This document shows positions 1 through 64,000 of a stretch of DNA of 64,000 bases, piece by piece. The notes beneath the pieces are model-generated. The model was not told the origin of the DNA, ran no database searches, and saw only the letters and a program-made list of their open reading frames with translations. A program made the position numbers and the translations under genes. Origin of the DNA: Rhodospirillales bacterium (GTDB lineage Bacteria > Pseudomonadota > Alphaproteobacteria > Rhodospirillales > WMHbin7); the NCBI GenBank assembly GCA_016214125.1, contig JACRPC010000008.1, forward strand, positions 1-64,000. Reading direction: 5' to 3'. The stretch's first letter is position 1, and the number at the start of each line of letters is the position of its first letter.

Positions 1-111
1 GGTCGAAACCGTCGCCTCGCAAAGGACTTCGAGGGAACCGTCGAAAGCGCCGAGGCTTGGCTTCTCATCGCCAGCATCCAGCTTCTCACCCGAAGGGTTG
101 CAAACGCTTGA
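1..111 (+). pseudogene. C-terminal end of an IS5-family transposase (cut by window edge)
   Basis: Reading from base 1, 36 codons are open and end in TGA at 109-111. The peptide contains the stretch NRRLAKDFEGTVESAEAW followed by a hydrophobic helix ending LLTRRVANA. This NRRLAKDFE...A..RL.RR pattern is the usual C-terminal tail of IS5-family DDE transposases, where it follows the catalytic Glu region. The rest of the gene, including the DDE residues, lies outside the window, so whether the element is intact cannot be judged. The downstream DNA reads directly into a different broken gene, consistent with an insertion. Confidence 0.75.
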
Positions 112-141
112 AATCCGTGACGTCATTTCGAGTCAGACTCT
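1..141 (+). mobile_element. Right end of an IS5-like insertion sequence
   Basis: The transposase tail (stop at 109-111) is followed by about 30 bases that include GAGTCAGACTC at 130-140, a short perfect inverted repeat with a single central base and a plausible terminal sequence. Base composition drops in GC immediately after about position 142, where a foreign-looking open frame without a start begins. The exact element end and target duplication cannot be fixed because the left end is outside the window. Confidence 0.5.
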
Positions 142-366
142 AAGTGTAATGCTGGTCTAATTAGTTCATGCAAGGTAGTCGAAGAAGTAGGCGTATATCA
201 AGAACATCATGACGATGGTACTACTGAGAATCTATTTGCGAAAAAAGGGTTTGCCTTCATGCCCGGCCTCGTGCTTCTCGGAAATTCTGAAGACATAGAG
301 TGCAATAATTTAGGCTTAATATCTTGCCGCGACGCTGTCTTCAACTCCGACGGTAAGGCCAGTTGA
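142..366 (+). pseudogene. 3' remnant of an unidentified gene interrupted by the IS
   Basis: A frame open from the IS end runs to TGA at 364-366 without a convincing start codon. The peptide includes VVEEVGVYQEHHDDGTTENL and ends RDAVFNSDGKAS. It has protein-like composition (acidic and hydrophobic residues alternate, no low complexity) and lower GC than its neighbours. I read it as the downstream half of a gene split by the insertion sequence. The family is not recognised. An intergenic stretch that is open by chance is the alternative. Confidence 0.35.
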
Positions 367-428
367 TGGTGGAAAGGCAGCGAGCCCAAGGCTTGACATC
401 CCTCCTTGCCTGACCCAGAAATCCGCCC

Positions 429-1031
429 ATGAAGAATCCCCCCTGGGACCAGCAGGCGGCGGCGGTGCTGGTCCGGCCCCTGGTCAAGACGCCCATCCAC
501 CCCAACCATCTGACGATGGCGACCATCGTCATCGCGCTGGCGGGCGCCGTCTTGCTGGCCTTGGCCGACGCCAACGCCGCCCATTGGGGCGCCGGGCTGT
601 TCGTGCTGGCCCGCTTCCTCGATCATTTCGACGGCGAGCTGGCCCGCCAATCGGGCAAAAGCTCGAAACTCGGCTATTATCTCGATTACCTGGCCGGGGC
701 GATCAGCTATGCGGCGTTGTTCCTGGCCCTGGGCTTCAGCTTTGCGCAAGGATCGCTGGGCGGCTGGGCCTGGCTGTTGGGGGGCGCGGGCGCCGCTTCG
801 GCCTTGCTCGCCATGCCGATGAATCTGGGCATCGATCAGGCGATGAAGCTGGAAGAGGGCAAGGCGATCGGTTATCCCGGCTTCGCCGGCTTCGAACTGG
901 AAGATGGCATCTATCTCTTGGCGCCGATCACCTGGCTGGGCTGGCTCGAGCCCTTCTTCGTCGCCGCGGGCATCGGCGCCAGCGTCTATCTGCTGTGGAC
1001 GGCGGCCACCCTGCTACGCCTGCGCCGCTAG
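429..1031 (+). CDS. CDP-alcohol phosphatidyltransferase family protein, with an altered motif
   Basis: Integral membrane enzyme of 200 residues of the family that transfers a phosphoalcohol from a CDP-activated donor, usually to make phospholipids. The CDP-OH-P signature lies at residues 65-90: D65-H-F-D68-G69-E-L-A72-R73, then eight residues, G82, D86. The last aspartate of the consensus D..DG..AR........G...D...D is replaced by Gly at residue 90 (DYLAG). That residue is the proposed catalytic base in the family, so activity is uncertain. Several hydrophobic segments follow. The paralogue at 1014-1619 on the other strand shares the N-terminal VRPL..TP..PNHLT stretch and has the full motif. 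The two genes converge and overlap by 18 bases at their 3' ends. Confidence 0.85.
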   Translation: MKNPPWDQQAAAVLVRPLVKTPIHPNHLTMATIVIALAGAVLLALADANAAHWGAGLFVLARFLDHFDGELARQSGKSSKLGYYLDYLAGAISYAALFLALGFSFAQGSLGGWAWLLGGAGAASALLAMPMNLGIDQAMKLEEGKAIGYPGFAGFELEDGIYLLAPITWLGWLEPFFVAAGIGASVYLLWTAATLLRLRR

Positions 1032-1619
1032 GGCGCGGCGGAATTTTAGGAAGAAGAAGAGGGCGAACAGGCTGGCGCCCAGGGCGGCGGCCAGCAGAAG
1101 CGGCGTTTCCAGCCCCAGCCAGATCAGCACCGGCACCGCCAGCATGCCGTCATCGGGATCGAACCCGGCGGCGCCGCCGATTTCGGCGGCCCGCGCCCCT
1201 TGCCGCTTTTCGATGGCGATCACCAGCCCCAGCACGGCGGCCACCGAGGCCCCGGCCACCACGCCCATCGGAATCGCCCACAAGCCGAAGAAGCCGTCGC
1301 GCAGCCCGATGCCGAGCCCGACGAACAGCAGGGCGTTGGAAATCGAATCGGCCCACAGATCGTAGACATGGCCCCAAGGGCTGGTCTTGCCCGAGAGCCT
1401 GGCCAGATCGCCATCGGCGCGATCGAGCAGCATGGACAGCACGAAGAGGCCGGCGCCCAGATCGCGCCATTGCGCCTCGCCGATCGCCACCAGCACCGCC
1501 GCGCCCAGCCCGCAGGCCAGACGCAGCGTCGTCAGATGGTTGGGCGTCACCGGCGTGCCCAAAAGCGGGCGGACGATGACGGCGCGGGCGACGCGGTGAA
1601 TCCAGGTGCTGTGGCTCAT
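1014..1619 (-). CDS. CDP-alcohol phosphatidyltransferase family protein, intact motif
   Basis: Membrane enzyme of about 201 residues starting at MSHSTWIHRV; an upstream ATG at 1655 would add 12 residues of poor quality. The full signature is present: D-R-A-D-G-D-L-A-R, eight residues, G-H-V-Y-D-L-W-A-D, so all four metal-binding or catalytic aspartates are kept. It is clearly a paralogue of the convergent gene at 429-1031. A LicC-like nucleotidyltransferase lies 600 bases upstream on the same strand, which could supply a CDP-alcohol. The actual head group (choline, ethanolamine, inositol or other) cannot be told from sequence. Confidence 0.87.
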   Translation of the reverse strand: MSHSTWIHRVARAVIVRPLLGTPVTPNHLTTLRLACGLGAAVLVAIGEAQWRDLGAGLFVLSMLLDRADGDLARLSGKTSPWGHVYDLWADSISNALLFVGLGIGLRDGFFGLWAIPMGVVAGASVAAVLGLVIAIEKRQGARAAEIGGAAGFDPDDGMLAVPVLIWLGLETPLLLAAALGASLFALFFFLKFRRALAAQA

Positions 1620-1677
1620 GGCGGCGCACCATAGCAAAGGCGATTGGAAAGGCAACCGCCCTTTGCGGGCCGGCCGA

Positions 1678-2127
1678 TCACTTCAGTCGGAACGCCGCGT
1701 GGCAGGCGTTGCAAGTGGCCAGAATCTCCGAAAGGGCGCCGTGGACCGAGTGTTGCGCCGTTGCCGGCGGCTCCAGTTCGGCGTTCTCGGCCACGATGCG
1801 GAAGCGGCTGGCGGCCCGGTGCATGGCGGTGCCCATCTGGCGCATCGGTTCGGGCATGAAGGGCGCCATGTGCGCCGCCCCGTGGGCGTCGAGCGAACTC
1901 ATGCCGATGCGCTTCTCCGCTTCCTCGGCCGCCATCTTGGCGTCGCCCTTGGCCAGAGCGGCCAGCATGGCCTCGATGGTGCGCAGATGGTCGCGCATGT
2001 TGGTCAACATATGCTCCTTCATCGCCCCCGGCAGCTCGACGGGCTGGCGGGAATCCTCGGCGGCCGAGGCGCGGCTGGCGTTGGCGAGAAGGGTCAGCAC
2101 GGCAAACAGGATGCGCAGGCGAATCAT
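1678..2127 (-). CDS. Cytochrome c'-like (class II) periplasmic protein
   Basis: About 149 residues from MIRLRILFAVL; an ATG 15 bases upstream is possible but the hydrophobic signal peptide starts here and ends near ASRASA. The mature part is helical and ends with CNACHAAFRLK: a single CxxCH haem site near the C terminus followed by FR, as in class II cytochromes c (four-helix bundles, cytochrome c' and c-556 type). Expected location is the periplasm, with roles in electron transfer or NO binding. Adjacent genes do not reveal a redox partner. Confidence 0.8.
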   Translation of the reverse strand: MIRLRILFAVLTLLANASRASAAEDSRQPVELPGAMKEHMLTNMRDHLRTIEAMLAALAKGDAKMAAEEAEKRIGMSSLDAHGAAHMAPFMPEPMRQMGTAMHRAASRFRIVAENAELEPPATAQHSVHGALSEILATCNACHAAFRLK

Positions 2128-2212
2128 GGTCGGTCTCCCCAAGGATGTGATGGAGCCGTCCTACGCCCCGCCGGTATCCGCAAGATGTCCGGATTGTAAC
2201 GAAGGGTTTCGG

Positions 2213-2965
2213 CTATTCGGGCCGCCAGGCGGCGATCTTGGGCAGAATTTCGGTGCGGGCGCGCTCGAGATCGGCCGGAAAATCGATCTCGATCCAGGGA
2301 ATGCCGGTGACGTCGAGGGCGCCGATCGCCTGCGGGCGCTCCAGCATCACCGCCCGCATCGCCTCTTCGTAAGGGTCGTCGAGGCGGCCCTGGCCGATCA
2401 GGGTCTCCATGGCCTTGGCGAGCAAAGGCCCCTCGGCGGGACCGATGCGGGCGAAGCCCGGCCACTCGCCCTCGGTATCGCGGGCCAGCTCGCCCACCTT
2501 CTTGCGGAACTCGACCACCCGGCCCTGTTTGAGGCAGAGCTTCACCGGCTCGTCGCCCGGCTCATAATCGCGGTCGTAGGGGAAAAGCGTGCCCTCGCCC
2601 TCGACCAGCACCTCCAAAAGGCGCGGGTGGTAAAGCACGTCGGCATCCATGAACAGCACGCCCTCGGGATCGAACAGCGCCTCGCGGGCCCGGTTGAGCG
2701 ACAACAGGCTGCCGCGGCGGTAATCGGGATTGTGAATCGGGCGGACGAAATTCTGCTTGCCCCGAGCCTTGAGCGCCGCCTCGATCTCCTCCTTGTGATA
2801 GCCCAGCACCATCACCAATTCCTCGACGCCCAGCGCGGCCAGGATGTCGAGATGGCGGTCCAAGAGGCTCTTGCCGCCGATGTCGAGGAGCGATTTGGGC
2901 GGCAGGGTCTCGTCGCCGCCCGACAGCCTTTGGCCCAGACCGGCGGCCAGCATGATGGCGCGCAT
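2213..2965 (-). CDS. LicC-like nucleotidyltransferase (phosphocholine cytidylyltransferase family)
   Basis: 250 residues with the nucleotidyltransferase signature at the very N terminus (MLAAGLGQRLSGG...LPPKSLLDIGG): glycine-rich loop, Arg and PK motif. An FMDADVLY segment near residue 110 supplies metal-binding aspartates. The family activates sugar-1-phosphates or phosphocholine-like alcohol phosphates to NDP or CDP forms. Proximity to two CDP-alcohol phosphatidyltransferases suggests that it makes the CDP-alcohol used by them. It is preceded, four bases away, by the DUF192 gene on the same strand, so the two are probably co-transcribed. A sugar-phosphate substrate is the alternative. Confidence 0.8.
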   Translation of the reverse strand: MRAIMLAAGLGQRLSGGDETLPPKSLLDIGGKSLLDRHLDILAALGVEELVMVLGYHKEEIEAALKARGKQNFVRPIHNPDYRRGSLLSLNRAREALFDPEGVLFMDADVLYHPRLLEVLVEGEGTLFPYDRDYEPGDEPVKLCLKQGRVVEFRKKVGELARDTEGEWPGFARIGPAEGPLLAKAMETLIGQGRLDDPYEEAMRAVMLERPQAIGALDVTGIPWIEIDFPADLERARTEILPKIAAWRPE

Positions 2966-2968
2966 GCG

Positions 2969-3466
2969 TTACTTGCCTTTCGCAATCAGGGGGTGGCGGA
3001 CGCGGTCGCCGGCCTTGAGGCCGAGCCGGGCGGCGGTGCCGCCATTGACCTCGAGCACGAAGCGCACCGGCCCGTTCGAGGCGATTCCCGCCAGCGAGCC
3101 TGGCACGGTGCGCTCGGCGATGTTGACCACCCGGCCCTCGGCATCGATGAACAGCATATCGAGCGGGATCAGGGTGTTTTTCATCCACATCGACACCGGC
3201 TGGGCCTGACCGAAATCGAACAGCATGCCCGAGTCGGCCGGAAGATCGCGCCGAAACATCAAACCCAAGGCGCGTGTTTCGGGCGTTACCGCGGCTTCAA
3301 CCTTGAAAACATGGGTTTTTCCGGCACGCCCGGCCGGCTCGATGCGCAATTCGGCGATCTCGGCGGCAACCGAGGCCTGGCCGCCATAGGGCAGCAAGAG
3401 CGGCAATAAGAACCCAAGGGCGAGGACGAGACGCAAAAAATAAATTTGCGATAGCCGAAACAGCAA
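2969..3466 (-). CDS. DUF192 domain secreted protein
   Basis: 165 residues. An N-terminal hydrophobic segment (about residues 10-30, ending near GGQASVAAE) looks like a signal peptide or anchor. The body matches the DUF192 family: RALGLMFRRDLP, SGMLFDF, and the hallmark MWMKNTLIPLDMLFID around residues 92-107, then EVNGG and GLKAGDRV. The family is small, mostly exported, and has no established biochemical function. Only three bases separate it from the downstream nucleotidyltransferase gene. Confidence 0.9.
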   Translation of the reverse strand: MLFRLSQIYFLRLVLALGFLLPLLLPYGGQASVAAEIAELRIEPAGRAGKTHVFKVEAAVTPETRALGLMFRRDLPADSGMLFDFGQAQPVSMWMKNTLIPLDMLFIDAEGRVVNIAERTVPGSLAGIASNGPVRFVLEVNGGTAARLGLKAGDRVRHPLIAKGK

Positions 3467-3718
3467 GACTTTTCTCCTAGACCCTGATCAAGCGCCTATC
3501 GACGATGGCAAACAATCGGATGCCGACCGGGCGCCGTTAGGAGATAGCACAGGGCAAGCGCCCGTGCCAAATCAATGCGTTAGGTGAAAGGAAAAAATTA
3601 GCGACAATTTTATCGAAATACCGCGCAAAATAACGATACAATTATCGCAAAATACTTAATGAATATAAGCCTGTAGCCAACCATCATTGACAGTGCTATA
3701 CTCTGATCCAAGGTCGAA

Positions 3719-3853
3719 ATGAAAGTGATGTCCAAGTATTCATGGTCGCCAATCGAAGTCGTTCTTCAAATTCGGCGGCCGCAACCTGGAATAAGGGTTG
3801 GAAAATATCGGGGTTTGACATTGCTTTCGCAGAGAAAGACGGCGGACGGGTAA
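3719..3853 (+). CDS. Possible 44-residue small protein
   Basis: ATG at 3719 preceded by AAGG six bases upstream, open for 44 codons to TAA at 3851-3853. The peptide is basic (starts MKVMSKYSWSPIEVV, ends QRKTADG) and matches nothing I recognise. Its only support is position: a TATACT hexamer about 17 bases upstream of the start and a rho-independent-like terminator 29 bases after the stop, on the same strand. Chance occurrence is quite possible. Confidence 0.2.
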   Translation: MKVMSKYSWSPIEVVLQIRRPQPGIRVGKYRGLTLLSQRKTADG

Positions 3854-3881
3854 CCCCCACCCCCCATCCGTCCTCCGTCAC

Positions 3882-3918
3882 GGAACGCCGCGCCCCCGAC
3901 GCGGCGTTCCACCTTTTT
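3882..3918 (+). terminator. Rho-independent terminator-like hairpin
   Basis: GGAACGCCGCG at 3882-3892 pairs perfectly with CGCGGCGTTCC at 3900-3910 around a 7-base loop; TTTTT follows at 3914-3918 on the plus strand. The T-run fits plus-strand transcription (from the AT-rich region at about 3.7 kb), while the stem also lies 13 bases past the stop of the minus-strand TorD-like gene and could stall it. Confidence 0.65.
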
Positions 3919-3922
3919 GGGG

Positions 3923-4591
3923 CTAGCCTTGCGGCGGCTCCAGCCCCGCCTGGATCAGCGCCAAGGCGTCGTCGAGCGTTTCCAGATAGGCGTCGAGAAG
4001 CGCCGCCAGCCCGGCATAAAAGGGCGTGTCGGCCTGCATGGCGATCCGCTCGGCAAAGCGCCCCACCCACAGCCTCGGATGCGCCTTGAGAAAATCGGAC
4101 GCCGCCGCCAAGGCGGTGGCGTCATCTTGGGGGCCGCCCAGCAAATGGGCGAGAAAGCCCAACTCGAAGGCCAGAAAATCGGCCGGCCGCTTCAAGGGAT
4201 CGTCGATCGCATAGCCCTGGCGGCCATAGGCCTCCATCACCTGGAAGGTCGGCTCCTGGCGGGCCAGGCCGTCGGCGTCGAGCCAGGGCGATTCGCTTGC
4301 CGGGGCGCCGTAGGCGTTGGTGAGAAAGATGGCGGCGTAATCGGCAGCCAGCGCATCGAGCGCCCCGTCGGCAAGCGTCGGAGGCGTTTCGGCCATCGCC
4401 AGACGCATGCCTTCCAAGGCCGCCAGCCCGACCTCGTCCTCGTCCAGCCGCAGCGCCAGGGCGTCGGGAAAATTCACCCGGTGAAGTTCGACCAGAGTCG
4501 CCTGGTCCAGTTCGCGCTCGTGGAGACGGGCCAGGGCGGCCAAGTCCTGGGCCACCGCTTGGCGGAATTCGGCGATCGTCTCGTCAGCCAT
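3923..4591 (-). CDS. torD: TorD/DmsD-type molybdoenzyme maturation chaperone
   Basis: 222 residues from MADETIAEFRQAVAQD; the open frame extends further upstream but only inside the preceding gene. The protein is all-helical, with the ADYAAIFLTNAYGAPASESPW stretch typical of the TorD family (the LF...+..P.ESPW region near residue 90-110) and a later helical HLLGG segment. Such chaperones bind the Tat signal and apo-form of DMSO/TMAO-reductase-type enzymes in the cytoplasm until the molybdopterin cofactor is inserted. Its start overlaps the end of the DmsA-like gene by 8 bases, so the two are translationally coupled and it is almost surely the dedicated chaperone. Confidence 0.85.
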   Translation of the reverse strand: MADETIAEFRQAVAQDLAALARLHERELDQATLVELHRVNFPDALALRLDEDEVGLAALEGMRLAMAETPPTLADGALDALAADYAAIFLTNAYGAPASESPWLDADGLARQEPTFQVMEAYGRQGYAIDDPLKRPADFLAFELGFLAHLLGGPQDDATALAAASDFLKAHPRLWVGRFAERIAMQADTPFYAGLAALLDAYLETLDDALALIQAGLEPPQG

Positions 4592-7118
4592 TCGGGGCGC
4601 TCCGTCGTCGGTGGCGGAAGGATCGCGCCGTGGCCGGGCGGTCCCAGCCGGGGCGATGGTCGCGGGCGCTCTTGCGCACATTGACCAATAGGGTGTTGAA
4701 GGCGAAGGCGCCGGCCGGGCTTGGCCGATCGAGCGTCAGCAGGTCGGGATTGCCGGCGCGGTCGATGCCGTCGGCGTCGCGGTCGAACCAGGCGCCTTCG
4801 TGCAGCACCACCACGCCCGGACGCACCCGCTCGCTCACCTTGAGCGGCACCACCAGGGCGCCACGCCCGTTCCAAACCTCGACCGTGTCGCCCATCGCCA
4901 AGCCAAGGCGGGCGGCGTCGGCGGCGTTCATGGTGAGGTCCTGATCGGCGGTTTCCCGAAGCCAGCCGACATTGTGGAAGATCGAGTGGGTGCGCTCGCG
5001 CGGATGCGGCGTCACCATGTGAAAGGGATAGTCGGCGGTTTTTGGACTGCCCAGCCATTCCCAAGGCTCGATCCATTTCGGGATCGGCGGGATCGGCGCC
5101 CCGTAGATGGTCGTCGTCCAATCGCTCTGGCCGGCCAGCCAGCCCGAGAAGATTTCGATCTTGCCCGAGGCGGTGGCGAAGGGCAGGCCCTTCTCGATCT
5201 GATCCTGGAAGGCGACATGCGGACGGGCAGGACGGTGCTTGTAAACGCCCTTGGCCTTGAACTCCTCCCAGCCCATGGCGATGCCTTGCACGCCCATCAC
5301 CCGGCCTTCCCACCAAGCCTTGAGATAGGCTTCGTCGACCGCGTCGTCCTTGTCGAAATAGGCGCGGCTGGCGCGCGGGTTGAAGCGTTCGCCGAAACCG
5401 AGCCGGTAGGCCAGTTCGGTGTAGATCTGGAAGTCGGTCTTGCTCTCGCCCAAGGGCGCGATCACCTTGGGGCGGTGGATGTAGTAATGGCCCTTGTACC
5501 AGGGCACCGCCACGTCATGGCGCTCGAAATGGGTGCAGACCGGCAGCAGCACGTCGGCATAAAGCGCCGAGGGCGTGATGGTCTGCTCCAGGCACACCAC
5601 CAGATCGAGCTTCTCGATCGCCCGGATCGCCTGGTTGACGTTGGGAAGCTGGTTGAGCCAGTTCGAACCTTGCCAGAAAAGGGCGCGAATGTTGGGAATG
5701 AAGCCGTCCCATTGATCGGCGCGCGGCCAAAGCCCGATCGTTTCGCGCCCCACATTGGGATAATCGAGCACCAGCCTGGCCCAGCAATCCGACTTGATCG
5801 CCGCGTACCAGACGTTGGCGTATTCGTCATAGGGATAGGCGATCGACTGGGCCGGCCAGGCCTTGCCGACGCCCTCGGCCGAACCGCCCAGCTTGCCGAC
5901 ATTGCCGGTGATCGCCTGCAGCGCCGCCGCCATGCGCGCATATTGCTCGCCATAGGCGGCGCGGCCGGGCGCCCACGAGGCCTTCAAGGCCGCCGGCTTG
6001 GTGCTGGCGTAAAGCCTTGCCAATTTGCGGATGTCGTCGGGGCTGACGCCGGTGATCGGTGCCGCCCATTCCGGCGTCTTCGCCTGGCCGTCGAAGCGGC
6101 CCTCGATGTAGTCGCGGAAACTCTCCTGGCCCTTGGCCCAATCGGGCATGGTGGCGGCGTCGGCACCCTGGCAGAAGCGGTTGATGAAGGTCTGGTCCTG
6201 GCGATTTTCGGCGAAGATCACCTGCGCCATCGCCGCCAGGAGCGCCGTGTCGGTGCCGGGCTTGATCGGAATCCACCAGGCGTCGAAGGCCTGGGCGGAA
6301 TCGGTGTGTTGCGGATCGACGACGACGAATTTGCACCCCTTCTGCTTGGCTTGGCGCAGATACCAGACCGTGTTGCCGCCATGAAAGGTGTAGGCCGGGT
6401 TCCAGCCCCACAGGATCACCAGCTTGGCGTGGGCGAAGGCGTCGTCCTCGTTGCCGTCTTCGATCGTGCCGAAGGTGACGTTGGCGGAAAAGGAACTGCC
6501 CTGGTAGGAGGGCACCGACCACGAGCAGGTGCGGCAGCCGAACATGCCAAGAAAGCGCGCCTGCAAGCCCTCGATCTGATCGGATTTGTGCAACACGCCC
6601 CAGGACGACCCGGCATAGGACTGGTCGAGAATGGCGGTGGGGCCATGGGTGGTCTTGATGTGGGTCATCCACTGCGCCACCAGTTCCAAGGCCTCGTCCC
6701 AGCTTGCGCGCTTGAAGCGGCCCTCGCCCCTGGCGCCCACGCGGATCATCGGATAGAGCAGCCGCTCAGGCGCATAGAGCCTCGCGCGATAGGCCCGCCC
6801 GCGCAGGCAGGCCCGCAATTGCGGCACCTCCGGCGTGTCGAGGCCGCCCGATTCCCGCCCGTCATCCGAGGACAGCCTGACGATCACCCCATCCTTCTTG
6901 TGCGCCACCAGCATGTGGCGCGATCCGCAATTGTGGGCGCAGCTTGTGACGACGCGCTCCAGCCGATCGTCGCCCAAATAGCCGGCATAGGCATGGGCGC
7001 CGGCCGAACCGGACCGACCGCCAAGCGCCGTCGCCGCCGCCAGACCGCCGATCCCCTTGAGAAGGGCGCGCCGGCCGGGATTGACGAGATCGCCCGCTCG
7101 AACGGGCCTTTCGCTCAT
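4584..7118 (-). CDS. DmsA-type molybdopterin oxidoreductase, Tat-exported
   Basis: 844 residues from MSERPVRAGDLVNPG. A twin-arginine signal (GRRALLKGIGG, residues 15-25) predicts export of the folded enzyme to the periplasm. The [4Fe-4S] region reads C60-A-H-N-C64-G-S-R-H68 with C104 in RACLRGRAYR: the third cysteine of the DmsA consensus is replaced by His. RACLRGR..R..Y.P.RL.YPM and the following RGEG.F.R.SWDEAL closely follow DmsA. A serine-rich SYQGSSFSANVTFG segment is the likely molybdenum-ligand region, as in DMSO/TMAO reductases. The C-terminal molybdopterin-dinucleotide domain is present. No DmsB or DmsC gene is adjacent, so the electron donor is unknown. Substrate (S-oxide, N-oxide or other) is not predictable. 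Confidence 0.85.
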   Translation of the reverse strand: MSERPVRAGDLVNPGRRALLKGIGGLAAATALGGRSGSAGAHAYAGYLGDDRLERVVTSCAHNCGSRHMLVAHKKDGVIVRLSSDDGRESGGLDTPEVPQLRACLRGRAYRARLYAPERLLYPMIRVGARGEGRFKRASWDEALELVAQWMTHIKTTHGPTAILDQSYAGSSWGVLHKSDQIEGLQARFLGMFGCRTCSWSVPSYQGSSFSANVTFGTIEDGNEDDAFAHAKLVILWGWNPAYTFHGGNTVWYLRQAKQKGCKFVVVDPQHTDSAQAFDAWWIPIKPGTDTALLAAMAQVIFAENRQDQTFINRFCQGADAATMPDWAKGQESFRDYIEGRFDGQAKTPEWAAPITGVSPDDIRKLARLYASTKPAALKASWAPGRAAYGEQYARMAAALQAITGNVGKLGGSAEGVGKAWPAQSIAYPYDEYANVWYAAIKSDCWARLVLDYPNVGRETIGLWPRADQWDGFIPNIRALFWQGSNWLNQLPNVNQAIRAIEKLDLVVCLEQTITPSALYADVLLPVCTHFERHDVAVPWYKGHYYIHRPKVIAPLGESKTDFQIYTELAYRLGFGERFNPRASRAYFDKDDAVDEAYLKAWWEGRVMGVQGIAMGWEEFKAKGVYKHRPARPHVAFQDQIEKGLPFATASGKIEIFSGWLAGQSDWTTTIYGAPIPPIPKWIEPWEWLGSPKTADYPFHMVTPHPRERTHSIFHNVGWLRETADQDLTMNAADAARLGLAMGDTVEVWNGRGALVVPLKVSERVRPGVVVLHEGAWFDRDADGIDRAGNPDLLTLDRPSPAGAFAFNTLLVNVRKSARDHRPGWDRPATARSFRHRRRSAPNG

Positions 7119-7543
7119 CGCTCGCCCTTGGCGGGCGGGATCGAATAGGTGCCGGTGACGTGCGCCACCAATTCGCCGTCGGCATCCGAGGTCACGCTCA
7201 CCTCGCACACCGCCAGGCGCTTGCCCAGCTTGATGATGCGGCCGTCGGCGACCAGATCGGTCTCGGCCGGCTTGCGCAGGAAATTGATGTTGAGATTGGT
7301 GGTGACCGCCAGTTCCACCCGGCCGATCATGCTGAGCACGACGCCAAACATGCAGGCGTCGGCCAAGGCCATCTGCGCCGGCCCCGAAATGGTTCCGCCC
7401 GGGCGGACATGCTCGGACCCGTAGGGCAGGCGCAGGACGCAGCGCCCGCGCCCCATCGAATCCACCTTGAGCTTGAAGAAGGCAACCAGCGGCAGGGTGT
7501 CTTCGATCAGGGCCTGGAATTCGGCCGCCGTCATCTTGGTCAT
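7115..7543 (-). CDS. Hotdog-fold thioesterase (PaaI-like)
   Basis: 142 residues from MTKMTAAEFQ. It carries the PaaI/YbgC-like hotdog pattern: EHVRPGGTISGPAQMALADACMF, where the H.RPGGTISG segment corresponds to the catalytic loop, followed by the long helix, then NLNINFLRKP and a final beta-strand block. These enzymes hydrolyse acyl-CoA thioesters in the cytoplasm. The stop overlaps the start of the DmsA-like gene (ATGA), so the thioesterase is the first gene of that operon. The functional link to a molybdoenzyme is unclear. The divergent crotonase gene starts 91 bases away. Confidence 0.8.
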   Translation of the reverse strand: MTKMTAAEFQALIEDTLPLVAFFKLKVDSMGRGRCVLRLPYGSEHVRPGGTISGPAQMALADACMFGVVLSMIGRVELAVTTNLNINFLRKPAETDLVADGRIIKLGKRLAVCEVSVTSDADGELVAHVTGTYSIPPAKGER

Positions 7544-7634
7544 GGTGACATCCGGGTTGTTTGGCCTATATTTGACGGCCAAGAGGCCGGGGGCAAGCCC
7601 CAAGGCGAAATCCCGGCCGGGCAACGAGGCGCCG

Positions 7635-8414
7635 ATGACCGAACCGATCCTGCTTGTCACGACCGAGAGGGGCGTCGCCACCCTCACCTTGAACCGGCCC
7701 CAGGCGCGCAACGCGATGTCGGTGGCGCTGATGACCGCCATGGAGACGGCGCTGGCGGCCGCCGTTGCCGATCCCGCCGTCCGGGTGGTGGTGATCGGCG
7801 CCAACGGCCCGGCCTTTTCCGCCGGCCACGACCTCAAGGAGCTGCGCGGCGGCAACGACCCGGCGGCGCTCGAGGCGCTGTTCGCTCAATGCACCCGGCT
7901 GATGACTGGGATCGTCCGCTTGCCCAAGCCGGTGATCGCCAAGGTCCAGGGGATGGCGACCGCCGCCGGCTGTCAGTTGGTGGCGTCGTGCGATCTGGCG
8001 ATCGCCGCCCGCTCGGCGCGCTTTGCCACGCCGGGCGTCAACATCGGCCTCTTTTGCTCGACGCCGATGGTGGCGCTGTCGCGCGCCGTGGCGCCCAAGC
8101 ACGCGCTGGAAATGCTGCTCACCGGCGAGGCGATCGATGCCGAGCGGGCACAGGCGATCGGCCTGATCAACCAAGCCGTCGCCGATGCCGATCTCGAACG
8201 AGCGGCCGCTGACTTGGCCGCCACCATCGCTGGCAAGTCGGCACGGACGCTGCGCATCGGCAAGGAGGCGTTTCAGCGCCAGCGGGAAATGGATTTGGAC
8301 GCCGCCTACGCCTTTGCCGGCCAGGTGATGGCCGAAAATCTGAAGGCTGCCGACGCCGCCCTGGGGATTGACGCCTTCCTCGCCAAGCGCAAGCCGGTCT
8401 GGACCGATCGCTGA
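7635..8414 (+). CDS. Enoyl-CoA hydratase/isomerase family protein (ECHDC3-like)
   Basis: 259 residues from MTEPILLVTTERG; an upstream in-frame ATG at 7467 lies antisense to the thioesterase and is unlikely. Crotonase features: NRPQARNAM near residue 20, SAGHDLKEL (first oxyanion-hole strand) near 65, and MATAAGCQLVASCDLAIA near 110. In place of the second catalytic Glu of typical hydratases the TPGVNIGLFCSTPMVAL stretch is seen, as in the ECHDC3-like subgroup, so hydratase activity is not assured. It is not part of the downstream badHI cluster but is the only other crotonase in the window. Confidence 0.85.
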   Translation: MTEPILLVTTERGVATLTLNRPQARNAMSVALMTAMETALAAAVADPAVRVVVIGANGPAFSAGHDLKELRGGNDPAALEALFAQCTRLMTGIVRLPKPVIAKVQGMATAAGCQLVASCDLAIAARSARFATPGVNIGLFCSTPMVALSRAVAPKHALEMLLTGEAIDAERAQAIGLINQAVADADLERAAADLAATIAGKSARTLRIGKEAFQRQREMDLDAAYAFAGQVMAENLKAADAALGIDAFLAKRKPVWTDR

Positions 8415-8430
8415 TCCGCCCATCCGCCGC

Positions 8431-8461
8431 TTGACTTGCCCCCCGCCCGAACGTCTGATAA
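8431..8461 (+). promoter_or_regulatory. Possible promoter of the partner-switching operon
   Basis: TTGACT at 8431-8436 and TGATAA at 8456-8461 are separated by 19 bases, longer than ideal, and lie 28 bases ahead of the STAS start codon. The start is preceded by AGGAG. This is a weak sigma-70-like match and could be chance. Confidence 0.25.
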
Positions 8462-8488
8462 AGAAACGGATATCAGGAGATTACGTCC

Positions 8489-8794
8489 ATGGATCATGTG
8501 ATTCGCGCCCTGCCCGACGGCAAGGAAGTGCTTCTTTCCGGGCGGCTGACCTTTGCCGATCACAACAATTTCCGCGCCATCATCGCCCAGTTCTCGGAAC
8601 CGGGCGCCAAACGCTTCGTCCTCGACCTCTCCGGCATCGATTTCATCGATTCGGCGGCCTTGGGCATGGTGCTGCTGGCGCGCGACACCGCCATCAGCCG
8701 CGGCATCCATCTGGTCTTGAAGGGCGCCGGCGGCCAGGTGAAGCGGATCATGGAAGTCGCCAAGTTCAACACACTCTTCACCATGGAAGACTGA
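8489..8794 (+). CDS. STAS-domain anti-sigma factor antagonist (RsbV/SpoIIAA-like)
   Basis: 101 residues forming one STAS domain. The DLSGIDFIDSAALGM segment contains the conserved phosphorylatable serine (Ser55) of anti-anti-sigma proteins. Such proteins bind an ATPase anti-sigma factor when unphosphorylated and are switched off by its kinase activity. The next two genes encode exactly the expected partners, an HATPase-type protein and a response regulator fused to a PP2C phosphatase, so the three form a partner-switching module. Cytoplasmic. Confidence 0.9.
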   Translation: MDHVIRALPDGKEVLLSGRLTFADHNNFRAIIAQFSEPGAKRFVLDLSGIDFIDSAALGMVLLARDTAISRGIHLVLKGAGGQVKRIMEVAKFNTLFTMED

Positions 8795-8798
8795 ACGG

Positions 8799-9452
8799 GT
8801 GGCTTCGTCGGGCCCTGGATCGGGCGGCCCGGGCGGAACCCCGGGCACCGCCACGGTGCGCCGGATCGCCCATCCGGACGCCGCCGGCTTGGCCAAGGCC
8901 CTGGAGCCGCCAACGACCCTGGTCGTCGAGGAAGGCCTGGCCGACACCGATACCCGCCCGACCGAGATCCGGCCCCCCTCAAGCCTCGGCCTGGTTCTTT
9001 CGGCGCGCACGGTTTTCGGACTCGACGTCGTGTCCCTGTTCCTCAACGCCATCGCCACCCGCCATCCCCCGGCGCGGACGCGCGGCCACGATCTCGAAGT
9101 CGCCCTGCAGGAGGCACTGGCCAACGCGGTCATCCATGGCAGCTTGGAAGTGTCGAGCGCGCTGCGCGAGGACCCCGACCGCTTCGCTCTCTATTGTCAG
9201 TTGGTCGACGAGCGTCTGGTCGATCCCCACTTCGGCGGCCGGGCAGTCGCCGTGCGCGCCGAATGGGATCAGACCGGCCTGCGCCTGTCGGTCGAGGATC
9301 AGGGCGGCGGCTACGATCCGGCGACCCTGGGGCCGGCCGTACCCTCCGACATCGCCAAATCGGGGCGCGGCCTGCAGATGATCGCGGCGCTCGCCAACGC
9401 GGTTGCCTTCGAGAATCGCGGCCGGCGCTTGATCATGTCCTTCGCCGCATGA
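8799..9452 (+). CDS. Anti-sigma-type ATP-binding protein (HATPase, RsbW-like)
   Basis: 217 residues, starting with GTG at 8799 four bases after the STAS stop. The first 80 residues are unusual for the family and rich in Gly and Pro. From about residue 95 it carries a GHKL ATPase domain: EVALQEALANAVIHG (N box), SVEDQGGGYDP (G1), SGRGLQMIAALAN (G2). It is expected to be the kinase that phosphorylates the STAS protein and sequesters a sigma factor or other target. Its stop overlaps the next start (ATGA), so production is coupled to the phosphatase. The true start could be further downstream. Confidence 0.85.
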   Translation: MASSGPGSGGPGGTPGTATVRRIAHPDAAGLAKALEPPTTLVVEEGLADTDTRPTEIRPPSSLGLVLSARTVFGLDVVSLFLNAIATRHPPARTRGHDLEVALQEALANAVIHGSLEVSSALREDPDRFALYCQLVDERLVDPHFGGRAVAVRAEWDQTGLRLSVEDQGGGYDPATLGPAVPSDIAKSGRGLQMIAALANAVAFENRGRRLIMSFAA

Positions 9453-10612
9453 TCGAGGCGCCCGATCTCGGCACCTGCAAGGTCCTGATCGTCGACGACC
9501 AGGAGCCCAACCGGCGCCTCTTGGGCTCGCTGGTGGAAGCCATGGGCATCGAGCGGATCGAATACGCCGTCGACGGCGTCGACGGGCTGGCCAAGATCGA
9601 GAGCTTCCGGCCCGATCTGGTGCTGCTCGACATCATGATGCCCAACATGGACGGCTTCACCATGTGCCGCGAGCTGCGCACCCGGCCCGAATGGCGCGAT
9701 CTGCCGGTCCTGGTCAACACCGCCTTGAGCGAACCGAGCGAGCGGGTCGAATGCTTCAAGGCCGGCGCCACCGACATGGTCACCAAGCCGATCAATGGCC
9801 CCGAGGTGCTGGCGCGGGTGCGCATCCATCTCGAACGGCGGCTCCTCATCCAAAGCTTGAGCGCCTATCACGAGCGGGTGGCGCAGGAACTGGCGCTGGC
9901 CGCCCGCATGCAAAGCGAGATCCTGCCTAAGCCCCAGCGTCTGGAGGCGCTGGGGGAGGCCTGCGGTCTGCGGCTGGAATCCTATTACGCACCGTCGAGC
10001 GAACTGGGCGGCGATTTCTGGGAGCTGCTCGATCTCGGTCCCGACCGCTTGGGCGTTCTTCTGGTCGATTTCTCGGGGCACGGGGTGGGCGCCGCCTTGA
10101 ACGCCTTCCGGCTGCACGCCCTGATCGGCCGGATGCCGCCCGGCCGCGATCAGGCGCCGTCCGAATGGCTGAGGGTCCTGAACGGCGCCCTCAAGGGTCT
10201 GTTGGGGCCCGGCCAATTCGCCACCGCCATCTATCTGGTCTTCGACACGGCGTCCGACGAAATTCGCTACGCCTCGGCGGCGGCGCCGGCGCCGCTCCTG
10301 CTCGATGCCCGGGGCCAAGCCGCGTTGCTCGATTCCAGCGGGTTCTTTCTCGGCATCATCGCCGGCGTCGATTACGAAGACCGCAAGGTGGCCTTCCCAA
10401 GGGGATCGAGCCTGTTTCTCTACAGCGATGCCCTTCTGGAAAGCCCTGACACCGGCGGCCGGCCCCTGGGCGAAGCCGACCTCGTCGACTTCGTTGGGCC
10501 GGAATTGACCGGCGCCGATCCGGTCCTGCCCGGACTCGTCAAACGGATCGAGGGCCGTTTTCCGCCGCCGCTGCCCGACGACCTCACCTTGGTGCGGATC
10601 GCGCGCCCGTAA
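9449..10612 (+). CDS. Response regulator with PP2C-type phosphatase output (RsbU-like)
   Basis: 387 residues. Residues about 8-130 are a receiver domain: VDD at 15-17, phospho-acceptor Asp61 in LVLLDIMMP, and the Lys of MVTKPI. A helical linker (residues 130-170) ends in ARMQSEILP, the usual start of PPM/SpoIIE phosphatases. The phosphatase domain has the metal-binding GGDFWELL and VDFSGHGVGAA motifs and ends PDDLTLVRI. It should dephosphorylate the STAS protein when its receiver is phosphorylated. An upstream-extended frame from 9194 overlaps the HATPase gene and is rejected. Confidence 0.92.
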   Translation: MIEAPDLGTCKVLIVDDQEPNRRLLGSLVEAMGIERIEYAVDGVDGLAKIESFRPDLVLLDIMMPNMDGFTMCRELRTRPEWRDLPVLVNTALSEPSERVECFKAGATDMVTKPINGPEVLARVRIHLERRLLIQSLSAYHERVAQELALAARMQSEILPKPQRLEALGEACGLRLESYYAPSSELGGDFWELLDLGPDRLGVLLVDFSGHGVGAALNAFRLHALIGRMPPGRDQAPSEWLRVLNGALKGLLGPGQFATAIYLVFDTASDEIRYASAAAPAPLLLDARGQAALLDSSGFFLGIIAGVDYEDRKVAFPRGSSLFLYSDALLESPDTGGRPLGEADLVDFVGPELTGADPVLPGLVKRIEGRFPPPLPDDLTLVRIARP

Positions 10613-10729
10613 GCCGACCGCTTGCGATGGTTGCAAACTGAAATGTTTCAAAGGCTTGGTTTCCCTTGACAGAAGCCCCAGCTTCGTCCGGGATAGACAC
10701 CCGACTACCACCAGTTTGCAGGCCCCGTC

Positions 10730-11215
10730 GTGCAGGATGGCGCATTGATCAAGCTCGACAGCACCGACACCGGTTATCACGAGCCTCTTCCGGCCGAATT
10801 GGTAAGCGAGATCGGCCATCTGACCGATTGCCTGTCGTGCAAGGCCGGCCAAACCGGCTGCGCCGACATGCTGGTCCGCCTGTTGCAGTTCGCGCAAATC
10901 CTGCGCGACGAAGCATCGGCCATCGGGTCGTTCATGCTGGCCCGCATAGCGGCGTCACTGGGCGAAGTCTTGCGCCGCTCGGTCGACCTGACCGCCGAAC
11001 AGAAGATCGCCGTTGCCGCCCATCTCGAAGCGCTGGCGACGGTGGCCATTCCCTATTGCCCGACCGGGGACCGTCCGATCGGCCCCGCCTTCGAAAGCGG
11101 CATCGAGCGCCTCGAGGTGCTGATCGGCGGCCTGGAGACCCTGGCGGCGCAAGTCCGTCGACAAGCGCGTTCGGGGCTCGATCCCTGCCGGCTTGGCGGG
11201 CCGACCCACAGCTAG
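10730..11215 (+). CDS. Helical protein of unknown function, upstream of a hybrid kinase
   Basis: 161 residues with a GTG start at 10730 (TTG at 10745 is an alternative). The sequence is mostly helical (AEQKIAVAAHLEALATVAI, ESGIERLEVLIGGLETLAA) with four scattered cysteines, including DCLSCKAGQTGC near residues 33-44, which could bind a metal. I do not recognise the family. The gene ends three bases before the hybrid histidine kinase start, so they are co-transcribed and this may be an accessory or phosphotransfer partner, though no clear Hpt histidine motif is seen. Confidence 0.6.
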   Translation: MQDGALIKLDSTDTGYHEPLPAELVSEIGHLTDCLSCKAGQTGCADMLVRLLQFAQILRDEASAIGSFMLARIAASLGEVLRRSVDLTAEQKIAVAAHLEALATVAIPYCPTGDRPIGPAFESGIERLEVLIGGLETLAAQVRRQARSGLDPCRLGGPTHS

Positions 11216-11218
11216 CCG

Positions 11219-13801
11219 ATGGACGGGCCGCCCGAATCCACGTCCCCAAAGCCGCGGCTGGGGGGCGTTCGCGGCCATCCCTTGGCCTTTCTGATCGCCT
11301 TGGCCCTGTTCGCCGGCCTGACCGCGATCGCCTTTCACGGCTTCGAGATTTACGAAGACTACACCCATACCCAGCACGAAGCTCAGGAGGAGTTGCGCGA
11401 CCGCGCCGTTCTTTTGGCCCAGCAGGCCGAGACGCGGCTGGAAACGATCGATCAGATCGTCGCCGCCGCCGTCTTCCGGCTCAGCCGACCGGCCGCGATG
11501 ACCGAAACCCAAAGCGAGCTGTTCGAGCGCGGCGTCGCCTTCGCGCCCGATCTGTTCGCGCTGGCCCATTACGATCGCCAGGGCCGCTACCAGGGCGGCT
11601 ATTCGCGCGACGGCCAGCACCGCAACGACTGTTCCGATTGCCGCTTTTTCCGCGTCCATCGCGCCGAGGGCCGAGATCATTTCCTGGGTCTCGCCTTCGA
11701 TGACGAAAGCGGCCGCGATCCGCGCCTGGGCATTTCCCGGCGCATCGTCGATTCCCAAGGGCAGATGGTCGGCGCGGTGGTCGGGATCGTCGATGCCGAG
11801 CGCTTTCGCCACCGCCTGATCGAACGGATGGGCGAGAAGATCGACCGCGCCGCGCTGTTCGACCGCGCCGGCATTGCCCTTGTCACTTGGCAACGGAACG
11901 ATTCCCGGCCCGGGCCCGACCTGTTAAGTCAAACGGCCCGTCGTCTGGCGCCGCTTGGGCCGGAGACCGGCTCGCTTCGCCTCGATCCCGCCGAGGGCGC
12001 CTTTGCGTCGCTGGCCCCCTATCCGCTGTGGATCGGCACCGCGCTCGACCGTGACCGGTTCTTCGCCTCCTGGCGCAGCAAGGCCCAAACCAATGTGATC
12101 CTGCTGGTTGGCGTCCTGGCGGTTCTGGCCGGGCTGGCCGGCCTGGGGGCTCGGCAGATTCGCGTCCGCCGGCGTGCCGAACAGGCGATGCGCGACGCCG
12201 TGGCCGCCCAGGACGCGGCGATCAACGCCGTCAACGCCAAGCTGCGCGAGGAAACCGCCAAACGCATCTTGGTCGATACCGCGTTCAAGGAAAGCGAGCT
12301 GCGTTTCCACCATTTCATGGACAATCTTCCGATCGGCGCCTACATCAAGCACCCCGACGGCCGCTACCTCTACGCCAACAAGCGTTTTTCCGAGGTCTGC
12401 GAATTGGGCGACCAGCCGGTGCGCGACCGCACCGTCTATGATCTCTTTTCCGAATCGCTCGCCATGACCGCCACCGCCATCGACCGCGAAGTCTTAAGCC
12501 AGCGCAAGGCCATCTCGCGGAACGTCGCCTTCCGGCAAGGCGAGCGCACCCGTCATTTCATCGCCTGCAAATTCCCGATTCCGCTGGCCGACGGCAGCTT
12601 GGTCATCGGCGGCGCCTCCATCGACACCACCGAGCAGCAGCAGGCCCTCCAGGCGCTGCATCAGGCGCAGAAGATGGAGGCCATGGGCCATCTGACCGGC
12701 GGCATCGCCCACGATTTCAACAACCTGCTCACCATCATCCTCGGCAACATGGAAATGCTGATCGACGAATTGGGCGAAATGCCCGATCTCGCCCATCACG
12801 CCAACGAGGCCCGGCTGGCGGCCAAGCGCGGCCGGGCGCTCACCCAGCGCCTCTTGGGGATGTTCCGCCGCCACACCGGTTCGCCCGACGACCAATGCGA
12901 GGTCAACAGTCTGGTCGCCTCGATGAGCGACCTTTTGCGCCGCACGCTGGGCGATGCGATCGAGGTGCGGATTTCCGTGCTGCCGCGGGCGATCCTGGTG
13001 CCGATGGAGGCCGGGCTCTTGGAAAGCGTGCTCATCAATCTGGCGATCAACGCCCGCGACGCCATGCCCGAAGGCGGGCGCCTCGACATCGCGGTGCGCG
13101 AACCGCCGGCCTCGACCGCGACCGCGTCCGACCCAGCGCCGCCGGTCCTGATCACGGTGGCCGACACCGGCCAGGGCATGGACCCCGCCGTGGCCCGGCG
13201 GGCCTTCGATCCCTTCTTCACCACCAAGAGCGGCGAGCGCGGCAGCGGCCTTGGCCTCACCATGGTCCATTCCGCCGTCACCCAGGCGGGCGGCGACGTC
13301 ATCTTGGAAAGCGACCTCGGCAAGGGCACGGTGATCACCCTAAAGCTTCCCCGTCTCGAGGGCCGCTCGGTAGCCTCGGACTACGGCCTGGGCGACGCCG
13401 AGGCCCGCCTCGCCGGGCGGGGCGAGCGCATCCTGGTGGTCGAGGACGAGCCCGAGGTGCGCCGGGTGGCGATGCACATGCTGGCCCGGCTGGGCTATCA
13501 GGTGGAATCGGTCGACACCGGGGTCGAGGCGCTGAACCGGCTTCGGACGGCGGAACCCGCCATCGATCTCGTCTTCAGCGACATCGTCATGCCGGGCGGC
13601 CTCGACGGCCTCGCTCTGGCCGACGCGATCGCCAAGGACTGGCCCGGCCTGCCGGTGCTGCTGGCCAGCGGCCATTCCGACCGGTTGGATCGGATGGTGG
13701 GCGAACGGCCGCCGGTGCTCGCCAAGCCCTACGATCGGTCGACCCTGGCCCGTCAGGTGCGCGAACGGCTCGATCAGGTGAGATTGACGGCGAAGATGTA
13801 G
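11219..13801 (+). CDS. Membrane hybrid sensor histidine kinase (Cache-PAS-HisKA-HATPase-REC)
   Basis: 860 residues. Transmembrane helices near 20-41 and 290-312 enclose a periplasmic sensor region of Cache type with an NDCSDCRFFRVHR stretch. A PAS domain spans about 360-475. The HisKA box MGHLTGGIAHDFNNLL places the phospho-acceptor at His498. The ATPase domain shows NLAINARDAMPEGG, DTGQGMD and GSGLGLTMV. A C-terminal receiver has acceptor Asp788 in VFSDIVMPGG. It senses an unknown periplasmic signal. The last 28 bases overlap the convergent OmpR-type regulator gene, which is therefore not obviously in the same operon. Confidence 0.92.
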   Translation: MDGPPESTSPKPRLGGVRGHPLAFLIALALFAGLTAIAFHGFEIYEDYTHTQHEAQEELRDRAVLLAQQAETRLETIDQIVAAAVFRLSRPAAMTETQSELFERGVAFAPDLFALAHYDRQGRYQGGYSRDGQHRNDCSDCRFFRVHRAEGRDHFLGLAFDDESGRDPRLGISRRIVDSQGQMVGAVVGIVDAERFRHRLIERMGEKIDRAALFDRAGIALVTWQRNDSRPGPDLLSQTARRLAPLGPETGSLRLDPAEGAFASLAPYPLWIGTALDRDRFFASWRSKAQTNVILLVGVLAVLAGLAGLGARQIRVRRRAEQAMRDAVAAQDAAINAVNAKLREETAKRILVDTAFKESELRFHHFMDNLPIGAYIKHPDGRYLYANKRFSEVCELGDQPVRDRTVYDLFSESLAMTATAIDREVLSQRKAISRNVAFRQGERTRHFIACKFPIPLADGSLVIGGASIDTTEQQQALQALHQAQKMEAMGHLTGGIAHDFNNLLTIILGNMEMLIDELGEMPDLAHHANEARLAAKRGRALTQRLLGMFRRHTGSPDDQCEVNSLVASMSDLLRRTLGDAIEVRISVLPRAILVPMEAGLLESVLINLAINARDAMPEGGRLDIAVREPPASTATASDPAPPVLITVADTGQGMDPAVARRAFDPFFTTKSGERGSGLGLTMVHSAVTQAGGDVILESDLGKGTVITLKLPRLEGRSVASDYGLGDAEARLAGRGERILVVEDEPEVRRVAMHMLARLGYQVESVDTGVEALNRLRTAEPAIDLVFSDIVMPGGLDGLALADAIAKDWPGLPVLLASGHSDRLDRMVGERPPVLAKPYDRSTLARQVRERLDQVRLTAKM

Positions 13802-14496
13802 CCGCCGCCGCGCACCGTTTTCAAGATGCGCGGATTCTTGGGATCGATTTCGAGCTTCTGGCGCAGGCGGTTGACCTGGACGTCGATGGTGCGGTCGAGC
13901 GAATCCGATCCGAAGCCGCGGGTCTGGTCGAGCAGCAGCTCGCGGCTCAGCACCTGGCCCGGATTCTCGACGAAGACCTTGAGCAGGCTGAACTCGCCGG
14001 GCGTCAGGGTCACTTCCTTCTGCTCCGGGTCGACCAAGCGGCGGCGCAGGAGATCGAATTCCCAGCGCTCGAAGCGCACGACTTCGGCGATCTTGGGGGT
14101 TCGCGCCCGGCTGGCGCCGTCGCCCACCCGGCGCATGACGCTTTTCACCCGCGCCAGAAACTCGCGCAGCGAAAAAGGCTTGGTGACGTAATCGTCGGCG
14201 CCGACCTCGAGCCCGACGATGCGGTCGACCTCGTCGCCCTTGCCGGTCAGCATGATGATGCCCAGATTGGTGTTGAGGCCCTCGCGCAGGTGCTTGGCCA
14301 GTTCGATGCCGTCGGCGTCGGGCAAGATGAGGTCGAGGATCACCAGATCGACCTTGCTGCGCGCCATGATGCTGCGCAGCCCGCTGCCCGAGGCGGTGCT
14401 TTCGACCTGATAGCCTTCCTTCCTCAGATAGCGTTCGAGCATGCCGCGCAATTGCGGCTCGTCCTCGACGATCAGGATGGTCCGGCGTCCTTCCAT
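13774..14496 (-). CDS. OmpR/PhoB-family response regulator
   Basis: 240 residues. The receiver domain has EDE at 11-13, acceptor Asp55 in LVILDLILPD and the conserved Lys in VTKPFS. From about residue 140 a winged-helix DNA-binding domain follows (LTPGEFSLLKVFVENPGQVLSRELLL, then DRTIDVQVNRLRQKLE and TVRGGGYIF), as in TorR/OmpR proteins. It should bind direct repeats as a dimer when phosphorylated. Its 3' end overlaps the hybrid kinase gene by 28 bases, an antisense arrangement. The chemoreceptor gene lies 21 bases upstream on the same strand, so they could share a transcript. Confidence 0.93.
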   Translation of the reverse strand: MEGRRTILIVEDEPQLRGMLERYLRKEGYQVESTASGSGLRSIMARSKVDLVILDLILPDADGIELAKHLREGLNTNLGIIMLTGKGDEVDRIVGLEVGADDYVTKPFSLREFLARVKSVMRRVGDGASRARTPKIAEVVRFERWEFDLLRRRLVDPEQKEVTLTPGEFSLLKVFVENPGQVLSRELLLDQTRGFGSDSLDRTIDVQVNRLRQKLEIDPKNPRILKTVRGGGYIFAVNLT

Positions 14497-14517
14497 GCCA
14501 CTCTTATAGCGCGAGTC

Positions 14518-16473
14518 TTAGCTCGTGCGAAGATGGGCGATGAAGCGCCCGACATCTTCCTTGAGATGCTCGGACTGCACCGACAACTCCTTCGAGGCTT
14601 CCAGCACCTGCCCCGAGGCCCGTCCGGTCTCGGCCGAGGCCTGGGTGACGCCGGCAATGTTGGCCGAAACCTCCTGGGTGCCGGCCGAGGCCTGCTGGAC
14701 GTTGCGGCTGATCTCGCCGGTGGCGGCGCCTTGCTCTTCGACCGCGCTGGCGATGGCGGCGGAAATCTCGCTGATCTGGCCGATGGTGCCGGTGATGCCC
14801 TTGATGTCGGCCACCGCCTCCTGGGTCGCGGCCTGCACGGAGGAAACCTGGGCGGCGATCTCGTCGGTGGCGCGCGCCGTCTGGTTGGCCAGATTTTTCA
14901 CCTCGTTGGCAACCACGGCGAAACCCTTGCCGGCGTCGCCGGCCCTTGCGGCCTCGATGGTCGCGTTCAGCGCCAACAGGTTGGTCTGGCTGGCGATGTC
15001 GGTGATCAGGCTCACCACCTCGCCGATCTTGTTGGCGGCTTGGGCCAGGCCCTGGACTTTGACGTTGACGCGCGCCGCTTCTTCGGCGGCGGCGCTCGAC
15101 ACATGGGCCGACTGCTCGACCTGACGGCTGATTTCCTTGATCGAGGACGACAATTCCTCGGCCGCCGAGGCCACGGTCTGCACGTTGGTCGAGGCCTCCT
15201 CCGAGGCGCCGGCGACCGCGATCGCCTGGCGCTGGGTCTGCTCGGCGACGGTGGAGAGCGATTCCGCCGAGGCCTGCAACTCGGTCGCCGACGAGGAGAC
15301 GGCGTTGACGATGCCCATGACGCTCTTCTCGAAATTGTCGGCCATTTCGTTGATGGTGCGCCGCTTTTCGACCTCGGCCAGGCGCTTCATCTCTTCTTGC
15401 TGGGCGGCAAGCTGTTCGGCCTTGATCATGTTGTCCTTGAAGACAACCACCGCCTTGGCCATGCGGCCGATCTCGTTGCGGTACTCCTGGCCGGGAATGT
15501 CGGCCGCCTTATCGCCATCGGCCAGGCGGGTCATCGCCTGGGTCATGCGCACGATCGGACCGTTGATCGCCTGACCGATCCACAGGGACATCAGGAAGGC
15601 CAGCACGGTCGCCCCGATCATGGTGTAAAGCACCTGATTGGCGGTGCTTTCGTCGTTGGTGTGCATGGCCTTGGTGGTTTCCTTGGCGTCCTTCTCGATC
15701 TCCTCGGCCTGCTTGATCAGTTTGGGCTCGACCTCGGCGAACGCCTTGCGCAAGCCCGCGGCGTGCGCGTCGGCCTCGGCCATCGCCGCCGCCAGGTTCT
15801 TCAGATCGCCGACATAGGTTTCGAGCTGCTTGGCGATTTCGCCCTTGTCGGCCGCCGGCAGCGATGTCGCGGCCAGGGCCTTGGCGAATTCCTCGGCGCG
15901 CGTTTCCGCGTCCTTGACGTATTTGGGATCGTTGCGGAGCAGGAAATCCTTTTCGTGCCGGCGCATCATCAGCATCAGGATGGTGAGCTGCGGATCTTTG
16001 GCCGTCTTCAGCTTCTCCTCGATCGCATGCACCGAGGTGCGCAATTGGCCTTGCAAGCCGGCCTCCGGCGTCAGGCCGGCCTTGCGCCAAGCCTCGGCCA
16101 TTTTTCCGAACTCGGCCGCGTAGCCGGCAAAGCCGGTGCCGATCTCGTTCGCCAAGGCTTTTTCGTCGGCATGATCGAGCAGACCGACCAGACGAGCGAT
16201 CTCGTCCTGAACCGCCTTGACGGTCTTGCCATGCGCCTCGACATAGCGTTCTTCCATACGCAGCAGGAAATCCTTTTCATAGCGCCGGGCGTCCAGGATG
16301 CCGTAACGGATGACCAGCGAGGCCTTCAAGGCCTCCTCGGAATGGGCCTGATCCTCCTGAAACTTTTCCAAGGACTGGGCGCCCCGCCAATAGGAGACGC
16401 CGACGATCGTGAATCCGAGCAGCGACACCAGCCCAATGACCAGTATCAAGATGCGAACGCTCAATGCTTTCAT
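14518..16473 (-). CDS. Methyl-accepting chemotaxis protein with HBM sensor domain
   Basis: 651 residues from [18 protein letters not shown] lies six bases upstream, which decides this start over an ATG 27 bases earlier. TM1 covers about residues 5-27, TM2 about 280-300. The periplasmic part is all-helical and carries two related motifs, [10 protein letters not shown] and [10 protein letters not shown], about 115 residues apart: the hallmark of the helical bimodular (HBM) domain, which binds organic acids in characterised members. HAMP and a full MA signalling domain follow, with the hairpin tip at [20 protein letters not shown]. No C-terminal CheR/CheB-tethering pentapeptide is seen. Confidence 0.93.
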
Positions 16474-16609
16474 GCGATCTCCTCCATCAACGCTAACCAT
16501 TTATAAATTATTATTATTCGAAGCGCCAGATAGCCGGACGTGGGCCAAGAACAGAACACAGATTAACAAGGTTTCCCGGTGAAATGGCAAGGCAAAATTT
16601 AGTGGAAAA
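16474..16609. other. AT-rich leader of the chemoreceptor gene
   Basis: 136 bases between the minus-strand chemoreceptor start and the end of the CHASE kinase gene. It contains an AT-rich run (about 16499-16520) that could hold the chemoreceptor promoter and a strong Shine-Dalgarno at 16479-16485. No T-run hairpin was found for the upstream gene. Confidence 0.4.
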
Positions 16610-19600
16610 TCAGACTTTTCCTGGCAAAGAGACGATGAAGCGGCTTCCCTCCCCCACTTCCGATTCCACCCGGATCTGGCCGCCATGGCGTTCGACGATC
16701 TTCTTGCAAAGCGCTAGGCCGATGCCGGTGCCGGGATATTCGCGCCTTGTGTGCAGGCGCTGGAACAGAACGAAGATGCGACCGAAGAATTGAGGCGCGA
16801 TGCCGATGCCGTTGTCGGCGACCGCGATGGCCCAGAACTCGCCCTGGCGCTCGGCCGAAACGGTCACCTTGGGTCGCCGTTCGGGCTTGCGGTATTTGAT
16901 GGCGTTGCCGATCAGATTCTGGAACAGGCTGGTCATCTGCGCCTCGTCGGCCAGGACCTGCGGCAAGGGGCCGATGTCGATTTCGGCGCCGCACTCCTCG
17001 ATCAACCCGGCCAGATTGACCACCGCCTCGCGCACCACCGGGCTCAGCTCGACCGGCGCCAGGGGTTTGCCCTTGCGCGACACCCGCGAATAGTCGAGCA
17101 GATCGTTGATCAGGCGCTGCATGCGCGTCGCGCCATCGACCGCGTAGTCGATGAATTCCCGGGCCTCGTCGTCCAGCTTCTCGCGGTAGCGCCGCTCGAG
17201 AAGCTGCACGTAGCTGGCCACCATGCGCAGAGGTTCCTGCAAATCATGGCTGGCGACGTAGGCGAACTGCTCAAGCTCGGCGTTCGACCGGCGCAACTCC
17301 TCGGCAAGTTCGGCCGCTTTCTCCTCGACCTGCTTGCGGGGCGTGATGTCGAGAAAGGCCGTGAGCAGCGCCCGCTCGCCCTCGAAGTCGAACAGGCGGG
17401 TCGACATCAGGGCCCAGAAGAGGCTGCCATCCAAGCGTTTGAAGCGGGCCTCGAAATTGTCGCACTTCCCTTGGGCAAGGACGAGATCAACAAAGCGGCG
17501 GCGATCGTTGGGATCGACATAAAGGGTTTGCGGCGCCTGGCCAACCAGTTGATCGAAGCGGGCGTAGAACAAATCTTGGGCGGCTTGGTTGACGTGCAAG
17601 ATGAGGCCGCTTTCCGGGCGCGAAAGAACGATCGCCGACGGCACGGATTCCAGAATCTGGCGCAGCCTCTGCTCCTGGCGGCGGATGGCTTCGGTGGCCT
17701 CCTTTTCGGCCGAGATGTCGGACACCAGGGCGAAGGAGCCGATCAGCACCCCATTGGAATCGAACAGGCTGGTGGCGCTTACCCGGCAGGGCACGATTCC
17801 CCCGTCCTTGCGCCTTAGCTCGATCTCGTAGCGCCGGTTGGGCTTGCTCAGGCGCAAGGCCAATTGGTTGCGCATGACGGCGTCGCCGCCGGGCGCCGTC
17901 AGGCCCAAGCCGGGGCGCCCCAGAATCTCCGCCTCGGCATAGCCGAGAAGCCGGCAGAAGGCGGGATTGGCCGCCGTCGTGTTGCCGGCGATATCGACTT
18001 CCCAATAGCCTTCGGCCGAGGTGGCGATGACGTTGGCGAAACGGGTCTCGCTGCGCCGATGGTGCTCGTCGGCGGCTTTGTGGGCGGTGACGTCGATCAC
18101 GTAACCGAGATAGGATTCGACCGCGCCACTCGAGTCGCGCTCGATGGTGGTGAAATCGTAAATCGAGAGCACGGCGCCATCCGGCCGGACCAAGCGATAT
18201 TCCTGCTCGAAATTCGACCGGTTCTCGCGCGTATGGGCTTGAACCTCGCCGGCCACCCGCTCGATATCGTCGGGATGAACGAGGCGAGTAAAGGGCAGGC
18301 GGCCGCTCAGCAGATCCTCGGCCCGAATTCCGAACTGGCTGACATTGGGCGAGACGTAGGCCACCGGCCAACCTTCGCGGGCCAGCCAGCGGAACACCAC
18401 CACCGGCCCGCCGACGAACAGGTTGCGTTCGTGGCGCAGGCGGTCCTCGGCTTGGCGGCGTTCGGTGATGTCCAGGCCGGTCGCCACGATCTGGCTGGGT
18501 CCGCTGCCGCCGCTCAACGGGGCGAAGGTCCAGCTTATGTGGCGTTTGCGCTGGGCATGGTCGATCTCGGCTTCCAGGGCGGTGGTCCGCCCGTGCAAAC
18601 GGCATTCGGCGATCGCATGGTCGAGAAGCGATTGTTGGCGGGGCGGCGCGAAAAAGCGGCTGAAGGCATGACCCAGCAGTTCGACCTCGCCGACGCCGGC
18701 GGCTTCTTGGGCCGCCACCGAGGCGCGGCGGATGACACCGGCCTCGTCGAGCACCACCGTCAGCGCCGTCGAACTGTCCATCACCGTACCGACGAAATTC
18801 TTCTCGTCGCGCAGCGCCGCCGTCATGTCGCGCGCCAGGGTCATGGCCTGACGGCGTCCGGCCACCAAGAGATGGATGGCGAGGCCGAGGACGAGGCTCA
18901 TCACCAACCCGCCCGCCAGGACCAGGACGGCGCGGCCGCTTTCGGTCGCGCGTTCGAAGGGCGGCGTCGAACTGAATCGGAAGGACCACTGGCGGCCGCC
19001 GATCCGCATCTGCTTGCGGATCACGTAAAGCGCCGAGTGGGTAAGGTTCTCGGGATGGGTGTCAAAGACCACGGCCTCGGCGTTCTCCTCGATGCCGTCG
19101 AAAATGTCGATGTCGATGTTGGGCGAGAAGGCCACGACGCCCGACAACAGACCACGGAAGGAAAACGAGGCCGAAACCCAACCCCGCAGGGCGGCACGCC
19201 GTTCGCCGGCGGTGCCGATCGGTCGGTCCGCGAGATAGACCGGTAAAAAGGCCAGGATGTCGTCGCCCTGGGAATCCGGAGTCAGTTGGCGAAGGCGGCT
19301 GGTAAGCGCCATCTCGTCGCCGTCGCGGGCCCGCTCCAGCGCCTCGCGGCGATCGGCGCGCACCGCAATGTCAAAGCCGATGGCGCGGCCGACGCGATTC
19401 ATCGGTTCGAGATAGAGATTGACGTAATGCTCGGCCGGCAGGGCGGCGTCGCTTTTCGGGAAAACCCGAAAGGCGGGAAGTTCGGCACGGACCCGGGCCT
19501 CGAAGGCCGCCAATTGGCCGGCGGGGACACGGGCGACATAACCCAACCCATAAATGCCCGAATAGGCCCCATCGAGGTCGAAGGACGACACGAAGCGCCG

Positions 19601-19879
19601 CCATTCCTCGCGGCTGATCTCGGGGGCGTGAATCATGAAGGCGCGCTCGGCGCGCAGCAGTTCCTCGAGATGGGCGACGCGGGCGCGGATTTCGCTTTGC
19701 ACGGCCTCGGCTTGGTGGGTGAACAGGGTCATCGCCCGGGCCTGGTCGAGCCTTTGTTCGCGCTGCCAAGCGTAGAGGGTGGCGGTAATGCCAAGGACGA
19801 GCAGAATGCCCGGCAACCAATCCAGGCGCGCAAGCCACGGCGCCTTTGGAGCGATCGGCTCGGACGGCGGCTGGATCAT
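16610..19879 (-). CDS. CHASE/multi-PAS membrane sensor histidine kinase
   Basis: 1089 residues from MIQPPSEPIAPKAPW, chosen because the stop of the MaoC gene overlaps it (ATGA). TM1 at about 20-38 and TM2 near 355-378 flank a periplasmic CHASE domain (SREEWRRF, GIYGLGYVARVP, ERARDGDEMALT). Four PAS/PAC modules follow in the cytoplasm, each introduced by short conserved runs such as VSPNVSQFGI and NPAFCRLLGY. The kinase core is of the phytochrome-like class: QFAYVASHDLQEPLRM with the phospho-acceptor His, NAIKYR, VADNGIGI and GTGIGLALCKKI. No receiver domain. The signal and partner are unknown; PAS ligands cannot be inferred. Confidence 0.92.
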   Translation of the reverse strand: MIQPPSEPIAPKAPWLARLDWLPGILLVLGITATLYAWQREQRLDQARAMTLFTHQAEAVQSEIRARVAHLEELLRAERAFMIHAPEISREEWRRFVSSFDLDGAYSGIYGLGYVARVPAGQLAAFEARVRAELPAFRVFPKSDAALPAEHYVNLYLEPMNRVGRAIGFDIAVRADRREALERARDGDEMALTSRLRQLTPDSQGDDILAFLPVYLADRPIGTAGERRAALRGWVSASFSFRGLLSGVVAFSPNIDIDIFDGIEENAEAVVFDTHPENLTHSALYVIRKQMRIGGRQWSFRFSSTPPFERATESGRAVLVLAGGLVMSLVLGLAIHLLVAGRRQAMTLARDMTAALRDEKNFVGTVMDSSTALTVVLDEAGVIRRASVAAQEAAGVGEVELLGHAFSRFFAPPRQQSLLDHAIAECRLHGRTTALEAEIDHAQRKRHISWTFAPLSGGSGPSQIVATGLDITERRQAEDRLRHERNLFVGGPVVVFRWLAREGWPVAYVSPNVSQFGIRAEDLLSGRLPFTRLVHPDDIERVAGEVQAHTRENRSNFEQEYRLVRPDGAVLSIYDFTTIERDSSGAVESYLGYVIDVTAHKAADEHHRRSETRFANVIATSAEGYWEVDIAGNTTAANPAFCRLLGYAEAEILGRPGLGLTAPGGDAVMRNQLALRLSKPNRRYEIELRRKDGGIVPCRVSATSLFDSNGVLIGSFALVSDISAEKEATEAIRRQEQRLRQILESVPSAIVLSRPESGLILHVNQAAQDLFYARFDQLVGQAPQTLYVDPNDRRRFVDLVLAQGKCDNFEARFKRLDGSLFWALMSTRLFDFEGERALLTAFLDITPRKQVEEKAAELAEELRRSNAELEQFAYVASHDLQEPLRMVASYVQLLERRYREKLDDEAREFIDYAVDGATRMQRLINDLLDYSRVSRKGKPLAPVELSPVVREAVVNLAGLIEECGAEIDIGPLPQVLADEAQMTSLFQNLIGNAIKYRKPERRPKVTVSAERQGEFWAIAVADNGIGIAPQFFGRIFVLFQRLHTRREYPGTGIGLALCKKIVERHGGQIRVESEVGEGSRFIVSLPGKV

Positions 19880-20373
19880 GGCCGGCGCCGCACCAAATGG
19901 ACCATCCGATAACGCATCACCGGCTGGTCGTCGTCGTCCACCGCTTGATATTCCATGGTGATCAGGCCGCGATCGGGTTTGCTGGCCGAAGGCCGCAGCG
20001 CCGCCACCGTGCCCTTGAGACGGATGGAATCGCCCGGCCGCACCGGCTTCAGCCATTCCAGGCGCTCGATGCCGGGCGAGCCCAGATTGCTGCCGTCGAA
20101 GGGGCCGCCGGTGAAGAAGGCCGCGAAGGTCTGCGCCAAGGTCTGGAAACCGCTGGCCACCAAGCCGCCGAACAGGCCGGCCTCGGCCGCCTTGGGGTCA
20201 AGGTGATGCGGCTGCGGATCGTAAAGCCTGGCGAAATCGACGATCGCTTGGGCGGTAAACATTACCGCCGGCCCAACCAGGGTCTCGCCTTGGGTGAAAT
20301 CCTCGAAATGGCGCACGATCGTCTCGGACGTTTTGCTGTTCTTCTCGGGGCGATCATAAGCGACTGGCGGCAA
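19876..20373 (-). CDS. MaoC-like (R)-specific enoyl-CoA hydratase family protein
   Basis: 165 residues with a single hotdog domain. The hydratase motif is present: ARLYDPQPHHLDPKAAEAGLF followed by GGLVASG, giving the catalytic Asp and His (D..P.H.D pattern) near residues 51-57. Members hydrate trans-2-enoyl-CoA to the (R)-3-hydroxy form or act on related thioesters. The start used gives a short leader; MVRHFEDF-type alternatives are absent. The stop overlaps the start of the CHASE kinase, an odd pairing of enzyme and sensor. Confidence 0.82.
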   Translation of the reverse strand: MPPVAYDRPEKNSKTSETIVRHFEDFTQGETLVGPAVMFTAQAIVDFARLYDPQPHHLDPKAAEAGLFGGLVASGFQTLAQTFAAFFTGGPFDGSNLGSPGIERLEWLKPVRPGDSIRLKGTVAALRPSASKPDRGLITMEYQAVDDDDQPVMRYRMVHLVRRRP

Positions 20374-20399
20374 AAGGAAACAGACTCGTTCGCGCCCGC

Positions 20400-20831
20400 T
20401 CAGGGATTCACGGTGATGGTGCCGGTCATGCCGTTATAGACATGGGTGGGAACGAAACAGGTAAAGGTGAATTGGCCGGGCTCCTTGGGCTTGACGATCA
20501 CCTCCTTGCTGTCGCCGGGATTGACCGGAATGTGCGTCTGGCCGGTGAAAGGACGCGCCACGCCGCCCGAGATAAAGCCGACGATCTCGACCGCCTTGAA
20601 GAAGTCGGACGAGCCGAAATAATGCATCACTTGGCCCTTGTTCTTGAGGATCAGGCGGTGGCGACGCCCCACCTTGAGGGCTAGGTCCCGAGGCGCAAAG
20701 GCGAAGTCGTTCAACTCGATGGTCGCCGTCTCGTCGGCCAGGAAGGCAGCGCCCAGGCTGGGCTGGGCCAAAACCGGCACCGGCAAGCCGAGACACGCGA
20801 CAAACAAGGCAAGGGCGAAAAGCCGCTTCAT
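20400..20831 (-). CDS. Periplasmic cupredoxin-like protein
   Basis: 143 residues from MKRLFALALFVACLG. The signal peptide ends near VPVLAQ. The mature domain is a plastocyanin-like beta-sandwich with the type-1 copper ligands in order: His in QVMHYFGS, then Cys and His in FTCFVPTHVYNG and Met in NGMTG. Such proteins shuttle electrons or bind copper in the periplasm. Its start shares one base with the stop of the dioxygenase-family gene upstream (TGATG), so they are coupled. Confidence 0.85.
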   Translation of the reverse strand: MKRLFALALFVACLGLPVPVLAQPSLGAAFLADETATIELNDFAFAPRDLALKVGRRHRLILKNKGQVMHYFGSSDFFKAVEIVGFISGGVARPFTGQTHIPVNPGDSKEVIVKPKEPGQFTFTCFVPTHVYNGMTGTITVNP

Positions 20832-21622
20832 CAGTCGAACCAATAAGCGTCGTGGGCCAGCACGCCCCATTGATAATCGCGATGCACCGCACGGCCCGCT
20901 AGGCCCAGCGTCGCCGCGCCCAGCGCCACGAGGAAAGGCAGGAAATGCTCGGGCGAGGGATGGTTGTGGGCGGCCTCCGGAATGCTTTGCCGCCATTCGG
21001 CCAGTTCGGCCCGCCGGTCGGCGCGCACCGCGCTTTCGATGGCGTCGGCGAAGGCGCGAGTCCAGCCGGGCACCGGCGCGTCCGGCGCCCGAGTCATGTA
21101 TTCGCGCAGATTGTGGGTAAGCCCGCCCGAGGCCAGGATCAGCACGCCCTCGTCGCGCAAGGGCGCCAGCGCGTGGCCCAGCGCCACATGGTCGGCGTCG
21201 GCGCCGTCGGGACAGACCGACAGCGGCACCACCGGTAAATCCGCCTCGGGATACATCAGTTTGAGCGGCACCCAGGCGCCGTGATCGAGGCCGGCGATCG
21301 GGTCGAGATCGGCCTCGATCCCCGCCTGGCCCAAACGCGCCTGAATGGCCCTGGCCAGATCGGGATCGCCCTTGGCCGGATAGGCCATCTCGTAAAGCTC
21401 GTCCGGGAAGCCATAGAAATCGTGAACCGTGGGCGGCCGCTTGGCGGCGCCCAAGGTGGGCCGCTCGGTCATGAAATGGGCGCTCACCACGACCACGGCG
21501 CGCGGGCGCGGAAAGGCCTGCCCCAGCCCGGCCAGGAAGCGCCGGGTCGGCGTGTCCTCGAGGATCAGGGTGGGCGCGCCGTGCGAGACGAACAGGCTGG
21601 GCCATCGGTTCATGCCGTCCAT
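20831..21622 (-). CDS. Class III extradiol dioxygenase family protein (DODA/YgiD-like)
   Basis: 263 residues (a second ATG at 21613 is an equally good start). Motifs of the LigB superfamily: SLFVSHGAPTL near the N terminus, VVVSAHFMTERP, GLDHGAWVPLKLMYPEAD and ASGGLTHNL, which supply the histidines that bind the catalytic metal. Relatives open catechol-type rings (for example DOPA dioxygenase). The window contains no aromatic-ring gene beside it, so its substrate is unknown. Coupled to the cupredoxin gene downstream. Confidence 0.88.
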   Translation of the reverse strand: MDGMNRWPSLFVSHGAPTLILEDTPTRRFLAGLGQAFPRPRAVVVVSAHFMTERPTLGAAKRPPTVHDFYGFPDELYEMAYPAKGDPDLARAIQARLGQAGIEADLDPIAGLDHGAWVPLKLMYPEADLPVVPLSVCPDGADADHVALGHALAPLRDEGVLILASGGLTHNLREYMTRAPDAPVPGWTRAFADAIESAVRADRRAELAEWRQSIPEAAHNHPSPEHFLPFLVALGAATLGLAGRAVHRDYQWGVLAHDAYWFD

Positions 21623-21687
21623 TATCGCGGCCCCGGCGCGGCTGTCCAGCCTTGCGAGAAGGTGTGTCTTCGCTTCACAATGGGACG

Positions 21688-22488
21688 ATGAACGCCCCCT
21701 CGCCCCTTCTTCGCCTCAAGGATTGCGCCGCCCCCTCGGTGTTCCAGCCCGAAAAGCTGCTGCGCGAGGCCCGGCGGCAAAAGGGCCTGGCGGTCGATCC
21801 GATCCCCGCCCTAGGCGTGCTCGATCCCGACGGCGACATCGTCCGCCATCTCCAGGCGGCGAACCAGGCGCGTCCGGTTGCGGGCTGGCCCTGCTATCAT
21901 TCCCAGATGGTCGAGGCCTCGATCGGCGATCAGCGCCTGGGCTTCGTCGGCTGCGCGGTGGGGGCCTCCTACGCAGTGTTGGTGGCAGAACAGTTTTTTG
22001 CCGCCGGCGGCCAATTCCTGATCAGCGTCACCTCGGCCGGGCAATTGGCGCCCAAGGGACCGACGCCCTATTTCGTGCTGATCGAGCGGGCGCTGCGCGA
22101 CGAAGGCACCAGCCATCATTATCAGCCGCCTGCCGATTACGCCCTGGCCGATCCGGCGCTTCTGGCCCGGCTGGCGCCCCATCTCGATCATCTGGCCGAG
22201 CCGGTGCATCGGGGCGGCGTCTGGACCACCGATGCCCCCTTCCGGGAAACCGAGGCCGCCATCGCCGCCCACAGCGGCGCCGGCCTTCTGGCGGTGGAGA
22301 TGGAGGCGGCGGCGCTTTACGCCTTCGCCCAGGCGCGGCAAAAGCCGGTGGTCTGCTTCGCCCACGTCACCAACCGCATGGGCGAGGAGGCGGACGATTT
22401 CGAGAAGGGCGAGGCCGGCGGCGCCCGCGCCGCCCTGGCGCTGATCGAGGCCGTCGCCCGGGCCTGGCGGGCCTGGGGCGGCGCATGA
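21688..22488 (+). CDS. Nucleoside phosphorylase/nucleosidase family protein
   Basis: 266 residues of the PNP/UDP superfamily. Recognisable are LGFVGCAVGASYAVLVAEQ, the glycine-bearing ISVTSAGQLAP (phosphate site region), and the nucleoside-binding LLAVEMEAAALYAFAQ with the conserved MEA triad, followed by VCFAHVTNRMG. It resembles uridine phosphorylase-like members. The last bases overlap the start of the MarR gene (ATGA), so expression of the two is coupled, although a metabolic link with alicyclic acid catabolism is not evident. Confidence 0.82.
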   Translation: MNAPSPLLRLKDCAAPSVFQPEKLLREARRQKGLAVDPIPALGVLDPDGDIVRHLQAANQARPVAGWPCYHSQMVEASIGDQRLGFVGCAVGASYAVLVAEQFFAAGGQFLISVTSAGQLAPKGPTPYFVLIERALRDEGTSHHYQPPADYALADPALLARLAPHLDHLAEPVHRGGVWTTDAPFRETEAAIAAHSGAGLLAVEMEAAALYAFAQARQKPVVCFAHVTNRMGEEADDFEKGEAGGARAALALIEAVARAWRAWGGA

Positions 22489-22976
22489 CCGCGAAAAAGC
22501 CGTCCCGACCGGTGCCCGGCACCGCCAAGTCGGCGGCCAAGGACGAGGTCAACAACCGCCTCTTCTTCCGCCTCTTCCAGGCCGCCAACACGCTGCACAA
22601 GGAGGGGACGCGGGCGCTCGACGCCCACGGCGTCACCACCCAGCAATGGTCGGTGCTGGGCGCGCTGTCGCGCCCCCAGGTCGCCCAGGGCATGACGGTG
22701 GGCGCGCTGGGCAGTTTTCTTATGGTAAGCCGACAGAATCTCGACGGCATCTTGAACCGCCTCGAACATTCGGGCGCCATCGAGCGCGTGCAGTCGGAAG
22801 AGGACCGCCGCCTGCGCATGGTGCGGCTTACCGCCAAGGGCGCCCAGCTCTGGCGGGCGCTGACCCCGCTCATCTACGAATTCTACGACCGGGCGCTGGC
22901 CGGCTTTTCCTTCGACGACCGCATTCATTTCCTGCATTACATCACCCGGCTGCGCGACGGCATGCGCGAGCCCTGA
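22485..22976 (+). CDS. MarR-family transcriptional regulator (BadR-like by position)
   Basis: 163 residues with a winged-helix core: FRLFQAANTLHKEGTRAL, VTTQQWSVLGAL, MTVGALGSFLMVSRQNLDGIL (recognition helix) and the wing SEEDRRLRMVRLT. It lies just upstream of badH and badI, as the MarR-type BadR does in relation to cyclohexanecarboxylate genes in Rhodopseudomonas. Two inverted copies of a palindrome, CAATATATTG, sit at its stop codon and 60 bases before badH, and are the natural candidates for its operators. The inducer would be a pathway CoA ester (inference). Confidence 0.88.
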   Translation: MTAKKPSRPVPGTAKSAAKDEVNNRLFFRLFQAANTLHKEGTRALDAHGVTTQQWSVLGALSRPQVAQGMTVGALGSFLMVSRQNLDGILNRLEHSGAIERVQSEEDRRLRMVRLTAKGAQLWRALTPLIYEFYDRALAGFSFDDRIHFLHYITRLRDGMREP

Positions 22977-22992
22977 TCTGCCAATATATTGG
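22975..22992. promoter_or_regulatory. Operator copy 1 for the MarR regulator
   Basis: GATCTG followed by the perfect 12-bp palindrome CCAATATATTGG at 22981-22992, starting inside the marR stop codon. The same arrangement, GATCTGTCAATATATTG, occurs on the opposite strand at 23080-23096, 98 bases away centre to centre. Shared extended sequence in inverted orientation argues for specific binding sites rather than chance AT-richness. Confidence 0.7.
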
Positions 22993-23079
22993 CGCAATTC
23001 GGGAGTTCGGAATTGGACCAACTCAGCCTTCCCTGGCAAATGGTCAGGATCACAGACCCATCCGGGCGCCGATGAATAA

Positions 23080-23096
23080 CAATATATTGACAGATC
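23080..23096. promoter_or_regulatory. Operator copy 2 for the MarR regulator
   Basis: CAATATATTG at 23080-23089 followed by ACAGATC, the inverse of the copy at 22975-22992 (one mismatch in the 17-base unit). It lies 54 bases before the badH start, where bound protein would block transcription of badH. Confidence 0.7.
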
Positions 23097-23149
23097 AGAC
23101 CGGGCTTTTCACAATCCGCCCCCCACCCGCAACGGAGCGAGGACGCGAC

Positions 23150-23914
23150 ATGAAGGGAATTGCCGGCAAAGTGGTGTTGATCACCGGCGCGGCGGGCGCC
23201 ATCGGCCAGGCCCTGGTGGCGCGCTTCGCCGAGGAGAAGGCCGCGATCGCCGTTTGCGATCTCGATCGTGCCCGCGCCCAAGCGGTGGCCGAGCGGGTAA
23301 CCCAGGCCGGCGGCACCGCCCAAGCCTTCGCCTTCGACATCACCGATCACGGTGCCGTCACCGCCCAGGTGGCGGCCGTCGAGGCGGCGCTGGGGCCGAT
23401 CGACATCCTGGTCAACAACGCCGGCTGGGACCAGGCCGGCCTGTTCATCGACACCACGCCCGATCTGTGGGCGAAGATCATCGCCATCAATCTGGTGGGG
23501 CCGCTCAATCTTCAGCACGCGGTGCTGCCCGGCTTCGTCGCCCGCAAGCAAGGCTCGATCATCAACATCGCCTCGGATGCCGGCAAATCCGGCTCGTCGG
23601 CGGAAGCGGTCTATTCGGCCTGCAAGGGCGGCGTCATCGCCTTCACCAAGACCCTGGCGCGCGAGGTGGTGCGCCACAACATCCGGGTCAACGCCGTCTG
23701 CCCCGGCCCCACCGACACCCCCTTCCTGCAAGCGATCGGCGCCCAGGGCGCGCTGGGCAAGAAGCTGGTCGAGGGCCTGACCCACGCCATTCCGATGCGC
23801 CGCCTGGGCCGGCCCGACGACATGGGCGGCGTCACCGTCTTTCTTGCCTCCGACGAGGCGTCCTACATCACCGGCCAGGCCTGGAGCGTCTCGGGCGGCC
23901 TGACCATGATCTGA
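23150..23914 (+). CDS. badH: 2-hydroxycyclohexanecarboxyl-CoA dehydrogenase (SDR)
   Basis: 254 residues. Short-chain dehydrogenase: cofactor site TGAAGAIG at residues 13-20, VDILVNNAGWD-type segment IDILVNNAGWDQAG, and the Ser...Tyr-x3-Lys triad within NIASDAGKSGSSAEAVYSACKGG. Several family-specific runs (NNAGWD, HAVLPG, NIASDA, GSS.EAVY.ACKGG, VCPGPTDT, SVSGGLTM) match my recollection of Rhodopseudomonas BadH. It oxidises 2-hydroxycyclohexane-1-carboxyl-CoA to the 2-keto compound with NAD. badI follows 16 bases later, and a MarR gene with operators precedes it. Confidence 0.85.
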   Translation: MKGIAGKVVLITGAAGAIGQALVARFAEEKAAIAVCDLDRARAQAVAERVTQAGGTAQAFAFDITDHGAVTAQVAAVEAALGPIDILVNNAGWDQAGLFIDTTPDLWAKIIAINLVGPLNLQHAVLPGFVARKQGSIINIASDAGKSGSSAEAVYSACKGGVIAFTKTLAREVVRHNIRVNAVCPGPTDTPFLQAIGAQGALGKKLVEGLTHAIPMRRLGRPDDMGGVTVFLASDEASYITGQAWSVSGGLTMI

Positions 23915-23930
23915 CCCAAAGGGGGAACCG

Positions 23931-24713
23931 ATGAGCTACGAAGACATTCTGTTTGCGGTGAAGGACGGCGTCGCCACCATCACCATCAACCGCCCGCAGG
24001 TGATGAACGCCTTTCGGGGCAAGACCTGCGACGAGTTGATCGACGCCTTCGGCAAGGCCGGCTGGGACAAGTCGGTGGCGGTGATCGTGCTGGCCGGCGC
24101 CGGCGACAAGGCCTTTTGCACCGGCGGCGACCAATCGGCGCATGACGGCGCCTATGACGGGCGCGGCGCCATCGGCCTGCCGATGGAGGATCTGCACAGC
24201 ATCATGCGCGACGTGCCCAAGCCGGTGATCGCCCGCGTCCAGGGCTACGCGATCGGCGGCGGCAACGTGCTGGCCACCATCTGCGACATCACCATCGCCT
24301 CGGAAAAGGCGCAGTTCGGCCAAGTCGGCCCCAAGGTGGGCTCGGTCGATCCCGGTTTCGGCACCGCCTATCTGGCCCGCATCGTCGGCGAAAAGCGGGC
24401 GCGCGAGATCTGGTATTTCTGCCGGCGCTACACCGCCCAGGAGGCCCTGGCGATGGGCCTCGTCAACAAGGTGGTGCCGCACGACCAGCTCGACGCCGAG
24501 GTGGCCGCCTGGTGCGCCGAGCTGGTCGAGCGCAGCCCGACCGCTATTGCACTTGCGAAGAGGTCCTTCAACCTGGATACTGAGAGCATTCGCGGCATCT
24601 CGTCCTTCGGCATGCAGGCCTTGAGCCTCTATTACCAGACCGAGGAGTCGCGCGAAGGCGTCAACGCCTTCAAAGAAAAACGGAAGCCCGATTTCCGCAA
24701 GCACGTCAAATAG
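23931..24713 (+). CDS. badI: 2-ketocyclohexanecarboxyl-CoA hydrolase, ring-opening
   Basis: 260 residues, the length of Rhodopseudomonas BadI. A MenB-like crotonase: NRPQVMNAFRGKTCDELI, FCTGGDQSAHDG.YDGRG, VQGYAIGGGNVLATICD and GQVGPKVGSVDPGFGTAYL are all characteristic. It hydrolyses the ring of 2-ketocyclohexane-1-carboxyl-CoA to pimelyl-CoA by a retro-Dieckmann type reaction, in the cytoplasm. Preceded by GGGGGAA before the ATG. It completes the badHI pair and leads into beta-oxidation. Confidence 0.92.
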   Translation: MSYEDILFAVKDGVATITINRPQVMNAFRGKTCDELIDAFGKAGWDKSVAVIVLAGAGDKAFCTGGDQSAHDGAYDGRGAIGLPMEDLHSIMRDVPKPVIARVQGYAIGGGNVLATICDITIASEKAQFGQVGPKVGSVDPGFGTAYLARIVGEKRAREIWYFCRRYTAQEALAMGLVNKVVPHDQLDAEVAAWCAELVERSPTAIALAKRSFNLDTESIRGISSFGMQALSLYYQTEESREGVNAFKEKRKPDFRKHVK

Positions 24714-24799
24714 CGGATCACGGGACGACGGGACGGCTTTGTAACCCCTCGCGACGACGCCCGAACGGATCGACGACGCGATTATCAAGGAGGAGATCG

Positions 24800-26029
24800 A
24801 TGCACGCGCGTATTCTCACCGGATTGCTGATGGGCGCCGCCCTGGCGCTTTCGGGAACCGCCCACGCCCAATCGGCGGCCCCCGTGAAGCTCGGCGTGGT
24901 GGCCGACATCTCGGGCGTTTGCGGTCCGCTCACCAAATCGGGCCTGAACGGCCTCAAGCTGGCGGTCGACGAAACCAACGCCGCCGGCGGCTGGCTGGGC
25001 CGCAAGATCGACACCATCACCCGCGATTCCAAGACCCAGCCGCCCGAGGGCGCCAAGGTGACGCAGGAACTGCTCTCGGTCGAGAAGGTCGACATGATCA
25101 CCGGGCCCTGCTCGAGCGCCGTGCTGCTCTCGGTCTCGGCCACCGCCAAGGAATACGGCAAGCTTCTGTGGAGCACCATCGGCTCCACCCAGCGCGCCTC
25201 GATCGAGCTTGGCCATCCCAGCTTCTTCCAGGCCCAGGCCAATGCGCTGATGGAAGCCTACGCGGCGGCCGAATACGCCGCCAAGCAGCCGGGCTGGAAG
25301 AAGATCGTCACCATCGGCCTCGATTACGAATGGGGCCACATGACCGTGGAGAAATTCACCGAGCGCCTCAAGCAGCGCCGGCCCGACGTCCAGGTCGTCA
25401 AGAATCTGTGGCCGAAGCTGGGCGAGACCAACTTCAGCTCCTTCGTCACCGCCGCCCTTGCCGAGAAGCCCGACGTCGTGCTCTCGGTCACCTTCGGCGC
25501 CGCCACCGTCAACCTGGTTAAGCAGGCGAAGTCCTACGGCTTCTTCGAGCAGACCAAGCTCTTCACCTTCCTGCCGGTCGACACCGCCATCGCGCTGTCG
25601 GGCGACATGCCGGAAGGCGTGCACGGCTTCGCCCGCGCTCCCTTCTACGCGCTGAAGGGCACCGGGGTGAAGGAGTTCGTCGAGAAGTACCGCAAGGCCA
25701 ACAACGGCGAGTGGCCGGACGACTGGGCGGTGCTGGCCTACGACGCCTTCGGTCAGGTGAGCGCCGCCGTCAAGGCCGCCAAATCGATCGACACCCCCAA
25801 GGTGATGGAGGCCCTGGCCGCCAATACCTACAAGGGCATGCGCGGCGACATCAAGATGCGCAAGATCGACGGCAACGACATCGCGCCCACCTATGTCGGC
25901 GTCATCGGCCGGGTGAAGGACTATCCCTTCCCCGTGCTCACCAACGTCACCATCATCGAAGGGGCGCAGGTTATGCCCAGCGAGGACGAGGTGACGAAGA
26001 TGCGCGCGGCCGCCGCCGCCAAGAAGTGA
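24800..26029 (+). CDS. livK: ABC transporter substrate-binding protein (LivK/HAAT family)
   Basis: 409 residues with a signal peptide (MHARILTGLLMGAALALSG...AHAQ) preceded by GGAGGAG. The mature part has the periplasmic type-I binding fold of the branched-chain amino acid/organic acid family: VKLGVVADISGVCGPL, GLKLAVDETNAAGG, VDMITGPCSSAV. It would capture the substrate in the periplasm for the LivHMGF components that follow. Given the badHI/aliAB context, an alicyclic or aromatic carboxylate is more likely than an amino acid (inference). A terminator-like hairpin separates it from the permease genes. Confidence 0.88.
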   Translation: MHARILTGLLMGAALALSGTAHAQSAAPVKLGVVADISGVCGPLTKSGLNGLKLAVDETNAAGGWLGRKIDTITRDSKTQPPEGAKVTQELLSVEKVDMITGPCSSAVLLSVSATAKEYGKLLWSTIGSTQRASIELGHPSFFQAQANALMEAYAAAEYAAKQPGWKKIVTIGLDYEWGHMTVEKFTERLKQRRPDVQVVKNLWPKLGETNFSSFVTAALAEKPDVVLSVTFGAATVNLVKQAKSYGFFEQTKLFTFLPVDTAIALSGDMPEGVHGFARAPFYALKGTGVKEFVEKYRKANNGEWPDDWAVLAYDAFGQVSAAVKAAKSIDTPKVMEALAANTYKGMRGDIKMRKIDGNDIAPTYVGVIGRVKDYPFPVLTNVTIIEGAQVMPSEDEVTKMRAAAAAKK

Positions 26030-26041
26030 GGCGAGGCAACA

Positions 26042-26078
26042 GGCTCCCCCGGCCGTCGGTCGGGGGAGCCGCTTTTTT
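26042..26078 (+). terminator. Intra-operon attenuating terminator after the binding-protein gene
   Basis: GGCTCCCCCG at 26042-26051 and CGGGGGAGCC at 26061-26070 form a perfect 10-bp stem with a 9-base loop, followed by GC and TTTTTT at 26073-26078. It lies 12 bases after the binding-protein stop and 16 before the permease start. Partial termination here would give more binding protein than membrane components, a common pattern in ABC operons. Confidence 0.85.
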
Positions 26079-26093
26079 CCAGCGCAGGCGCCA

Positions 26094-26966
26094 ATGATCG
26101 TCGTCCAAATCGTCAACGGCCTGATGGAAGGGGCGATGCTCTTTCTCATCGCCTCGGGCCTGACGCTCATCTTCGGCGTGTCGCGCATCGTCAATTTCGC
26201 CCACGGTTCGCTCTACATGCTGGGCGCCTTCATCGCGCACAGCCTGATCCAGCAGTTTCCACCCGCCGCCAGCCTGCCGCTCTTCTTCGCCGAGATCCTG
26301 GTCGCCGCCCTTCTGGTGGCGCTGATCGGCGGTTTGATCGAGATCGTCATCCTGCGCCGCATCTACGCCGCCGACGAGCTGCACCAGCTCATCATCACCA
26401 TCGGCGTGGTGCTGATCGTGCGCGATCTGGTGCGCCTGATTTGGGGCGTCAACGACCTGTCCACCCCGATGCCCGAAGCCCTGTCGGGGGCGCTGCGTGC
26501 TTTCGGCATGTTCTTCCCGGCCTATCAGGTGACGGTGATGGCGATCGGCATCGGCGTCTTTCTGGGCTTGGTGGCGCTGTTGCGCTTCACCCGCTTCGGC
26601 ATCCTCACCCGTGCCGCCACCGACGATCGCGGCATGGTGGCGCTCTTGGGCATCAACCAGAAGCAGATCTTCACCGGCGTCGTCACCCTGGGCTCCTTCC
26701 TGGCCGGACTGGCCGGGGCGCTCTTCACGCCCTACGGCAACATCAACCACCTGTTGGACACCACCATCATCGTCGGCGCCTTCATCGTCGTGGTGATCGG
26801 CGGCATGGGCAATCTCTATGGCACGGTGGCCGCCGCGGTGGCGGTGGGCGTCATCAAGGCGCTGGGCCTTCTCTATGTGCCCCGCCTGTCGATGGTGCTG
26901 ATCTTCCTCATCATGGCCGCCGTGCTGGTGGCGCGCTCGATGGGGCGCAAGGCGGCGAACGAATGA
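26094..26966 (+). CDS. livH: ABC transporter permease (LivH family)
   Basis: 290 residues, multi-spanning. Typical LivH start (VQIVNGLMEGAMLFLIASGLTLIFGVSRIVNFAHGSLYMLGA) and the EAA-like cytoplasmic loop region ATDDRGMVALLGINQKQIF; the C-terminal TIIVGAFIVVVIGGMGNLYG segment is also family-standard. It pairs with the LivM permease encoded next, whose start overlaps this stop by four bases. Confidence 0.93.
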   Translation: MIVVQIVNGLMEGAMLFLIASGLTLIFGVSRIVNFAHGSLYMLGAFIAHSLIQQFPPAASLPLFFAEILVAALLVALIGGLIEIVILRRIYAADELHQLIITIGVVLIVRDLVRLIWGVNDLSTPMPEALSGALRAFGMFFPAYQVTVMAIGIGVFLGLVALLRFTRFGILTRAATDDRGMVALLGINQKQIFTGVVTLGSFLAGLAGALFTPYGNINHLLDTTIIVGAFIVVVIGGMGNLYGTVAAAVAVGVIKALGLLYVPRLSMVLIFLIMAAVLVARSMGRKAANE

Positions 26967-27907
26967 ACCGGCTGCTTTCCGATCCCCGCCTGCTCTTTCC
27001 CGCCGCCCTGGTGCTCGGCGGCGCCTACATGCTGCTGATGGACAGCGGTTCGGTCTTTGCCGTCACCGACATTCTCATTTGGGTGTTGTTCGCCGCCAGC
27101 CTCAACCTGCTCATCAGCTTCGGCGGCATGGTGAGTTTCGGCCACGCCGCCTTTTTCGGGTTGGGCGCCTACGGCCTGGCGCTGGCGATCTTCCGCTTCA
27201 ACCTGCCTTTGCCCTTGGCGGTGGCGGCCGGGCTGATCACCACCCTGGCGGGCGCGACGATCTACGGCGCGCTCTGCGTGCGCTTGACCCGCATCTATTT
27301 CTCGATGCTGACCCTTGCCTGCGCCGAGATCACCTTTTCCACCATCTTCCAATGGTACGACTTCACCGGCGGCGACACCGGCCTGCCGCGTTTCGTCGAA
27401 CCGCGCCTCGGGCTTTCCGCCCAGCATTTCGGCCTGGTGGTGCTGGTGGTGGTGCTGGCGGGGCTGTTGTTGCTCTGGCGGGTGATCCGCTCGCCCTTGG
27501 GGCTGGCGATCCAGGCGGTGGGCGAGAATCCGGCCCGCGCCCGGGCGCTCGGTATCAACACCCGGGCTGTGCAGTTCGCCGCCTTCGTGGTGGCGGCGAT
27601 GATGGCCGGAGTGGCCGGCATGCTGATGGCGCTGTTCTACGGCAACGTCTTTCCCGATTACGCCAGCCTCACCTTCTCGATCGACGTCCTGATCATGGTC
27701 GTACTGGGGGGCTTGCACAGCTTCTCGGGCGGCATCGTCGGCGCGGTGGTCTACAAGCTGATCGATCATCTGGTAAGCAAGCATCTGATGCTGTGGCAGA
27801 TGGCGATCGGCGTGGTCCTGCTGATGGTGATCATCTTCGCCCCCGACGGGGTGGTGGGCATCGCCAAGCGCCTGAAGACCAAACTGTTCGGCGAGGCCCG
27901 GCCATGA
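26963..27907 (+). CDS. livM: ABC transporter permease (LivM family)
   Basis: 314 residues with about nine hydrophobic segments. NLLISFGGMVSFGHAAFFGLGAY near residue 45 and the cytoplasmic coupling loop VIRSPLGLAIQAVGENPARARALGIN are signature LivM stretches. Forms the transmembrane channel with LivH. The next gene (LivG) begins in the last four bases. Confidence 0.93.
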   Translation: MNRLLSDPRLLFPAALVLGGAYMLLMDSGSVFAVTDILIWVLFAASLNLLISFGGMVSFGHAAFFGLGAYGLALAIFRFNLPLPLAVAAGLITTLAGATIYGALCVRLTRIYFSMLTLACAEITFSTIFQWYDFTGGDTGLPRFVEPRLGLSAQHFGLVVLVVVLAGLLLLWRVIRSPLGLAIQAVGENPARARALGINTRAVQFAAFVVAAMMAGVAGMLMALFYGNVFPDYASLTFSIDVLIMVVLGGLHSFSGGIVGAVVYKLIDHLVSKHLMLWQMAIGVVLLMVIIFAPDGVVGIAKRLKTKLFGEARP

Positions 27908-28656
27908 CCGACGCCGCCATCGCCATCACCGCTTTGCACAAGAGCTTCGGCGCCTTCGTTGCGCTCAACGATGTCAACCTGTCGATCCCGGCCGGCCAAC
28001 GGCGCGCCATCATCGGCCCCAACGGCGCCGGCAAGTCGACCCTGCTCAACGTGCTCAACGGCCAGCTCCCCTGCCAGGAGGGCAGCATCCACCTCTTCGG
28101 ACGCGACGTCACCAAGGCCACCCCGCACGAGTTGGCCCGGCTGGGCATCGGCCGGACCTTCCAGATCAGCAGCACCTTCCGCCATCTGTCGGTCGAGGAA
28201 AACGTCCGGGTGGCGCATCTGGCCCGCGTCCGCCGCGTCTTCAGCCCCTTCCCCGGCCATTTGCGCGCGCTCAAGGACGCTGTCGCCGCCAGCCTGGACG
28301 ACAGCGGCCTTAGCCAATTCGCCCGGGTCCGGGTTTCCGATCTCTCGCATGGCGATCGCAAGAAGCTGGAATTGGCGATGGCGCTGGCCACCCGGCCGCG
28401 GGTGCTGCTCTTGGACGAGCCCACCGCCGGCATGGGCCTGGCCGAGCGCCAGGAGCTGATGGATCTGGTGGTGCGCCATGTGGCGCGCGACAATCTCACC
28501 ATGATCTTCGTCGAGCACGACATCGAGGCGGTGTTCCGCCACGCCGACCTGATTACCGTGATGGCGGCGGGCACCGTGTTCGCCGAGGGCACGCCGGCGG
28601 AAATCTCCACCAACCCCGAAGTCCAGCGCATCTATCTGGGGAGCCACGCGCCATGA
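27904..28656 (+). CDS. livG: ABC transporter ATP-binding protein (LivG family)
   Basis: 250 residues. Walker A GPNGAGKST near residue 38, Q-loop GRTFQISSTF, signature DLSHGDRKKLELAMAL (SHGD instead of the common SGGQ, as is usual in LivG relatives), Walker B VLLLDEPTAGM and switch His in VEHDIEAVF. Cytoplasmic energiser with LivF. Coupled by ATGA overlaps on both sides. Confidence 0.94.
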   Translation: MTDAAIAITALHKSFGAFVALNDVNLSIPAGQRRAIIGPNGAGKSTLLNVLNGQLPCQEGSIHLFGRDVTKATPHELARLGIGRTFQISSTFRHLSVEENVRVAHLARVRRVFSPFPGHLRALKDAVAASLDDSGLSQFARVRVSDLSHGDRKKLELAMALATRPRVLLLDEPTAGMGLAERQELMDLVVRHVARDNLTMIFVEHDIEAVFRHADLITVMAAGTVFAEGTPAEISTNPEVQRIYLGSHAP

Positions 28657-29372
28657 TGCTGGTGCTGGAAGGCCTGCATGCCGGTTACGCCCAGGGCGCG
28701 GTGCTGCACGGCATCGACCTTCAGGTGCCCGAGGGCAAGGTGGTCTGCCTGATCGGCCGCAACGGCGCCGGCAAGACCAGCACCATGCGCGCCGTCGTCC
28801 ATGACTTGATCCAGATCGGCCAGGGCCGGGTGGTGTTCGACGGCGCCGACGTCACCCATCTGCCGGCGCATGCGGTGATTCGCCTGGGCATCGCCTATGT
28901 GCCCGAGGATCGGCGCGTTTTCGCCAACCTCACGGTGGCCGAGAATCTGGCGGTGCCCAAGCCCTGGCGGATCGCCGGCGGCGGCGCCGATTGGACGATC
29001 GCCCGGGTGGTCGAATTGTTCCCGCAACTGGGCCAATTCATGAGCCGCAAGGCGGGCGTGCTGTCGGGCGGCCAGCAGCAGATGCTGACCATCGCCCGCT
29101 CGTTGCTCACCAACCCGCGCCTGTTGCTGCTCGACGAGCCCAACGAGGGCCTGGCGCCGGTGGTGGCCGACGAGGTCATCGCCGCCATCAACCGCCTGAA
29201 GGCCGAGGGGGTGTCGATGGTGGTCTCCGAGCAGCATCTGCGCCTAGTCAACGAATGCGCCGACCACATCTACGCCATGGATCGCGGCACTATTGTCTTT
29301 TCCGGCAGCCCTGCCGATCTGGCGGCCAACCCCGATGTCGTGCGAAAATACATCACCTTGGCGCAACACTAG
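28653..29372 (+). CDS. livF: ABC transporter ATP-binding protein (LivF family)
   Basis: 239 residues. Walker A GRNGAGKTS, LGIAYVPEDRRVFANLTVAENL, signature LSGGQQQMLTIARSLL, Walker B LLLLDEPNEGLAPVV and switch His in VSEQHLRL. The GRNGAGKT and EGLAP runs are characteristic of LivF. It completes the five-component uptake system started at 24800. Confidence 0.94.
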   Translation: MMLVLEGLHAGYAQGAVLHGIDLQVPEGKVVCLIGRNGAGKTSTMRAVVHDLIQIGQGRVVFDGADVTHLPAHAVIRLGIAYVPEDRRVFANLTVAENLAVPKPWRIAGGGADWTIARVVELFPQLGQFMSRKAGVLSGGQQQMLTIARSLLTNPRLLLLDEPNEGLAPVVADEVIAAINRLKAEGVSMVVSEQHLRLVNECADHIYAMDRGTIVFSGSPADLAANPDVVRKYITLAQH

Positions 29373-29391
29373 AAACGTTCGGGAGGAGGCG

Positions 29392-29691
29392 ATGTTTTAT
29401 CACGTCGTCATGATGAAGTTCAAACCGGGCACCCCGGAATCCTTCTTCGACGAATGCCGGGCGATCACCGATCGGATGGCGAAAACCGAAAAAGGCGTGC
29501 GCGATCTGCGCTGGGCCAAGAACACCGCCGATCGGGGCAAGGGCTACGATCATGCGGTGATGGGCGTCTATGACAGCTCGGCCGATCACGACGCCTATCA
29601 GGTCTGCGACCTGCATGTGAAATTGAAGGGCATGGTGGCCCAATATCTGGAAGACCTGGTGGTCTTCGACACCGACGTGCCCGGCCTCTGA
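29392..29691 (+). CDS. Dabb (stress-responsive alpha/beta-barrel) domain protein
   Basis: 99 residues forming one ferredoxin-like Dabb domain: MFYHVVMMKFKPGTPE, then VRDLRWAKNTAD...YDHAVMGVYDSSADHDAYQVCDLHVKL and a C-terminal DLVVFDTDV. Homodimeric barrels of this type bind small hydrophobic or aromatic molecules. AGGAGG precedes the start. Position in a catabolic operon suggests a role in handling a pathway compound, but activity is unknown. Confidence 0.85.
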   Translation: MFYHVVMMKFKPGTPESFFDECRAITDRMAKTEKGVRDLRWAKNTADRGKGYDHAVMGVYDSSADHDAYQVCDLHVKLKGMVAQYLEDLVVFDTDVPGL

Positions 29692-29719
29692 ACGCCCGGC
29701 TTTCGAAGAGGATTGAGCG

Positions 29720-31699
29720 ATGAGCGACGCCGAAGCCCAGGATCCGCCGATCGTCTGGACGCCCGATCCCGCCCAGGTCGAGGCCAGCAACCTCACGGCC
29801 TTCATGCGCCAGGTGGGCGTCGCGGATTTCAACGCCCTGGTCAAATTGGCCGACCGCGATCTCGAGCGCTTCTGGGGCGAGCTGATCCGCTATTCCGGCC
29901 TGCGTTTCGTGCGCCCCTACGACCAGTTGGTCGATGTGGCGAACGGCATCGAATGGGCGGAATGGTTCATCGGCGGGCGCGGCAACATCGTGCTCAATTG
30001 CCTGGATCGCCACATCCGCGCCGGCCATGGCGGCGAGCAAGCGATCGATTGGGAGGGCGAAACCGGCCATCGCCGCGCCTGGAGCTACGCCGAATTGGCC
30101 GCCGAAACCGCCAAGCTGGCGGGCGGCCTGCAAAGCCTGGGCATCGGGCCGGGCGACGCGGTCGGGCTTTACATGCCGATGTGTCCGGAAATCGTCGCCG
30201 CCTGGATGGCGATCGCCAAGATCGGCGCCATCATCGTGCCGCTCTATTCCGGCTTCGGCGCCCCGGCGATCCGCACGCGCCTGGAAGACAGCGACGCCAA
30301 GGCGATCCTCTCGGTCGATGCCACGCTTCGGCGCGGCAAGCTGGTGGCGATGAAGCCGGTGGCCGACGAGGCGCTGGACGGCCTGCCCGGCAACCTGCGT
30401 CATATCGTCTTGAAGCTCAGCGGCCATCCCATCCCCTGGACCGAGGGCCGCGATCTCTGGTGGCACGATCTGGTGGCCGATCGGCCGGAGACGCTGAAAA
30501 CCGTCGATGTCGAGGCCGACGCGCCCCTGATGCTCATCTACACCTCGGGTACCACCGGCAAGCCTAAGGGCACCGTCCACACCCATTACGGCTTCGCCTT
30601 GAAGCTGGTGCAGGATATGAGCCTGTGCTTCGACTTCAAGGCCGGCGACCGGCTGCTGTGGATGTCCGACATGGGCTGGCTGGTGGGGCCGATCCTGGTG
30701 GCCGGCTGCACGCTTCTGCGCGGCACCATCTTGCTGGCCGAGGGCACGCCCGATTATCCCCAGCCCGGCCGCATCTGGCGCCTGGCGCAGGATTTCAAGG
30801 CCACCCATCTCGGCATCGCCCCCACCATCGCCCGGGCCCTGATGCGCCACGATCTGGCCGAGGTCAACCGCTACGATCTGTCCGGCCTAAAGGTGACGAT
30901 CTCGACCGGCGAGCCCTGGAACCGCGATTCCTGGCTGTGGTTCTTCGACAACGTCTGCAAACGCAAGGTGCCGCTGCTCAATTATTCCGGCGGCACCGAA
31001 GTGGGCGGCGGCATTCTGTGCGGCACCGTGCTGCATCCCTTGAAGCCCTGCGCGCTGGGCGGACCGATTCCCGGCATGGGCGCCGACGTGGTCGACGATC
31101 AGGGCCGCTCGCTCGGTCCCGGCCAGGTGGGCGAGCTGGTGCTGCGCCGCCCCTCGCCCGGTCTGACGCGCGGGCTGTGGCGCGACCGCGCCCGCTATCT
31201 CGAATCCTACTGGGAGAAGATACCGGGCCTGTGGGTGCATGGCGATTTCGCCTCGACCGACAAGGACGGCATGCTCTACGTCCATGGCCGCTCCGACGAC
31301 ACCATCAAGGTGGCGGGCAAGCGCATCGGCCCGGCCGAGATCGAGACCATGCTCCTGGAAACCGGCCTGTTGGCCGAGGCGGCGGTGGTCGGCGTCCCCG
31401 ATCCGATCAAGGGCCAGGCGGTGGTCTGCGCCTGCGTTGCCCTGCCCACCCATCCGCCCTCGCCCGAGCTGGTCGAGGCCCTGAACCAGGCGGTGCAGAA
31501 GGGCGCCGGCGTCGCCTTCAAGCCGCGCGAAATCCTCTTCGTCCCCGACCTGCCCAAGACCCGCAACATGAAGATCATGCGCCGGGTGGTCCGGGCGGCC
31601 TACACCGGCGACGCCACCGGCGATCTGTCGGCGATCGTCAATCCGGAATCGATCGACGGCATGCGCGCCGTCTTCTTCAGGGAAACCCGACCGCTATGA
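29720..31699 (+). CDS. Acyl-CoA synthetase (AMP-forming, Acs-like)
   Basis: 659 residues, the length of acetyl-CoA-synthetase-type enzymes, with an N-terminal ACAS-like segment (residues 20-90). AMP-binding motif LIYTSGTTGKPKGTVHTHYG near 274-293, YSGGTEVGG (A5 region), VHGDFASTDKDG and GRSDDTIKVAGKRIGPAEIE; the catalytic lysine is expected in TRNMKIMRR near residue 623. It activates a carboxylate through an acyl-adenylate. In this operon it may act on the imported acid or on a chain-shortened product; the AliA-like ligase at 32875 is the better candidate for cyclohexanecarboxylate. Confidence 0.88.
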   Translation: MSDAEAQDPPIVWTPDPAQVEASNLTAFMRQVGVADFNALVKLADRDLERFWGELIRYSGLRFVRPYDQLVDVANGIEWAEWFIGGRGNIVLNCLDRHIRAGHGGEQAIDWEGETGHRRAWSYAELAAETAKLAGGLQSLGIGPGDAVGLYMPMCPEIVAAWMAIAKIGAIIVPLYSGFGAPAIRTRLEDSDAKAILSVDATLRRGKLVAMKPVADEALDGLPGNLRHIVLKLSGHPIPWTEGRDLWWHDLVADRPETLKTVDVEADAPLMLIYTSGTTGKPKGTVHTHYGFALKLVQDMSLCFDFKAGDRLLWMSDMGWLVGPILVAGCTLLRGTILLAEGTPDYPQPGRIWRLAQDFKATHLGIAPTIARALMRHDLAEVNRYDLSGLKVTISTGEPWNRDSWLWFFDNVCKRKVPLLNYSGGTEVGGGILCGTVLHPLKPCALGGPIPGMGADVVDDQGRSLGPGQVGELVLRRPSPGLTRGLWRDRARYLESYWEKIPGLWVHGDFASTDKDGMLYVHGRSDDTIKVAGKRIGPAEIETMLLETGLLAEAAVVGVPDPIKGQAVVCACVALPTHPPSPELVEALNQAVQKGAGVAFKPREILFVPDLPKTRNMKIMRRVVRAAYTGDATGDLSAIVNPESIDGMRAVFFRETRPL

Positions 31700-32850
31700 T
31701 CCGCGACCAAGAAACCCTGGACAGCCTGGCCGAGACCGTCGCCCGCTTCGTCGCCGAGCGTCTGGTCCCCAACGAGGCCAAGATCGCCGACGACGACCGG
31801 GTGCCCGACGACATCGTGGCCGAGATGCGGGCGCTCGGCCTTTTTGGCCTCTCGATCCCCGAGGAGTATGGCGGGCTGGGCCTGACTATGGAGGAAGAGG
31901 TCCGCATCGCCTTCGAGTTGGGCCAAACCTCGCCCGCCTTCCGCTCGCTGATCGGCACCAACAACGGCATTGGCTCGCAGGGCATCGTCATGGACGGAAC
32001 GCCCGAGCAAAAGCGCCGCTATCTGCCAAGGCTGGCCAAGGGCGAGATCGTCGGCTCCTTCGCGCTCACCGAGCCCGAAGCGGGATCGGACGCCGCCTCG
32101 CTGCGCACCACCGCCAGGCGCGAGGGCGATCATTACGTCTTGAACGGCACCAAGCGCTTCATCACCAACGCCCCCCAGGCCGGCGTGTTCACGGTGATGG
32201 CGCGCACCAACCCGGCCGACAAGGGCCCGGGCGGCATCTCGGCTTTCCTGGTCGACGCCGGCTTGTCCGGCCTTTCCATCGGCAAGCCCGACAAGAAGAT
32301 GGGCCAGAAGGGCGCCCACACCGCCGACGTGGTGTTCGACCAGTGCAAAGTCCCTGCCTCGGCGCTGATCGGCGGCGTCGAAGGCCAGGGTTTCAAGACG
32401 GCGATGAAGGTGCTCGATCGCGGCCGGCTGCACATTTCGGCGGTCTGCGTCGGCGTCGCCCAGCGCCTGATCCGCGAGATGGTGACCTACGCCTCGAACC
32501 GGGTGCAGTTCGGCAAGCCGATCGCCCAGTTCCAGCTCGTCCAGGCGATGATGGCCGACAGCCAGGCCGAATGCTACGGTGCCCGCTGCATGGTCGAGGA
32601 AACGGCGCGCCGGCGCGACCGGGGCCTGCCCATCACCGTCGAAGTCGCCTGCTCGAAGATGATGGCTTCGGAAATGGTCGGCCGCGTCGCCGACCGCGCC
32701 GTGCAGGTGTTCGGCGGCGCCGGCTACATCGCCGATTACGGCATCGAGCGCTTCTACCGCGATGTGCGGCTGTTCCGGCTCTACGAGGGCACCACGCAAA
32801 TCCAGCAATTGGTGATCGCCCGCGGCTTGCTCGACGCCGCCAAGGGCTGA
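31696..32850 (+). CDS. aliB: Acyl-CoA dehydrogenase, probable cyclohexanecarboxyl-CoA dehydrogenase
   Basis: 384 residues with the three acyl-CoA dehydrogenase domains: FGLSIPEEYGGLGL, FALTEPEAGSDAASLRTTA (FAD site), NGTKRFITNA, and the C-terminal RNRVQFGKPI-like SNRVQFGKPIAQFQ. The catalytic base is the Glu of LFRLYEGTTQIQQ near residue 365. FAD-dependent, passes electrons to ETF. Placement between two acyl-CoA ligases and with badHI supports assignment as the AliB step (cyclohexanecarboxyl-CoA to the 1-ene). Another substrate, such as pimelyl-CoA, cannot be excluded. Confidence 0.75.
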   Translation: MIRDQETLDSLAETVARFVAERLVPNEAKIADDDRVPDDIVAEMRALGLFGLSIPEEYGGLGLTMEEEVRIAFELGQTSPAFRSLIGTNNGIGSQGIVMDGTPEQKRRYLPRLAKGEIVGSFALTEPEAGSDAASLRTTARREGDHYVLNGTKRFITNAPQAGVFTVMARTNPADKGPGGISAFLVDAGLSGLSIGKPDKKMGQKGAHTADVVFDQCKVPASALIGGVEGQGFKTAMKVLDRGRLHISAVCVGVAQRLIREMVTYASNRVQFGKPIAQFQLVQAMMADSQAECYGARCMVEETARRRDRGLPITVEVACSKMMASEMVGRVADRAVQVFGGAGYIADYGIERFYRDVRLFRLYEGTTQIQQLVIARGLLDAAKG

Positions 32851-32874
32851 CGCAAGAAGAAAAGGGAGGAGACC

Positions 32875-34521
32875 ATGGACCTGAAATTCGTCTTGCCGCA
32901 AGAACGCATCGCCGCCATGACCAAGGCCGGCTTTTGGCACGACCGCACGGTGATCGATTTTCTCGACGAGGCCGCCAACGAGGTCCCCGACAAGATCGCC
33001 TTCACCGATTGGAACAGCACCACCGGCCAGGCCACGACCTTCTCCTTCCGCCAGATGAAGAAGCTCTCCGAACGCCTGGGCGCCGGGCTGGCCGCCCTCG
33101 GCGTCGGCAAGGGCGACGTCGTCTCCTACCAGCTTCCCAATTGGTGGCAGTTCGTCGCGCTCCATCTGGCCTCGGCGCGCATCGGCGCCATCACCAACCC
33201 CCTGATGCCGATCTTCCGCGAGCGCGAACTCACCCACATGCTGGGGCTGGCGGAATCGAAGGTGCTGGTGGTGCCGCAGCGCTTTCGCGATTTCGATTAT
33301 CCGGCGATGGTCGGCAACATCCGGGCCAAGCTGCCAGCGCTCAAGCACCTCTTGGTGATCGGCGGCGAGGGCGAGCAGTCTTTCGAGGCCTTCGCGGCCC
33401 GGCGTTGGGAGGACGAAACCGACGCCCAGACGCTGTTCGCCGGCCGCCGCCAGGGCCCCAACGAGGTGACGCAGATTCTTTACACTTCGGGCACCACCGG
33501 CGAATCGAAGGGCGTCATGCAGACCGCCAACACCATGTATTCGAATCTGGTCGAATACGCGCGCCGTTTGAAGCTCGAACAGAACGACGTGGTGCTGATG
33601 GCCTCGCCGCTGGCGCACCAGACCGGCTTCATGTACGGCATGATGATGCCGATCATGCTGAAGGCGAAGACGGTGCTGCACGATGTCTGGTCGGGCGAGG
33701 CGGCGGCCAAGCGCATCCAGGACGAGGGCTGCACCTTCACCATGGCGGCCACGCCGTTCCTGGCCGATCTCGCCAACCTGCCCACTTTGGGCAAGCACGA
33801 CATTTCCAGCCTGCGCATCTTCCTCTGCGCCGGGGCGCCGATTCCCGAGGCGTTGGCGAAGAACGCCGCCCAGCGGCTGGGCTGCGCCATCATGTCGGCC
33901 TGGGGGATGACCGAGAACGGCGCGGTGACCACCACCAAGCCCGGCGATCCCGACGCCAAGGTCTTCGGCACCGATGGCTGCGCGCTTCCCGGCATGGAGG
34001 TGAAGGTGGTCGACGCCGAGGGCAAGACCTGCCCGACCGGCAGCGAAGGTGATTTGAAGGCCAAAGGTGCGGGCATCTTCGTCGGCTATCTGAAGCGGCC
34101 GGAACTGAACGGCATCGATTCCGATGGCTGGTTCGACACCGGCGACCGCGCCCGCATGGACGCCGACGGCTACATCCGCATCACCGGACGTTCGAAGGAC
34201 ATCATCATCCGGGGTGGCGAAAATATCCCGGTCATCGAGGTCGAAGGTATCCTCTATCGCCATCCGGCGGTCCAGGACGTGGCGGTGGTGGCGATGCCCG
34301 ACGCCCGGCTGGGCGAGCGCGCCTGCGCCTTCGCAACGCTGAAGCCGGGCGCGCCGCCGCTCACCCTGGCCGACGTCAGGGCCTTCCTGGCCGAGAACAA
34401 GATGGCGAAGAACTATTACCCCGAACGTCTGGAGATCGTCGCCGAAATGCCGCGCACCCCCTCGGGCAAGATCCAGAAGTTCAAGCTGCGCGACACCGCA
34501 AAATCCCTAAAGCCGGAATAG
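32875..34521 (+). CDS. aliA: Probable cyclohexanecarboxylate-CoA ligase
   Basis: 548 residues, about the size of Rhodopseudomonas AliA, preceded by GGGAGGAG. Start (KFVLPQERIAAMTKAGFWHDRT), QLPNWWQFVALHLASARIGAITNPLMPIFRERELTHML and FGTDG are closely AliA-like. AMP-binding motif ILYTSGTTGESKGVMQT near 202-218; SAWGMTENGA; DTGDRARMDADGYI; GRSKDIIIRGGENI; catalytic Lys in TPSGKIQKF near the C terminus. It would convert the imported acid to its CoA thioester with ATP. Confidence 0.8.
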   Translation: MDLKFVLPQERIAAMTKAGFWHDRTVIDFLDEAANEVPDKIAFTDWNSTTGQATTFSFRQMKKLSERLGAGLAALGVGKGDVVSYQLPNWWQFVALHLASARIGAITNPLMPIFRERELTHMLGLAESKVLVVPQRFRDFDYPAMVGNIRAKLPALKHLLVIGGEGEQSFEAFAARRWEDETDAQTLFAGRRQGPNEVTQILYTSGTTGESKGVMQTANTMYSNLVEYARRLKLEQNDVVLMASPLAHQTGFMYGMMMPIMLKAKTVLHDVWSGEAAAKRIQDEGCTFTMAATPFLADLANLPTLGKHDISSLRIFLCAGAPIPEALAKNAAQRLGCAIMSAWGMTENGAVTTTKPGDPDAKVFGTDGCALPGMEVKVVDAEGKTCPTGSEGDLKAKGAGIFVGYLKRPELNGIDSDGWFDTGDRARMDADGYIRITGRSKDIIIRGGENIPVIEVEGILYRHPAVQDVAVVAMPDARLGERACAFATLKPGAPPLTLADVRAFLAENKMAKNYYPERLEIVAEMPRTPSGKIQKFKLRDTAKSLKPE

Positions 34522-34525
34522 GCCG

Positions 34526-35275
34526 ATGGCGAAAGGGCCGCGCGGCGTGGTGGCGGTGACTGGGGCCGAACGCGGCATCGGCGCCGCCATCGCCCGCGAT
34601 CTGGTCTCGCGCGGCTTCACGGTCGCCGTGCTGTCGATCGGCGCCCGCCGGCCCGATCCGGGCAAGCTCACCCCCGCGCAACGCCGGCGCTTGCACGCCT
34701 TCGCCTGCGACATTACCGATGAGGCCCAGGCTGCCCAGGCGCTGGCCCAAGCCGCCAAACTGCCAGGCGGGCTGGTCGGGCTGGTCAACAACGCCGGCAT
34801 CCAGAAGGATGGCCCCTCGCACCGCTTCCCCACCGCCGATTTCGAAGCGGTGCTGCGCACCAATGTGCTGGGCACCTTCGCCATGTGTCGGCTGGCGCAT
34901 CCGCATCTGGTCAAGCAAGGCGGGCTGATCGTCAACATCAGCTCCTTTTGGGACCGCATGGGGGTGAAGAACCAGGTCGCCTACACGGCCTCCAAGGCGG
35001 CGGTGTCCTCGATCACCCGCTCGCTCGCCGTCGAATGGGCGAAGGACGGCATCCGCGTCCTGGCGGTGGCGCCGGGCTATATCGAGACGGATATGAACCG
35101 GGCGGCGCTCGCCAACGCCAAGATCCAGGCCTACATCGCCAAGCGCATCCCGCGGGGCAAGTCGGGCGTGCCCGAGGACATCGCCTGCGTCGTCGGCGCG
35201 CTCTACGACACCGACATGGCCTTCCTGACCGGCGAGATCATCCATGTCGATGGCGGCCAGGGCATCGTGCATTAA
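34526..35275 (+). CDS. Short-chain dehydrogenase/reductase
   Basis: 249 residues. Cofactor motif TGAERGIG at about 12-19, GLVNNAGIQKDGP, and catalytic Ser (NISSFWDRMG) with Tyr-x3-Lys (YTASKAA). The C-terminal TGEIIHVDGGQGI is standard for 3-oxoacyl-(acyl carrier) reductase-like SDRs. The start lies four bases after the AliA stop, so it is in the same operon. It could handle a hydroxyl on a substituted ring; the substrate is not known. Confidence 0.85.
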   Translation: MAKGPRGVVAVTGAERGIGAAIARDLVSRGFTVAVLSIGARRPDPGKLTPAQRRRLHAFACDITDEAQAAQALAQAAKLPGGLVGLVNNAGIQKDGPSHRFPTADFEAVLRTNVLGTFAMCRLAHPHLVKQGGLIVNISSFWDRMGVKNQVAYTASKAAVSSITRSLAVEWAKDGIRVLAVAPGYIETDMNRAALANAKIQAYIAKRIPRGKSGVPEDIACVVGALYDTDMAFLTGEIIHVDGGQGIVH

Positions 35276-35409
35276 CTCACGGCGGCAAGGCCGCTGCGCG
35301 CCCGAACGCATTGGATTGCCGGCAAGGCCGGCCGGCGCGGGAGCCAAGCGAGCTGAAGGCGAGCGCTTGGGCCGATTGAGGGACGTAAATGAATGAGGAG
35401 AAACCAACA
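35276..35409 (+). other. Hairpin-rich spacer between two SDR genes
   Basis: About 130 bases. CCAAGCG at about 35343 and CGCTTGG near 35364 form a 7-bp stem, and overlapping GGCCGGC repeats near 35325-35340 can also pair. No T-run follows, so this is more likely an mRNA processing or stability element than a terminator. Low certainty. Confidence 0.35.
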
Positions 35410-36114
35410 ATGCATTCCGTCGTTGTCACCGGTGGGGCCGGCGATATGGGCCAGGCGATTTGCGAAAGCTTCCGCGCCGACGGCTACCTTGTCTTCGCCG
35501 CCGATGTGAAGCCGGGCAAGCCGGACGAGCGCCTGATCCCCGTTCCGCTCGACGTCACCGACCGCGCCGCCTGCAAGGCTTTGGCCGAACGGGCCAACCG
35601 GGAGGCGCCCCTGAAGGTCTGGGTCAATGGCGCCGGCATTTTCGTCACCGGCCCGGTGGAAGAGGCCGACAGCGCGGTCTGGGATCGCATCATCGCCGTC
35701 AACCTCACCGGCACCTTCCATGGCTGCGCCGCGGCGCTGCCGATCTTGAAGGCCAATGGCGGCGGCCACATCGTCAACATCGGCTCGGTGTCGGGCCAAG
35801 TCGGGGGCGTCGGCGTCAACCCGGCCTATGGTGCCTCGAAGGCCGGCGTGCATGCGCTGACCAAAACCTACGCCGTCGAAGGGGCGCGCTTCGGCGTCAC
35901 CTGCAACGCGGTGGCGCCCGGCCTTCTGCAAGGGTCGATGACCGGCGCCTTTTCCGCGTCGCAGATGGAGAAGATGATGAAGACCACGCCGATGCGCCGG
36001 TTGGGCAAGATGGAGGAAGTGGCCTCGGCGGTGCGCTTCCTGGCCGATCGCCAGGCGGGCTATGTCACCGGCGCCATCCTGCCGGTCAATGGCGGCGTCT
36101 ATCTTTACGGATAA
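35410..36114 (+). CDS. Short-chain dehydrogenase/reductase
   Basis: 234 residues from MHSVVVTGGAGDMG; GAGGAG lies nine bases upstream. An ATG 21 bases earlier (35389) also has a GAGGG ahead of it, so a 241-residue form is possible. TGGAGDMG is the cofactor loop; WVNGAGIF, IGSVSGQVG and YGASKAG carry the catalytic Ser, Tyr and Lys; ends VTGAILPVNGGVYLYG. A second SDR within the alicyclic-acid operon, substrate unknown. Confidence 0.87.
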   Translation: MHSVVVTGGAGDMGQAICESFRADGYLVFAADVKPGKPDERLIPVPLDVTDRAACKALAERANREAPLKVWVNGAGIFVTGPVEEADSAVWDRIIAVNLTGTFHGCAAALPILKANGGGHIVNIGSVSGQVGGVGVNPAYGASKAGVHALTKTYAVEGARFGVTCNAVAPGLLQGSMTGAFSASQMEKMMKTTPMRRLGKMEEVASAVRFLADRQAGYVTGAILPVNGGVYLYG

Positions 36115-36125
36115 GGAAGACCGCA

Positions 36126-37454
36126 GTGCCCAAGCGCTATCTGCCCAACATCCGCGACCAGTACGAGGCCTATCCGTTTCCCAAACGCGATCCCGAGCAG
36201 GAACGCAGCCGCGTCATCGCCAGCGAACTCGAGATGCTGGGCAAGATCAATCATTTCGGCTTTGCCGGGCGCCAAAGCTTCGGTCCCGGCTTTCGCGCCC
36301 TGGTGGCGGGCGGCGGCACCGGCGATTCGGCGATCTTCCTGGCCGAGCAATTGCGCAAGCGTGGCGGCCGCGTCACCTATCTCGATCTCTCGCGAACCAG
36401 CATGGAGACCGCCCAGGCGCGGGCGGCGGTGCGCAATCTCGCCAACATCGAGTGGGTGCACGGCTCGATCCTCGATCTGCCCGAGATGGGGCTGGCGCCC
36501 TTCGACTACATCAATTGCGCCGGGGTGCTGCACCATCTGGCCGATCCCGACGAGGGGCTGCGCTGTCTGGCGGCGGTGGTCAAGGAGGATGGCTGCCTTG
36601 GCCTGATGGTCTATGGCCGGCTGGGCCGGATCGACATCTACGCCACCCAGGAGCTGATGCGCCACCTTACCGCCGGCGAGCCCAGCCTGGCCGAACGGGT
36701 CGCCCTTGCCAAAGAAGTGCTCACCCGTCTGCCGCCCAACAACATTCTGATGCGCGGGCGTGACCGCAAGGCGACGCTTGATCTCTTGCTCGATGACGAG
36801 CCCAATCTGGTCGACGCGCTTCTGCACGAACAGGATCGGGCCTACAACGTGGCGGAAATCTACACCTGGCTCGACCAGGCGGGGCTTAAGCTGGTCGAAT
36901 TCTCCACCTATCAGGGCCTGGGCGGAGTCTGCCGGCTCGAATACGATCCCGCCCTCTATCTCGAGGGCCTACCGGTTCTTGAGCGGGTGCGAAAACTGCC
37001 GCTGCCCATCCAGCAAACGATTGCCGAAAGCATCAACGGCTCGATGGGTCTGCACGGCTTCTACGCCGCCAAGCGCGCCGCCACTATCGCCCGCCTCGAC
37101 GATCCGGCGATGGTGCCCAATTTCCTCACCACCCACGCCATCGAGGTCTGCCGCAAGCTGGCGGCGGCGGGACCGGAAGGAATCGCCGTCACGCTCCGCT
37201 TCGAGGTCAAATACACCTTCCGCCCGCATCCGGCCACCCAGGCCTTTCTGACCCTGATCGACGGCCAAAGCGACATGGCGGCCATCCTCTCCCGGCTGGC
37301 GGCGATGCCGGCGGTGGCGGCGCAGGGGCTCGATCGCGCCGCCCTCATGGCCAAGCTGGTCAAGGATTTCGACATCCTGGCCGCCCTCCAACTCGTGGTG
37401 CTGCGCCATCGCGACGCGCCGCCAATCGGCACCATCGTCAAGAGCTACGCTTAG
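36126..37454 (+). CDS. Class I SAM-dependent methyltransferase with large C-terminal domain
   Basis: 442 residues starting with GTG at 36126, preceded by AAGGAAG. It starts PKRYLPNIRDQYEAYPFPKRDP; the QYE.YP.P stretch is common in a group of bacterial methyltransferases. The SAM site is ALVAGGGTGDSAIFLAEQL near 58-76, followed by YLDLS, and a FDYINCAGVLHHLADP segment typical of class I enzymes. Residues about 230-442 form an extra domain I do not recognise. It is 11 bases after the SDR, apparently the last gene of the operon. The methyl acceptor is unknown. Confidence 0.78.
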   Translation: MPKRYLPNIRDQYEAYPFPKRDPEQERSRVIASELEMLGKINHFGFAGRQSFGPGFRALVAGGGTGDSAIFLAEQLRKRGGRVTYLDLSRTSMETAQARAAVRNLANIEWVHGSILDLPEMGLAPFDYINCAGVLHHLADPDEGLRCLAAVVKEDGCLGLMVYGRLGRIDIYATQELMRHLTAGEPSLAERVALAKEVLTRLPPNNILMRGRDRKATLDLLLDDEPNLVDALLHEQDRAYNVAEIYTWLDQAGLKLVEFSTYQGLGGVCRLEYDPALYLEGLPVLERVRKLPLPIQQTIAESINGSMGLHGFYAAKRAATIARLDDPAMVPNFLTTHAIEVCRKLAAAGPEGIAVTLRFEVKYTFRPHPATQAFLTLIDGQSDMAAILSRLAAMPAVAAQGLDRAALMAKLVKDFDILAALQLVVLRHRDAPPIGTIVKSYA

Positions 37455-37546
37455 AGCGGTTTGCGTTTAATCTGACACATGACGCGAAAGGCGGCCATTG
37501 CAGCCACGGTCAAGCGTGCTTGGGCGCGCGCAAGGCTGAGGGGCAA

Positions 37547-37590
37547 ATAAAAAACTAGAGCCTGATGCCGGTTTTCTGCATCAGGCTCTA
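37547..37590 (-). terminator. Rho-independent terminator of the glycosyltransferase gene
   Basis: TAGAGCCTGATGC at 37556-37568 pairs perfectly over 13 bp with GCATCAGGCTCTA at 37578-37590 around a 9-base loop. On the minus strand the stem is followed by G and TTTTTT (37549-37554). The stem contains the glycosyltransferase stop codon. Confidence 0.85.
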
Positions 37591-38484
37591 AGCGGGCACG
37601 CCCTTCCAGCGCGGCGAAACCGGATGGCGTTTGCCGTGGCGGTCGAACAGGAACTCGGCCTTGCGCCCGGCCTGGCACAGATGGACGACGCGGATGGGTT
37701 CGTAGGGCGCCACCGGTTCGGTCAACCGCCCGTTCGCCGGATCGTAAAGAGGCATGGTGAACTCGCAGATCCAATTGTAGGTCGAGGCGACGGGGCGGAT
37801 GCTGTAAAGCCCGGTGTGGAAGGCGTAGTTGAAGGAATTGGCCTCGAGGAAGAATTCCTCGGGTCGCGCCAGCGAGAGCTGATAGTCGGGATCGCCGCCT
37901 ACCTTGCGAAGCCGCTCTTCGGTTTTCGTGGCCAGTACATATTGCCAGGAGCGCCAGAAAATCGACTCGCGATGGGCGGCGAAGACGCCGCTGTTGAGCG
38001 TCACCCGATCGACCAGCGTGTCGGGCTTTCCCGCCACCGATTCGTAGGTGGCGCGCAGATAGGTGCGCAGAGTCGAGGCGGGCGAATAGAGATGCGGGAA
38101 GGCCACATGCAGATCGGGCACCACCGCGACATCGGCCTTGGTCGATTCCTGGGCCAATTCGGCCATCGCCTCCGGCATCTGCACCCAACTGTCGGCATCG
38201 AGATAGACGATGGTTTCGAAATCGGGAAAATAGTTGGGCAGGAAGGGGCGCGAGAACATGGCGAGCGCCCCTTGCGGGCAGCGCGCCGGGCCGCCCAAAT
38301 CCCACTTGGCCGGGGCCACGATGGCGCCCCGGGCTTGCAAGGAGTTGCGCGGGGCCGGCGCAAGGCCGACATCGAGAACGCCGAACGGAATCTCGGTCGG
38401 GCTTTGCCGCAGCGAGTCGAGCAAATCCGAGGCCAGTGCGAAATACCCCTCATTCGCTCCGGTGACGACAATGAACGACCTCAT
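37588..38484 (-). CDS. Glycosyltransferase-like protein (GT-A fold, GT8-like)
   Basis: 298 residues. The N-terminal MRSFIVVTGANEGYFALASDLLDSL start and the TIVYLDADSWVQMPEAM segment near residues 91-107 (DAD as the DxD metal/nucleotide-sugar motif) fit a GT-A glycosyltransferase. NSGVFAAHRESIFW is also consistent with GT8-type enzymes. Cytoplasmic, without membrane segments. No other sugar gene is nearby, so donor and acceptor are unknown. Its start lies within 20 bases of a repeat cluster (38502-38573), so its original promoter may have been replaced. Confidence 0.7.
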   Translation of the reverse strand: MRSFIVVTGANEGYFALASDLLDSLRQSPTEIPFGVLDVGLAPAPRNSLQARGAIVAPAKWDLGGPARCPQGALAMFSRPFLPNYFPDFETIVYLDADSWVQMPEAMAELAQESTKADVAVVPDLHVAFPHLYSPASTLRTYLRATYESVAGKPDTLVDRVTLNSGVFAAHRESIFWRSWQYVLATKTEERLRKVGGDPDYQLSLARPEEFFLEANSFNYAFHTGLYSIRPVASTYNWICEFTMPLYDPANGRLTEPVAPYEPIRVVHLCQAGRKAEFLFDRHGKRHPVSPRWKGVPA

Positions 38485-38501
38485 GGCTCACCCAAGCGGT
38501 A

Positions 38502-38573
38502 AATTCGGTGACATCATACGAATTTCCGCGAAATTCGGGTGACATCCGAATTCGGTGACATCATACGAATTTC
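38502..38573. repeat. Pair of exact 25-bp direct repeats with a partial third copy
   Basis: A 25-base unit beginning AATTCGGTGACATCATACG occurs at 38502-38526 and identically at 38549-38573; a partial copy, AATTCGGGTGACATC, sits between them at 38532-38546. The unit has imperfect self-complementarity at its ends (GAAATT/AATTTC). It lies 17 bases upstream of the glycosyltransferase start. Probably left by a mobile element; the family cannot be named. Confidence 0.7.
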
Positions 38574-39270
38574 GCTCCCCTCTTCCGCTATCCGTCGCGC
38601 CTTTCGCATGCCGTCCTCAAGGATAATGGCAAGCCGCTTCAAGTCAATCCACCCCGCCTTGGGGTGGCGTGGCGGCAAACGAGATGGGCAAGCGCCAAGG
38701 CCGGACGAATGCTAGGGGTCCGATGAGCGAGCATCCCGTTCATCCCTGTCCGTCTACCCCATCATCCGTGCCTCATCGACCCACGACGATCCCGCGCCCC
38801 GCTTCCGGCGAAAACCGATCCCCGGGGCGGCTTGACGCTTTCATGACGGTTAAGCCCTTCCCTCTCTCGCCATCGCGCCTCCTCGGTGTGCTCCGCGCTC
38901 CCTGCGGTTGGCCCTGGGGAGCCAACCTAGTCCGGCTCCGGCCGTTGTTCCCTTTATGACCTAATATATAAACTATATTTTCCTTGTTATCCAATCTAAA
39001 ACCTCGTATATACAAGGAACCTTATTCCGGCCGCCTCGGCGGCCTGCTGTATGAACCGTCTAAAATCAATAGATTAACCAGCAATCCGGCGCGGCCTCTC
39101 TCGGCCCATGTTGCGAACGTCTCGCAAAACAACTGAAATTCATCCGTCTTATCAAAACACTAATACAAAAATTGCTGACACAATGGCCCGGAAACGGTGG
39201 TGAATCGAATAATATCAACGACTTACTTAAGTCAAAGCGGCGCCAGCCGGGTACCTTTCGGGTGTGGACC

Positions 39271-39352
39271 GGCGCAAATCGGGCGCAGATCGGCGCATTC
39301 CGGGAGCGCACGAAGTGCGCGACTGGCGCGTTGAGCGCCCGCCCGCCCATGC
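39271..39352. repeat. Short GGCGCA repeats and consecutive hairpins
   Basis: Three near-copies of GGCGCAnATC run from 39271 to 39300, followed by three small hairpins: GCGCAC/GTGCGC, GGCGC/GCGCC and CGCCCGC/GCGGGCG-like pairs up to about 39352. No gene overlaps convincingly. Possible REP-like or decayed mobile sequence. Confidence 0.4.
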
Positions 39353-39428
39353 GGGCGAAAGCCAAGGGGCGGGACGGCCCCGCCGGCGACGGAGGCCTGC
39401 CCCCCTTCCCCGTCTCTCCCCTCGCCCC

Positions 39429-39461
39429 AAAAAAATCCCCCGCCCTTGGTCTGGGCGGGGG
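39429..39461 (-). terminator. Rho-independent terminator of the second Liv operon
   Basis: On the minus strand CCCCCGCCC (39461-39453) pairs with GGGCGGGGG (39445-39437) across a 7-base loop, followed by A and TTTTTTT (39435-39429). It lies 54 bases beyond the stop of the binding-protein gene at 39516. Confidence 0.88.
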
Positions 39462-39515
39462 AGGCAAAGCCATCCTCGGGAGAAGGAAGGGATGAGGATG
39501 GGTTCTCGGATCGGC

Positions 39516-40715
39516 TTACTTCATCTTGCAGCTCGGATCGGGCGCCGGGGTGGCGATCGACCCATCCACCGCCATCTCGATCACCGGCTTCAGCTCGGCA
39601 CCCACCTTGCCCACCTTGCCCATGTAGTTGGGCATGATGAGCTGGTGGTCCTGGGCGCGCATGGTGACCTTGCCGAAGATGGTGTCGTCAAGCGACAGGC
39701 CTTCCAGGGCCTTGGCCACCTTCTCCGGTTCGTCCGAACCGGCCTTGGCGACGGCGGCGAACAGCAGTTGCATGCCGACATAGGTCTCGGCCTCGAAATT
39801 GGCCGGATCGCGGTTGAACTCCTTCTTCCAGGCGGCGACGAAGGCCTTGTTGGCCGGGGTGTCCAACCCGTCGGAGTAGTTGATGATGCCCCAGATGCCT
39901 TCGGCGATCGGCCCCATCCCCTTGATGGTCAGCGGCACGGCGAAGCTCTGGCTCACCGGGAAGATGGTCTTCAAAAGGCCGAACTGATCGGCCTGGACGC
40001 CGAAATTGATGGCGTCGCGGCCCGAGATCGCCACCCACATGCCCTGGGCCTTCTGGTCCTTGATCTGCTGGATGTGCGGCGCGTAGTCCTTGGTGCCGAT
40101 GGGCGCGAAGTACGAGGCCTTGAGATTCTTGCCCGCGACCTTGGCGGCCTTGGTGAATTCCTCGGCGGAATCGCGGCCCCAGGCATAGTCGGCGGCCATG
40201 ATCACCCAATCCTTCTCGGGCCGCGATTTGAGCCAGGGCCCGATCACCGCCATGTCCATGGCGTCGGAATGGTTGGCGCGGAACATGCGGGTGTTGCAGG
40301 CGTCGGCGGTCAGCTTGTTGCTCTTGTTGATGGTGGCGAGGTAGAGGGCATCCCACTTCTCGAGCTGGCCGCCCACCGCCAGGCCCTGGGCCGACGAGAT
40401 GAGTCCGACCAGAAGCTTGTAGCCGCCCAACACCAGCTTTTCGGAAGCGCGGCGCGCCACTTCGGGATCGGTTTCGGCGTCGGCGAATTCATACTGCACG
40501 GTGCGCCCCTTGAGGGTGCCCTTGGCGGCCGCTTCCTTGGCGGCGAAGGTGACGGCGCGCTTCACCTCTTCGCCCAGATCGGCGTAGGGGCCGGTGAGCG
40601 AGGTGGCGACGCCGATCTTCACCGGCCCGCTTTGCGCATACGCCGGCAGACCCGGCAGGGCGACGAGCGCCGCCAAGGCCAGCGGCGCCGCAAGTTTGAT
40701 CAGGCTATGCTTCAT
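39516..40715 (-). CDS. livK: ABC transporter substrate-binding protein (LivK/HAAT family), second system
   Basis: 399 residues with a signal peptide ending near LPAYAQ. VKIGVATSLTGPYADLGEEVKRAVTFAAKEA and LLVGLISSAQGLAVGG are typical for periplasmic binding proteins of the branched-chain amino acid/amide/organic acid family; DACNTRMFRANHSDAMDM is a further family-like stretch. Here the gene is last in its operon (order H-M-G-F-K), unlike the first system at 24.8 kb. Ligand unknown. A terminator follows. Confidence 0.88.
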   Translation of the reverse strand: MKHSLIKLAAPLALAALVALPGLPAYAQSGPVKIGVATSLTGPYADLGEEVKRAVTFAAKEAAAKGTLKGRTVQYEFADAETDPEVARRASEKLVLGGYKLLVGLISSAQGLAVGGQLEKWDALYLATINKSNKLTADACNTRMFRANHSDAMDMAVIGPWLKSRPEKDWVIMAADYAWGRDSAEEFTKAAKVAGKNLKASYFAPIGTKDYAPHIQQIKDQKAQGMWVAISGRDAINFGVQADQFGLLKTIFPVSQSFAVPLTIKGMGPIAEGIWGIINYSDGLDTPANKAFVAAWKKEFNRDPANFEAETYVGMQLLFAAVAKAGSDEPEKVAKALEGLSLDDTIFGKVTMRAQDHQLIMPNYMGKVGKVGAELKPVIEMAVDGSIATPAPDPSCKMK

Positions 40716-40736
40716 GGGTTCCTCCTGGGTTGTCGT

Positions 40737-41444
40737 CTAGATGGCTATGTGTCGCTGCAACGAAGTCCGGTCGATGCCGTCGAGGCTGCCTTCCTCGACG
40801 ACCCGGCCCTTGGCAAGCACGGCGAAGCGGCGCGACACCCGCTCGACCAGGCTTAGATTCTGTTCGATCAGCAACAGCGCGGTGCCCTTGGCGTTCAGGG
40901 CCCCGAACACGGCGGCCAATTCGTCGACGATCACCGGTGCCAGACCCTCGCTGGGCTCGTCGAGCACCAAGAGATCGGGATTGGCCATCAGGGCCCGGCC
41001 GATCGCCAGCATCTGCTGCTGGCCGCCGGAGAGCGCGGTGCCCGGCGCCTCGGCGCGCTCGCGCAGCACCGGGAAGAGATCGAAGACGCCGTCGAGTGTC
41101 CAAGCGCCGGCGCGGTTGCTGGCGGCGCCCAGCATCAGATTCTCGCGCACGCTGAGATTGGGAAAGAGCTTGCGGCCCTGCAGGGCGACGCCGATGCCGG
41201 CCCGCGCCGCCTGATAGGGACGCGGGCGCTCGATGGCCCGGTCGTGAAAGCGGATGGCGCCCGCGCCATGACGGGCGATGCCCAGGAGCGTGTTGACGAT
41301 GGTGGTCTTGCCCACCCCGTTGCGCCCCAGAATGGCGACGCTCTCGCCGGCGCGCACCTGGAAACTCACCCCATGCAGGATGTGGGCGGCGCCGTAAAAG
41401 GCGTCGACGCCCTCAAAAGCCAGCACGGGGGCGTGGGCGTTCAT
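40737..41444 (-). CDS. livF: ABC transporter ATP-binding protein (LivF family), second system
   Basis: 235 residues. Walker A GRNGVGKTT (Ala to Val relative to most), signature LSGGQQQMLAIGRALM, Walker B LLVLDEPSEGLAPVI and switch-region LIEQNLSLV in which the usual His is Asn/Gln, as is common in LivF. The start overlaps the LivG stop by four bases. Confidence 0.92.
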   Translation of the reverse strand: MNAHAPVLAFEGVDAFYGAAHILHGVSFQVRAGESVAILGRNGVGKTTIVNTLLGIARHGAGAIRFHDRAIERPRPYQAARAGIGVALQGRKLFPNLSVRENLMLGAASNRAGAWTLDGVFDLFPVLRERAEAPGTALSGGQQQMLAIGRALMANPDLLVLDEPSEGLAPVIVDELAAVFGALNAKGTALLLIEQNLSLVERVSRRFAVLAKGRVVEEGSLDGIDRTSLQRHIAI

Positions 41445-42145
41445 GCGGCGCTCCCCAGATAGGCCTGGACGACACGGGGATCGGCGCGCACCTGGGCGGG
41501 CGGCCCTTCGGCCAGCACCTTGCCCAGTTGCAGAACGGTGATCGTGTCGGCGATGGCGAACACCACCTCCATGTCGTGCTCGACCAGAAGCACGGTGACG
41601 CCGCGCCGGTTCGCCATCTCGCGCAGCGCTTTGGCCAGCTTCATCGATTCCTCGAACGACAGGCCGGCCGCCGGCTCGTCGAGCAACAGCAGGCTGGGCC
41701 GGCCGGTGAGCGCCAGGGCCAGATCAAGCCGGCGCTGATCGCCATAGCCGATCGCCCCGGCCGGCCGCTCGGCCACGCCCTCCAACCCGAACTCGGCCAG
41801 GGTTTCCCCGACATCGCCGCCGGCTTCCGCCTTGCGCGCCGCCAATTCAAGCTGGGCGCGCACGCTGAGGGCCGGAAAGATGCTGGTCTTCTGGAAGGAA
41901 CGCGCCAGTCCCTTGAGGCGCCGCGCCCAGGGCGCCAGCGGGGTGATCTCGGCGTCTTGAAAGAACACCTGGCCGGCATGGCCGCGGGCGCGCCCCGACA
42001 GCACATCGATCAGGGTCGATTTGCCGGCGCCGTTGGGGCCGATCAGGGCGCGGATCTCGCCCGGCTCGACCGTCAGGTTGACGTTGTCCAGGGCCAGGAA
42101 ACCGCCATAGGCCTTGCTCACCGCGCGGGCTTCAAGAATCGGCAT
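41441..42145 (-). CDS. livG: ABC transporter ATP-binding protein (LivG family), second system
   Basis: 234 residues. Walker A GPNGAGKST near 38-46, ARSFQKTSIFPAL, a signature region reading IGYGDQRRLDLALAL, Walker B LLLLDEPAAGLSFEE and VEHDMEVVF with the switch His. Its start lies 14 bases inside the end of the LivM gene. Somewhat shorter than usual LivG proteins (about 250). Confidence 0.92.
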   Translation of the reverse strand: MPILEARAVSKAYGGFLALDNVNLTVEPGEIRALIGPNGAGKSTLIDVLSGRARGHAGQVFFQDAEITPLAPWARRLKGLARSFQKTSIFPALSVRAQLELAARKAEAGGDVGETLAEFGLEGVAERPAGAIGYGDQRRLDLALALTGRPSLLLLDEPAAGLSFEESMKLAKALREMANRRGVTVLLVEHDMEVVFAIADTITVLQLGKVLAEGPPAQVRADPRVVQAYLGSAA

Positions 42146-43109
42146 GCCGCCTCCTTGCGCCCAGGCCCAAAAGCCGCATCGCCAGTCCCGACAGACCCTG
42201 CGGGAAGGAGACGGTGACGACGATGAGGCTGATGCCGATGATGCCCAGCCAGTGGGTGGTGACGTCGCCCAAGGCCTCCTTGAGGAAGAAATAGACCATC
42301 GAGCCCAGCACCGGCCCCCAGGGCGCCACCGAGCCGCCCAGCACCGCCATGATGAGGGCCGAGCCCGACGAGGTCCAATAGACCGTCTCGGGCGAGATGT
42401 AGGCGTTGTAGAGGGCGAAGAGCACGCCGCCCGCCGCCGTCGTCGCCGCCGAGATGGCGAAGATCACCGCCCTTGGCCACAGCGTGCGGTAGCCCAGGAA
42501 GCCGGCGCGTTCCTCGTTCTCGCGGATCGCCTCGGTCAGGCGGCCCAGCCGGCTGTGGGCCAGCCAGATCACCAGCGTCACCACGATCACCAAGACGCAC
42601 CAGGCGATCAGGAACATGCCGTGCGGCTGCTGAAAGGTCTTGAGCGGCAGGCCGAACAACTCGCGCGGAAATTTGATGGTGAGGCCGTCATGGCCGCCGG
42701 TGAGGCCGCGCAGGCGGGTCGAGGCCTCGTAGACCGCCTGGCCGATCGCCAAGGTGAGCATGCCAAAGGCGATGCCGTGCACGCGCACGAAGACCAGCCC
42801 GACCAGGAAGGCGAAGGTGGTGACGGCCAGCACCACCAAGGGGATCAGCAGCTCGATCGGGATGTCGGTCTGTTTGAGGCCGATGCCGATCAGATAGCCG
42901 GGCAGGCCGAAGAAGGCGGCGTGGCCGAAGCTCACCATGCCGTTCTGGCGGATGAGCAGCCCCACCCCCAACGCGAAGAGGGCGTAGAAGCAGGATTGGG
43001 CGAGCAGCGTCATCACCAGGGCCGAGGCGACGGTCTTCGAGGCCACCCAGCCCAAGGCCATCGCCGCCAGCGCCATCAGCACGCCTTTGACGAACGCGCC
43101 CCGATTCAT
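42132..43109 (-). CDS. livM: ABC transporter permease (LivM family), second system
   Basis: 325 residues from MNRGAFVKGVLMALA; the frame stays open further upstream across the LivH gene but that part is a shadow. QNGMVSFGHAAFFGLPGY and the coupling loop HSRLGRLTEAIRENEERAGFLGY are family signatures. Start and LivH stop share one base (TGATG). Confidence 0.92.
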   Translation of the reverse strand: MNRGAFVKGVLMALAAMALGWVASKTVASALVMTLLAQSCFYALFALGVGLLIRQNGMVSFGHAAFFGLPGYLIGIGLKQTDIPIELLIPLVVLAVTTFAFLVGLVFVRVHGIAFGMLTLAIGQAVYEASTRLRGLTGGHDGLTIKFPRELFGLPLKTFQQPHGMFLIAWCVLVIVVTLVIWLAHSRLGRLTEAIRENEERAGFLGYRTLWPRAVIFAISAATTAAGGVLFALYNAYISPETVYWTSSGSALIMAVLGGSVAPWGPVLGSMVYFFLKEALGDVTTHWLGIIGISLIVVTVSFPQGLSGLAMRLLGLGARRRHADS

Positions 43110-43957
43110 CAGACGCGACTCCCCGCCAGACCGGTGGGGCGCCAGATCAAGACCGCCATCATGAGGAGGAAGGGCAGGAGCGCCGTCAGTTCGGGCAGGA
43201 AGACCACGCCCAGCACGTTGATCTGACCCAAGATGAGCGCCGCCGCGAAGGCGCCGCCCAGACTGCCCAGCCCGCCGATCACCACCACGATGAAGGAATC
43301 GACCAGGATGTCGGCGGCCATGGCGGGCGAGATCGAAAGGATCGGCGCCGCCACCACGCCGGCCATGCCGGCCAGGGCCGCGCCTACCCCCACCACCAGC
43401 GCGCTCAGGCGATCGGTGTCGACGCCTTGGACGGCGGCGATCACCGGGTCGTGGCTGGCGGCGCGCACATAAAGCCCGACCTTGGAGCGGGTGAGCCAGA
43501 AGGCCAAGCCCCCCGCCACCAGGATGCCGAAGGCGACGATCGCCAGCCGATAGATGGGGAAGGTGGTGCCGGGCAACTGGACCACGCCCGACAGAAGCGC
43601 CGGCTCGGCGAAGGAATGGGTATCGTTGCCCCAGAAGGTTTGGATGAAATCCTCGGAGATCAGCGCCAGGCCGAAGGTGACGAGCAGGGTGGTGAGCGGA
43701 TCGCGCCCGCGCAAGGGGCGGAAGACCAGGATGTCGAGCGCCACGCCTAGCACCGCCAGCCCCAGCGCCGCCACCAGCAGCCCGCCCCAGAAGCCGGCCA
43801 GCTTGGCCGCCGTGTAGCCGAAATAGGCGCCCAACATGTAAAGCGCGCCATGGGCGAAATTGACGATGCGTCGCAGCCCGAACATCAGGGCCAGCCCGGA
43901 CGCCATGGCGAACAGGAATGTCCCATAGACCAGCCCGTTGAGGATCTGGATCAGCAT
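43109..43957 (-). CDS. livH: ABC transporter permease (LivH family), second system
   Basis: 282 residues from MLIQILNGLVYGTFLFAMASG. ALMFGLRRIVNFAHGALYMLGAYFG and ASHDPVIAAVQGVDTDRL are the usual LivH landmarks. First gene of a minus-strand H-M-G-F-K operon whose promoter must lie in the 203 bases shared with the divergent thioesterase gene, where a 16-base palindrome is found. Confidence 0.92.
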   Translation of the reverse strand: MLIQILNGLVYGTFLFAMASGLALMFGLRRIVNFAHGALYMLGAYFGYTAAKLAGFWGGLLVAALGLAVLGVALDILVFRPLRGRDPLTTLLVTFGLALISEDFIQTFWGNDTHSFAEPALLSGVVQLPGTTFPIYRLAIVAFGILVAGGLAFWLTRSKVGLYVRAASHDPVIAAVQGVDTDRLSALVVGVGAALAGMAGVVAAPILSISPAMAADILVDSFIVVVIGGLGSLGGAFAAALILGQINVLGVVFLPELTALLPFLLMMAVLIWRPTGLAGSRV

Positions 43958-44071
43958 GCGCCGCCCTGCCTTCTGCCCGGAACGACGGCCCGTGGCGAGC
44001 CGCCCTCCATCCCTGTCCTTCCGCCGCCCGTCCATGGATCGCGGCCGGCAGGAAAGGCTTGTTTTTCTCCG

Positions 44072-44087
44072 GTGAATGATTATTCAC
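44072..44087. promoter_or_regulatory. Palindrome in the divergent livH/thioesterase promoter region
   Basis: GTGAAT at 44072-44077 and ATTCAC at 44082-44087 form an inverted repeat with a 4-base AT-rich spacer, of the size bound by TetR- or GntR-type repressors. It lies 115 bases before livH and 74 before the thioesterase gene. No regulator gene is adjacent. Confidence 0.5.
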
Positions 44088-44160
44088 TCATGGAGCGCCG
44101 TCAAGACAAACCGACCATTATTCGCCCGATCACCGCAAACCAAGCCAAGCCAGGACCGCC

Positions 44161-44601
44161 ATGCCGCACAAAGCCAATCGAAAAGACGATCCGCCGCCCG
44201 GTTTCACGGTCTCGTCGATCTTCGACGGAAAATTCGCCGATCGGGTGGGCCCGCTTTATGAAAAGCGCCTGCCCGATGGGCGTTGGCTTTTTGGCGTACG
44301 GGTGCGGCCGGACCATTGCAACGCCCGCGAAACCATGCATGGCGGCATGATGATGACCCTGGCCGATCAGGTGCTGGGCCTCACGGTCGATCGGGCGCTG
44401 GAGGACGGCGCCCAGACCGCCACCGTGAGCCTCAATTGCGATTTGATCGCCGCCGCGCTTCCCGGCGATTGGGTGGAGGGCGAGGCGCAGGTGGTGCGCA
44501 AAACCCGCTCGATCGTCTTCGTGCGCGGCACGCTCACGCGCGCCGACAGCGGCGAGGTGCTCTTGTCGGCAAGCGGGTTATGGAAGCGGTTGAAGGGGTG
44601 A
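44161..44601 (+). CDS. Hotdog-fold thioesterase (PaaI-like)
   Basis: 146 residues. DHCNARETMHGGMMMTLADQVLG matches the catalytic segment of PaaI-type thioesterases (N....HGG...TLAD), with an additional SLNCDLIAAALPGDWVEGEAQV strand region. It would hydrolyse acyl-CoA esters, possibly releasing CoA from catabolic intermediates. Divergent from the second Liv operon with a shared palindrome between. Confidence 0.85.
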   Translation: MPHKANRKDDPPPGFTVSSIFDGKFADRVGPLYEKRLPDGRWLFGVRVRPDHCNARETMHGGMMMTLADQVLGLTVDRALEDGAQTATVSLNCDLIAAALPGDWVEGEAQVVRKTRSIVFVRGTLTRADSGEVLLSASGLWKRLKG

Positions 44602-44741
44602 TGGGGGGCGATTGGACCGAAGAGAAATCGGTGTTTACGTAAAAAAGTGCCTTAAATTATGCGGTAAATCTTCGTCTCTTGACCTCTCAATCGCGCCGAG
44701 GAAGGATACCCGATAATCCATGGTGGCAGGCAGCATACAAG

Positions 44742-45587
44742 ATGACATTGAGTTTTTTTTCACTTGTCACTTCGCCGGCTGAAATCATCTCTACTACTGA
44801 GACTATACTTGGCTGTGCAACATGTTTTTTTTACAAACAAGATGAAAGGTATATTTATCTTGTAACAAACTGGCATGTCGTTACTGGGCGCAATCCCATG
44901 GCGCCAAATATTAGTAATTCAGGCGCCATACCAACACATCTTCGTTTGAGATTACATAAAAACGTTGGGGATGGAAAAATTAGCTTATCACAAAAATTAT
45001 TATGCTTGTTTAACATCAATGATCAGGATGGAAACAGTCCAAAATGGCTTGAGCACCCTAAACATCGCTACAATATTGATGTCGTTGTGCTAAGAATAGA
45101 AAAGGAATCTAGTTTTATGTCAAACGTATTTTTCCGCTGTATCAGCGAATACAGTCACTTTGAAGAGCGATACGCTGAATCGGCCATGGATGACATTATT
45201 GTAATTGGGTACCCATGGGGACTGGATGGCGGTGACCGAGTTCTTCCTCTGTTTAAGCGAGGCAGTATCGCCTCTGAGCCAACAATCGATTATAATGGCC
45301 TCCCTCAATTCTTGATTGATTGCAAAACAACAAAAGGGATGTCGGGAGCGCCCGTAATTTGTTTACACAAGGGAATATGGTCACCGACAGAGAAAGAGTC
45401 CGATGCTGTTGTTGGCACTGTTGAAAAATTTTCTGGGATTTATTCAGGGCGATGGCACGCGAAAGAATTTGGTGAACATACTAAAGCAACTGATGAAATT
45501 ACTGAGATTGGAATAGTATGGAAAAAAGCCGTGATAGAAGAAATAATTCAAGGTGGCGTATTTGGCACTGAAATTTGTAAGCTATAA
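44742..45587 (+). CDS. Trypsin-like serine peptidase, AT-rich and probably acquired
   Basis: 281 residues from MTLSFFSLVTSPAE; a TTG start 63 bases earlier is less likely. A chymotrypsin-fold triad can be assigned: His45 in VTNWHVVTGRN, Asp113 in HRYNIDVVVLRI and Ser201 in TTKGMSGAPVI, with the GxSG context of serine peptidases. No signal peptide is seen, so it is probably cytoplasmic. Codon use is strikingly AT-rich (TTATCA, AAAATT, ATATTT runs) compared with the GC-rich flanks, indicating recent transfer. A toxin-antitoxin pair follows 250 bases later. Target protein unknown; it could act in defence or stress, which is speculation. Confidence 0.75.
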   Translation: MTLSFFSLVTSPAEIISTTETILGCATCFFYKQDERYIYLVTNWHVVTGRNPMAPNISNSGAIPTHLRLRLHKNVGDGKISLSQKLLCLFNINDQDGNSPKWLEHPKHRYNIDVVVLRIEKESSFMSNVFFRCISEYSHFEERYAESAMDDIIVIGYPWGLDGGDRVLPLFKRGSIASEPTIDYNGLPQFLIDCKTTKGMSGAPVICLHKGIWSPTEKESDAVVGTVEKFSGIYSGRWHAKEFGEHTKATDEITEIGIVWKKAVIEEIIQGGVFGTEICKL

Positions 45588-45811
45588 TATTCATATTTGA
45601 TGGCACCAATAAATGACCCCACCGCCAAGCGGTAGGCCGAGCGAGTGGCCCTGGTGACGCATTGATCGGACGGCACCCGCCCATGATGACCACCTCGCCG
45701 CGCCATAGGGTAGCGCCAAACGATCGGCCGGGTTGGAATTCCGCCTTTACCCGCCAGCGATCGGAGGGCACGATCAGGGCGTCATCTGGCCGGGAGGCCC
45801 CTTGCGCAACA

Positions 45812-45828
45812 CCTATAATTTTTATAGG
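45812..45828. promoter_or_regulatory. Operator/-10 palindrome of the toxin-antitoxin pair
   Basis: CCTATAA at 45812-45818 and TTATAGG at 45822-45828 form a perfect inverted repeat around TTT. It includes TATAAT (45814-45819), usable as a -10 box, and ends five bases before the toxin start codon. An XRE-type antitoxin bound here would block transcription, the usual autoregulation of such pairs. Confidence 0.7.
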
Positions 45829-45833
45829 CTGGG

Positions 45834-46139
45834 ATGAGCGGTCAGGTCGTGCCGTTTCGCCTGTCGCGCGCCAGGGCGCTGGCGCTGGTTCGCCAGGCCG
45901 GCAAGGAGACCGGCCGCATCGTGCTGACGCGCCACGCTCAACAACGAATGCGCCAAAGGCGGATCACCATGAAGCAAATCCTCGCCTGTCTTGGCAGCGG
46001 CATTATGACCGAGGGACCGGCGCTTGATGTGCGGGGCTGTTGGGCGTGCCGGATGGAGCGAACCGTGCTCGACGACGCCATCAAGGTTGGCCTGGCGATC
46101 GACCCCGCCGCCAACGTCATCATCGTGACCGTCATCTGA
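45834..46139 (+). CDS. DUF4258 protein, probable toxin of a type II pair
   Basis: 101 residues. The IVLTRHAQQRMRQRRITMKQIL segment, with H and a cluster of Arg, is typical for DUF4258 proteins (BECR/RelE-like fold), and the C terminus ends in a hydrophobic strand (NVIIVTVI). DUF4258 genes are commonly followed by an XRE-family antitoxin gene, as here (14-base gap). Ribosome-dependent or other RNase activity is inferred only from the family. A perfect palindrome precedes its start. Confidence 0.65.
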   Translation: MSGQVVPFRLSRARALALVRQAGKETGRIVLTRHAQQRMRQRRITMKQILACLGSGIMTEGPALDVRGCWACRMERTVLDDAIKVGLAIDPAANVIIVTVI

Positions 46140-46153
46140 CGGGGGAACCGGCC

Positions 46154-46585
46154 ATGCATCACTACACCGCCTGCGGCCTTGGCAACGTCTACCTGAAAAG
46201 CGGCTACCGCAAGCACAAGACGCCCTATGGCGATGGCGTTTCGATCGACGACATCGAAGGGCTGCATCGCGCCATCGCCCTTCATCTGGTCGGCCACAGG
46301 CCGCGCCTCGCCGGAACCGAGCTTCGTTTCTTAAGGAAGGAGCTTGAGCTGACCCAGGCCCAGCTTGCGTCGCTTCTGGGCAACGACGCCCAATCGGTGG
46401 CGCTGTGGGAGAAGAGGGGCCGCGTTCCGAAATGGGCCGATCTGTTGATCCGCGCCCTTTACCGCGAGGTGGTGGAAGGCCGGGCGGGGATCGTCGAGCT
46501 TGTCGAGCGCATCAACGCCCTCGGCACCGAGCCAGCGAGGTTGACCTTTTCCGACACCAAGAAAGGCTGGCGCCTCGCGGCTTAA
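46154..46585 (+). CDS. XRE-family helix-turn-helix antitoxin
   Basis: 143 residues. An N-terminal YTACGLGNVYLKSGY....TPYGDGVSI.D..GLHRAI segment is typical of antitoxins paired with DUF4258 proteins; a central HTH (ELRFLRKELELTQAQLASLLGNDAQSVALWEK, about residues 57-90) follows, then an EL/R-rich helical tail. It should neutralise the protein encoded at 45834 and bind the palindrome at 45812-45828. The last four bases overlap the convergent amidohydrolase gene. Confidence 0.8.
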   Translation: MHHYTACGLGNVYLKSGYRKHKTPYGDGVSIDDIEGLHRAIALHLVGHRPRLAGTELRFLRKELELTQAQLASLLGNDAQSVALWEKRGRVPKWADLLIRALYREVVEGRAGIVELVERINALGTEPARLTFSDTKKGWRLAA

Positions 46586-47778
46586 CCCCTCACCCCTTCC
46601 CGCCACACCGCCAGCGGTTGGCGAAGGGCCCGGGCGTCGTGGGTGGGCGATTGGGCCAGCGCCACGGCGTCGAAGCGTCCGCCCTTGACCGGACCGGCCG
46701 GCGCCACCTTCCATAACCGGCGCGGCACCGCGGTGGCCGAGGCCAGCACGGCGGCCAACCCCAGCCCGGCTTCCAGGAAGTGGAACAGCTCGTCGATCAG
46801 GGCCTGGCCGTGCGGCACGCCCTGGCTGCCGGCATCCGAGCCCGCCACCAGCGCCACCCCCAACTTGGCCGCTTCGCCCACCATCTGGGTGTGGCCGTCG
46901 AGAATGCGGCGAAGATGCGCCACCGTTTCTTCGGGCCAGCCCACCACCTCGGGCCTAGCCCATTGGAAATGGACCGGCGAGAAGGTGGGCACCCAGGCGA
47001 TTCCCTTGTCGGCCATGCGGGTCAGGCTTTCCCGATTCATGAAAAAGCCGTGCTCGATGGAATCGAAGCCCGCCTCGCAGGCCACCCTTAGCCCCTTCTC
47101 GCCGCTGCAATGGGCGAAGGTGGGCTTGCCCGCCGCCCGGGCCGCCTGGGCGATGCGGGTGGCGGCCGGGGCGTCGAATTGCGGCAGATCGGTCACCGCG
47201 CCCTTGGCGAAATCGATGATGCCGGTGAGGATCACCTTGATGTCGTCGGCGGTTTTGGCGATTTCGGCCACCATCGGCTCGATGGCCTCGTCGGTTTCCA
47301 CGTCCCGCGCCATGAAGGCGCCGTAGCGGTTGGGCCGCTTCAAGCCCAGCCCGGGCGAGCGGATGGCGGGATAGCCCGAGGCCGGATGGCGCGCCAGATC
47401 GCGCATCGCATCGTTGACGCCGAATTTGTCGCCGGCGTCGCGCACCAAGGTGATGCCGGCCTTGAGCGTGGCCTGGGCATGGCCCTTGGCGGCGCCCAGC
47501 AAATCCTCGACCGGCGCCTTCTGGTGGGCGGCCCTGATCTTGCCGTCCAGCTCGGCGCCGTGCAGAAACAGATGCGCGTGCGCCTCGACCAGACCCGGCA
47601 TCAGGAAGGGCGCGCGTTCCACCACCAGGCCCCGGGCCGCAAGATCGACCGCCTGATCGCCCAGGGCCAGATCGGCAACCCGGCCCTCCTCGATCAGCAA
47701 AGTCGCCGGCTGGTCGTGGAAGCGTTCGCCGTCGAAGCGCGATTGGGCGACGATGCCGAAGGGAGCATGCCGGCTCAT
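46582..47778 (-). CDS. Amidohydrolase coupled to a corrinoid methyltransferase operon
   Basis: 398 residues of the metal-dependent amidohydrolase superfamily: metal-binding GLVEAHAHLFLHG (HxH) near residue 66, a later AHCSGEKG and SIEHGFFMN pair of histidines and the catalytic Asp in GSDAGSQG. The general shape is that of imidazolonepropionase/prolidase-like enzymes that open cyclic amides or cleave C-N bonds. Its ATG overlaps the stop of the methyltetrahydrofolate methyltransferase gene (ATGA), so it is translated with it. It probably acts on the methylated substrate or its demethylated product; the compound is unknown. Confidence 0.82.
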   Translation of the reverse strand: MSRHAPFGIVAQSRFDGERFHDQPATLLIEEGRVADLALGDQAVDLAARGLVVERAPFLMPGLVEAHAHLFLHGAELDGKIRAAHQKAPVEDLLGAAKGHAQATLKAGITLVRDAGDKFGVNDAMRDLARHPASGYPAIRSPGLGLKRPNRYGAFMARDVETDEAIEPMVAEIAKTADDIKVILTGIIDFAKGAVTDLPQFDAPAATRIAQAARAAGKPTFAHCSGEKGLRVACEAGFDSIEHGFFMNRESLTRMADKGIAWVPTFSPVHFQWARPEVVGWPEETVAHLRRILDGHTQMVGEAAKLGVALVAGSDAGSQGVPHGQALIDELFHFLEAGLGLAAVLASATAVPRRLWKVAPAGPVKGGRFDAVALAQSPTHDARALRQPLAVWREGVRG

Positions 47779-48653
47779 GGCCGGTAGAGCTTGCGCACCA
47801 GGCGAAGCGCGTCGGTGCCCTGGGCCTCCAGGATCTTCTTGAAGGTTTCGAAGACCGGATTGCCGTCTTCAAGCTTCTGGTAGTCGCGCCAGGGCGTGCC
47901 CAAGACGTAATCGAAGCCCAGCGGCACCGCGACGGTGAGGAAGGCGTTCTCCAACTGCTCCTTCAAATTCGAGCCGTCGGCGGCCTTGGCCGGCATCTGC
48001 TGGCCGATGTTGCTGATGCCGCCCGACATGTGGATGCCCTTGAGCGCCGGGTCCGAGCCGATGCGACGCACCGCATCCAAGGCCATCTTGTTCATGCCGG
48101 CGGTGTCGGCGATGAGCGCGCTCACCGCGATGTCGACGATGATGTCGTCCATGGCCAGGCCGCATTCCTTGACCAGGCGCACCGCCACCCGATGCGCGGT
48201 GTCGGCCATCTCGGCGCCGGTGATGTTGGGCTTGGCCTCGCCGTCCTCCAGGCGTTCCGAGGCCATCAGGATCACCTTGAAGGGGCGGATGGTTAGAAGC
48301 TCCATCATCTCCCAGCGCGTCTCGGCGACCGAATTGACGATCGGCTTTTGCCCTTTCGCCTTGTCGGGATCGTAGGTCTTGAGGCAGACCTTCTGCACCT
48401 CGACATTGGGGAAATCGAAGGAGAGCGGCACCTCGACCACCTCTTGGATCGCGCGGATGATGCGGGCCAGGAATTCCGGATCGTCCTTGGCCCGGTTGCC
48501 GGCGTTGAGATTGAGATATTTGGCGCCCGCCGCGACCTGGCGCTTGGCCAGTTCCTGCAGCGCCGGGAAATCCTCGTTGTCGAAGAATTCGCGGGTGCTC
48601 TTGAAGCCGGGATTGATGCGCTCGCCGATGACGGTGAGATTGAGGCGGGTCAT
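47775..48653 (-). CDS. Methyltetrahydrofolate:corrinoid methyltransferase (MeTr/DHPS family)
   Basis: 292 residues with a pterin-binding TIM barrel: LTVIGERINPGFKSTREFF at the N terminus, GAKYLNLNAGN, VEVPLSFDFPN, KPIVNSVAE and ISNIGQQMPA late. Such enzymes move the methyl group between a corrinoid protein and tetrahydrofolate. In this operon it is the expected methyltransferase II, taking methyl from the corrinoid protein at 52300 to H4 folate. It overlaps its neighbours on both sides by four bases. The reaction direction is inferred from the adjacent MetV-MetF and formate dehydrogenase genes. Confidence 0.88.
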   Translation of the reverse strand: MTRLNLTVIGERINPGFKSTREFFDNEDFPALQELAKRQVAAGAKYLNLNAGNRAKDDPEFLARIIRAIQEVVEVPLSFDFPNVEVQKVCLKTYDPDKAKGQKPIVNSVAETRWEMMELLTIRPFKVILMASERLEDGEAKPNITGAEMADTAHRVAVRLVKECGLAMDDIIVDIAVSALIADTAGMNKMALDAVRRIGSDPALKGIHMSGGISNIGQQMPAKAADGSNLKEQLENAFLTVAVPLGFDYVLGTPWRDYQKLEDGNPVFETFKKILEAQGTDALRLVRKLYRP

Positions 48654-50431
48654 GTAGGTTCTTTCCTTGCGGTGTTGGGATCAAGACGAAGGCGGGCCAG
48701 ATAGGTGGTTTGGAAATCGGGCTGGCCGGCCAGTTCCAGATAGCGGCAGCGCCGGGCCAGAACGCCGGCGCGGGCCCGCGCGGCGCCCGAGACCAGAGCC
48801 ATGCGGGCGCCCAAGCCGGCGGCGTTGCCGACCTGGACGATGCGGGCGCGCAGGATATCGGGCAACAGCCCGATGGCGACGGCCGATTCGATGTCGATGT
48901 AGGCGCCGAAGGCGCCGGCGACGATGATGCGGGCCAGATCGCCTTCCGTCCGCCCGGCCGCCTTCAAAAGATGATCGATGCCGGCGCGGATCGCCGCCTT
49001 GGCCAGTTGCACGGCGCGGATGTCGTCTTGCGTCACCACCACCTCGCCCTCCAGGCGAATGGCCTTTTTGTGCCGGCGCTCGACCACCTGGGGATGGTGG
49101 GGTTGGATGCGCCCGCCCGGCTCGATCAGCCCCGCCTTGGCGAAGGCCGCCACGGCGTCGAGAATCCCCGAGCCGCACAGACCGACCGCCGGCTGGTTGC
49201 CGATGGTGGCGAAGCCGATCGTTCCATTCTCTTCGACCCAAACGCGCTCGATGGCGCCGTTGGCGGCCCGCATGCCGCACATGATATGGCCGCCTTCCAA
49301 AGCGGGACCCGAGGGGCAGGAGATGCTGACGATCTCGGGACCATCGATGAGCGAGATTTCGGTGTTGGTGCCGATGTCGAGCGCCAGCGTCGCGCCTTGG
49401 CCCATCCGCTTCTCGATCGCCAACAGCATGGCGACGTGATCGCCGCCCACGAAGCCGCCGACATTGGCGAACAGATGCACCCGGGCGCCCGGCGCCAGGG
49501 CCAGACCCACCTCGGCGGCCGGCACGTCGACGGCGTCGGAAAGGGCCGGCACGAAGGGCGCGTGGCCCAATTGCTTGACCGGCAGGCCCAAGAGCAGGTG
49601 CTGCATGGCGGTGTTGCCGCCGATCACCGCATCCAAGATGGCGGTTTCCGAGACGCCCGCATGGGCGCACAATTCGCGCGCCAGCACCGCCAGCCCCTCG
49701 CCCGCCACCCGGCGCAGTTCCGGCCCGCCCTCGGGCTCGCGCACCGCGTGGGTGATGCGGCTCACCACATCGGCGCCGAAAAAGGTTTGCGGATTCTCCA
49801 ATCCCCTTGCCGCCACTCGGGCGCCGGTCTCGAGATCGACCAGATAGCCGGCGATGTTGGTGGTGCCAAGATCGACGGCCAGGCCGAGCGGGCGGGTGTG
49901 GCGGGGCGCGACGGCGATCACCGTTGGTCCGCGGCGAAAAGCGCGGATCTGCCAATCCTGATCGCGCAACAGGCCGGACAGCGTGCGCGCCGCCTCGAGA
50001 TCGAGGATTTCGGCCCGGCCGGCCAGCGCGTCCAACAGGCGCCGCGCATCGTCGCGTGGGTCCTCGACCGTGGCGGGCTCGAGCGCAAGGTCATGGGCGT
50101 GGATGAGCGGATCAGGCGCGATGTCGGCGTCGCGGCTGTCGACATCGGCGCGCTCGGGCGCCGCCATCGAACGCGGGGCCGGCTCGACGACCAGATCGGA
50201 ACGGGCGTGGCTGCGACAAGCCTTGTGCCAGCCATCGTCTTCGGCGCCGCCATGGACCTCGCCCAAGACGATCTTCACCCGGCAGGCGCCGCAGGTGCCG
50301 CGCCCGCCGCACGAGGCCAGCAGCCGTACCCCGGCGCGGCGCGCCACCGCCAGCAACGATTCCGCCTCGCCGCTTTCGGCTTCGCGGTTTTGGCCGGCGA
50401 ATGTGACGCGATGGCGATGTGGCTTGGTCAT
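48650..50431 (-). CDS. Reductive activator of corrinoid proteins (RACE family, 2Fe-2S/ASKHA)
   Basis: 593 residues from MTKPHRHRVTFAGQ. The N-terminal ferredoxin-like domain has C41-GGRGT-C47-GA-C50 and C72, ligands of a [2Fe-2S] cluster. A linker follows, then the ATPase-type domain: PLGLAVDLGTTNIAGYLVD, GADVVSRITHAV, AVIGGNTAMQHLLLG, LALDIGTNTEISL, CGSGILDAVAAF and IIVAGAFGAYID. RACE proteins reduce inactive cob(II)alamin to cob(I)alamin on corrinoid methyl-transfer proteins using ATP. It lies between the activation-domain gene and the methyltransferase II gene with ATGA overlaps. Confidence 0.92.
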   Translation of the reverse strand: MTKPHRHRVTFAGQNREAESGEAESLLAVARRAGVRLLASCGGRGTCGACRVKIVLGEVHGGAEDDGWHKACRSHARSDLVVEPAPRSMAAPERADVDSRDADIAPDPLIHAHDLALEPATVEDPRDDARRLLDALAGRAEILDLEAARTLSGLLRDQDWQIRAFRRGPTVIAVAPRHTRPLGLAVDLGTTNIAGYLVDLETGARVAARGLENPQTFFGADVVSRITHAVREPEGGPELRRVAGEGLAVLARELCAHAGVSETAILDAVIGGNTAMQHLLLGLPVKQLGHAPFVPALSDAVDVPAAEVGLALAPGARVHLFANVGGFVGGDHVAMLLAIEKRMGQGATLALDIGTNTEISLIDGPEIVSISCPSGPALEGGHIMCGMRAANGAIERVWVEENGTIGFATIGNQPAVGLCGSGILDAVAAFAKAGLIEPGGRIQPHHPQVVERRHKKAIRLEGEVVVTQDDIRAVQLAKAAIRAGIDHLLKAAGRTEGDLARIIVAGAFGAYIDIESAVAIGLLPDILRARIVQVGNAAGLGARMALVSGAARARAGVLARRCRYLELAGQPDFQTTYLARLRLDPNTARKEPT

Positions 50432-51054
50432 CTTGCGGCCAAGCCGGGGCGGCAGGTTTCGCGGCTGGGGCAACGGGCGCAGGTTTCGACGCGCAGACGG
50501 CGCTTCAAGCCCGGCCCGAAACCCAGCAGCAGGGAAACCGATTTGGTGGGCGTCATCACGCCGCCCGAGGAGAGCGCAACGCCGATCCGCTCGGCTTCCG
50601 CCAGGGCCAAGAGGCCCGCTTGATGCTCGAAGCCGATTTCGCCGCCGCCCGGCTCCAGGGGCCCGCCCAGCGCCAGACCCTGGGCCGCCGCCTCACGCTT
50701 CACGATCGCCAAGGCCCGCTCGGAAAGACGGAAGAGAAGCTGGTTGGCAAAGGCATCGACGGCCAAGGCCAGCGAGGGCTGGCGCTTGGCGAACAGCTCG
50801 CGCACGCAATCTTCCGGCCCCGGCCCCAAACTCGCCACCACCCCCACGCGTCGGACGGCGCCGGCAATCGCGCTCAGGGGCGCGTCATCGACCCCCCAGG
50901 CGATGGCGGGCGTCAGGCCCGGCAGGGGTGCCAACAGGGCGCGCGCCTCGGCAAAACGGCGAAACAGCCGTTCGGGCAAATCGGGACCGCAGCGCCCCAT
51001 CCCGCCTCGGGCGAGCAGCCAGTCGCGCAACTCGGCACCCGAGACGGTCGGCAT
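50428..51054 (-). CDS. Vitamin B12-dependent methionine synthase activation domain-like protein
   Basis: 208 residues. An Ala/Leu-rich helical and mixed domain (SAIAGAVRRVGVVASLGPGPEDCVRELF...LALAVDAFANQLLF) resembles the stand-alone activation-domain proteins found beside corrinoid methyltransferases; LALGGPLEPGGGEIGFEHQAGL continues the fold. The C terminus has ETCARCPSRETC, a cysteine cluster that may hold a metal or Fe-S centre. It is four bases after the UroD-type gene and overlaps the RACE gene. It probably helps keep the corrinoid reduced. The assignment rests partly on context. Confidence 0.65.
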   Translation of the reverse strand: MPTVSGAELRDWLLARGGMGRCGPDLPERLFRRFAEARALLAPLPGLTPAIAWGVDDAPLSAIAGAVRRVGVVASLGPGPEDCVRELFAKRQPSLALAVDAFANQLLFRLSERALAIVKREAAAQGLALGGPLEPGGGEIGFEHQAGLLALAEAERIGVALSSGGVMTPTKSVSLLLGFGPGLKRRLRVETCARCPSRETCRPGLAAR

Positions 51055-51058
51055 GAGA

Positions 51059-52303
51059 TCAGGGCCGGTATTTGCGGGTGGACTCGATCATCGCCCGCAC
51101 GCACTCGTACTTGGCCTCGTCGGGGATGCCGATGCCGCCATCCAAGATCAATCCGCCGCCCTTGCCGGCGGTGGCGATCAGGTCCTTGCAGAAGGCGTCG
51201 ACCTCCTCGGCGGTGCCGGCGGTCAAGAGCGAGGCCGGCACATTGCCGCGCAAACAGGTGATGTCGCCCAGCACCGCCTTGGCGAGTTTCAAATCGGTGC
51301 GCTCGAACCAGTAGATGCACTTGCCCTTGGGAATGTCGGCGATGGTTTCCAGGCGCGAACTGCATTCGCCTTCCCAGAGCACGAGCGGGATCAGGTCCTT
51401 CTCGATCAGCCCCATCATCACCTTGCGCAAGGGCGGCCAGAAGAAAGTCTTGAACTGCTCGAGCGACATGAAGCCGTCGAAGGCCCAATGGATGGGGATG
51501 AACACCATCTTGCAGGCATGGCGCGAGCCGACCTCGATCGCCTGCTTCAAGATGAAGGGGATCGACTTTTCCATCGCCGCCATCAGCTTGTCCTTGCGGC
51601 GGTACATGTCGAGCATGATGCCCTTCGAGCCGCGGAAATTGTCGCCCAGATAATCGAAGGGGGCGATGGCGGTGGGGCCCTGGGCCTGCGGATAGCCGAG
51701 ATCGGCCATCTCTTGGGCAAAGCCCATGGCGACGCGCAGCATGCTGCGCATTTCGTCGCCGGCCTTGGCCAAGCGCTCGAACGCCCCGCGCACCTCCTTG
51801 CTGGCGAAGTAGCGGGTGCCATGGACGATCTGGACGTAGTAGAGGCTGGGCAGGGTCGGCAGCGCCGCCAGGCCCTCGAAGGCCTCGGCGATGCGCGGCA
51901 GATATTTCGACAGGTAATAGCCCGTGGGATCGAAGAGATAGTCGTCGTACTCCTCGGGCTTCATGTATTCGCGGTCGAGATATTGGTAGGAAACGTTGTC
52001 GGGCGTGCCGTGGCCCGGCCATTCCAGGGTCTTGAAGCCCATCAGCTCCATGGTGGGGCCCAAGGCGGAAACCGGATGGGGCAACGAAAACATGTCGGGG
52101 TCGAGATCGAGCACCAGCTTCTTGGTGATCTCGGCCGACTTCTTGTAGTCGTACATCATGTCGCGGCAGGTGGCGCCGCCCGCCTTGGCGTGCCAGAACA
52201 TGGTGTAGAAGACCGACACCACCTTGTCGGTGGGGCGCAGCGCCACCGTATCGGCGATCAGCCGGTTCTTCTCGGCCAGACGGGCGGCGCCGTCGCCGCT
52301 CAT
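51059..52303 (-). CDS. UroD-family methyltransferase (substrate:corrinoid methyltransferase)
   Basis: 414 residues from MSGDGAARLAEKNRL, a start overlapping the corrinoid-protein stop. The uroporphyrinogen-decarboxylase-type fold is used by many corrinoid methyltransferases (MtaA, CmuA, O-demethylases). Landmarks: FYTMFWHAKAGGATCRDMM, PHPVSALGPTMELMG, GPTAIAPFDYLGDNFRG, FIPIHWAFDGFMS and PLVLWEGECSSRLE; the His and Cys/Glu of the last two are candidate zinc ligands. It should demethylate the pathway substrate and load the corrinoid protein. It is unfused, unlike CmuA. Substrate unknown. Confidence 0.82.
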   Translation of the reverse strand: MSGDGAARLAEKNRLIADTVALRPTDKVVSVFYTMFWHAKAGGATCRDMMYDYKKSAEITKKLVLDLDPDMFSLPHPVSALGPTMELMGFKTLEWPGHGTPDNVSYQYLDREYMKPEEYDDYLFDPTGYYLSKYLPRIAEAFEGLAALPTLPSLYYVQIVHGTRYFASKEVRGAFERLAKAGDEMRSMLRVAMGFAQEMADLGYPQAQGPTAIAPFDYLGDNFRGSKGIMLDMYRRKDKLMAAMEKSIPFILKQAIEVGSRHACKMVFIPIHWAFDGFMSLEQFKTFFWPPLRKVMMGLIEKDLIPLVLWEGECSSRLETIADIPKGKCIYWFERTDLKLAKAVLGDITCLRGNVPASLLTAGTAEEVDAFCKDLIATAGKGGGLILDGGIGIPDEAKYECVRAMIESTRKYRP

Positions 52304-52950
52304 GCCGCGACCCCGGTCCAGGTCCGGCACAGATTGACCGCCGCCATGGCGTTCAAGCCGAAAGCGTCGGCGCCGGTGTATTCGCGCACCTTCTCGTCGA
52401 CCTGGCCGCCGCCGATCATGATCTTCACCTTGTCGCGCAGCCCGGCCTTGTTGATCGAATCGACGGTGTTCTTCATCGAATCGAAGGCCAGCGTGAGGAA
52501 GCCGCTTAAGGCCACCACCTGGGGCTGGAAATTCTTGATGGCGTCGATAAACTTGGCGTCGGCCTGGTCGATGCCGATGTCGAGCACCTCGAAGCCGTTG
52601 ATGTCGAGCATGAAGGTGACGATGTTCTTGCCGATGTCGTGCAAATCGCCCTTGACGGTGCCGATCAGCACCTTGCCGTGCTTCTTAGTGGCGGCACCCT
52701 CCTTGCCGGTCAGCAGCGGCTTCACGATGGCGCCGATCTGCTCGAGCATCTCGCCGGCCAGCACCAGCTCGGGCAGGAAGTATTCGCCCTTCTCGAAGCG
52801 GCCACCCACGATGTCCATGGCGTTGCGGCACAGTTCGAGAACCCGCATCGGTTCGGCGCCGTCGGCCAGCAGCTTCTTGGCCATCGGCAGGGCGTCGTCC
52901 TCGCGCATTTCGGCGATGGCGTCGACGAGTTGGCGTTCTTGGTCGGTCAT
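52300..52950 (-). CDS. Corrinoid (methylcobamide-binding) protein
   Basis: 216 residues: a helical N-terminal cap (ELVLAGEMLEQIGAIVKPLL) and a Rossmann-like B12 domain. The lower axial ligand is His104 in GTVKGDLHDIGKNIV (DxHxxG), and the ALSGFLTLAFDSMK and MIGGGQVDE loops complete the corrinoid pocket. It carries the methyl group between the UroD-type enzyme and the methyltetrahydrofolate methyltransferase. First gene of the six-gene minus-strand operon, divergent from tetR. Confidence 0.93.
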   Translation of the reverse strand: MTDQERQLVDAIAEMREDDALPMAKKLLADGAEPMRVLELCRNAMDIVGGRFEKGEYFLPELVLAGEMLEQIGAIVKPLLTGKEGAATKKHGKVLIGTVKGDLHDIGKNIVTFMLDINGFEVLDIGIDQADAKFIDAIKNFQPQVVALSGFLTLAFDSMKNTVDSINKAGLRDKVKIMIGGGQVDEKVREYTGADAFGLNAMAAVNLCRTWTGVAA

Positions 52951-53018
52951 GAGGTCGGTCTCCCTAGGGTGTGACGAGCGGGGATGAGGGTTGCGCGAAA
53001 CCGCGCCGGCGGCAATAA

Positions 53019-53028
53019 TCTATAGAGC
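53019..53028. promoter_or_regulatory. Probable TetR half-site between the corrinoid operon and tetR
   Basis: TCTATAGAGC matches nine of ten bases of the half-site TCTATAGAAC in the dyad at 55203-55226. The second half (GCTACTGAAT) is degenerate. It sits 70 bases before the corrinoid-protein gene and about 55 before tetR, a position from which both divergent promoters could be controlled. Confidence 0.45.
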
Positions 53029-53080
53029 TACTGAATTTCACGGCGGTCAACCGCCTTCCTTGCGGGGGATGCATCCCATC

Positions 53081-53716
53081 ATGGCCAAGCGGCCGGCGCG
53101 CAAGCCTGCGGCAAAGGCGCCCACGATGAGCGCCAAGAAGCGGGCGCGTACCCAGGAGGTGCTCGACGCCGCGGCGGAAGTGTTCTCGGCCAAGGGCTAT
53201 CACGGCGCCAGCACCAAGGACATCGCCGACCGGCTGGGGCTGCGCCAGGGCAGCCTTTACTACTATTTCCCCTCGAAGGAACAGGCGCTCGACGTGGTCT
53301 GCCAGGCCGGCGTGCAGTTGCATGTCGACGGGCTGGAAATCCTGATGGCCCAGCCGGGCAGCGCGCTGTCCAAATTCAAGGCGCTGATCGCCAACCATGT
53401 CGAGCCGATCCGCGACCGCCGCGATTACGTGCGGGTTTTCCTGCGCGACCGCTTCGATCTGCCCGGCCCCGAGCGGCGCAAGATCGGCGCCGTGGCGCGG
53501 CGCTACGAGGACATGATCGAGACCCTTTTGCGCCAGGGAATCGCCGAGGGCGCCTTTCGCCCCGATCTCGATTGCCGAATGACCGCGCTGGCCATCATCG
53601 CCATGGGCAACGGCGTCGCCCTTTGGTACGGCAAGGAGCCCGGCGTCACGATGGAGGATGTGATCGAGCATTACAGCCGCCTCCTACTCGCCGGCATCCG
53701 AAGCGCGAAGGCCTGA
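53081..53716 (+). CDS. TetR-family transcriptional regulator
   Basis: 211 residues from MAKRPARKPAAKAP (ATG at 53069 would add four). After a basic Ala/Lys-rich leader the TetR HTH spans about residues 23-65: ARTQEVLDAAAEVFSAKGYHGASTKDIADRLGLRQGSLYYYFPSKEQAL. The helical ligand domain follows. Divergent from the corrinoid operon, and convergent with the MetV-MetF gene, overlapping it by 33 bases. A dyad upstream of MetV-MetF and a half-site upstream of tetR are candidate operators. The effector is probably the methylated substrate or an acyl-CoA. Confidence 0.9.
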   Translation: MAKRPARKPAAKAPTMSAKKRARTQEVLDAAAEVFSAKGYHGASTKDIADRLGLRQGSLYYYFPSKEQALDVVCQAGVQLHVDGLEILMAQPGSALSKFKALIANHVEPIRDRRDYVRVFLRDRFDLPGPERRKIGAVARRYEDMIETLLRQGIAEGAFRPDLDCRMTALAIIAMGNGVALWYGKEPGVTMEDVIEHYSRLLLAGIRSAKA

Positions 53717-55069
53717 GCGCGAGACGATCTCGGCCAGCAGATCCTCGTGGCGGTGCGACATCAGATGCACGCCGGCCACGCCCTTGGTCTCCTTCAGGCG
53801 CGCCACCATCTCGACGGCGATCGCCACCCCTTCCTTCTTGGCGTCCGGGGCCTTTTCCATCCGCGCCATCAAGGCGTCCGGAATCCAGACGCCCGGTACC
53901 TTGGCTTGCATGAAGCGCGCCATCTTCACCGAAACCAGGGGCCCGACGCCGACGATCAGCGCCGTCCGCTCCAAAAGGCCCTGATCGCCGGCCTGGCGCA
54001 GGAATTCGTCCAGGCGGTCGGGGTCGAAGCAGAACTGGGTCTGGATGAATTGCGCCCCGGCGGCGATCTTCTTGGCCAGATTGACGACCCGGGCGCCCAT
54101 CGGCGGCGCGAAGGGATTGGCGGTGGCGCCCAGGAACAGATTGGGCGGCGTGGTGAGCTTGCGACCCGACAGATAGGTGCCGTTGTCGCGCATGGTGCGC
54201 GCCGCGGTCAAAAGCGACACCGCGTCGAGATCGAACACCGGGCGGGCCTCGGGATGATCGCCGGTCTCCACCCCGTCGCCGGTGAGGCAGAGCAGGTTCT
54301 TCACTCCCAGAGCGGCCAGCCCCAGGATATCGGCCTGGGCGGCGATGCGGTTGCGATCGCGGCAGACGATTTGGGCGATCGCCGTGCGACCCGAACGCAC
54401 CAAAAGCGCCGCCGCAGCCTGGCTGGACAGGTGGCAATGGGCGCCCGAGCCGTCGGTGACGTTCATCGCATCGACCAGCCCGTCATAGATGCGGGCCTTG
54501 GCCAGCAAATCCTCGGGGTCGGCGGAATCGGGCGGCGACAATTCGGCGGTGACCACGAAACGGCCGGCCTTCAGTTTGGTCTCGAAGGACTCGGCGGCAC
54601 GTGGCCGCGGCGGCCCCGGCTGGGACAGCGGAAAGCGGTCGGACTCGCCCTTGATGATCGGCACCCAGGTCGAGCGGCCGAAGCGGCGGAAATCGAGCGG
54701 CTGGTGCAGATGGCGGTAGCCGTCGGCGTCCTTCATCTGCGCCTGGCCCTGCCAGCCCTCGGCCCAGACGCAGGGCATAGCAGCATCGATCTCGCACATG
54801 CCATCTTCGCGCACGCCGCCGCAAGGCCCGTTGCGTAGCTTCTTCGGGCAGTTCATCGGGCAGGCCATGCCGGTGACCGACAATTGGCACTGGCCGCACA
54901 TCTGGCAATCGAACAGCAGGCCTTTGCCGGCGGCCTCGATCGGCCGGATGGCCTTTTCGAGCGCCCCCAGCCCCAGGGCACGGGCGATCGGCACCAGGGC
55001 GAGCCCGGCCTGATAGACCGTCTCGACCAGACCGGCATGCCGAACCACCCAATGCCGCAACGCCTTCAT
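53684..55069 (-). CDS. Fused MetV-like/MetF methylenetetrahydrofolate reductase
   Basis: 461 residues. The N-terminal part (about 1-130) is a cysteine-rich MetV-like domain: FDCQMCGQCQLSVTG, CPMNCPKKLRNGPCGG and a later CEIDAAMPC, likely binding zinc or Fe-S. From about residue 165 a MetF TIM barrel follows: RFVVTAELSPPDSADPEDLL, AMNVTDGSGAHCHLSS, ENLL-type NLLCLTGDGVETGD and AQFIQTQFCFDP. The family interconverts methyl- and methylene-H4 folate, using FAD. With the neighbouring corrinoid operon it would oxidise methyl-H4F. In acetogens MetV and MetF are usually separate chains; here they are one, MetV first. Confidence 0.85.
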   Translation of the reverse strand: MKALRHWVVRHAGLVETVYQAGLALVPIARALGLGALEKAIRPIEAAGKGLLFDCQMCGQCQLSVTGMACPMNCPKKLRNGPCGGVREDGMCEIDAAMPCVWAEGWQGQAQMKDADGYRHLHQPLDFRRFGRSTWVPIIKGESDRFPLSQPGPPRPRAAESFETKLKAGRFVVTAELSPPDSADPEDLLAKARIYDGLVDAMNVTDGSGAHCHLSSQAAAALLVRSGRTAIAQIVCRDRNRIAAQADILGLAALGVKNLLCLTGDGVETGDHPEARPVFDLDAVSLLTAARTMRDNGTYLSGRKLTTPPNLFLGATANPFAPPMGARVVNLAKKIAAGAQFIQTQFCFDPDRLDEFLRQAGDQGLLERTALIVGVGPLVSVKMARFMQAKVPGVWIPDALMARMEKAPDAKKEGVAIAVEMVARLKETKGVAGVHLMSHRHEDLLAEIVSRSGLRASDAGE

Positions 55070-55301
55070 GCGTGTTCGAACTCCCCCTTTGGGCGCCTCA
55101 TTCTAGCCTCGTCCCCTCGCCTCACCGATGCCATTTCCGGGCTTGGTGATCGCCCAAAGCGATCGACCGAGCCTTGGCTCCAGGACATGTGAACCGCCAT
55201 TCATTCTATCGAACGTTCTATAGAATTCAAGCGAAAAAGATCGCCGGCCCCGCCCGCCTTGATCCGAAAGAAAAATCAAAGATGTATCGCTGTTTTTCGG
55301 C
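55070..55301. other. Promoter region of the MetV-MetF gene
   Basis: 232 bases upstream of the minus-strand MetV-MetF gene and downstream of the acyl-CoA ligase stop. It contains the 24-base TetR-type dyad at 55203-55226. No gene or T-run terminator for the ligase was found. Confidence 0.5.
55203..55226. promoter_or_regulatory. TetR-type operator dyad upstream of MetV-MetF
   Basis: ATTCTATCGAAC (55203-55214) is followed without spacer by GTTCTATAGAAT (55215-55226): an inverted repeat of 12 bases per arm with one mismatch (C for A at 55210). It lies 134 bases before the MetV-MetF start. The intact arm recurs, with one change, near tetR at 53019-53028. Best read as the binding site of the TetR protein encoded at 53081. 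Confidence 0.7.
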
Positions 55302-56828
55302 TCAACCGCGAAAGGACTTACGCAATTCGGTCTTTAATACCTTGCCGACCGCGCTTTTGGGAAGCGATTCGACGAAGGCCATCTGGCGCGGAATCTTGTA
55401 GCCGCCGATCAAGGGCCGGCAATGGGCGATGACCTCCTCGACGGTCAGGCGGGCGCCCGGTTTGACGACGATGGCGGCGAACAGCGCCTCGTTCAATTTG
55501 GCGTCGGGAACGCCGAACACCGCGCATTCGGCGACCGCCGGATGCTGATAGATCGCGGCTTCGACCTCCGTGGTGTAGACGTTCTCGCCCCCGGTGATCA
55601 CCATGTCCTTCTTGCGGTCGAAGAGGTAAAGCCGGCCCCGCTCGTCCAGCCGCCCGACATCGCCGGTGTGCAGCCAGCCGCCCTCGAAGGCCTTGGCGGT
55701 CTCTTCGGGCCGGTTGAGATAGCCCTTCATGACGTTGGGGCCGCGCACCACCACCTCGCCGGCCTGCCCCAAGGGCACTTCGCGCATCGAATCGTCGACG
55801 ATCCGCATCTCGACGCCCAGCAGCGGCGCGCCCGCCGATTTCAAGGGTTCGAGATCGCCCTTGTCGAGACCGGCCAGCATGTCGTCATGGTGATGCAGAC
55901 AAAGAAGCGGTGCGGTCTCCGACTGGCCGAAGCAATGCGACAGCAACGCCTTGGGCAATTTCTCGCGGAGCGCCAGAATCCATTCCACCGGCATCGGCGA
56001 GGCGCCGAACAGGAAATGGCGGAAATGCGCAAGGTCGTAGCGGCCGAAATCGGGTTCGTCCAGCATCATCTTGATCATGGTCGGGGTGATCGAGGTGACG
56101 GTACAGCGATGGCGCTCGATGGCCGCCAAGCCGCTTTGACCGTTAAAGACCCGCACATAATGATGGGCGTTGCCCAACAGATAGCCGCAGGTGCAGATGG
56201 TGTCGGCGGCGTGGAACATGGGAGCCACATGCAGCCAGATGTCGTCGGGCAGGATGCGGGCGCGGATGGCGATCTGGTGAGCGTTGGCGGCGATGTTGCG
56301 GTGCGACAAGCGCACGCCCTTCGAGCGGCCCGTGGTGCCGCCGGTGTAGATGAGCTGGGCGTCCTCGTTCTCGTCGATCTCCTGGGGCGCCATCGGCGCC
56401 AGGGCCTCCAGGCGCTTGTCATAGTCGGAAGCGCCGCCCGCTCGATCGACCACCAGATGCCGGCCCTTCCAGGATTCCATCGCCGGATGATCAAGCACCG
56501 ACAGGAAATCGTCATCGACCATCACCAGCGGGCATTCGGCATCGGCGACGATGGCGGCGATCTCGGGCGGCGCCAGGCGCCAATTGACCGGCACCGGCAC
56601 GATGCCCGCCCAATAGCCGGCGAACATCAATTCGGCTTGGCGCGAACCGTTGCGCATGACGGTGGCGAAGCGTTGGCCGCGCTTGAGCCCCAACGATTCC
56701 AAGAGGCTGGCGCAGCGCGCCACCCGATCGACGAATTGGGGATAAGTGAGCGTGCGGTCATCATCGAGAATGGCGGCGCCCGCCCGGTTCTGGCGCGCCG
56801 TCTCGCGCAAATACATGGCCAAACTCAT
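55302..56828 (-). CDS. Acyl-CoA ligase (AMP-forming)
   Basis: 508 residues. AMP-binding motif LIYTGGTTGRSKGVRLSHRN near 158-177 (GGTTG in place of the usual SGTTG), HCFGQSETAPLL (A5), WLHTGDVGRLDERGRLYL, DRKKDMVITGGENVY and the catalytic Lys in SAVGKVLKTELR close to the C terminus. It resembles fatty/aryl acid-CoA ligases. It could activate an aromatic or other acid released by demethylation, but the gene is separated from the corrinoid operon and its substrate is unknown. Confidence 0.88.
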   Translation of the reverse strand: MSLAMYLRETARQNRAGAAILDDDRTLTYPQFVDRVARCASLLESLGLKRGQRFATVMRNGSRQAELMFAGYWAGIVPVPVNWRLAPPEIAAIVADAECPLVMVDDDFLSVLDHPAMESWKGRHLVVDRAGGASDYDKRLEALAPMAPQEIDENEDAQLIYTGGTTGRSKGVRLSHRNIAANAHQIAIRARILPDDIWLHVAPMFHAADTICTCGYLLGNAHHYVRVFNGQSGLAAIERHRCTVTSITPTMIKMMLDEPDFGRYDLAHFRHFLFGASPMPVEWILALREKLPKALLSHCFGQSETAPLLCLHHHDDMLAGLDKGDLEPLKSAGAPLLGVEMRIVDDSMREVPLGQAGEVVVRGPNVMKGYLNRPEETAKAFEGGWLHTGDVGRLDERGRLYLFDRKKDMVITGGENVYTTEVEAAIYQHPAVAECAVFGVPDAKLNEALFAAIVVKPGARLTVEEVIAHCRPLIGGYKIPRQMAFVESLPKSAVGKVLKTELRKSFRG

Positions 56829-56914
56829 GCGACCTTCACTCCCCTGGATGCTTTCTTCCCGATTGGGTTGGCCTATGCTATCGATCGGCTTTCAGATAGC
56901 AAGACAGCATCGGC

Positions 56915-58447
56915 ATGTCCAACGCTTCCACACCCCGCCCGCCTGCCGCCGACCGCCGCCCGACCGACGCCGATCAGGCGGCGCTCGACCAGGCCCTGGC
57001 GGGCCTGCCGATCCGGCGCGACCTGTTGATCGAGCATCTGCATCGGCTGCAGGACCTGTTTGGCGGCTTGCGGCCCGGTCCCTTGGCGGCGCTGGCCCGG
57101 CGACACAACCTGCCGCAGGCCGAAATTTACGAGATCGCCAGCTTCTACGCCCATTTCGAGATCCTTGACGAGAATGCGCCCGATCCGAGGCCGCTGGCGC
57201 GAATCTGCGACGGCCCGATCTGCCAAATGCGCGGGGCCGACGATCTGATCGGGCGGCTGGAAAAGACCCATCGCCTGCGGCGGGTGCCCTGCGTCGGCCG
57301 CTGCGCCGACGCGCCGGCCTGGCTGGCGGTGCCGCAGCCCCCCACCCCGATCGCCGCCTCGCGGCTTGCCTTCCCGGCCGATGATCCCTTGCGCGTGCTG
57401 GACGAACTGGAGCAATCGGGCCTGCGCGGCATGGGCGGGGCCGGATTCCCGACCGCCCGCAAATGGCGTCTGGTGCGCGAGCAGCCGAAGCCGCGCACTC
57501 TGGTGGTCAATGCCGACGAGGGCGAGCCCGGCACCTTCAAGGACCGGCACCTCCTGATCCATCACCTGCCCCGGGTGATCGCCGGCATCGCCATCGCCGC
57601 CCGGGCGATCGAGGCCGAGGCGGTCTATGTCTATCTGCGCGACGAATATGCCGATCTCATTCCCGCCTTGGAATCCGCCTTTGCGGCCCTGCCAGACGGG
57701 ACGCCTCCCATCCATCTGCGGCGCGGCGCCGGGGCTTATGTCTGCGGCGAGGAAACGGCGCTTTTGGAAAGCCTGGAGGGCAAGCGCGGCCTGCCCCGCC
57801 AGCGCCCGCCCTACGCCGCCGAAGCCGGCCTGTTCGGCCGCCCGACGCTCATCAACAATGTCGAAACCCTGGCCTGGGTGCCCACCATCCTGGCGATGGG
57901 CGGCAAGGAATTCGCCGCCCAGGGCCGGCACGGCGCGGCGGGTTTGCGGCTCTATTCGCTGTCGGGTCGCGTCCGGAATCCCGGCATCAAGGAAGCGCCC
58001 AACGGCATCACCACCCGCGAATTGATCGAGGAATTCGGCGGCGGCATGGAGGCGGGCCACGATTTGACCGCCTTTCTGCCGGGCGGCGCCTCGGGCGGCC
58101 TTTTGCCGGCCCGCCTGGCCGATGTCCCGCTCACCTTCGGCACGCTTGAGCCCCATGGCGCCTTCACCGGCTCGGGCGCCGTGATGGTGTTCTCAAAGGC
58201 CGACGATCTGCGCCAGCTTGCCCTGGGCCTGATGGGCTTCTTCGCCCATGAAAGCTGCGGCCAATGCACGCCCTGCCGCATGGGCTGTGGGCGGGCGCTC
58301 GATTTGATGGCGACGCCACGCTGGAACCGACCGGCGCTGGAATCGCTGGCCGCCGTCATGCGCGACGCCTCGATCTGCGGGCTGGGCCAGGCAGCGCCCA
58401 ACGTGTTTCTTTCGCTTCTGCGCCATTTCCCGGAGTTGGTGGGATGA
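56915..58447 (+). CDS. NADH-dehydrogenase-type diaphorase subunit of formate dehydrogenase (NuoE-NuoF fusion)
   Basis: 510 residues. Residues about 20-150 are a NuoE-like [2Fe-2S] domain with C98, C103, C126 and C130 (CDGPIC...CVGRC). Then NuoF: GMGGAGFPTARKW (NADH loop) near 172, NADEGEPGTFKDR (FMN site), GAYVCGEETALLESLEG, an SLBB stretch and ESCGQCTPCRMGC for a [4Fe-4S] cluster. It accepts electrons from the catalytic subunit encoded next (stop/start overlap ATGA) and reduces NAD. The fusion replaces the separate gamma and beta subunits of FdsABG-type enzymes. Confidence 0.9.
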   Translation: MSNASTPRPPAADRRPTDADQAALDQALAGLPIRRDLLIEHLHRLQDLFGGLRPGPLAALARRHNLPQAEIYEIASFYAHFEILDENAPDPRPLARICDGPICQMRGADDLIGRLEKTHRLRRVPCVGRCADAPAWLAVPQPPTPIAASRLAFPADDPLRVLDELEQSGLRGMGGAGFPTARKWRLVREQPKPRTLVVNADEGEPGTFKDRHLLIHHLPRVIAGIAIAARAIEAEAVYVYLRDEYADLIPALESAFAALPDGTPPIHLRRGAGAYVCGEETALLESLEGKRGLPRQRPPYAAEAGLFGRPTLINNVETLAWVPTILAMGGKEFAAQGRHGAAGLRLYSLSGRVRNPGIKEAPNGITTRELIEEFGGGMEAGHDLTAFLPGGASGGLLPARLADVPLTFGTLEPHGAFTGSGAVMVFSKADDLRQLALGLMGFFAHESCGQCTPCRMGCGRALDLMATPRWNRPALESLAAVMRDASICGLGQAAPNVFLSLLRHFPELVG

Positions 58448-61068
58448 CCGCCATCGCCTTCACCCTTGATGGCCGGGCCGCGATGGCCCGGCCAGGCGAG
58501 ACGATCTGGCAGGTGGCCGACCGGCTGGGCATCGCCATCCCGACGCTGTGCAAGGGCGAGGGCCACGACATCAAGCCGCAGGGCTGCTGCCGCCTGTGCG
58601 TGGTCGAGATCGAGGGCGAGCGCGCCCTGGCCGCCTCCTGTTCGCGCCGTCCAACCGCCGGCTTAGCGGTCGAGACGCAATCGGCGCGCGCCTTGGCAGC
58701 CCGCCGGGCGGTGCAGGAGCTGCTCGATCGGGAAAAAGCCGACACGGTGCGCCAACGGGATGCCAGCCATCCGGCGATCGCCGTCGATCACGGGCGCTGC
58801 GTGCGCTGCGGGCTGTGCGTGCAGGCCTGCCGCGCCATCCAGGGCAACGACGTCATCGGCATGGCCGGGCGCGGGGCCGGCACCCGCATCGTCTTCGATC
58901 TCGACCGGCCGATGGGGTCCAGCTCCTGCGTCGCTTGCGGCGAATGCGTGCAGGCCTGCCCGACCGGCGCGCTGGCGCCCGCTAAGCAAGCGGTATCCGA
59001 TTGGAACGTCGACAGCCTCTGCCCCTATTGCGGCGTCGGCTGTCAACTCACCTACCAAGTGAAGGGCGCGCGGATCGTGGGCGTCACCGGCCGCAACGGA
59101 CCGGCCAATGCCGGGCGGCTGTGCGTCAAGGGCCGCTTCGGCTTCGACTACATCCACCATCCGCATCGCCTGACAATGCCCTTGATCCGCTTGCCGGACG
59201 CGCCCAAGGGCGCCGATCTGGCGCTCGATCCCGCCCATCCCCTCAGCCATTTCCGCGAGGCGAGTTGGGAGGAAGCGCTCGACGCCGCCGCCCAGGGCTT
59301 CCAAAAAATTCGGACCGAGCAGGGTCCCCACGCCCTGGCCGGCTTTGGTTCGGCCAAAGGCTCGAACGAAGAGGCCTATCTGTTCCAGAGGCTGATCCGC
59401 ACCGGCTTTGGCACCCACAATGTCGATCACTGCACAAGGCTCTGCCATGCCTCGTCGGTGGCGGCGCTGATGGAGGGCGTGGGCTCGGGCGCGGTAACCG
59501 CGCCGGTGCGCGAATGCGCCAATTCCGATCTCATTTTGGTGATCGGCGCCAATCCCTGCTCCAACCATCCGGTGGCGGCCAGCTTCATCAAGAACGCCGC
59601 CGCCATGGGCGCCGGCCTGGTGGTGCTGGACCCAAGAGGGGCGCGCGGCCTGTCCCGTTACGCCGATGACGCGATCGCCTTCCGCCCGGGCGCCGATGTG
59701 GCGCTGCTCGATGCGCTCTTGAACGTCATCGTCAGCGAAAATCTCTACGACGCCCGTTTCGTGGCCGAGCGGGTCGAGGGTTTCGCGGCCTTCGCCCAGC
59801 ACATCCGGCGGCTCACCCCCGAGGCGATGGCGCCGCTGTCGGGCGTGGCGCCCGAGCGGGTGCGCGCCCTGGCCCGGCGCTACGCCAGGGCCAAGGCGGC
59901 AATGATCTTTTGGGGCATGGGCATTTCCCAGCACACCCACGGCACCGACAACGCCCGCGGCCTGATCGCCCTGGCGCTCTTGTGCGGCCAGGTCGGTCGG
60001 CCGGGCGCCGGGCTGCACCCCTTGCGCGGCCAGAACAATGTGCAGGGCGCCTCGGATGTCGGGCTGATCCCGATGTTCCTGCCCGGCTATCGCCCCACCA
60101 AGGACCCGGCCGCGCGCGACGATTTCGCCAGACTGTGGAAGCATGCGCTGCCGGAAACGCCCGGCCTCACCGTGGTGGAGATTCTCGACGCCGCCAACGC
60201 GGGAGACGTGAAGGGCCTCTATGTGATGGGCGAGAACCCGGCGATGTCGGACCCCGATCTTGGCCATGCGCGAGCCGGGCTGGCCCGGCTCGAGCATCTG
60301 GTGGTGCAGGACCTGTTCCTCACCGAAACCGCCTTCAACGCCGATGTCGTGCTGCCGGCCAGCGCCTTTCCCGAGAAGCTGGGCAGCTTCACCAACACCG
60401 ACCGCCTCATTCAAATCGGCCGCCCGGCGCTCGAGCCGCCCGGCCAGGCCAAGCCCGATCTGTGGATCATCCAGGAATTGGCGGGCCGCCTGGGGCTTGG
60501 CTGGAATTACGCCGGACCGGGCGCCGTGTTCGACGAATTCGCCGGGGCCATTCCGGCCTTCGCCGGAATCACCTGGGCGCGGCTGGAGCGGGAGGAGGCG
60601 ATCACCTATCCCAACGGCCAGGGCATCTTGTTCGCCGAACGCTTTCCCTTGCCCGGCGGCAAGGCGCGCTTGGTACCGGCCAGCCCGCGCCCGCCCGACG
60701 AAATTCCCGATGCCGATTATCCGCTGGTGCTGACCACGGGCCGCCTGCTCGAGCAATGGCACACCGGGGCGATGACCCGGCGGGCGGAAACGCTGGAACG
60801 TTTGTCGCCAGGCCCGGTGGTGTTCGCCGCCCCCGCCCGCCTGGCGGCGCTCAACATTGGTGAAGGGGCGCGGGTGCGGGTGGAAACGCGACGCGGCGGG
60901 CTGGAAGCCCCGGTGCTGGCCGATGCCGATCTGCCCGCCGATCTGCTGTTCATTCCCTTCTGCTACGCCGAAGCGCCGGCCAACGCGCTTACCAATCCGG
61001 CGCTCGATCCCTTCGGCAAGATCCCGGAATTGAAATTCGCCGCCGCACGGATAGCAAAGGCGAATTAA
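58444..61068 (+). CDS. Formate dehydrogenase catalytic subunit (molybdopterin, Cys-type)
   Basis: 874 residues. N-terminal [2Fe-2S] ferredoxin domain (residues 1-80), NuoG-like His/Cys segment, two [4Fe-4S] clusters (GRCVRCGLCVQAC and SCVACGECVQAC), then the [4Fe-4S]/molybdopterin domains starting CPYCGVGCQLTY. The active-site ligand is Cys334 in HCTRLCHASSVAAL; no in-frame TGA is present, so it is not a selenoprotein. A C-terminal dinucleotide-binding domain follows (LTTGRLLEQWHTGAMTRRAE). It oxidises formate to CO2 in the cytoplasm, passing electrons to the NuoEF-type subunit and NAD. No fdhD is adjacent. Confidence 0.92.
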   Translation: MTAIAFTLDGRAAMARPGETIWQVADRLGIAIPTLCKGEGHDIKPQGCCRLCVVEIEGERALAASCSRRPTAGLAVETQSARALAARRAVQELLDREKADTVRQRDASHPAIAVDHGRCVRCGLCVQACRAIQGNDVIGMAGRGAGTRIVFDLDRPMGSSSCVACGECVQACPTGALAPAKQAVSDWNVDSLCPYCGVGCQLTYQVKGARIVGVTGRNGPANAGRLCVKGRFGFDYIHHPHRLTMPLIRLPDAPKGADLALDPAHPLSHFREASWEEALDAAAQGFQKIRTEQGPHALAGFGSAKGSNEEAYLFQRLIRTGFGTHNVDHCTRLCHASSVAALMEGVGSGAVTAPVRECANSDLILVIGANPCSNHPVAASFIKNAAAMGAGLVVLDPRGARGLSRYADDAIAFRPGADVALLDALLNVIVSENLYDARFVAERVEGFAAFAQHIRRLTPEAMAPLSGVAPERVRALARRYARAKAAMIFWGMGISQHTHGTDNARGLIALALLCGQVGRPGAGLHPLRGQNNVQGASDVGLIPMFLPGYRPTKDPAARDDFARLWKHALPETPGLTVVEILDAANAGDVKGLYVMGENPAMSDPDLGHARAGLARLEHLVVQDLFLTETAFNADVVLPASAFPEKLGSFTNTDRLIQIGRPALEPPGQAKPDLWIIQELAGRLGLGWNYAGPGAVFDEFAGAIPAFAGITWARLEREEAITYPNGQGILFAERFPLPGGKARLVPASPRPPDEIPDADYPLVLTTGRLLEQWHTGAMTRRAETLERLSPGPVVFAAPARLAALNIGEGARVRVETRRGGLEAPVLADADLPADLLFIPFCYAEAPANALTNPALDPFGKIPELKFAAARIAKAN

Positions 61069-62696
61069 GTTCGCACCGCCTCGGGCTCGGCGGTTTCGAT
61101 GGCGAAGGCGGCCGCCATCAGGGCCCGCGTGTAGGCGGTGGAAGGGTTCTCGAACAGGCGGACCGCCGGTCCGGCCTCGATCGCCCTGCCATCCTTCATC
61201 ACCAGCAATTGGTGCGCCAGCGCCCGCACCACCCGAAGATCGTGGCTGATGAACAGATAGGCCAGGCGGTGGCGGGCCTGAAGATCGCGCAGCAACTCGA
61301 CCATCTGCGCCTGGATGGTGACGTCGAGCGCGCTGGTCGGTTCGTCGAGGACCAAGAGGCGCGGCTTCAAGACCAGGGCGCGGGCCAAGGCGATGCGCTG
61401 GCGCTGGCCGCCGGAAAATTCGTGCGGGTAGCGGTCCTGGGTGTCGGGATCGAGCCCCACTTCCAAGAGCGCACCGCCGATGATGGCGCGACGCTCCTTG
61501 TCGGTCGCGCCCGCCATGCCGTGCACCAGCAGGCCTTCCTCGACGATCTGGCCCACCGAGAGCCGGGGGCTTAGGGCCGCGAAGGGGTCTTGGAAGACGA
61601 TCTGCATTTCGCGGCGAAGCGGCCGCATCGCCTGGCGCCCCAGGCCTGATATGTCCTGGCCCTTGAAGCGAATGATGCCCGAGGCGTTTTCCAGGCGCAA
61701 AAGGCCAAGCCCCAAGGTCGTCTTGCCCGAGCCGCTTTCGCCCACCACGCCCAGCGTTTCGCCCTCGCGGATCGCCAAATCGATGCCGTCCACCGCCTTG
61801 ACATGGCCGACGACGCGCCGGATCAGGCCGCGCTTGATCGGGAACCAGACCTTGATGCCCTGGCCGGACAGAATTTCCGGCGCGCCCTCGGGCACCGGGT
61901 GCGGCCCGCCCTTGGGCTCGGAGGCGATCAGGCGCCGCGTGTAGGGATGCTGGGGCGCGGTGAAGATCGCTTCGGTGGGTCCGGCCTCGACGATTTCGCC
62001 CTCGGTCATCACGCAGACCCGATCCGCCATCTTGCGCACGATGGTGAGGTCGTGAGTGATCATCAAGAGCGCCAGACCCAGCCGCGATTGGAGGTCCTTC
62101 AACAGTTTGAGGATCTGGGCCTGGATGGTGACGTCGAGCGCCGTGGTCGGCTCGTCGGCGATCAAGAGATCGGGTTCGTTGGCCAACGCCATGGCGATCA
62201 TCACCCGCTGGCGCTGGCCGCCGGACAGCTCGTGCGGCAGGGCGCCCAGCCGCTTCTCGGCCTCGGGCAGGCCGACCAGGGTCAGCAGTTCCAGGATGCG
62301 GGCGCGAAGCGCCGGGCCGGCAAGGCCCTTGTGCAGCTCCAGCGTCTCGCCCACCTGGCGCTCGATGCTGTGCAGCGGGTTGAGCGAGGTCATCGGCTCT
62401 TGGAAGATCATGGCGATGCGGTCGCCGCGAATGGCGCGCAGATCGGGCTCCGCCGCCCCCATCAGCTCGCGGCCCTCGAAGCGGATCGAGCCGCCCGGAT
62501 GCCAGGCCTGCGGATAGGGCAGAAGCTGGATGATCGACAGCGCGCTCACCGATTTGCCCGAGCCGCTTTCGCCCACCAGGGCCAGGGTCTCGCCCTTGTC
62601 GAGGGCAAAGGAGATGCCGCGCACCGCCCGCACCTCGGCCGCGCCCTCGCCCTGGCGGAAGGAAACCGAAAGATCGCGGACCTCGAGCAGGCTCAT
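61065..62696 (-). CDS. yejF: Peptide ABC transporter ATP-binding protein, tandem type (YejF)
   Basis: 543 residues with two complete ABC modules. First: Walker A GESGSGKS near 45, FQEPMTSLNPLHSI, signature ELSGGQRQRVMIAMAL, Walker B LLIADEPTTALDVT. Second: GESGSGKTT, VFQDPFAALSPRLSV, FSGGQRQRIALARAL, LLVLDEPTSALDVT. Oligopeptide-type C-terminal extensions (QHPYTRRLIAS) follow the first. It powers the YejE permease encoded just upstream; starts in its last four bases. The two stops at 61065-61068 overlap those of the formate dehydrogenase gene. Confidence 0.92.
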   Translation of the reverse strand: MSLLEVRDLSVSFRQGEGAAEVRAVRGISFALDKGETLALVGESGSGKSVSALSIIQLLPYPQAWHPGGSIRFEGRELMGAAEPDLRAIRGDRIAMIFQEPMTSLNPLHSIERQVGETLELHKGLAGPALRARILELLTLVGLPEAEKRLGALPHELSGGQRQRVMIAMALANEPDLLIADEPTTALDVTIQAQILKLLKDLQSRLGLALLMITHDLTIVRKMADRVCVMTEGEIVEAGPTEAIFTAPQHPYTRRLIASEPKGGPHPVPEGAPEILSGQGIKVWFPIKRGLIRRVVGHVKAVDGIDLAIREGETLGVVGESGSGKTTLGLGLLRLENASGIIRFKGQDISGLGRQAMRPLRREMQIVFQDPFAALSPRLSVGQIVEEGLLVHGMAGATDKERRAIIGGALLEVGLDPDTQDRYPHEFSGGQRQRIALARALVLKPRLLVLDEPTSALDVTIQAQMVELLRDLQARHRLAYLFISHDLRVVRALAHQLLVMKDGRAIEAGPAVRLFENPSTAYTRALMAAAFAIETAEPEAVRT

Positions 62697-63718
62697 CGCC
62701 GGGCCTTGCGCGGATCGAAGGCGTCGCGCGCCGCCTCGCCCACGAACACCAGAAGCGTGAGCAGCACCGAAAGCACGACGAAACCGGTGATGCCCAGCCA
62801 AGGCGCCTGCAGATTCTCTTTGCCCTGGCGCAGGATGTCGCCCAGCGAGGCCGAGCCGGGCGGCAGCCCCAATCCCAGGAAATCGAGCGCCGTCAGGGCG
62901 ACCACCGAACTGGCCAAGATGAAGGGCGTGTAAGTGAAAGTAGCGACCATGGCGTTGGGCAGCATGTGCCGGGCCATGATGCGGGCATCGGAAACACCCA
63001 AGGCGCGGGCCGCCCGCACGTAATCGAAATTGCGCGCCCGCAGGAATTCGGCCCGCACCACCCCCACCAGAGCCGTCCAACTGAAGAGCAGCAGCACCGC
63101 CAGGAGAGTCCAGAAGCCCGGCACCAGCACCGAGGTGACGATGATCAGGATGAACAATTGCGGCAGGCTGCCCCAGATTTCCAGAAAACGCTGGAAGGCC
63201 AGATCGATCCAGCCGCCAAAATAGCCCTGCACCGCGCCGGCCGCCACTCCGACCGCCGAGGAAATGACGGTGAGCATCAGCCCGAACAGAATCGACAGGC
63301 GCAGGCCGTAGATCAGGCGGGCCAGGACGTCGCGGCCCTGATCGTCGGTGCCCAACCAGTTGACCGCCGAGGGCGGCGCCGGCGCCGGCACCGGCAGTTC
63401 GCGGTTGATGGTGTTGTGGCTGAAGCGGATCGGCGGCCAGAGCATCCAGCCCTGGGCGTCGATCTTCTCCTTGAGATAGGGGTCGCGGTAATCGGCACCG
63501 GTCGGGAAATCGCCGCCGAATTCGATCTCGGCGTAATCGACCAGCACCGGCACGTAGAAGGCACCCTGGTAGCGGATCAGGATCGGCCGCTCGTTGGCCA
63601 GCAATTCGGCGCCCAGGGTGATCAGGAACAGACCCAGGAAGACCCAAAGCGACCAGAAGCCGCGCCGGTTGGCGCGGAACCCTTCCAGGCGTCGGCGGGT
63701 GATCGGGCTGAGTTTCAT
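62693..63718 (-). CDS. yejE: Peptide ABC transporter permease (YejE)
   Basis: 341 residues. RLEGFRANRRGFWSLWVFLGLF at the N terminus, a long periplasmic loop with GGDFPTGADYRDPYL and PPIRFSHNTIN as in YejE, NWLGTDDQGRDVLARLIYGLRLS and an EAA motif around ARALGVSDARIMARHMLPNA. It forms the inner-membrane channel of a peptide importer. The usual partners yejA and yejB are not upstream; an HPF-type gene ends 57 bases away. Confidence 0.9.
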   Translation of the reverse strand: MKLSPITRRRLEGFRANRRGFWSLWVFLGLFLITLGAELLANERPILIRYQGAFYVPVLVDYAEIEFGGDFPTGADYRDPYLKEKIDAQGWMLWPPIRFSHNTINRELPVPAPAPPSAVNWLGTDDQGRDVLARLIYGLRLSILFGLMLTVISSAVGVAAGAVQGYFGGWIDLAFQRFLEIWGSLPQLFILIIVTSVLVPGFWTLLAVLLLFSWTALVGVVRAEFLRARNFDYVRAARALGVSDARIMARHMLPNAMVATFTYTPFILASSVVALTALDFLGLGLPPGSASLGDILRQGKENLQAPWLGITGFVVLSVLLTLLVFVGEAARDAFDPRKARR

Positions 63719-63775
63719 CCGCCTACAGTAACGGGCGAACGGGCCTCACGGAAGACGGAACCCGGCCGGGCGCGA

Positions 63776-64000
63776 TCAGCTTGCGGCCGTGGCGGCGCGC
63801 TTGCCGTTGTCGCGCTGCTTGCGGGTGTATTCCTTGAGTTGGCGTCCCGCGATCTCGAACGCGTCGCGGAGCGCCACGCCGATATCCTCGTGCACGTGGC
63901 TGTCCTTGGGATCGCGCTTGACGACGATCTCGTTGCCCGGAAGGGTGAGATCGATGCGGATGTGGTAGGGCTCGCCCTTGTGATGGGCGTTCGAGGTGTT
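63776..64000 (-). CDS. HPF/RaiA-family ribosome-associated protein (3' part only)
   Basis: The last 74 codons of a minus-strand gene cut by the window edge, ending TGA at 63776-63778. HHKGEPYHIRIDLTLPGNEI, VKRDPKDSHVHEDIGVALRD and a basic tail EYTRKQRDNGKRAAT fit the single-domain ribosome hibernation/sigma-54 modulation family (beta-strands followed by the long C-terminal helix). Full length and start are outside the window. Confidence 0.75.
   Translation of the reverse strand, partial: NTSNAHHKGEPYHIRIDLTLPGNEIVVKRDPKDSHVHEDIGVALRDAFEIAGRQLKEYTRKQRDNGKRAATAAS

Follow-up and report, generated by a model that had tools for sequence, protein, structure and literature searches.

What might an operator do when it lies at the end of the gene for its own repressor? 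The question is raised by a stretch of 64,000 nucleotides from a Rhodospirillales bacterium (assembly GCA_016214125.1, contig JACRPC010000008.1, positions 1 to 64,000; here called the window), in which a badR-like gene reads into a badH-like gene and one palindromic sequence occurs both at the end of the first gene and at the predicted promoter of the second.

Two matching sites between the badR-like and badH-like genes

The 10-mer CAATATATTG is found at 22982-22991 and at 23080-23089, 98 bp apart from start to start, with no third match of up to one mismatch in the window (0.30 expected; two or more were reached in 7 of 100 shuffles). An earlier, sequence-only reading of this DNA had described two inverted copies of an extended version of this motif, alike in the flank as well as in the core. 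The copies and their coordinates were borne out: GATCTGYCAATATATTG is present exactly at 22975-22991 on the plus strand and at 23080-23096 on the minus strand, and nowhere else in the window with up to three mismatches (0.07 expected; none of 100 shuffles reached two). The flank match is even longer than was first claimed. The two arms, which we refer to as the distal site or site 1 (22973-22991, plus strand, CTGATCTGCCAATATATTG, core at 22982-22991) and the proximal site or site 2 (23080-23098, minus strand, CAATATATTGACAGATCAG as read on the plus strand, core at 23080-23089), are each 19 nt long, lie 88 nt apart and are complementary at 18 of 19 positions; in an RNA fold the pairing of the arms resumes, as GCCC with GGGC, beyond an unpaired stretch. 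Outward from the core, 8 of 9 flank positions match, for which a Monte Carlo estimate gave a chance of about 6 in 10,000. Note that the word "inverted" holds for the flanks and not for the core, which is a perfect palindrome and has no orientation.

When the whole genome (3.99 Mb) was searched with up to three mismatches, the 19-mer was found at the two sites only, and a reversed control pattern gave one match. The bare 10-mer CAATATATTG was found at 5 places genome-wide (0 for its reversed control) and CAATNNATTG at 19 (2 for its reversed control), while the looser pattern CAAN4TTG was not enriched in the window (15 observed versus 10.3 expected).

The badR-like gene ends in a stop codon (22974-22976) that falls within the matching arm, 5 nt ahead of the core of site 1. 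A second inverted repeat, this one imperfect (83%), immediately follows site 1 (window 22989-23021; TTGGCGCAATTC and GAATTGGACCAA, 9 nt apart). At the other end of the gap, a sigma-70-type promoter for badH was predicted on the plus strand at 23087-23115, with TTGACA (23087-23092) and CACAAT (23110-23115) separated by 17 nt; it has 10 of the 12 consensus bases, and 0.1 such promoters were expected in shuffles of the region. The predicted -35 box begins within site 2. Site 1 overlaps no promoter predicted in the same scan (22900-23200), and overlap with a promoter was found for site 2 only. For annotation, this supports placing the badH promoter at 23087-23115. Two further candidates were rejected on the scan of 22900-23200: a divergent promoter at site 1 reading into badR, for which the minus strand offers TTGGCA, yet none was predicted, and an intrinsic terminator between badR and badH, of which none was found.

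The badR-like gene and the downstream operon

The badR-like gene (22485-22976, plus strand) was assigned from its open reading frame, Pfam matches and identity to homologues; its start is an ATG that we chose, giving a protein of 163 aa, and the open frame begins earlier. The product matches Pfam MarR_2 (E 1.6e-10) and MarR (E 2.9e-09), both above their cut-offs, as a MarR-type winged-helix protein does. It shares 60-67% identity with five homologues from beta-proteobacterial bad loci and 54% with one homologue from the same order, and the string VSRQNL is invariant across 7 aligned proteins. Homologues of at least 45% identity adjoin badH in 45 other loci, in a comparison made with homologues rather than with a characterised BadR. 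Judged by these sequence comparisons, the window protein appears to be a BadR homologue, and for annotation they support naming 22485-22976 badR-like.

Immediately upstream, a gene of the phosphorylase superfamily (window 21652-22488) has a stop codon that overlaps the chosen badR ATG by 4 bp, and the two genes may be transcribed together. Between 21400 and 22600 the promoter scan gave none on the plus strand and only one on the minus strand. Because the chosen badR start lies inside the end of the preceding gene, neither site is likely to govern initiation at badR if the gene starts at that ATG, and the badR promoter would then likely lie further upstream. An operator ahead of the phosphorylase-badR unit was also considered and rejected, the nearest CAAN4TTG upstream of site 1 being at 17861.

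The badR-like gene runs in the same direction as badH. The badH-like gene (2-hydroxycyclohexanecarboxyl-CoA dehydrogenase; 23150-23914, plus strand) encodes the best match of this genome to TIGR03206, which is also its best family, with 340.7 bits, below the cut-off of 431.2. It is followed by badI (2-ketocyclohexanecarboxyl-CoA hydrolase; 23931-24713, plus strand), with 488.6 bits against TIGR03210, above the cut-off of 467.6. Also downstream of badI are an acetate-CoA-ligase-like gene, then a gene for an acyl-CoA dehydrogenase (31702-32850, plus strand) and an aliA-like gene for a cyclohexanecarboxylate-CoA ligase (32875-34521, plus strand; TIGR03208 760.2 bits, below the cut-off of 792.3). 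Between badI and the CoA ligases lies a branched-chain-type ABC transporter set (window 24800-29372; frames by eye), with a substrate-binding protein recognised by Pfam and an ATP-binding subunit that resembles UrtE; the set perhaps serves uptake of the ring acid.

The acyl-CoA dehydrogenase encoded at 31702 scores 206 bits against the AliB family TIGR03207, versus a cut-off of 575, and is 67-72% identical to the product of the gene right after badI in beta- and gamma-proteobacterial loci, a position that belongs to aabA according to PMC9795900. From these matches it is probably AabA-like, in the sense of the bad-ali-aab clusters, rather than AliB, and we dropped the name aliB for it, the aabA position being the better fit. 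No clear AliB was found in the genome, where the best acyl-CoA dehydrogenase reached 238 bits versus the cut-off of 575; this cut-off may be too strict for distant AliB. Of the five-gene bad-ali set (aliA, aliB, badK, badH and badI), the search covered the four genes other than badK: badI is above its cut-off, badH and the aliA-like gene are below theirs, and there is no clear aliB. With every acyl-CoA dehydrogenase of the genome far below the AliB cut-off, both the pathway's substrate and its inducer are less certain than the name implies. The effectors given in PMC9795900 are cyclohexanecarboxyl-CoA for Aromatoleum sp. CIB and, as cited there, 2-ketocyclohexanecarboxyl-CoA for R. palustris; the pathway here might begin from another compound, and the inducer may differ from the published one.

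Comparison with published BadR operators

The BadR operator has been described as CAATnnATTG, that is, 4-bp inverted repeats with a spacer of 2 bp (up to 4) (PMC9795900), and both cores in the window fit this consensus exactly. In gel shifts reported there for Aromatoleum sp. CIB, binding was lost when either of the first two bases of the repeat was changed or the 2-bp spacer was taken out, and changes in the third or fourth base cost little of it. At the R. palustris badH promoter, the operator CAATacATTG (Hirakawa et al. 2015, as cited in PMC9795900) is like the window sites in its core, in its place at a badH promoter and in having a MarR-type repressor gene adjacent. The arrangement differs, however: the R. 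palustris badR and badH operon diverge (cited in PMC9795900), whereas the window has badR upstream in the same direction, and two sites. Strain CIB likewise has two operators with the same core in one gap, between aliB and aliA, and overlap with a -35 box, which is predicted here for site 2, is a further likeness; but in CIB each operator lies on the predicted -35 box of its own divergent promoter (aliB or aliA; PMC9795900), whereas here only the badH promoter is predicted and site 1 falls where badR ends.

From sequence and from these parallels, we consider it highly probable that the BadR-type MarR repressor encoded immediately upstream has both sites as its operators. The sequence-only reading had named the adjacent MarR protein as the likely binder, and this is well supported by the published consensus, by homology to BadR and by the predicted overlap with the -35 box. 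The pairing of site and repressor is known in kind and mostly ordinary; what is unusual is the gene order, together with the presence of a further site where the repressor gene ends. A literature search that covered few subscription papers turned up no badR that is co-directional and has an operator at its end.

Gene order and operators in related loci

To place the locus among its relatives, we used BadR matches from genome_contigs (38 loci), from the order (297 genomes, 5 of them matching, the window's own included) and from the phylum (398 genomes, 10 of them matching, its own included), as well as badI matches from 385 genomes of the class (44 with a match, its own included; 10 above the cut-off; 30 loci taken). 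In 33 of the 38 genome_contigs loci with this protein, badH lies beside it. Fifty-three loci with badR were counted, and 46 of these also have badH; the other seven lack badH at 50% identity or more within the piece (L008, L009, L024, L039, L041, L046 and L100). Loci without badR were left uncounted, as were those, L047 and L099 included, with a badR match below 45% identity or one that did not reach E 1e-20. We also skipped L097 and L098, which are the same places as L048 and L049, the copies of the window (L004, L052, L084, L089 and L090), L001-L003 and L078-L088.

The gene order of the window stands alone in this set: badR is divergent from badH in 45 of the 46 loci and upstream, reading into badH, in one, the window itself, among loci that are not independent, many being close relatives drawn from genome sets that may overlap. 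The genus is represented by the window's own genome alone in the set searched. L009, which is outside the 46, has a partial badH, badI and then badR in one direction, with badR downstream. L041 was considered as another co-directional badR-badH pair and rejected, its second gene being 48% identical, below the 50% limit, and its gap lacking CAATNNATTG. Plasmids were compared separately from the 46, in 8 of 21 matching records and with a 45% identity limit. There badR is divergent from badH in four of the eight loci (L101, L102, L104 and L108) and downstream in the same direction in L107, badH is absent from L103, L105 and L106, and exact CAATNNATTG occurs in none of the eight.

A motif search ahead of orthologous badH genes, which the sequence-only reading had suggested as a check, came out in part: an exact site, CAATATATTG or CAATGTATTG, is present in 5 of the 45 divergent badR-badH gaps, one in each (L006, L051, L055, L092 and L093), and exact CAATNNATTG is absent from the other 40, with 60 bases into each gene included. 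In three beta-proteobacterial loci in which the aliA-like gene was mapped (L010, L021 and L026), the sites lie instead in the gap before that gene, and many loci have no exact site within the piece examined. Seven site-less divergent gaps were re-inspected for the eight fixed bases, with no chance control; L007, L048 and L091 contain a one-mismatch site, and L049, L094, L095 and L096 a two-mismatch site only. In L097 (the L048 place), a badR homologue that is divergent has CAATCAATTG 14 nt past its stop codon, at 1959-1968, where the motif also overlaps the end of a converging frame; this may be another instance of a badR gene with a site at its end.

The flank was compared across 24 orthologous operators, hand-picked from exact CAATNNATTG matches in bad loci; matches away from the promoters considered (L031:9240, L036:319, L044:8034 and L048:3687 (L097:1959)) were left out. 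ATTGAC is present on at least one side in 23 of the 24 selected operators and ATTGACA in 16; the flank ACAGA occurs in 7 and ACAGAT in 2, and GATC is absent from flank positions 4-7 in all 24. Other operators thus share the inner flank of the window sites, mainly by way of the -35 box, and none of the 24 has the outer flank. The sequence-only reading had taken the shared flank as a sign of looping or cooperative binding. Because the inner part of the flank coincides with the -35 box or with an extension common among operators, flank identity alone is no argument for cooperativity, and a match on one side only fits an inverted duplication at least as well.

Possible roles of the two sites

In the mechanism that we propose, a BadR dimer bound to site 2 when the pathway CoA ester is absent would cover the -35 box of badH and exclude RNA polymerase, and a ring-carboxyl-CoA intermediate would release it. 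Repression from site 2 through coverage of the -35 box is likely, by analogy with BadR elsewhere. Because badR reads into badH with no terminator found between them, we propose that a second dimer would use site 1 as an accessory operator and form a roadblock to transcripts leaving badR. That site 1 keeps badR transcripts from switching on the operon is a tentative suggestion drawn from one genome. Similarly tentative is the combined picture, in which the MarR repressor might guard its operon twice, with one dimer at the -35 box and another at the end of its own gene, the latter providing a ligand-controlled stop that insulates badH from read-through. Bound LacI can halt an elongating polymerase (roadblocks are reviewed in PMC10310618); LacI is not a MarR protein, however, and its likeness to BadR here is one of analogy.

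Two BadR dimers could also interact with each other across both operators, through looping or cooperative binding, and so tighten repression of the badH promoter. The two identical cores ahead of badH are in keeping with this, as are operator pairs 143 and 145 bp apart in L026 and L027 and the pair in the CIB aliB-aliA gap, although PMC9795900 places the latter operators each on a -35 box of its own and not in a loop. Furthermore, where a divergent badR-badH gap does contain an exact site (five cases), it contains just one, and a narrow literature search found no paper on MarR looping with two operators. The 98-bp distance corresponds to 9.33 turns (10.5 bp per turn), a value that speaks neither for nor against a loop. 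MarR proteins are dimeric and are not known to carry a tetramerisation domain. We regard an interaction of this kind as rather unlikely, and think that in this one genome a roadblock is more likely than a loop, because a roadblock accounts for an extra site occurring together with the co-directional gene order. The extent of the flank match makes us take seriously a rival in which site 1 has little regulatory role and is an evolutionary by-product: part of the badH promoter (operator and -35 region) would have been copied, inverted, to the end of badR, perhaps landing there when the gene order, which is unusual, changed. The match indeed exceeds the known operator, comprising CAGATCAG and then, past a gap, GGGC; the absence of GATC from the 24 selected operators and of any further 19-mer (up to three mismatches) from the genome point the same way. 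On the other hand, the 7 of 24 operators with ACAGA on the same flank suggest that part of the match may be ordinary, and the site 1 core is perfect whereas its copy of the -35 box has changed to TTGGCA, a hint of selection on the core, for which a single base is too little for certainty. Such a duplication is possible, and to us just as likely as the roadblock.

The inverted repeat might work instead as RNA, through a stem in read-through transcripts that holds the badR stop codon and shields the end of badR or is cut by RNase III. The fold of 22965-23105 is stable (-52.1 kcal/mol, z -3.23, none of 200 shuffles as stable), but any two palindromic operators with a shared flank would yield such a stem, and the 45 divergent loci, with at most one exact site in the gap, give no sign of a conserved RNA; we consider this role improbable. 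Least probable by far are chance palindromes with no function. The bare 10-mer does occur at three other genomic places, beside unrelated-looking genes, and the loose CAAN4TTG is not enriched in the window, but two copies with matching flanks arose in none of 100 shuffles, and the core is the published consensus, lying on the -35 box predicted for badH, the expected target. With this locus, the operator consensus from the literature now covers a genome whose repressor gene runs into the operon that it targets, and nature offers here a modest experiment on whether a MarR repressor can stop a passing polymerase as well as initiation.

Other copies of the core

A wider regulon defined by the exact 10-mer was considered and rejected: the three other genomic copies show no visible link to the pathway, their neighbours (frames by eye) being transporter-like and TPR-like, nuclease-like and helix-turn-helix, and two DNA-binding or protease-like frames. 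Because these three copies adjoin genes with no visible pathway link, the core alone does not prove function. L088 was also rejected as a regulon member; it has CAATGTATTG followed by AC, yet no pathway gene by eye. In L001, another genomic CAATATATTG lies inside a longer perfect palindrome, TGGCAATATATTGCCA (1498-1513), at or near the start of a TPR-like frame.
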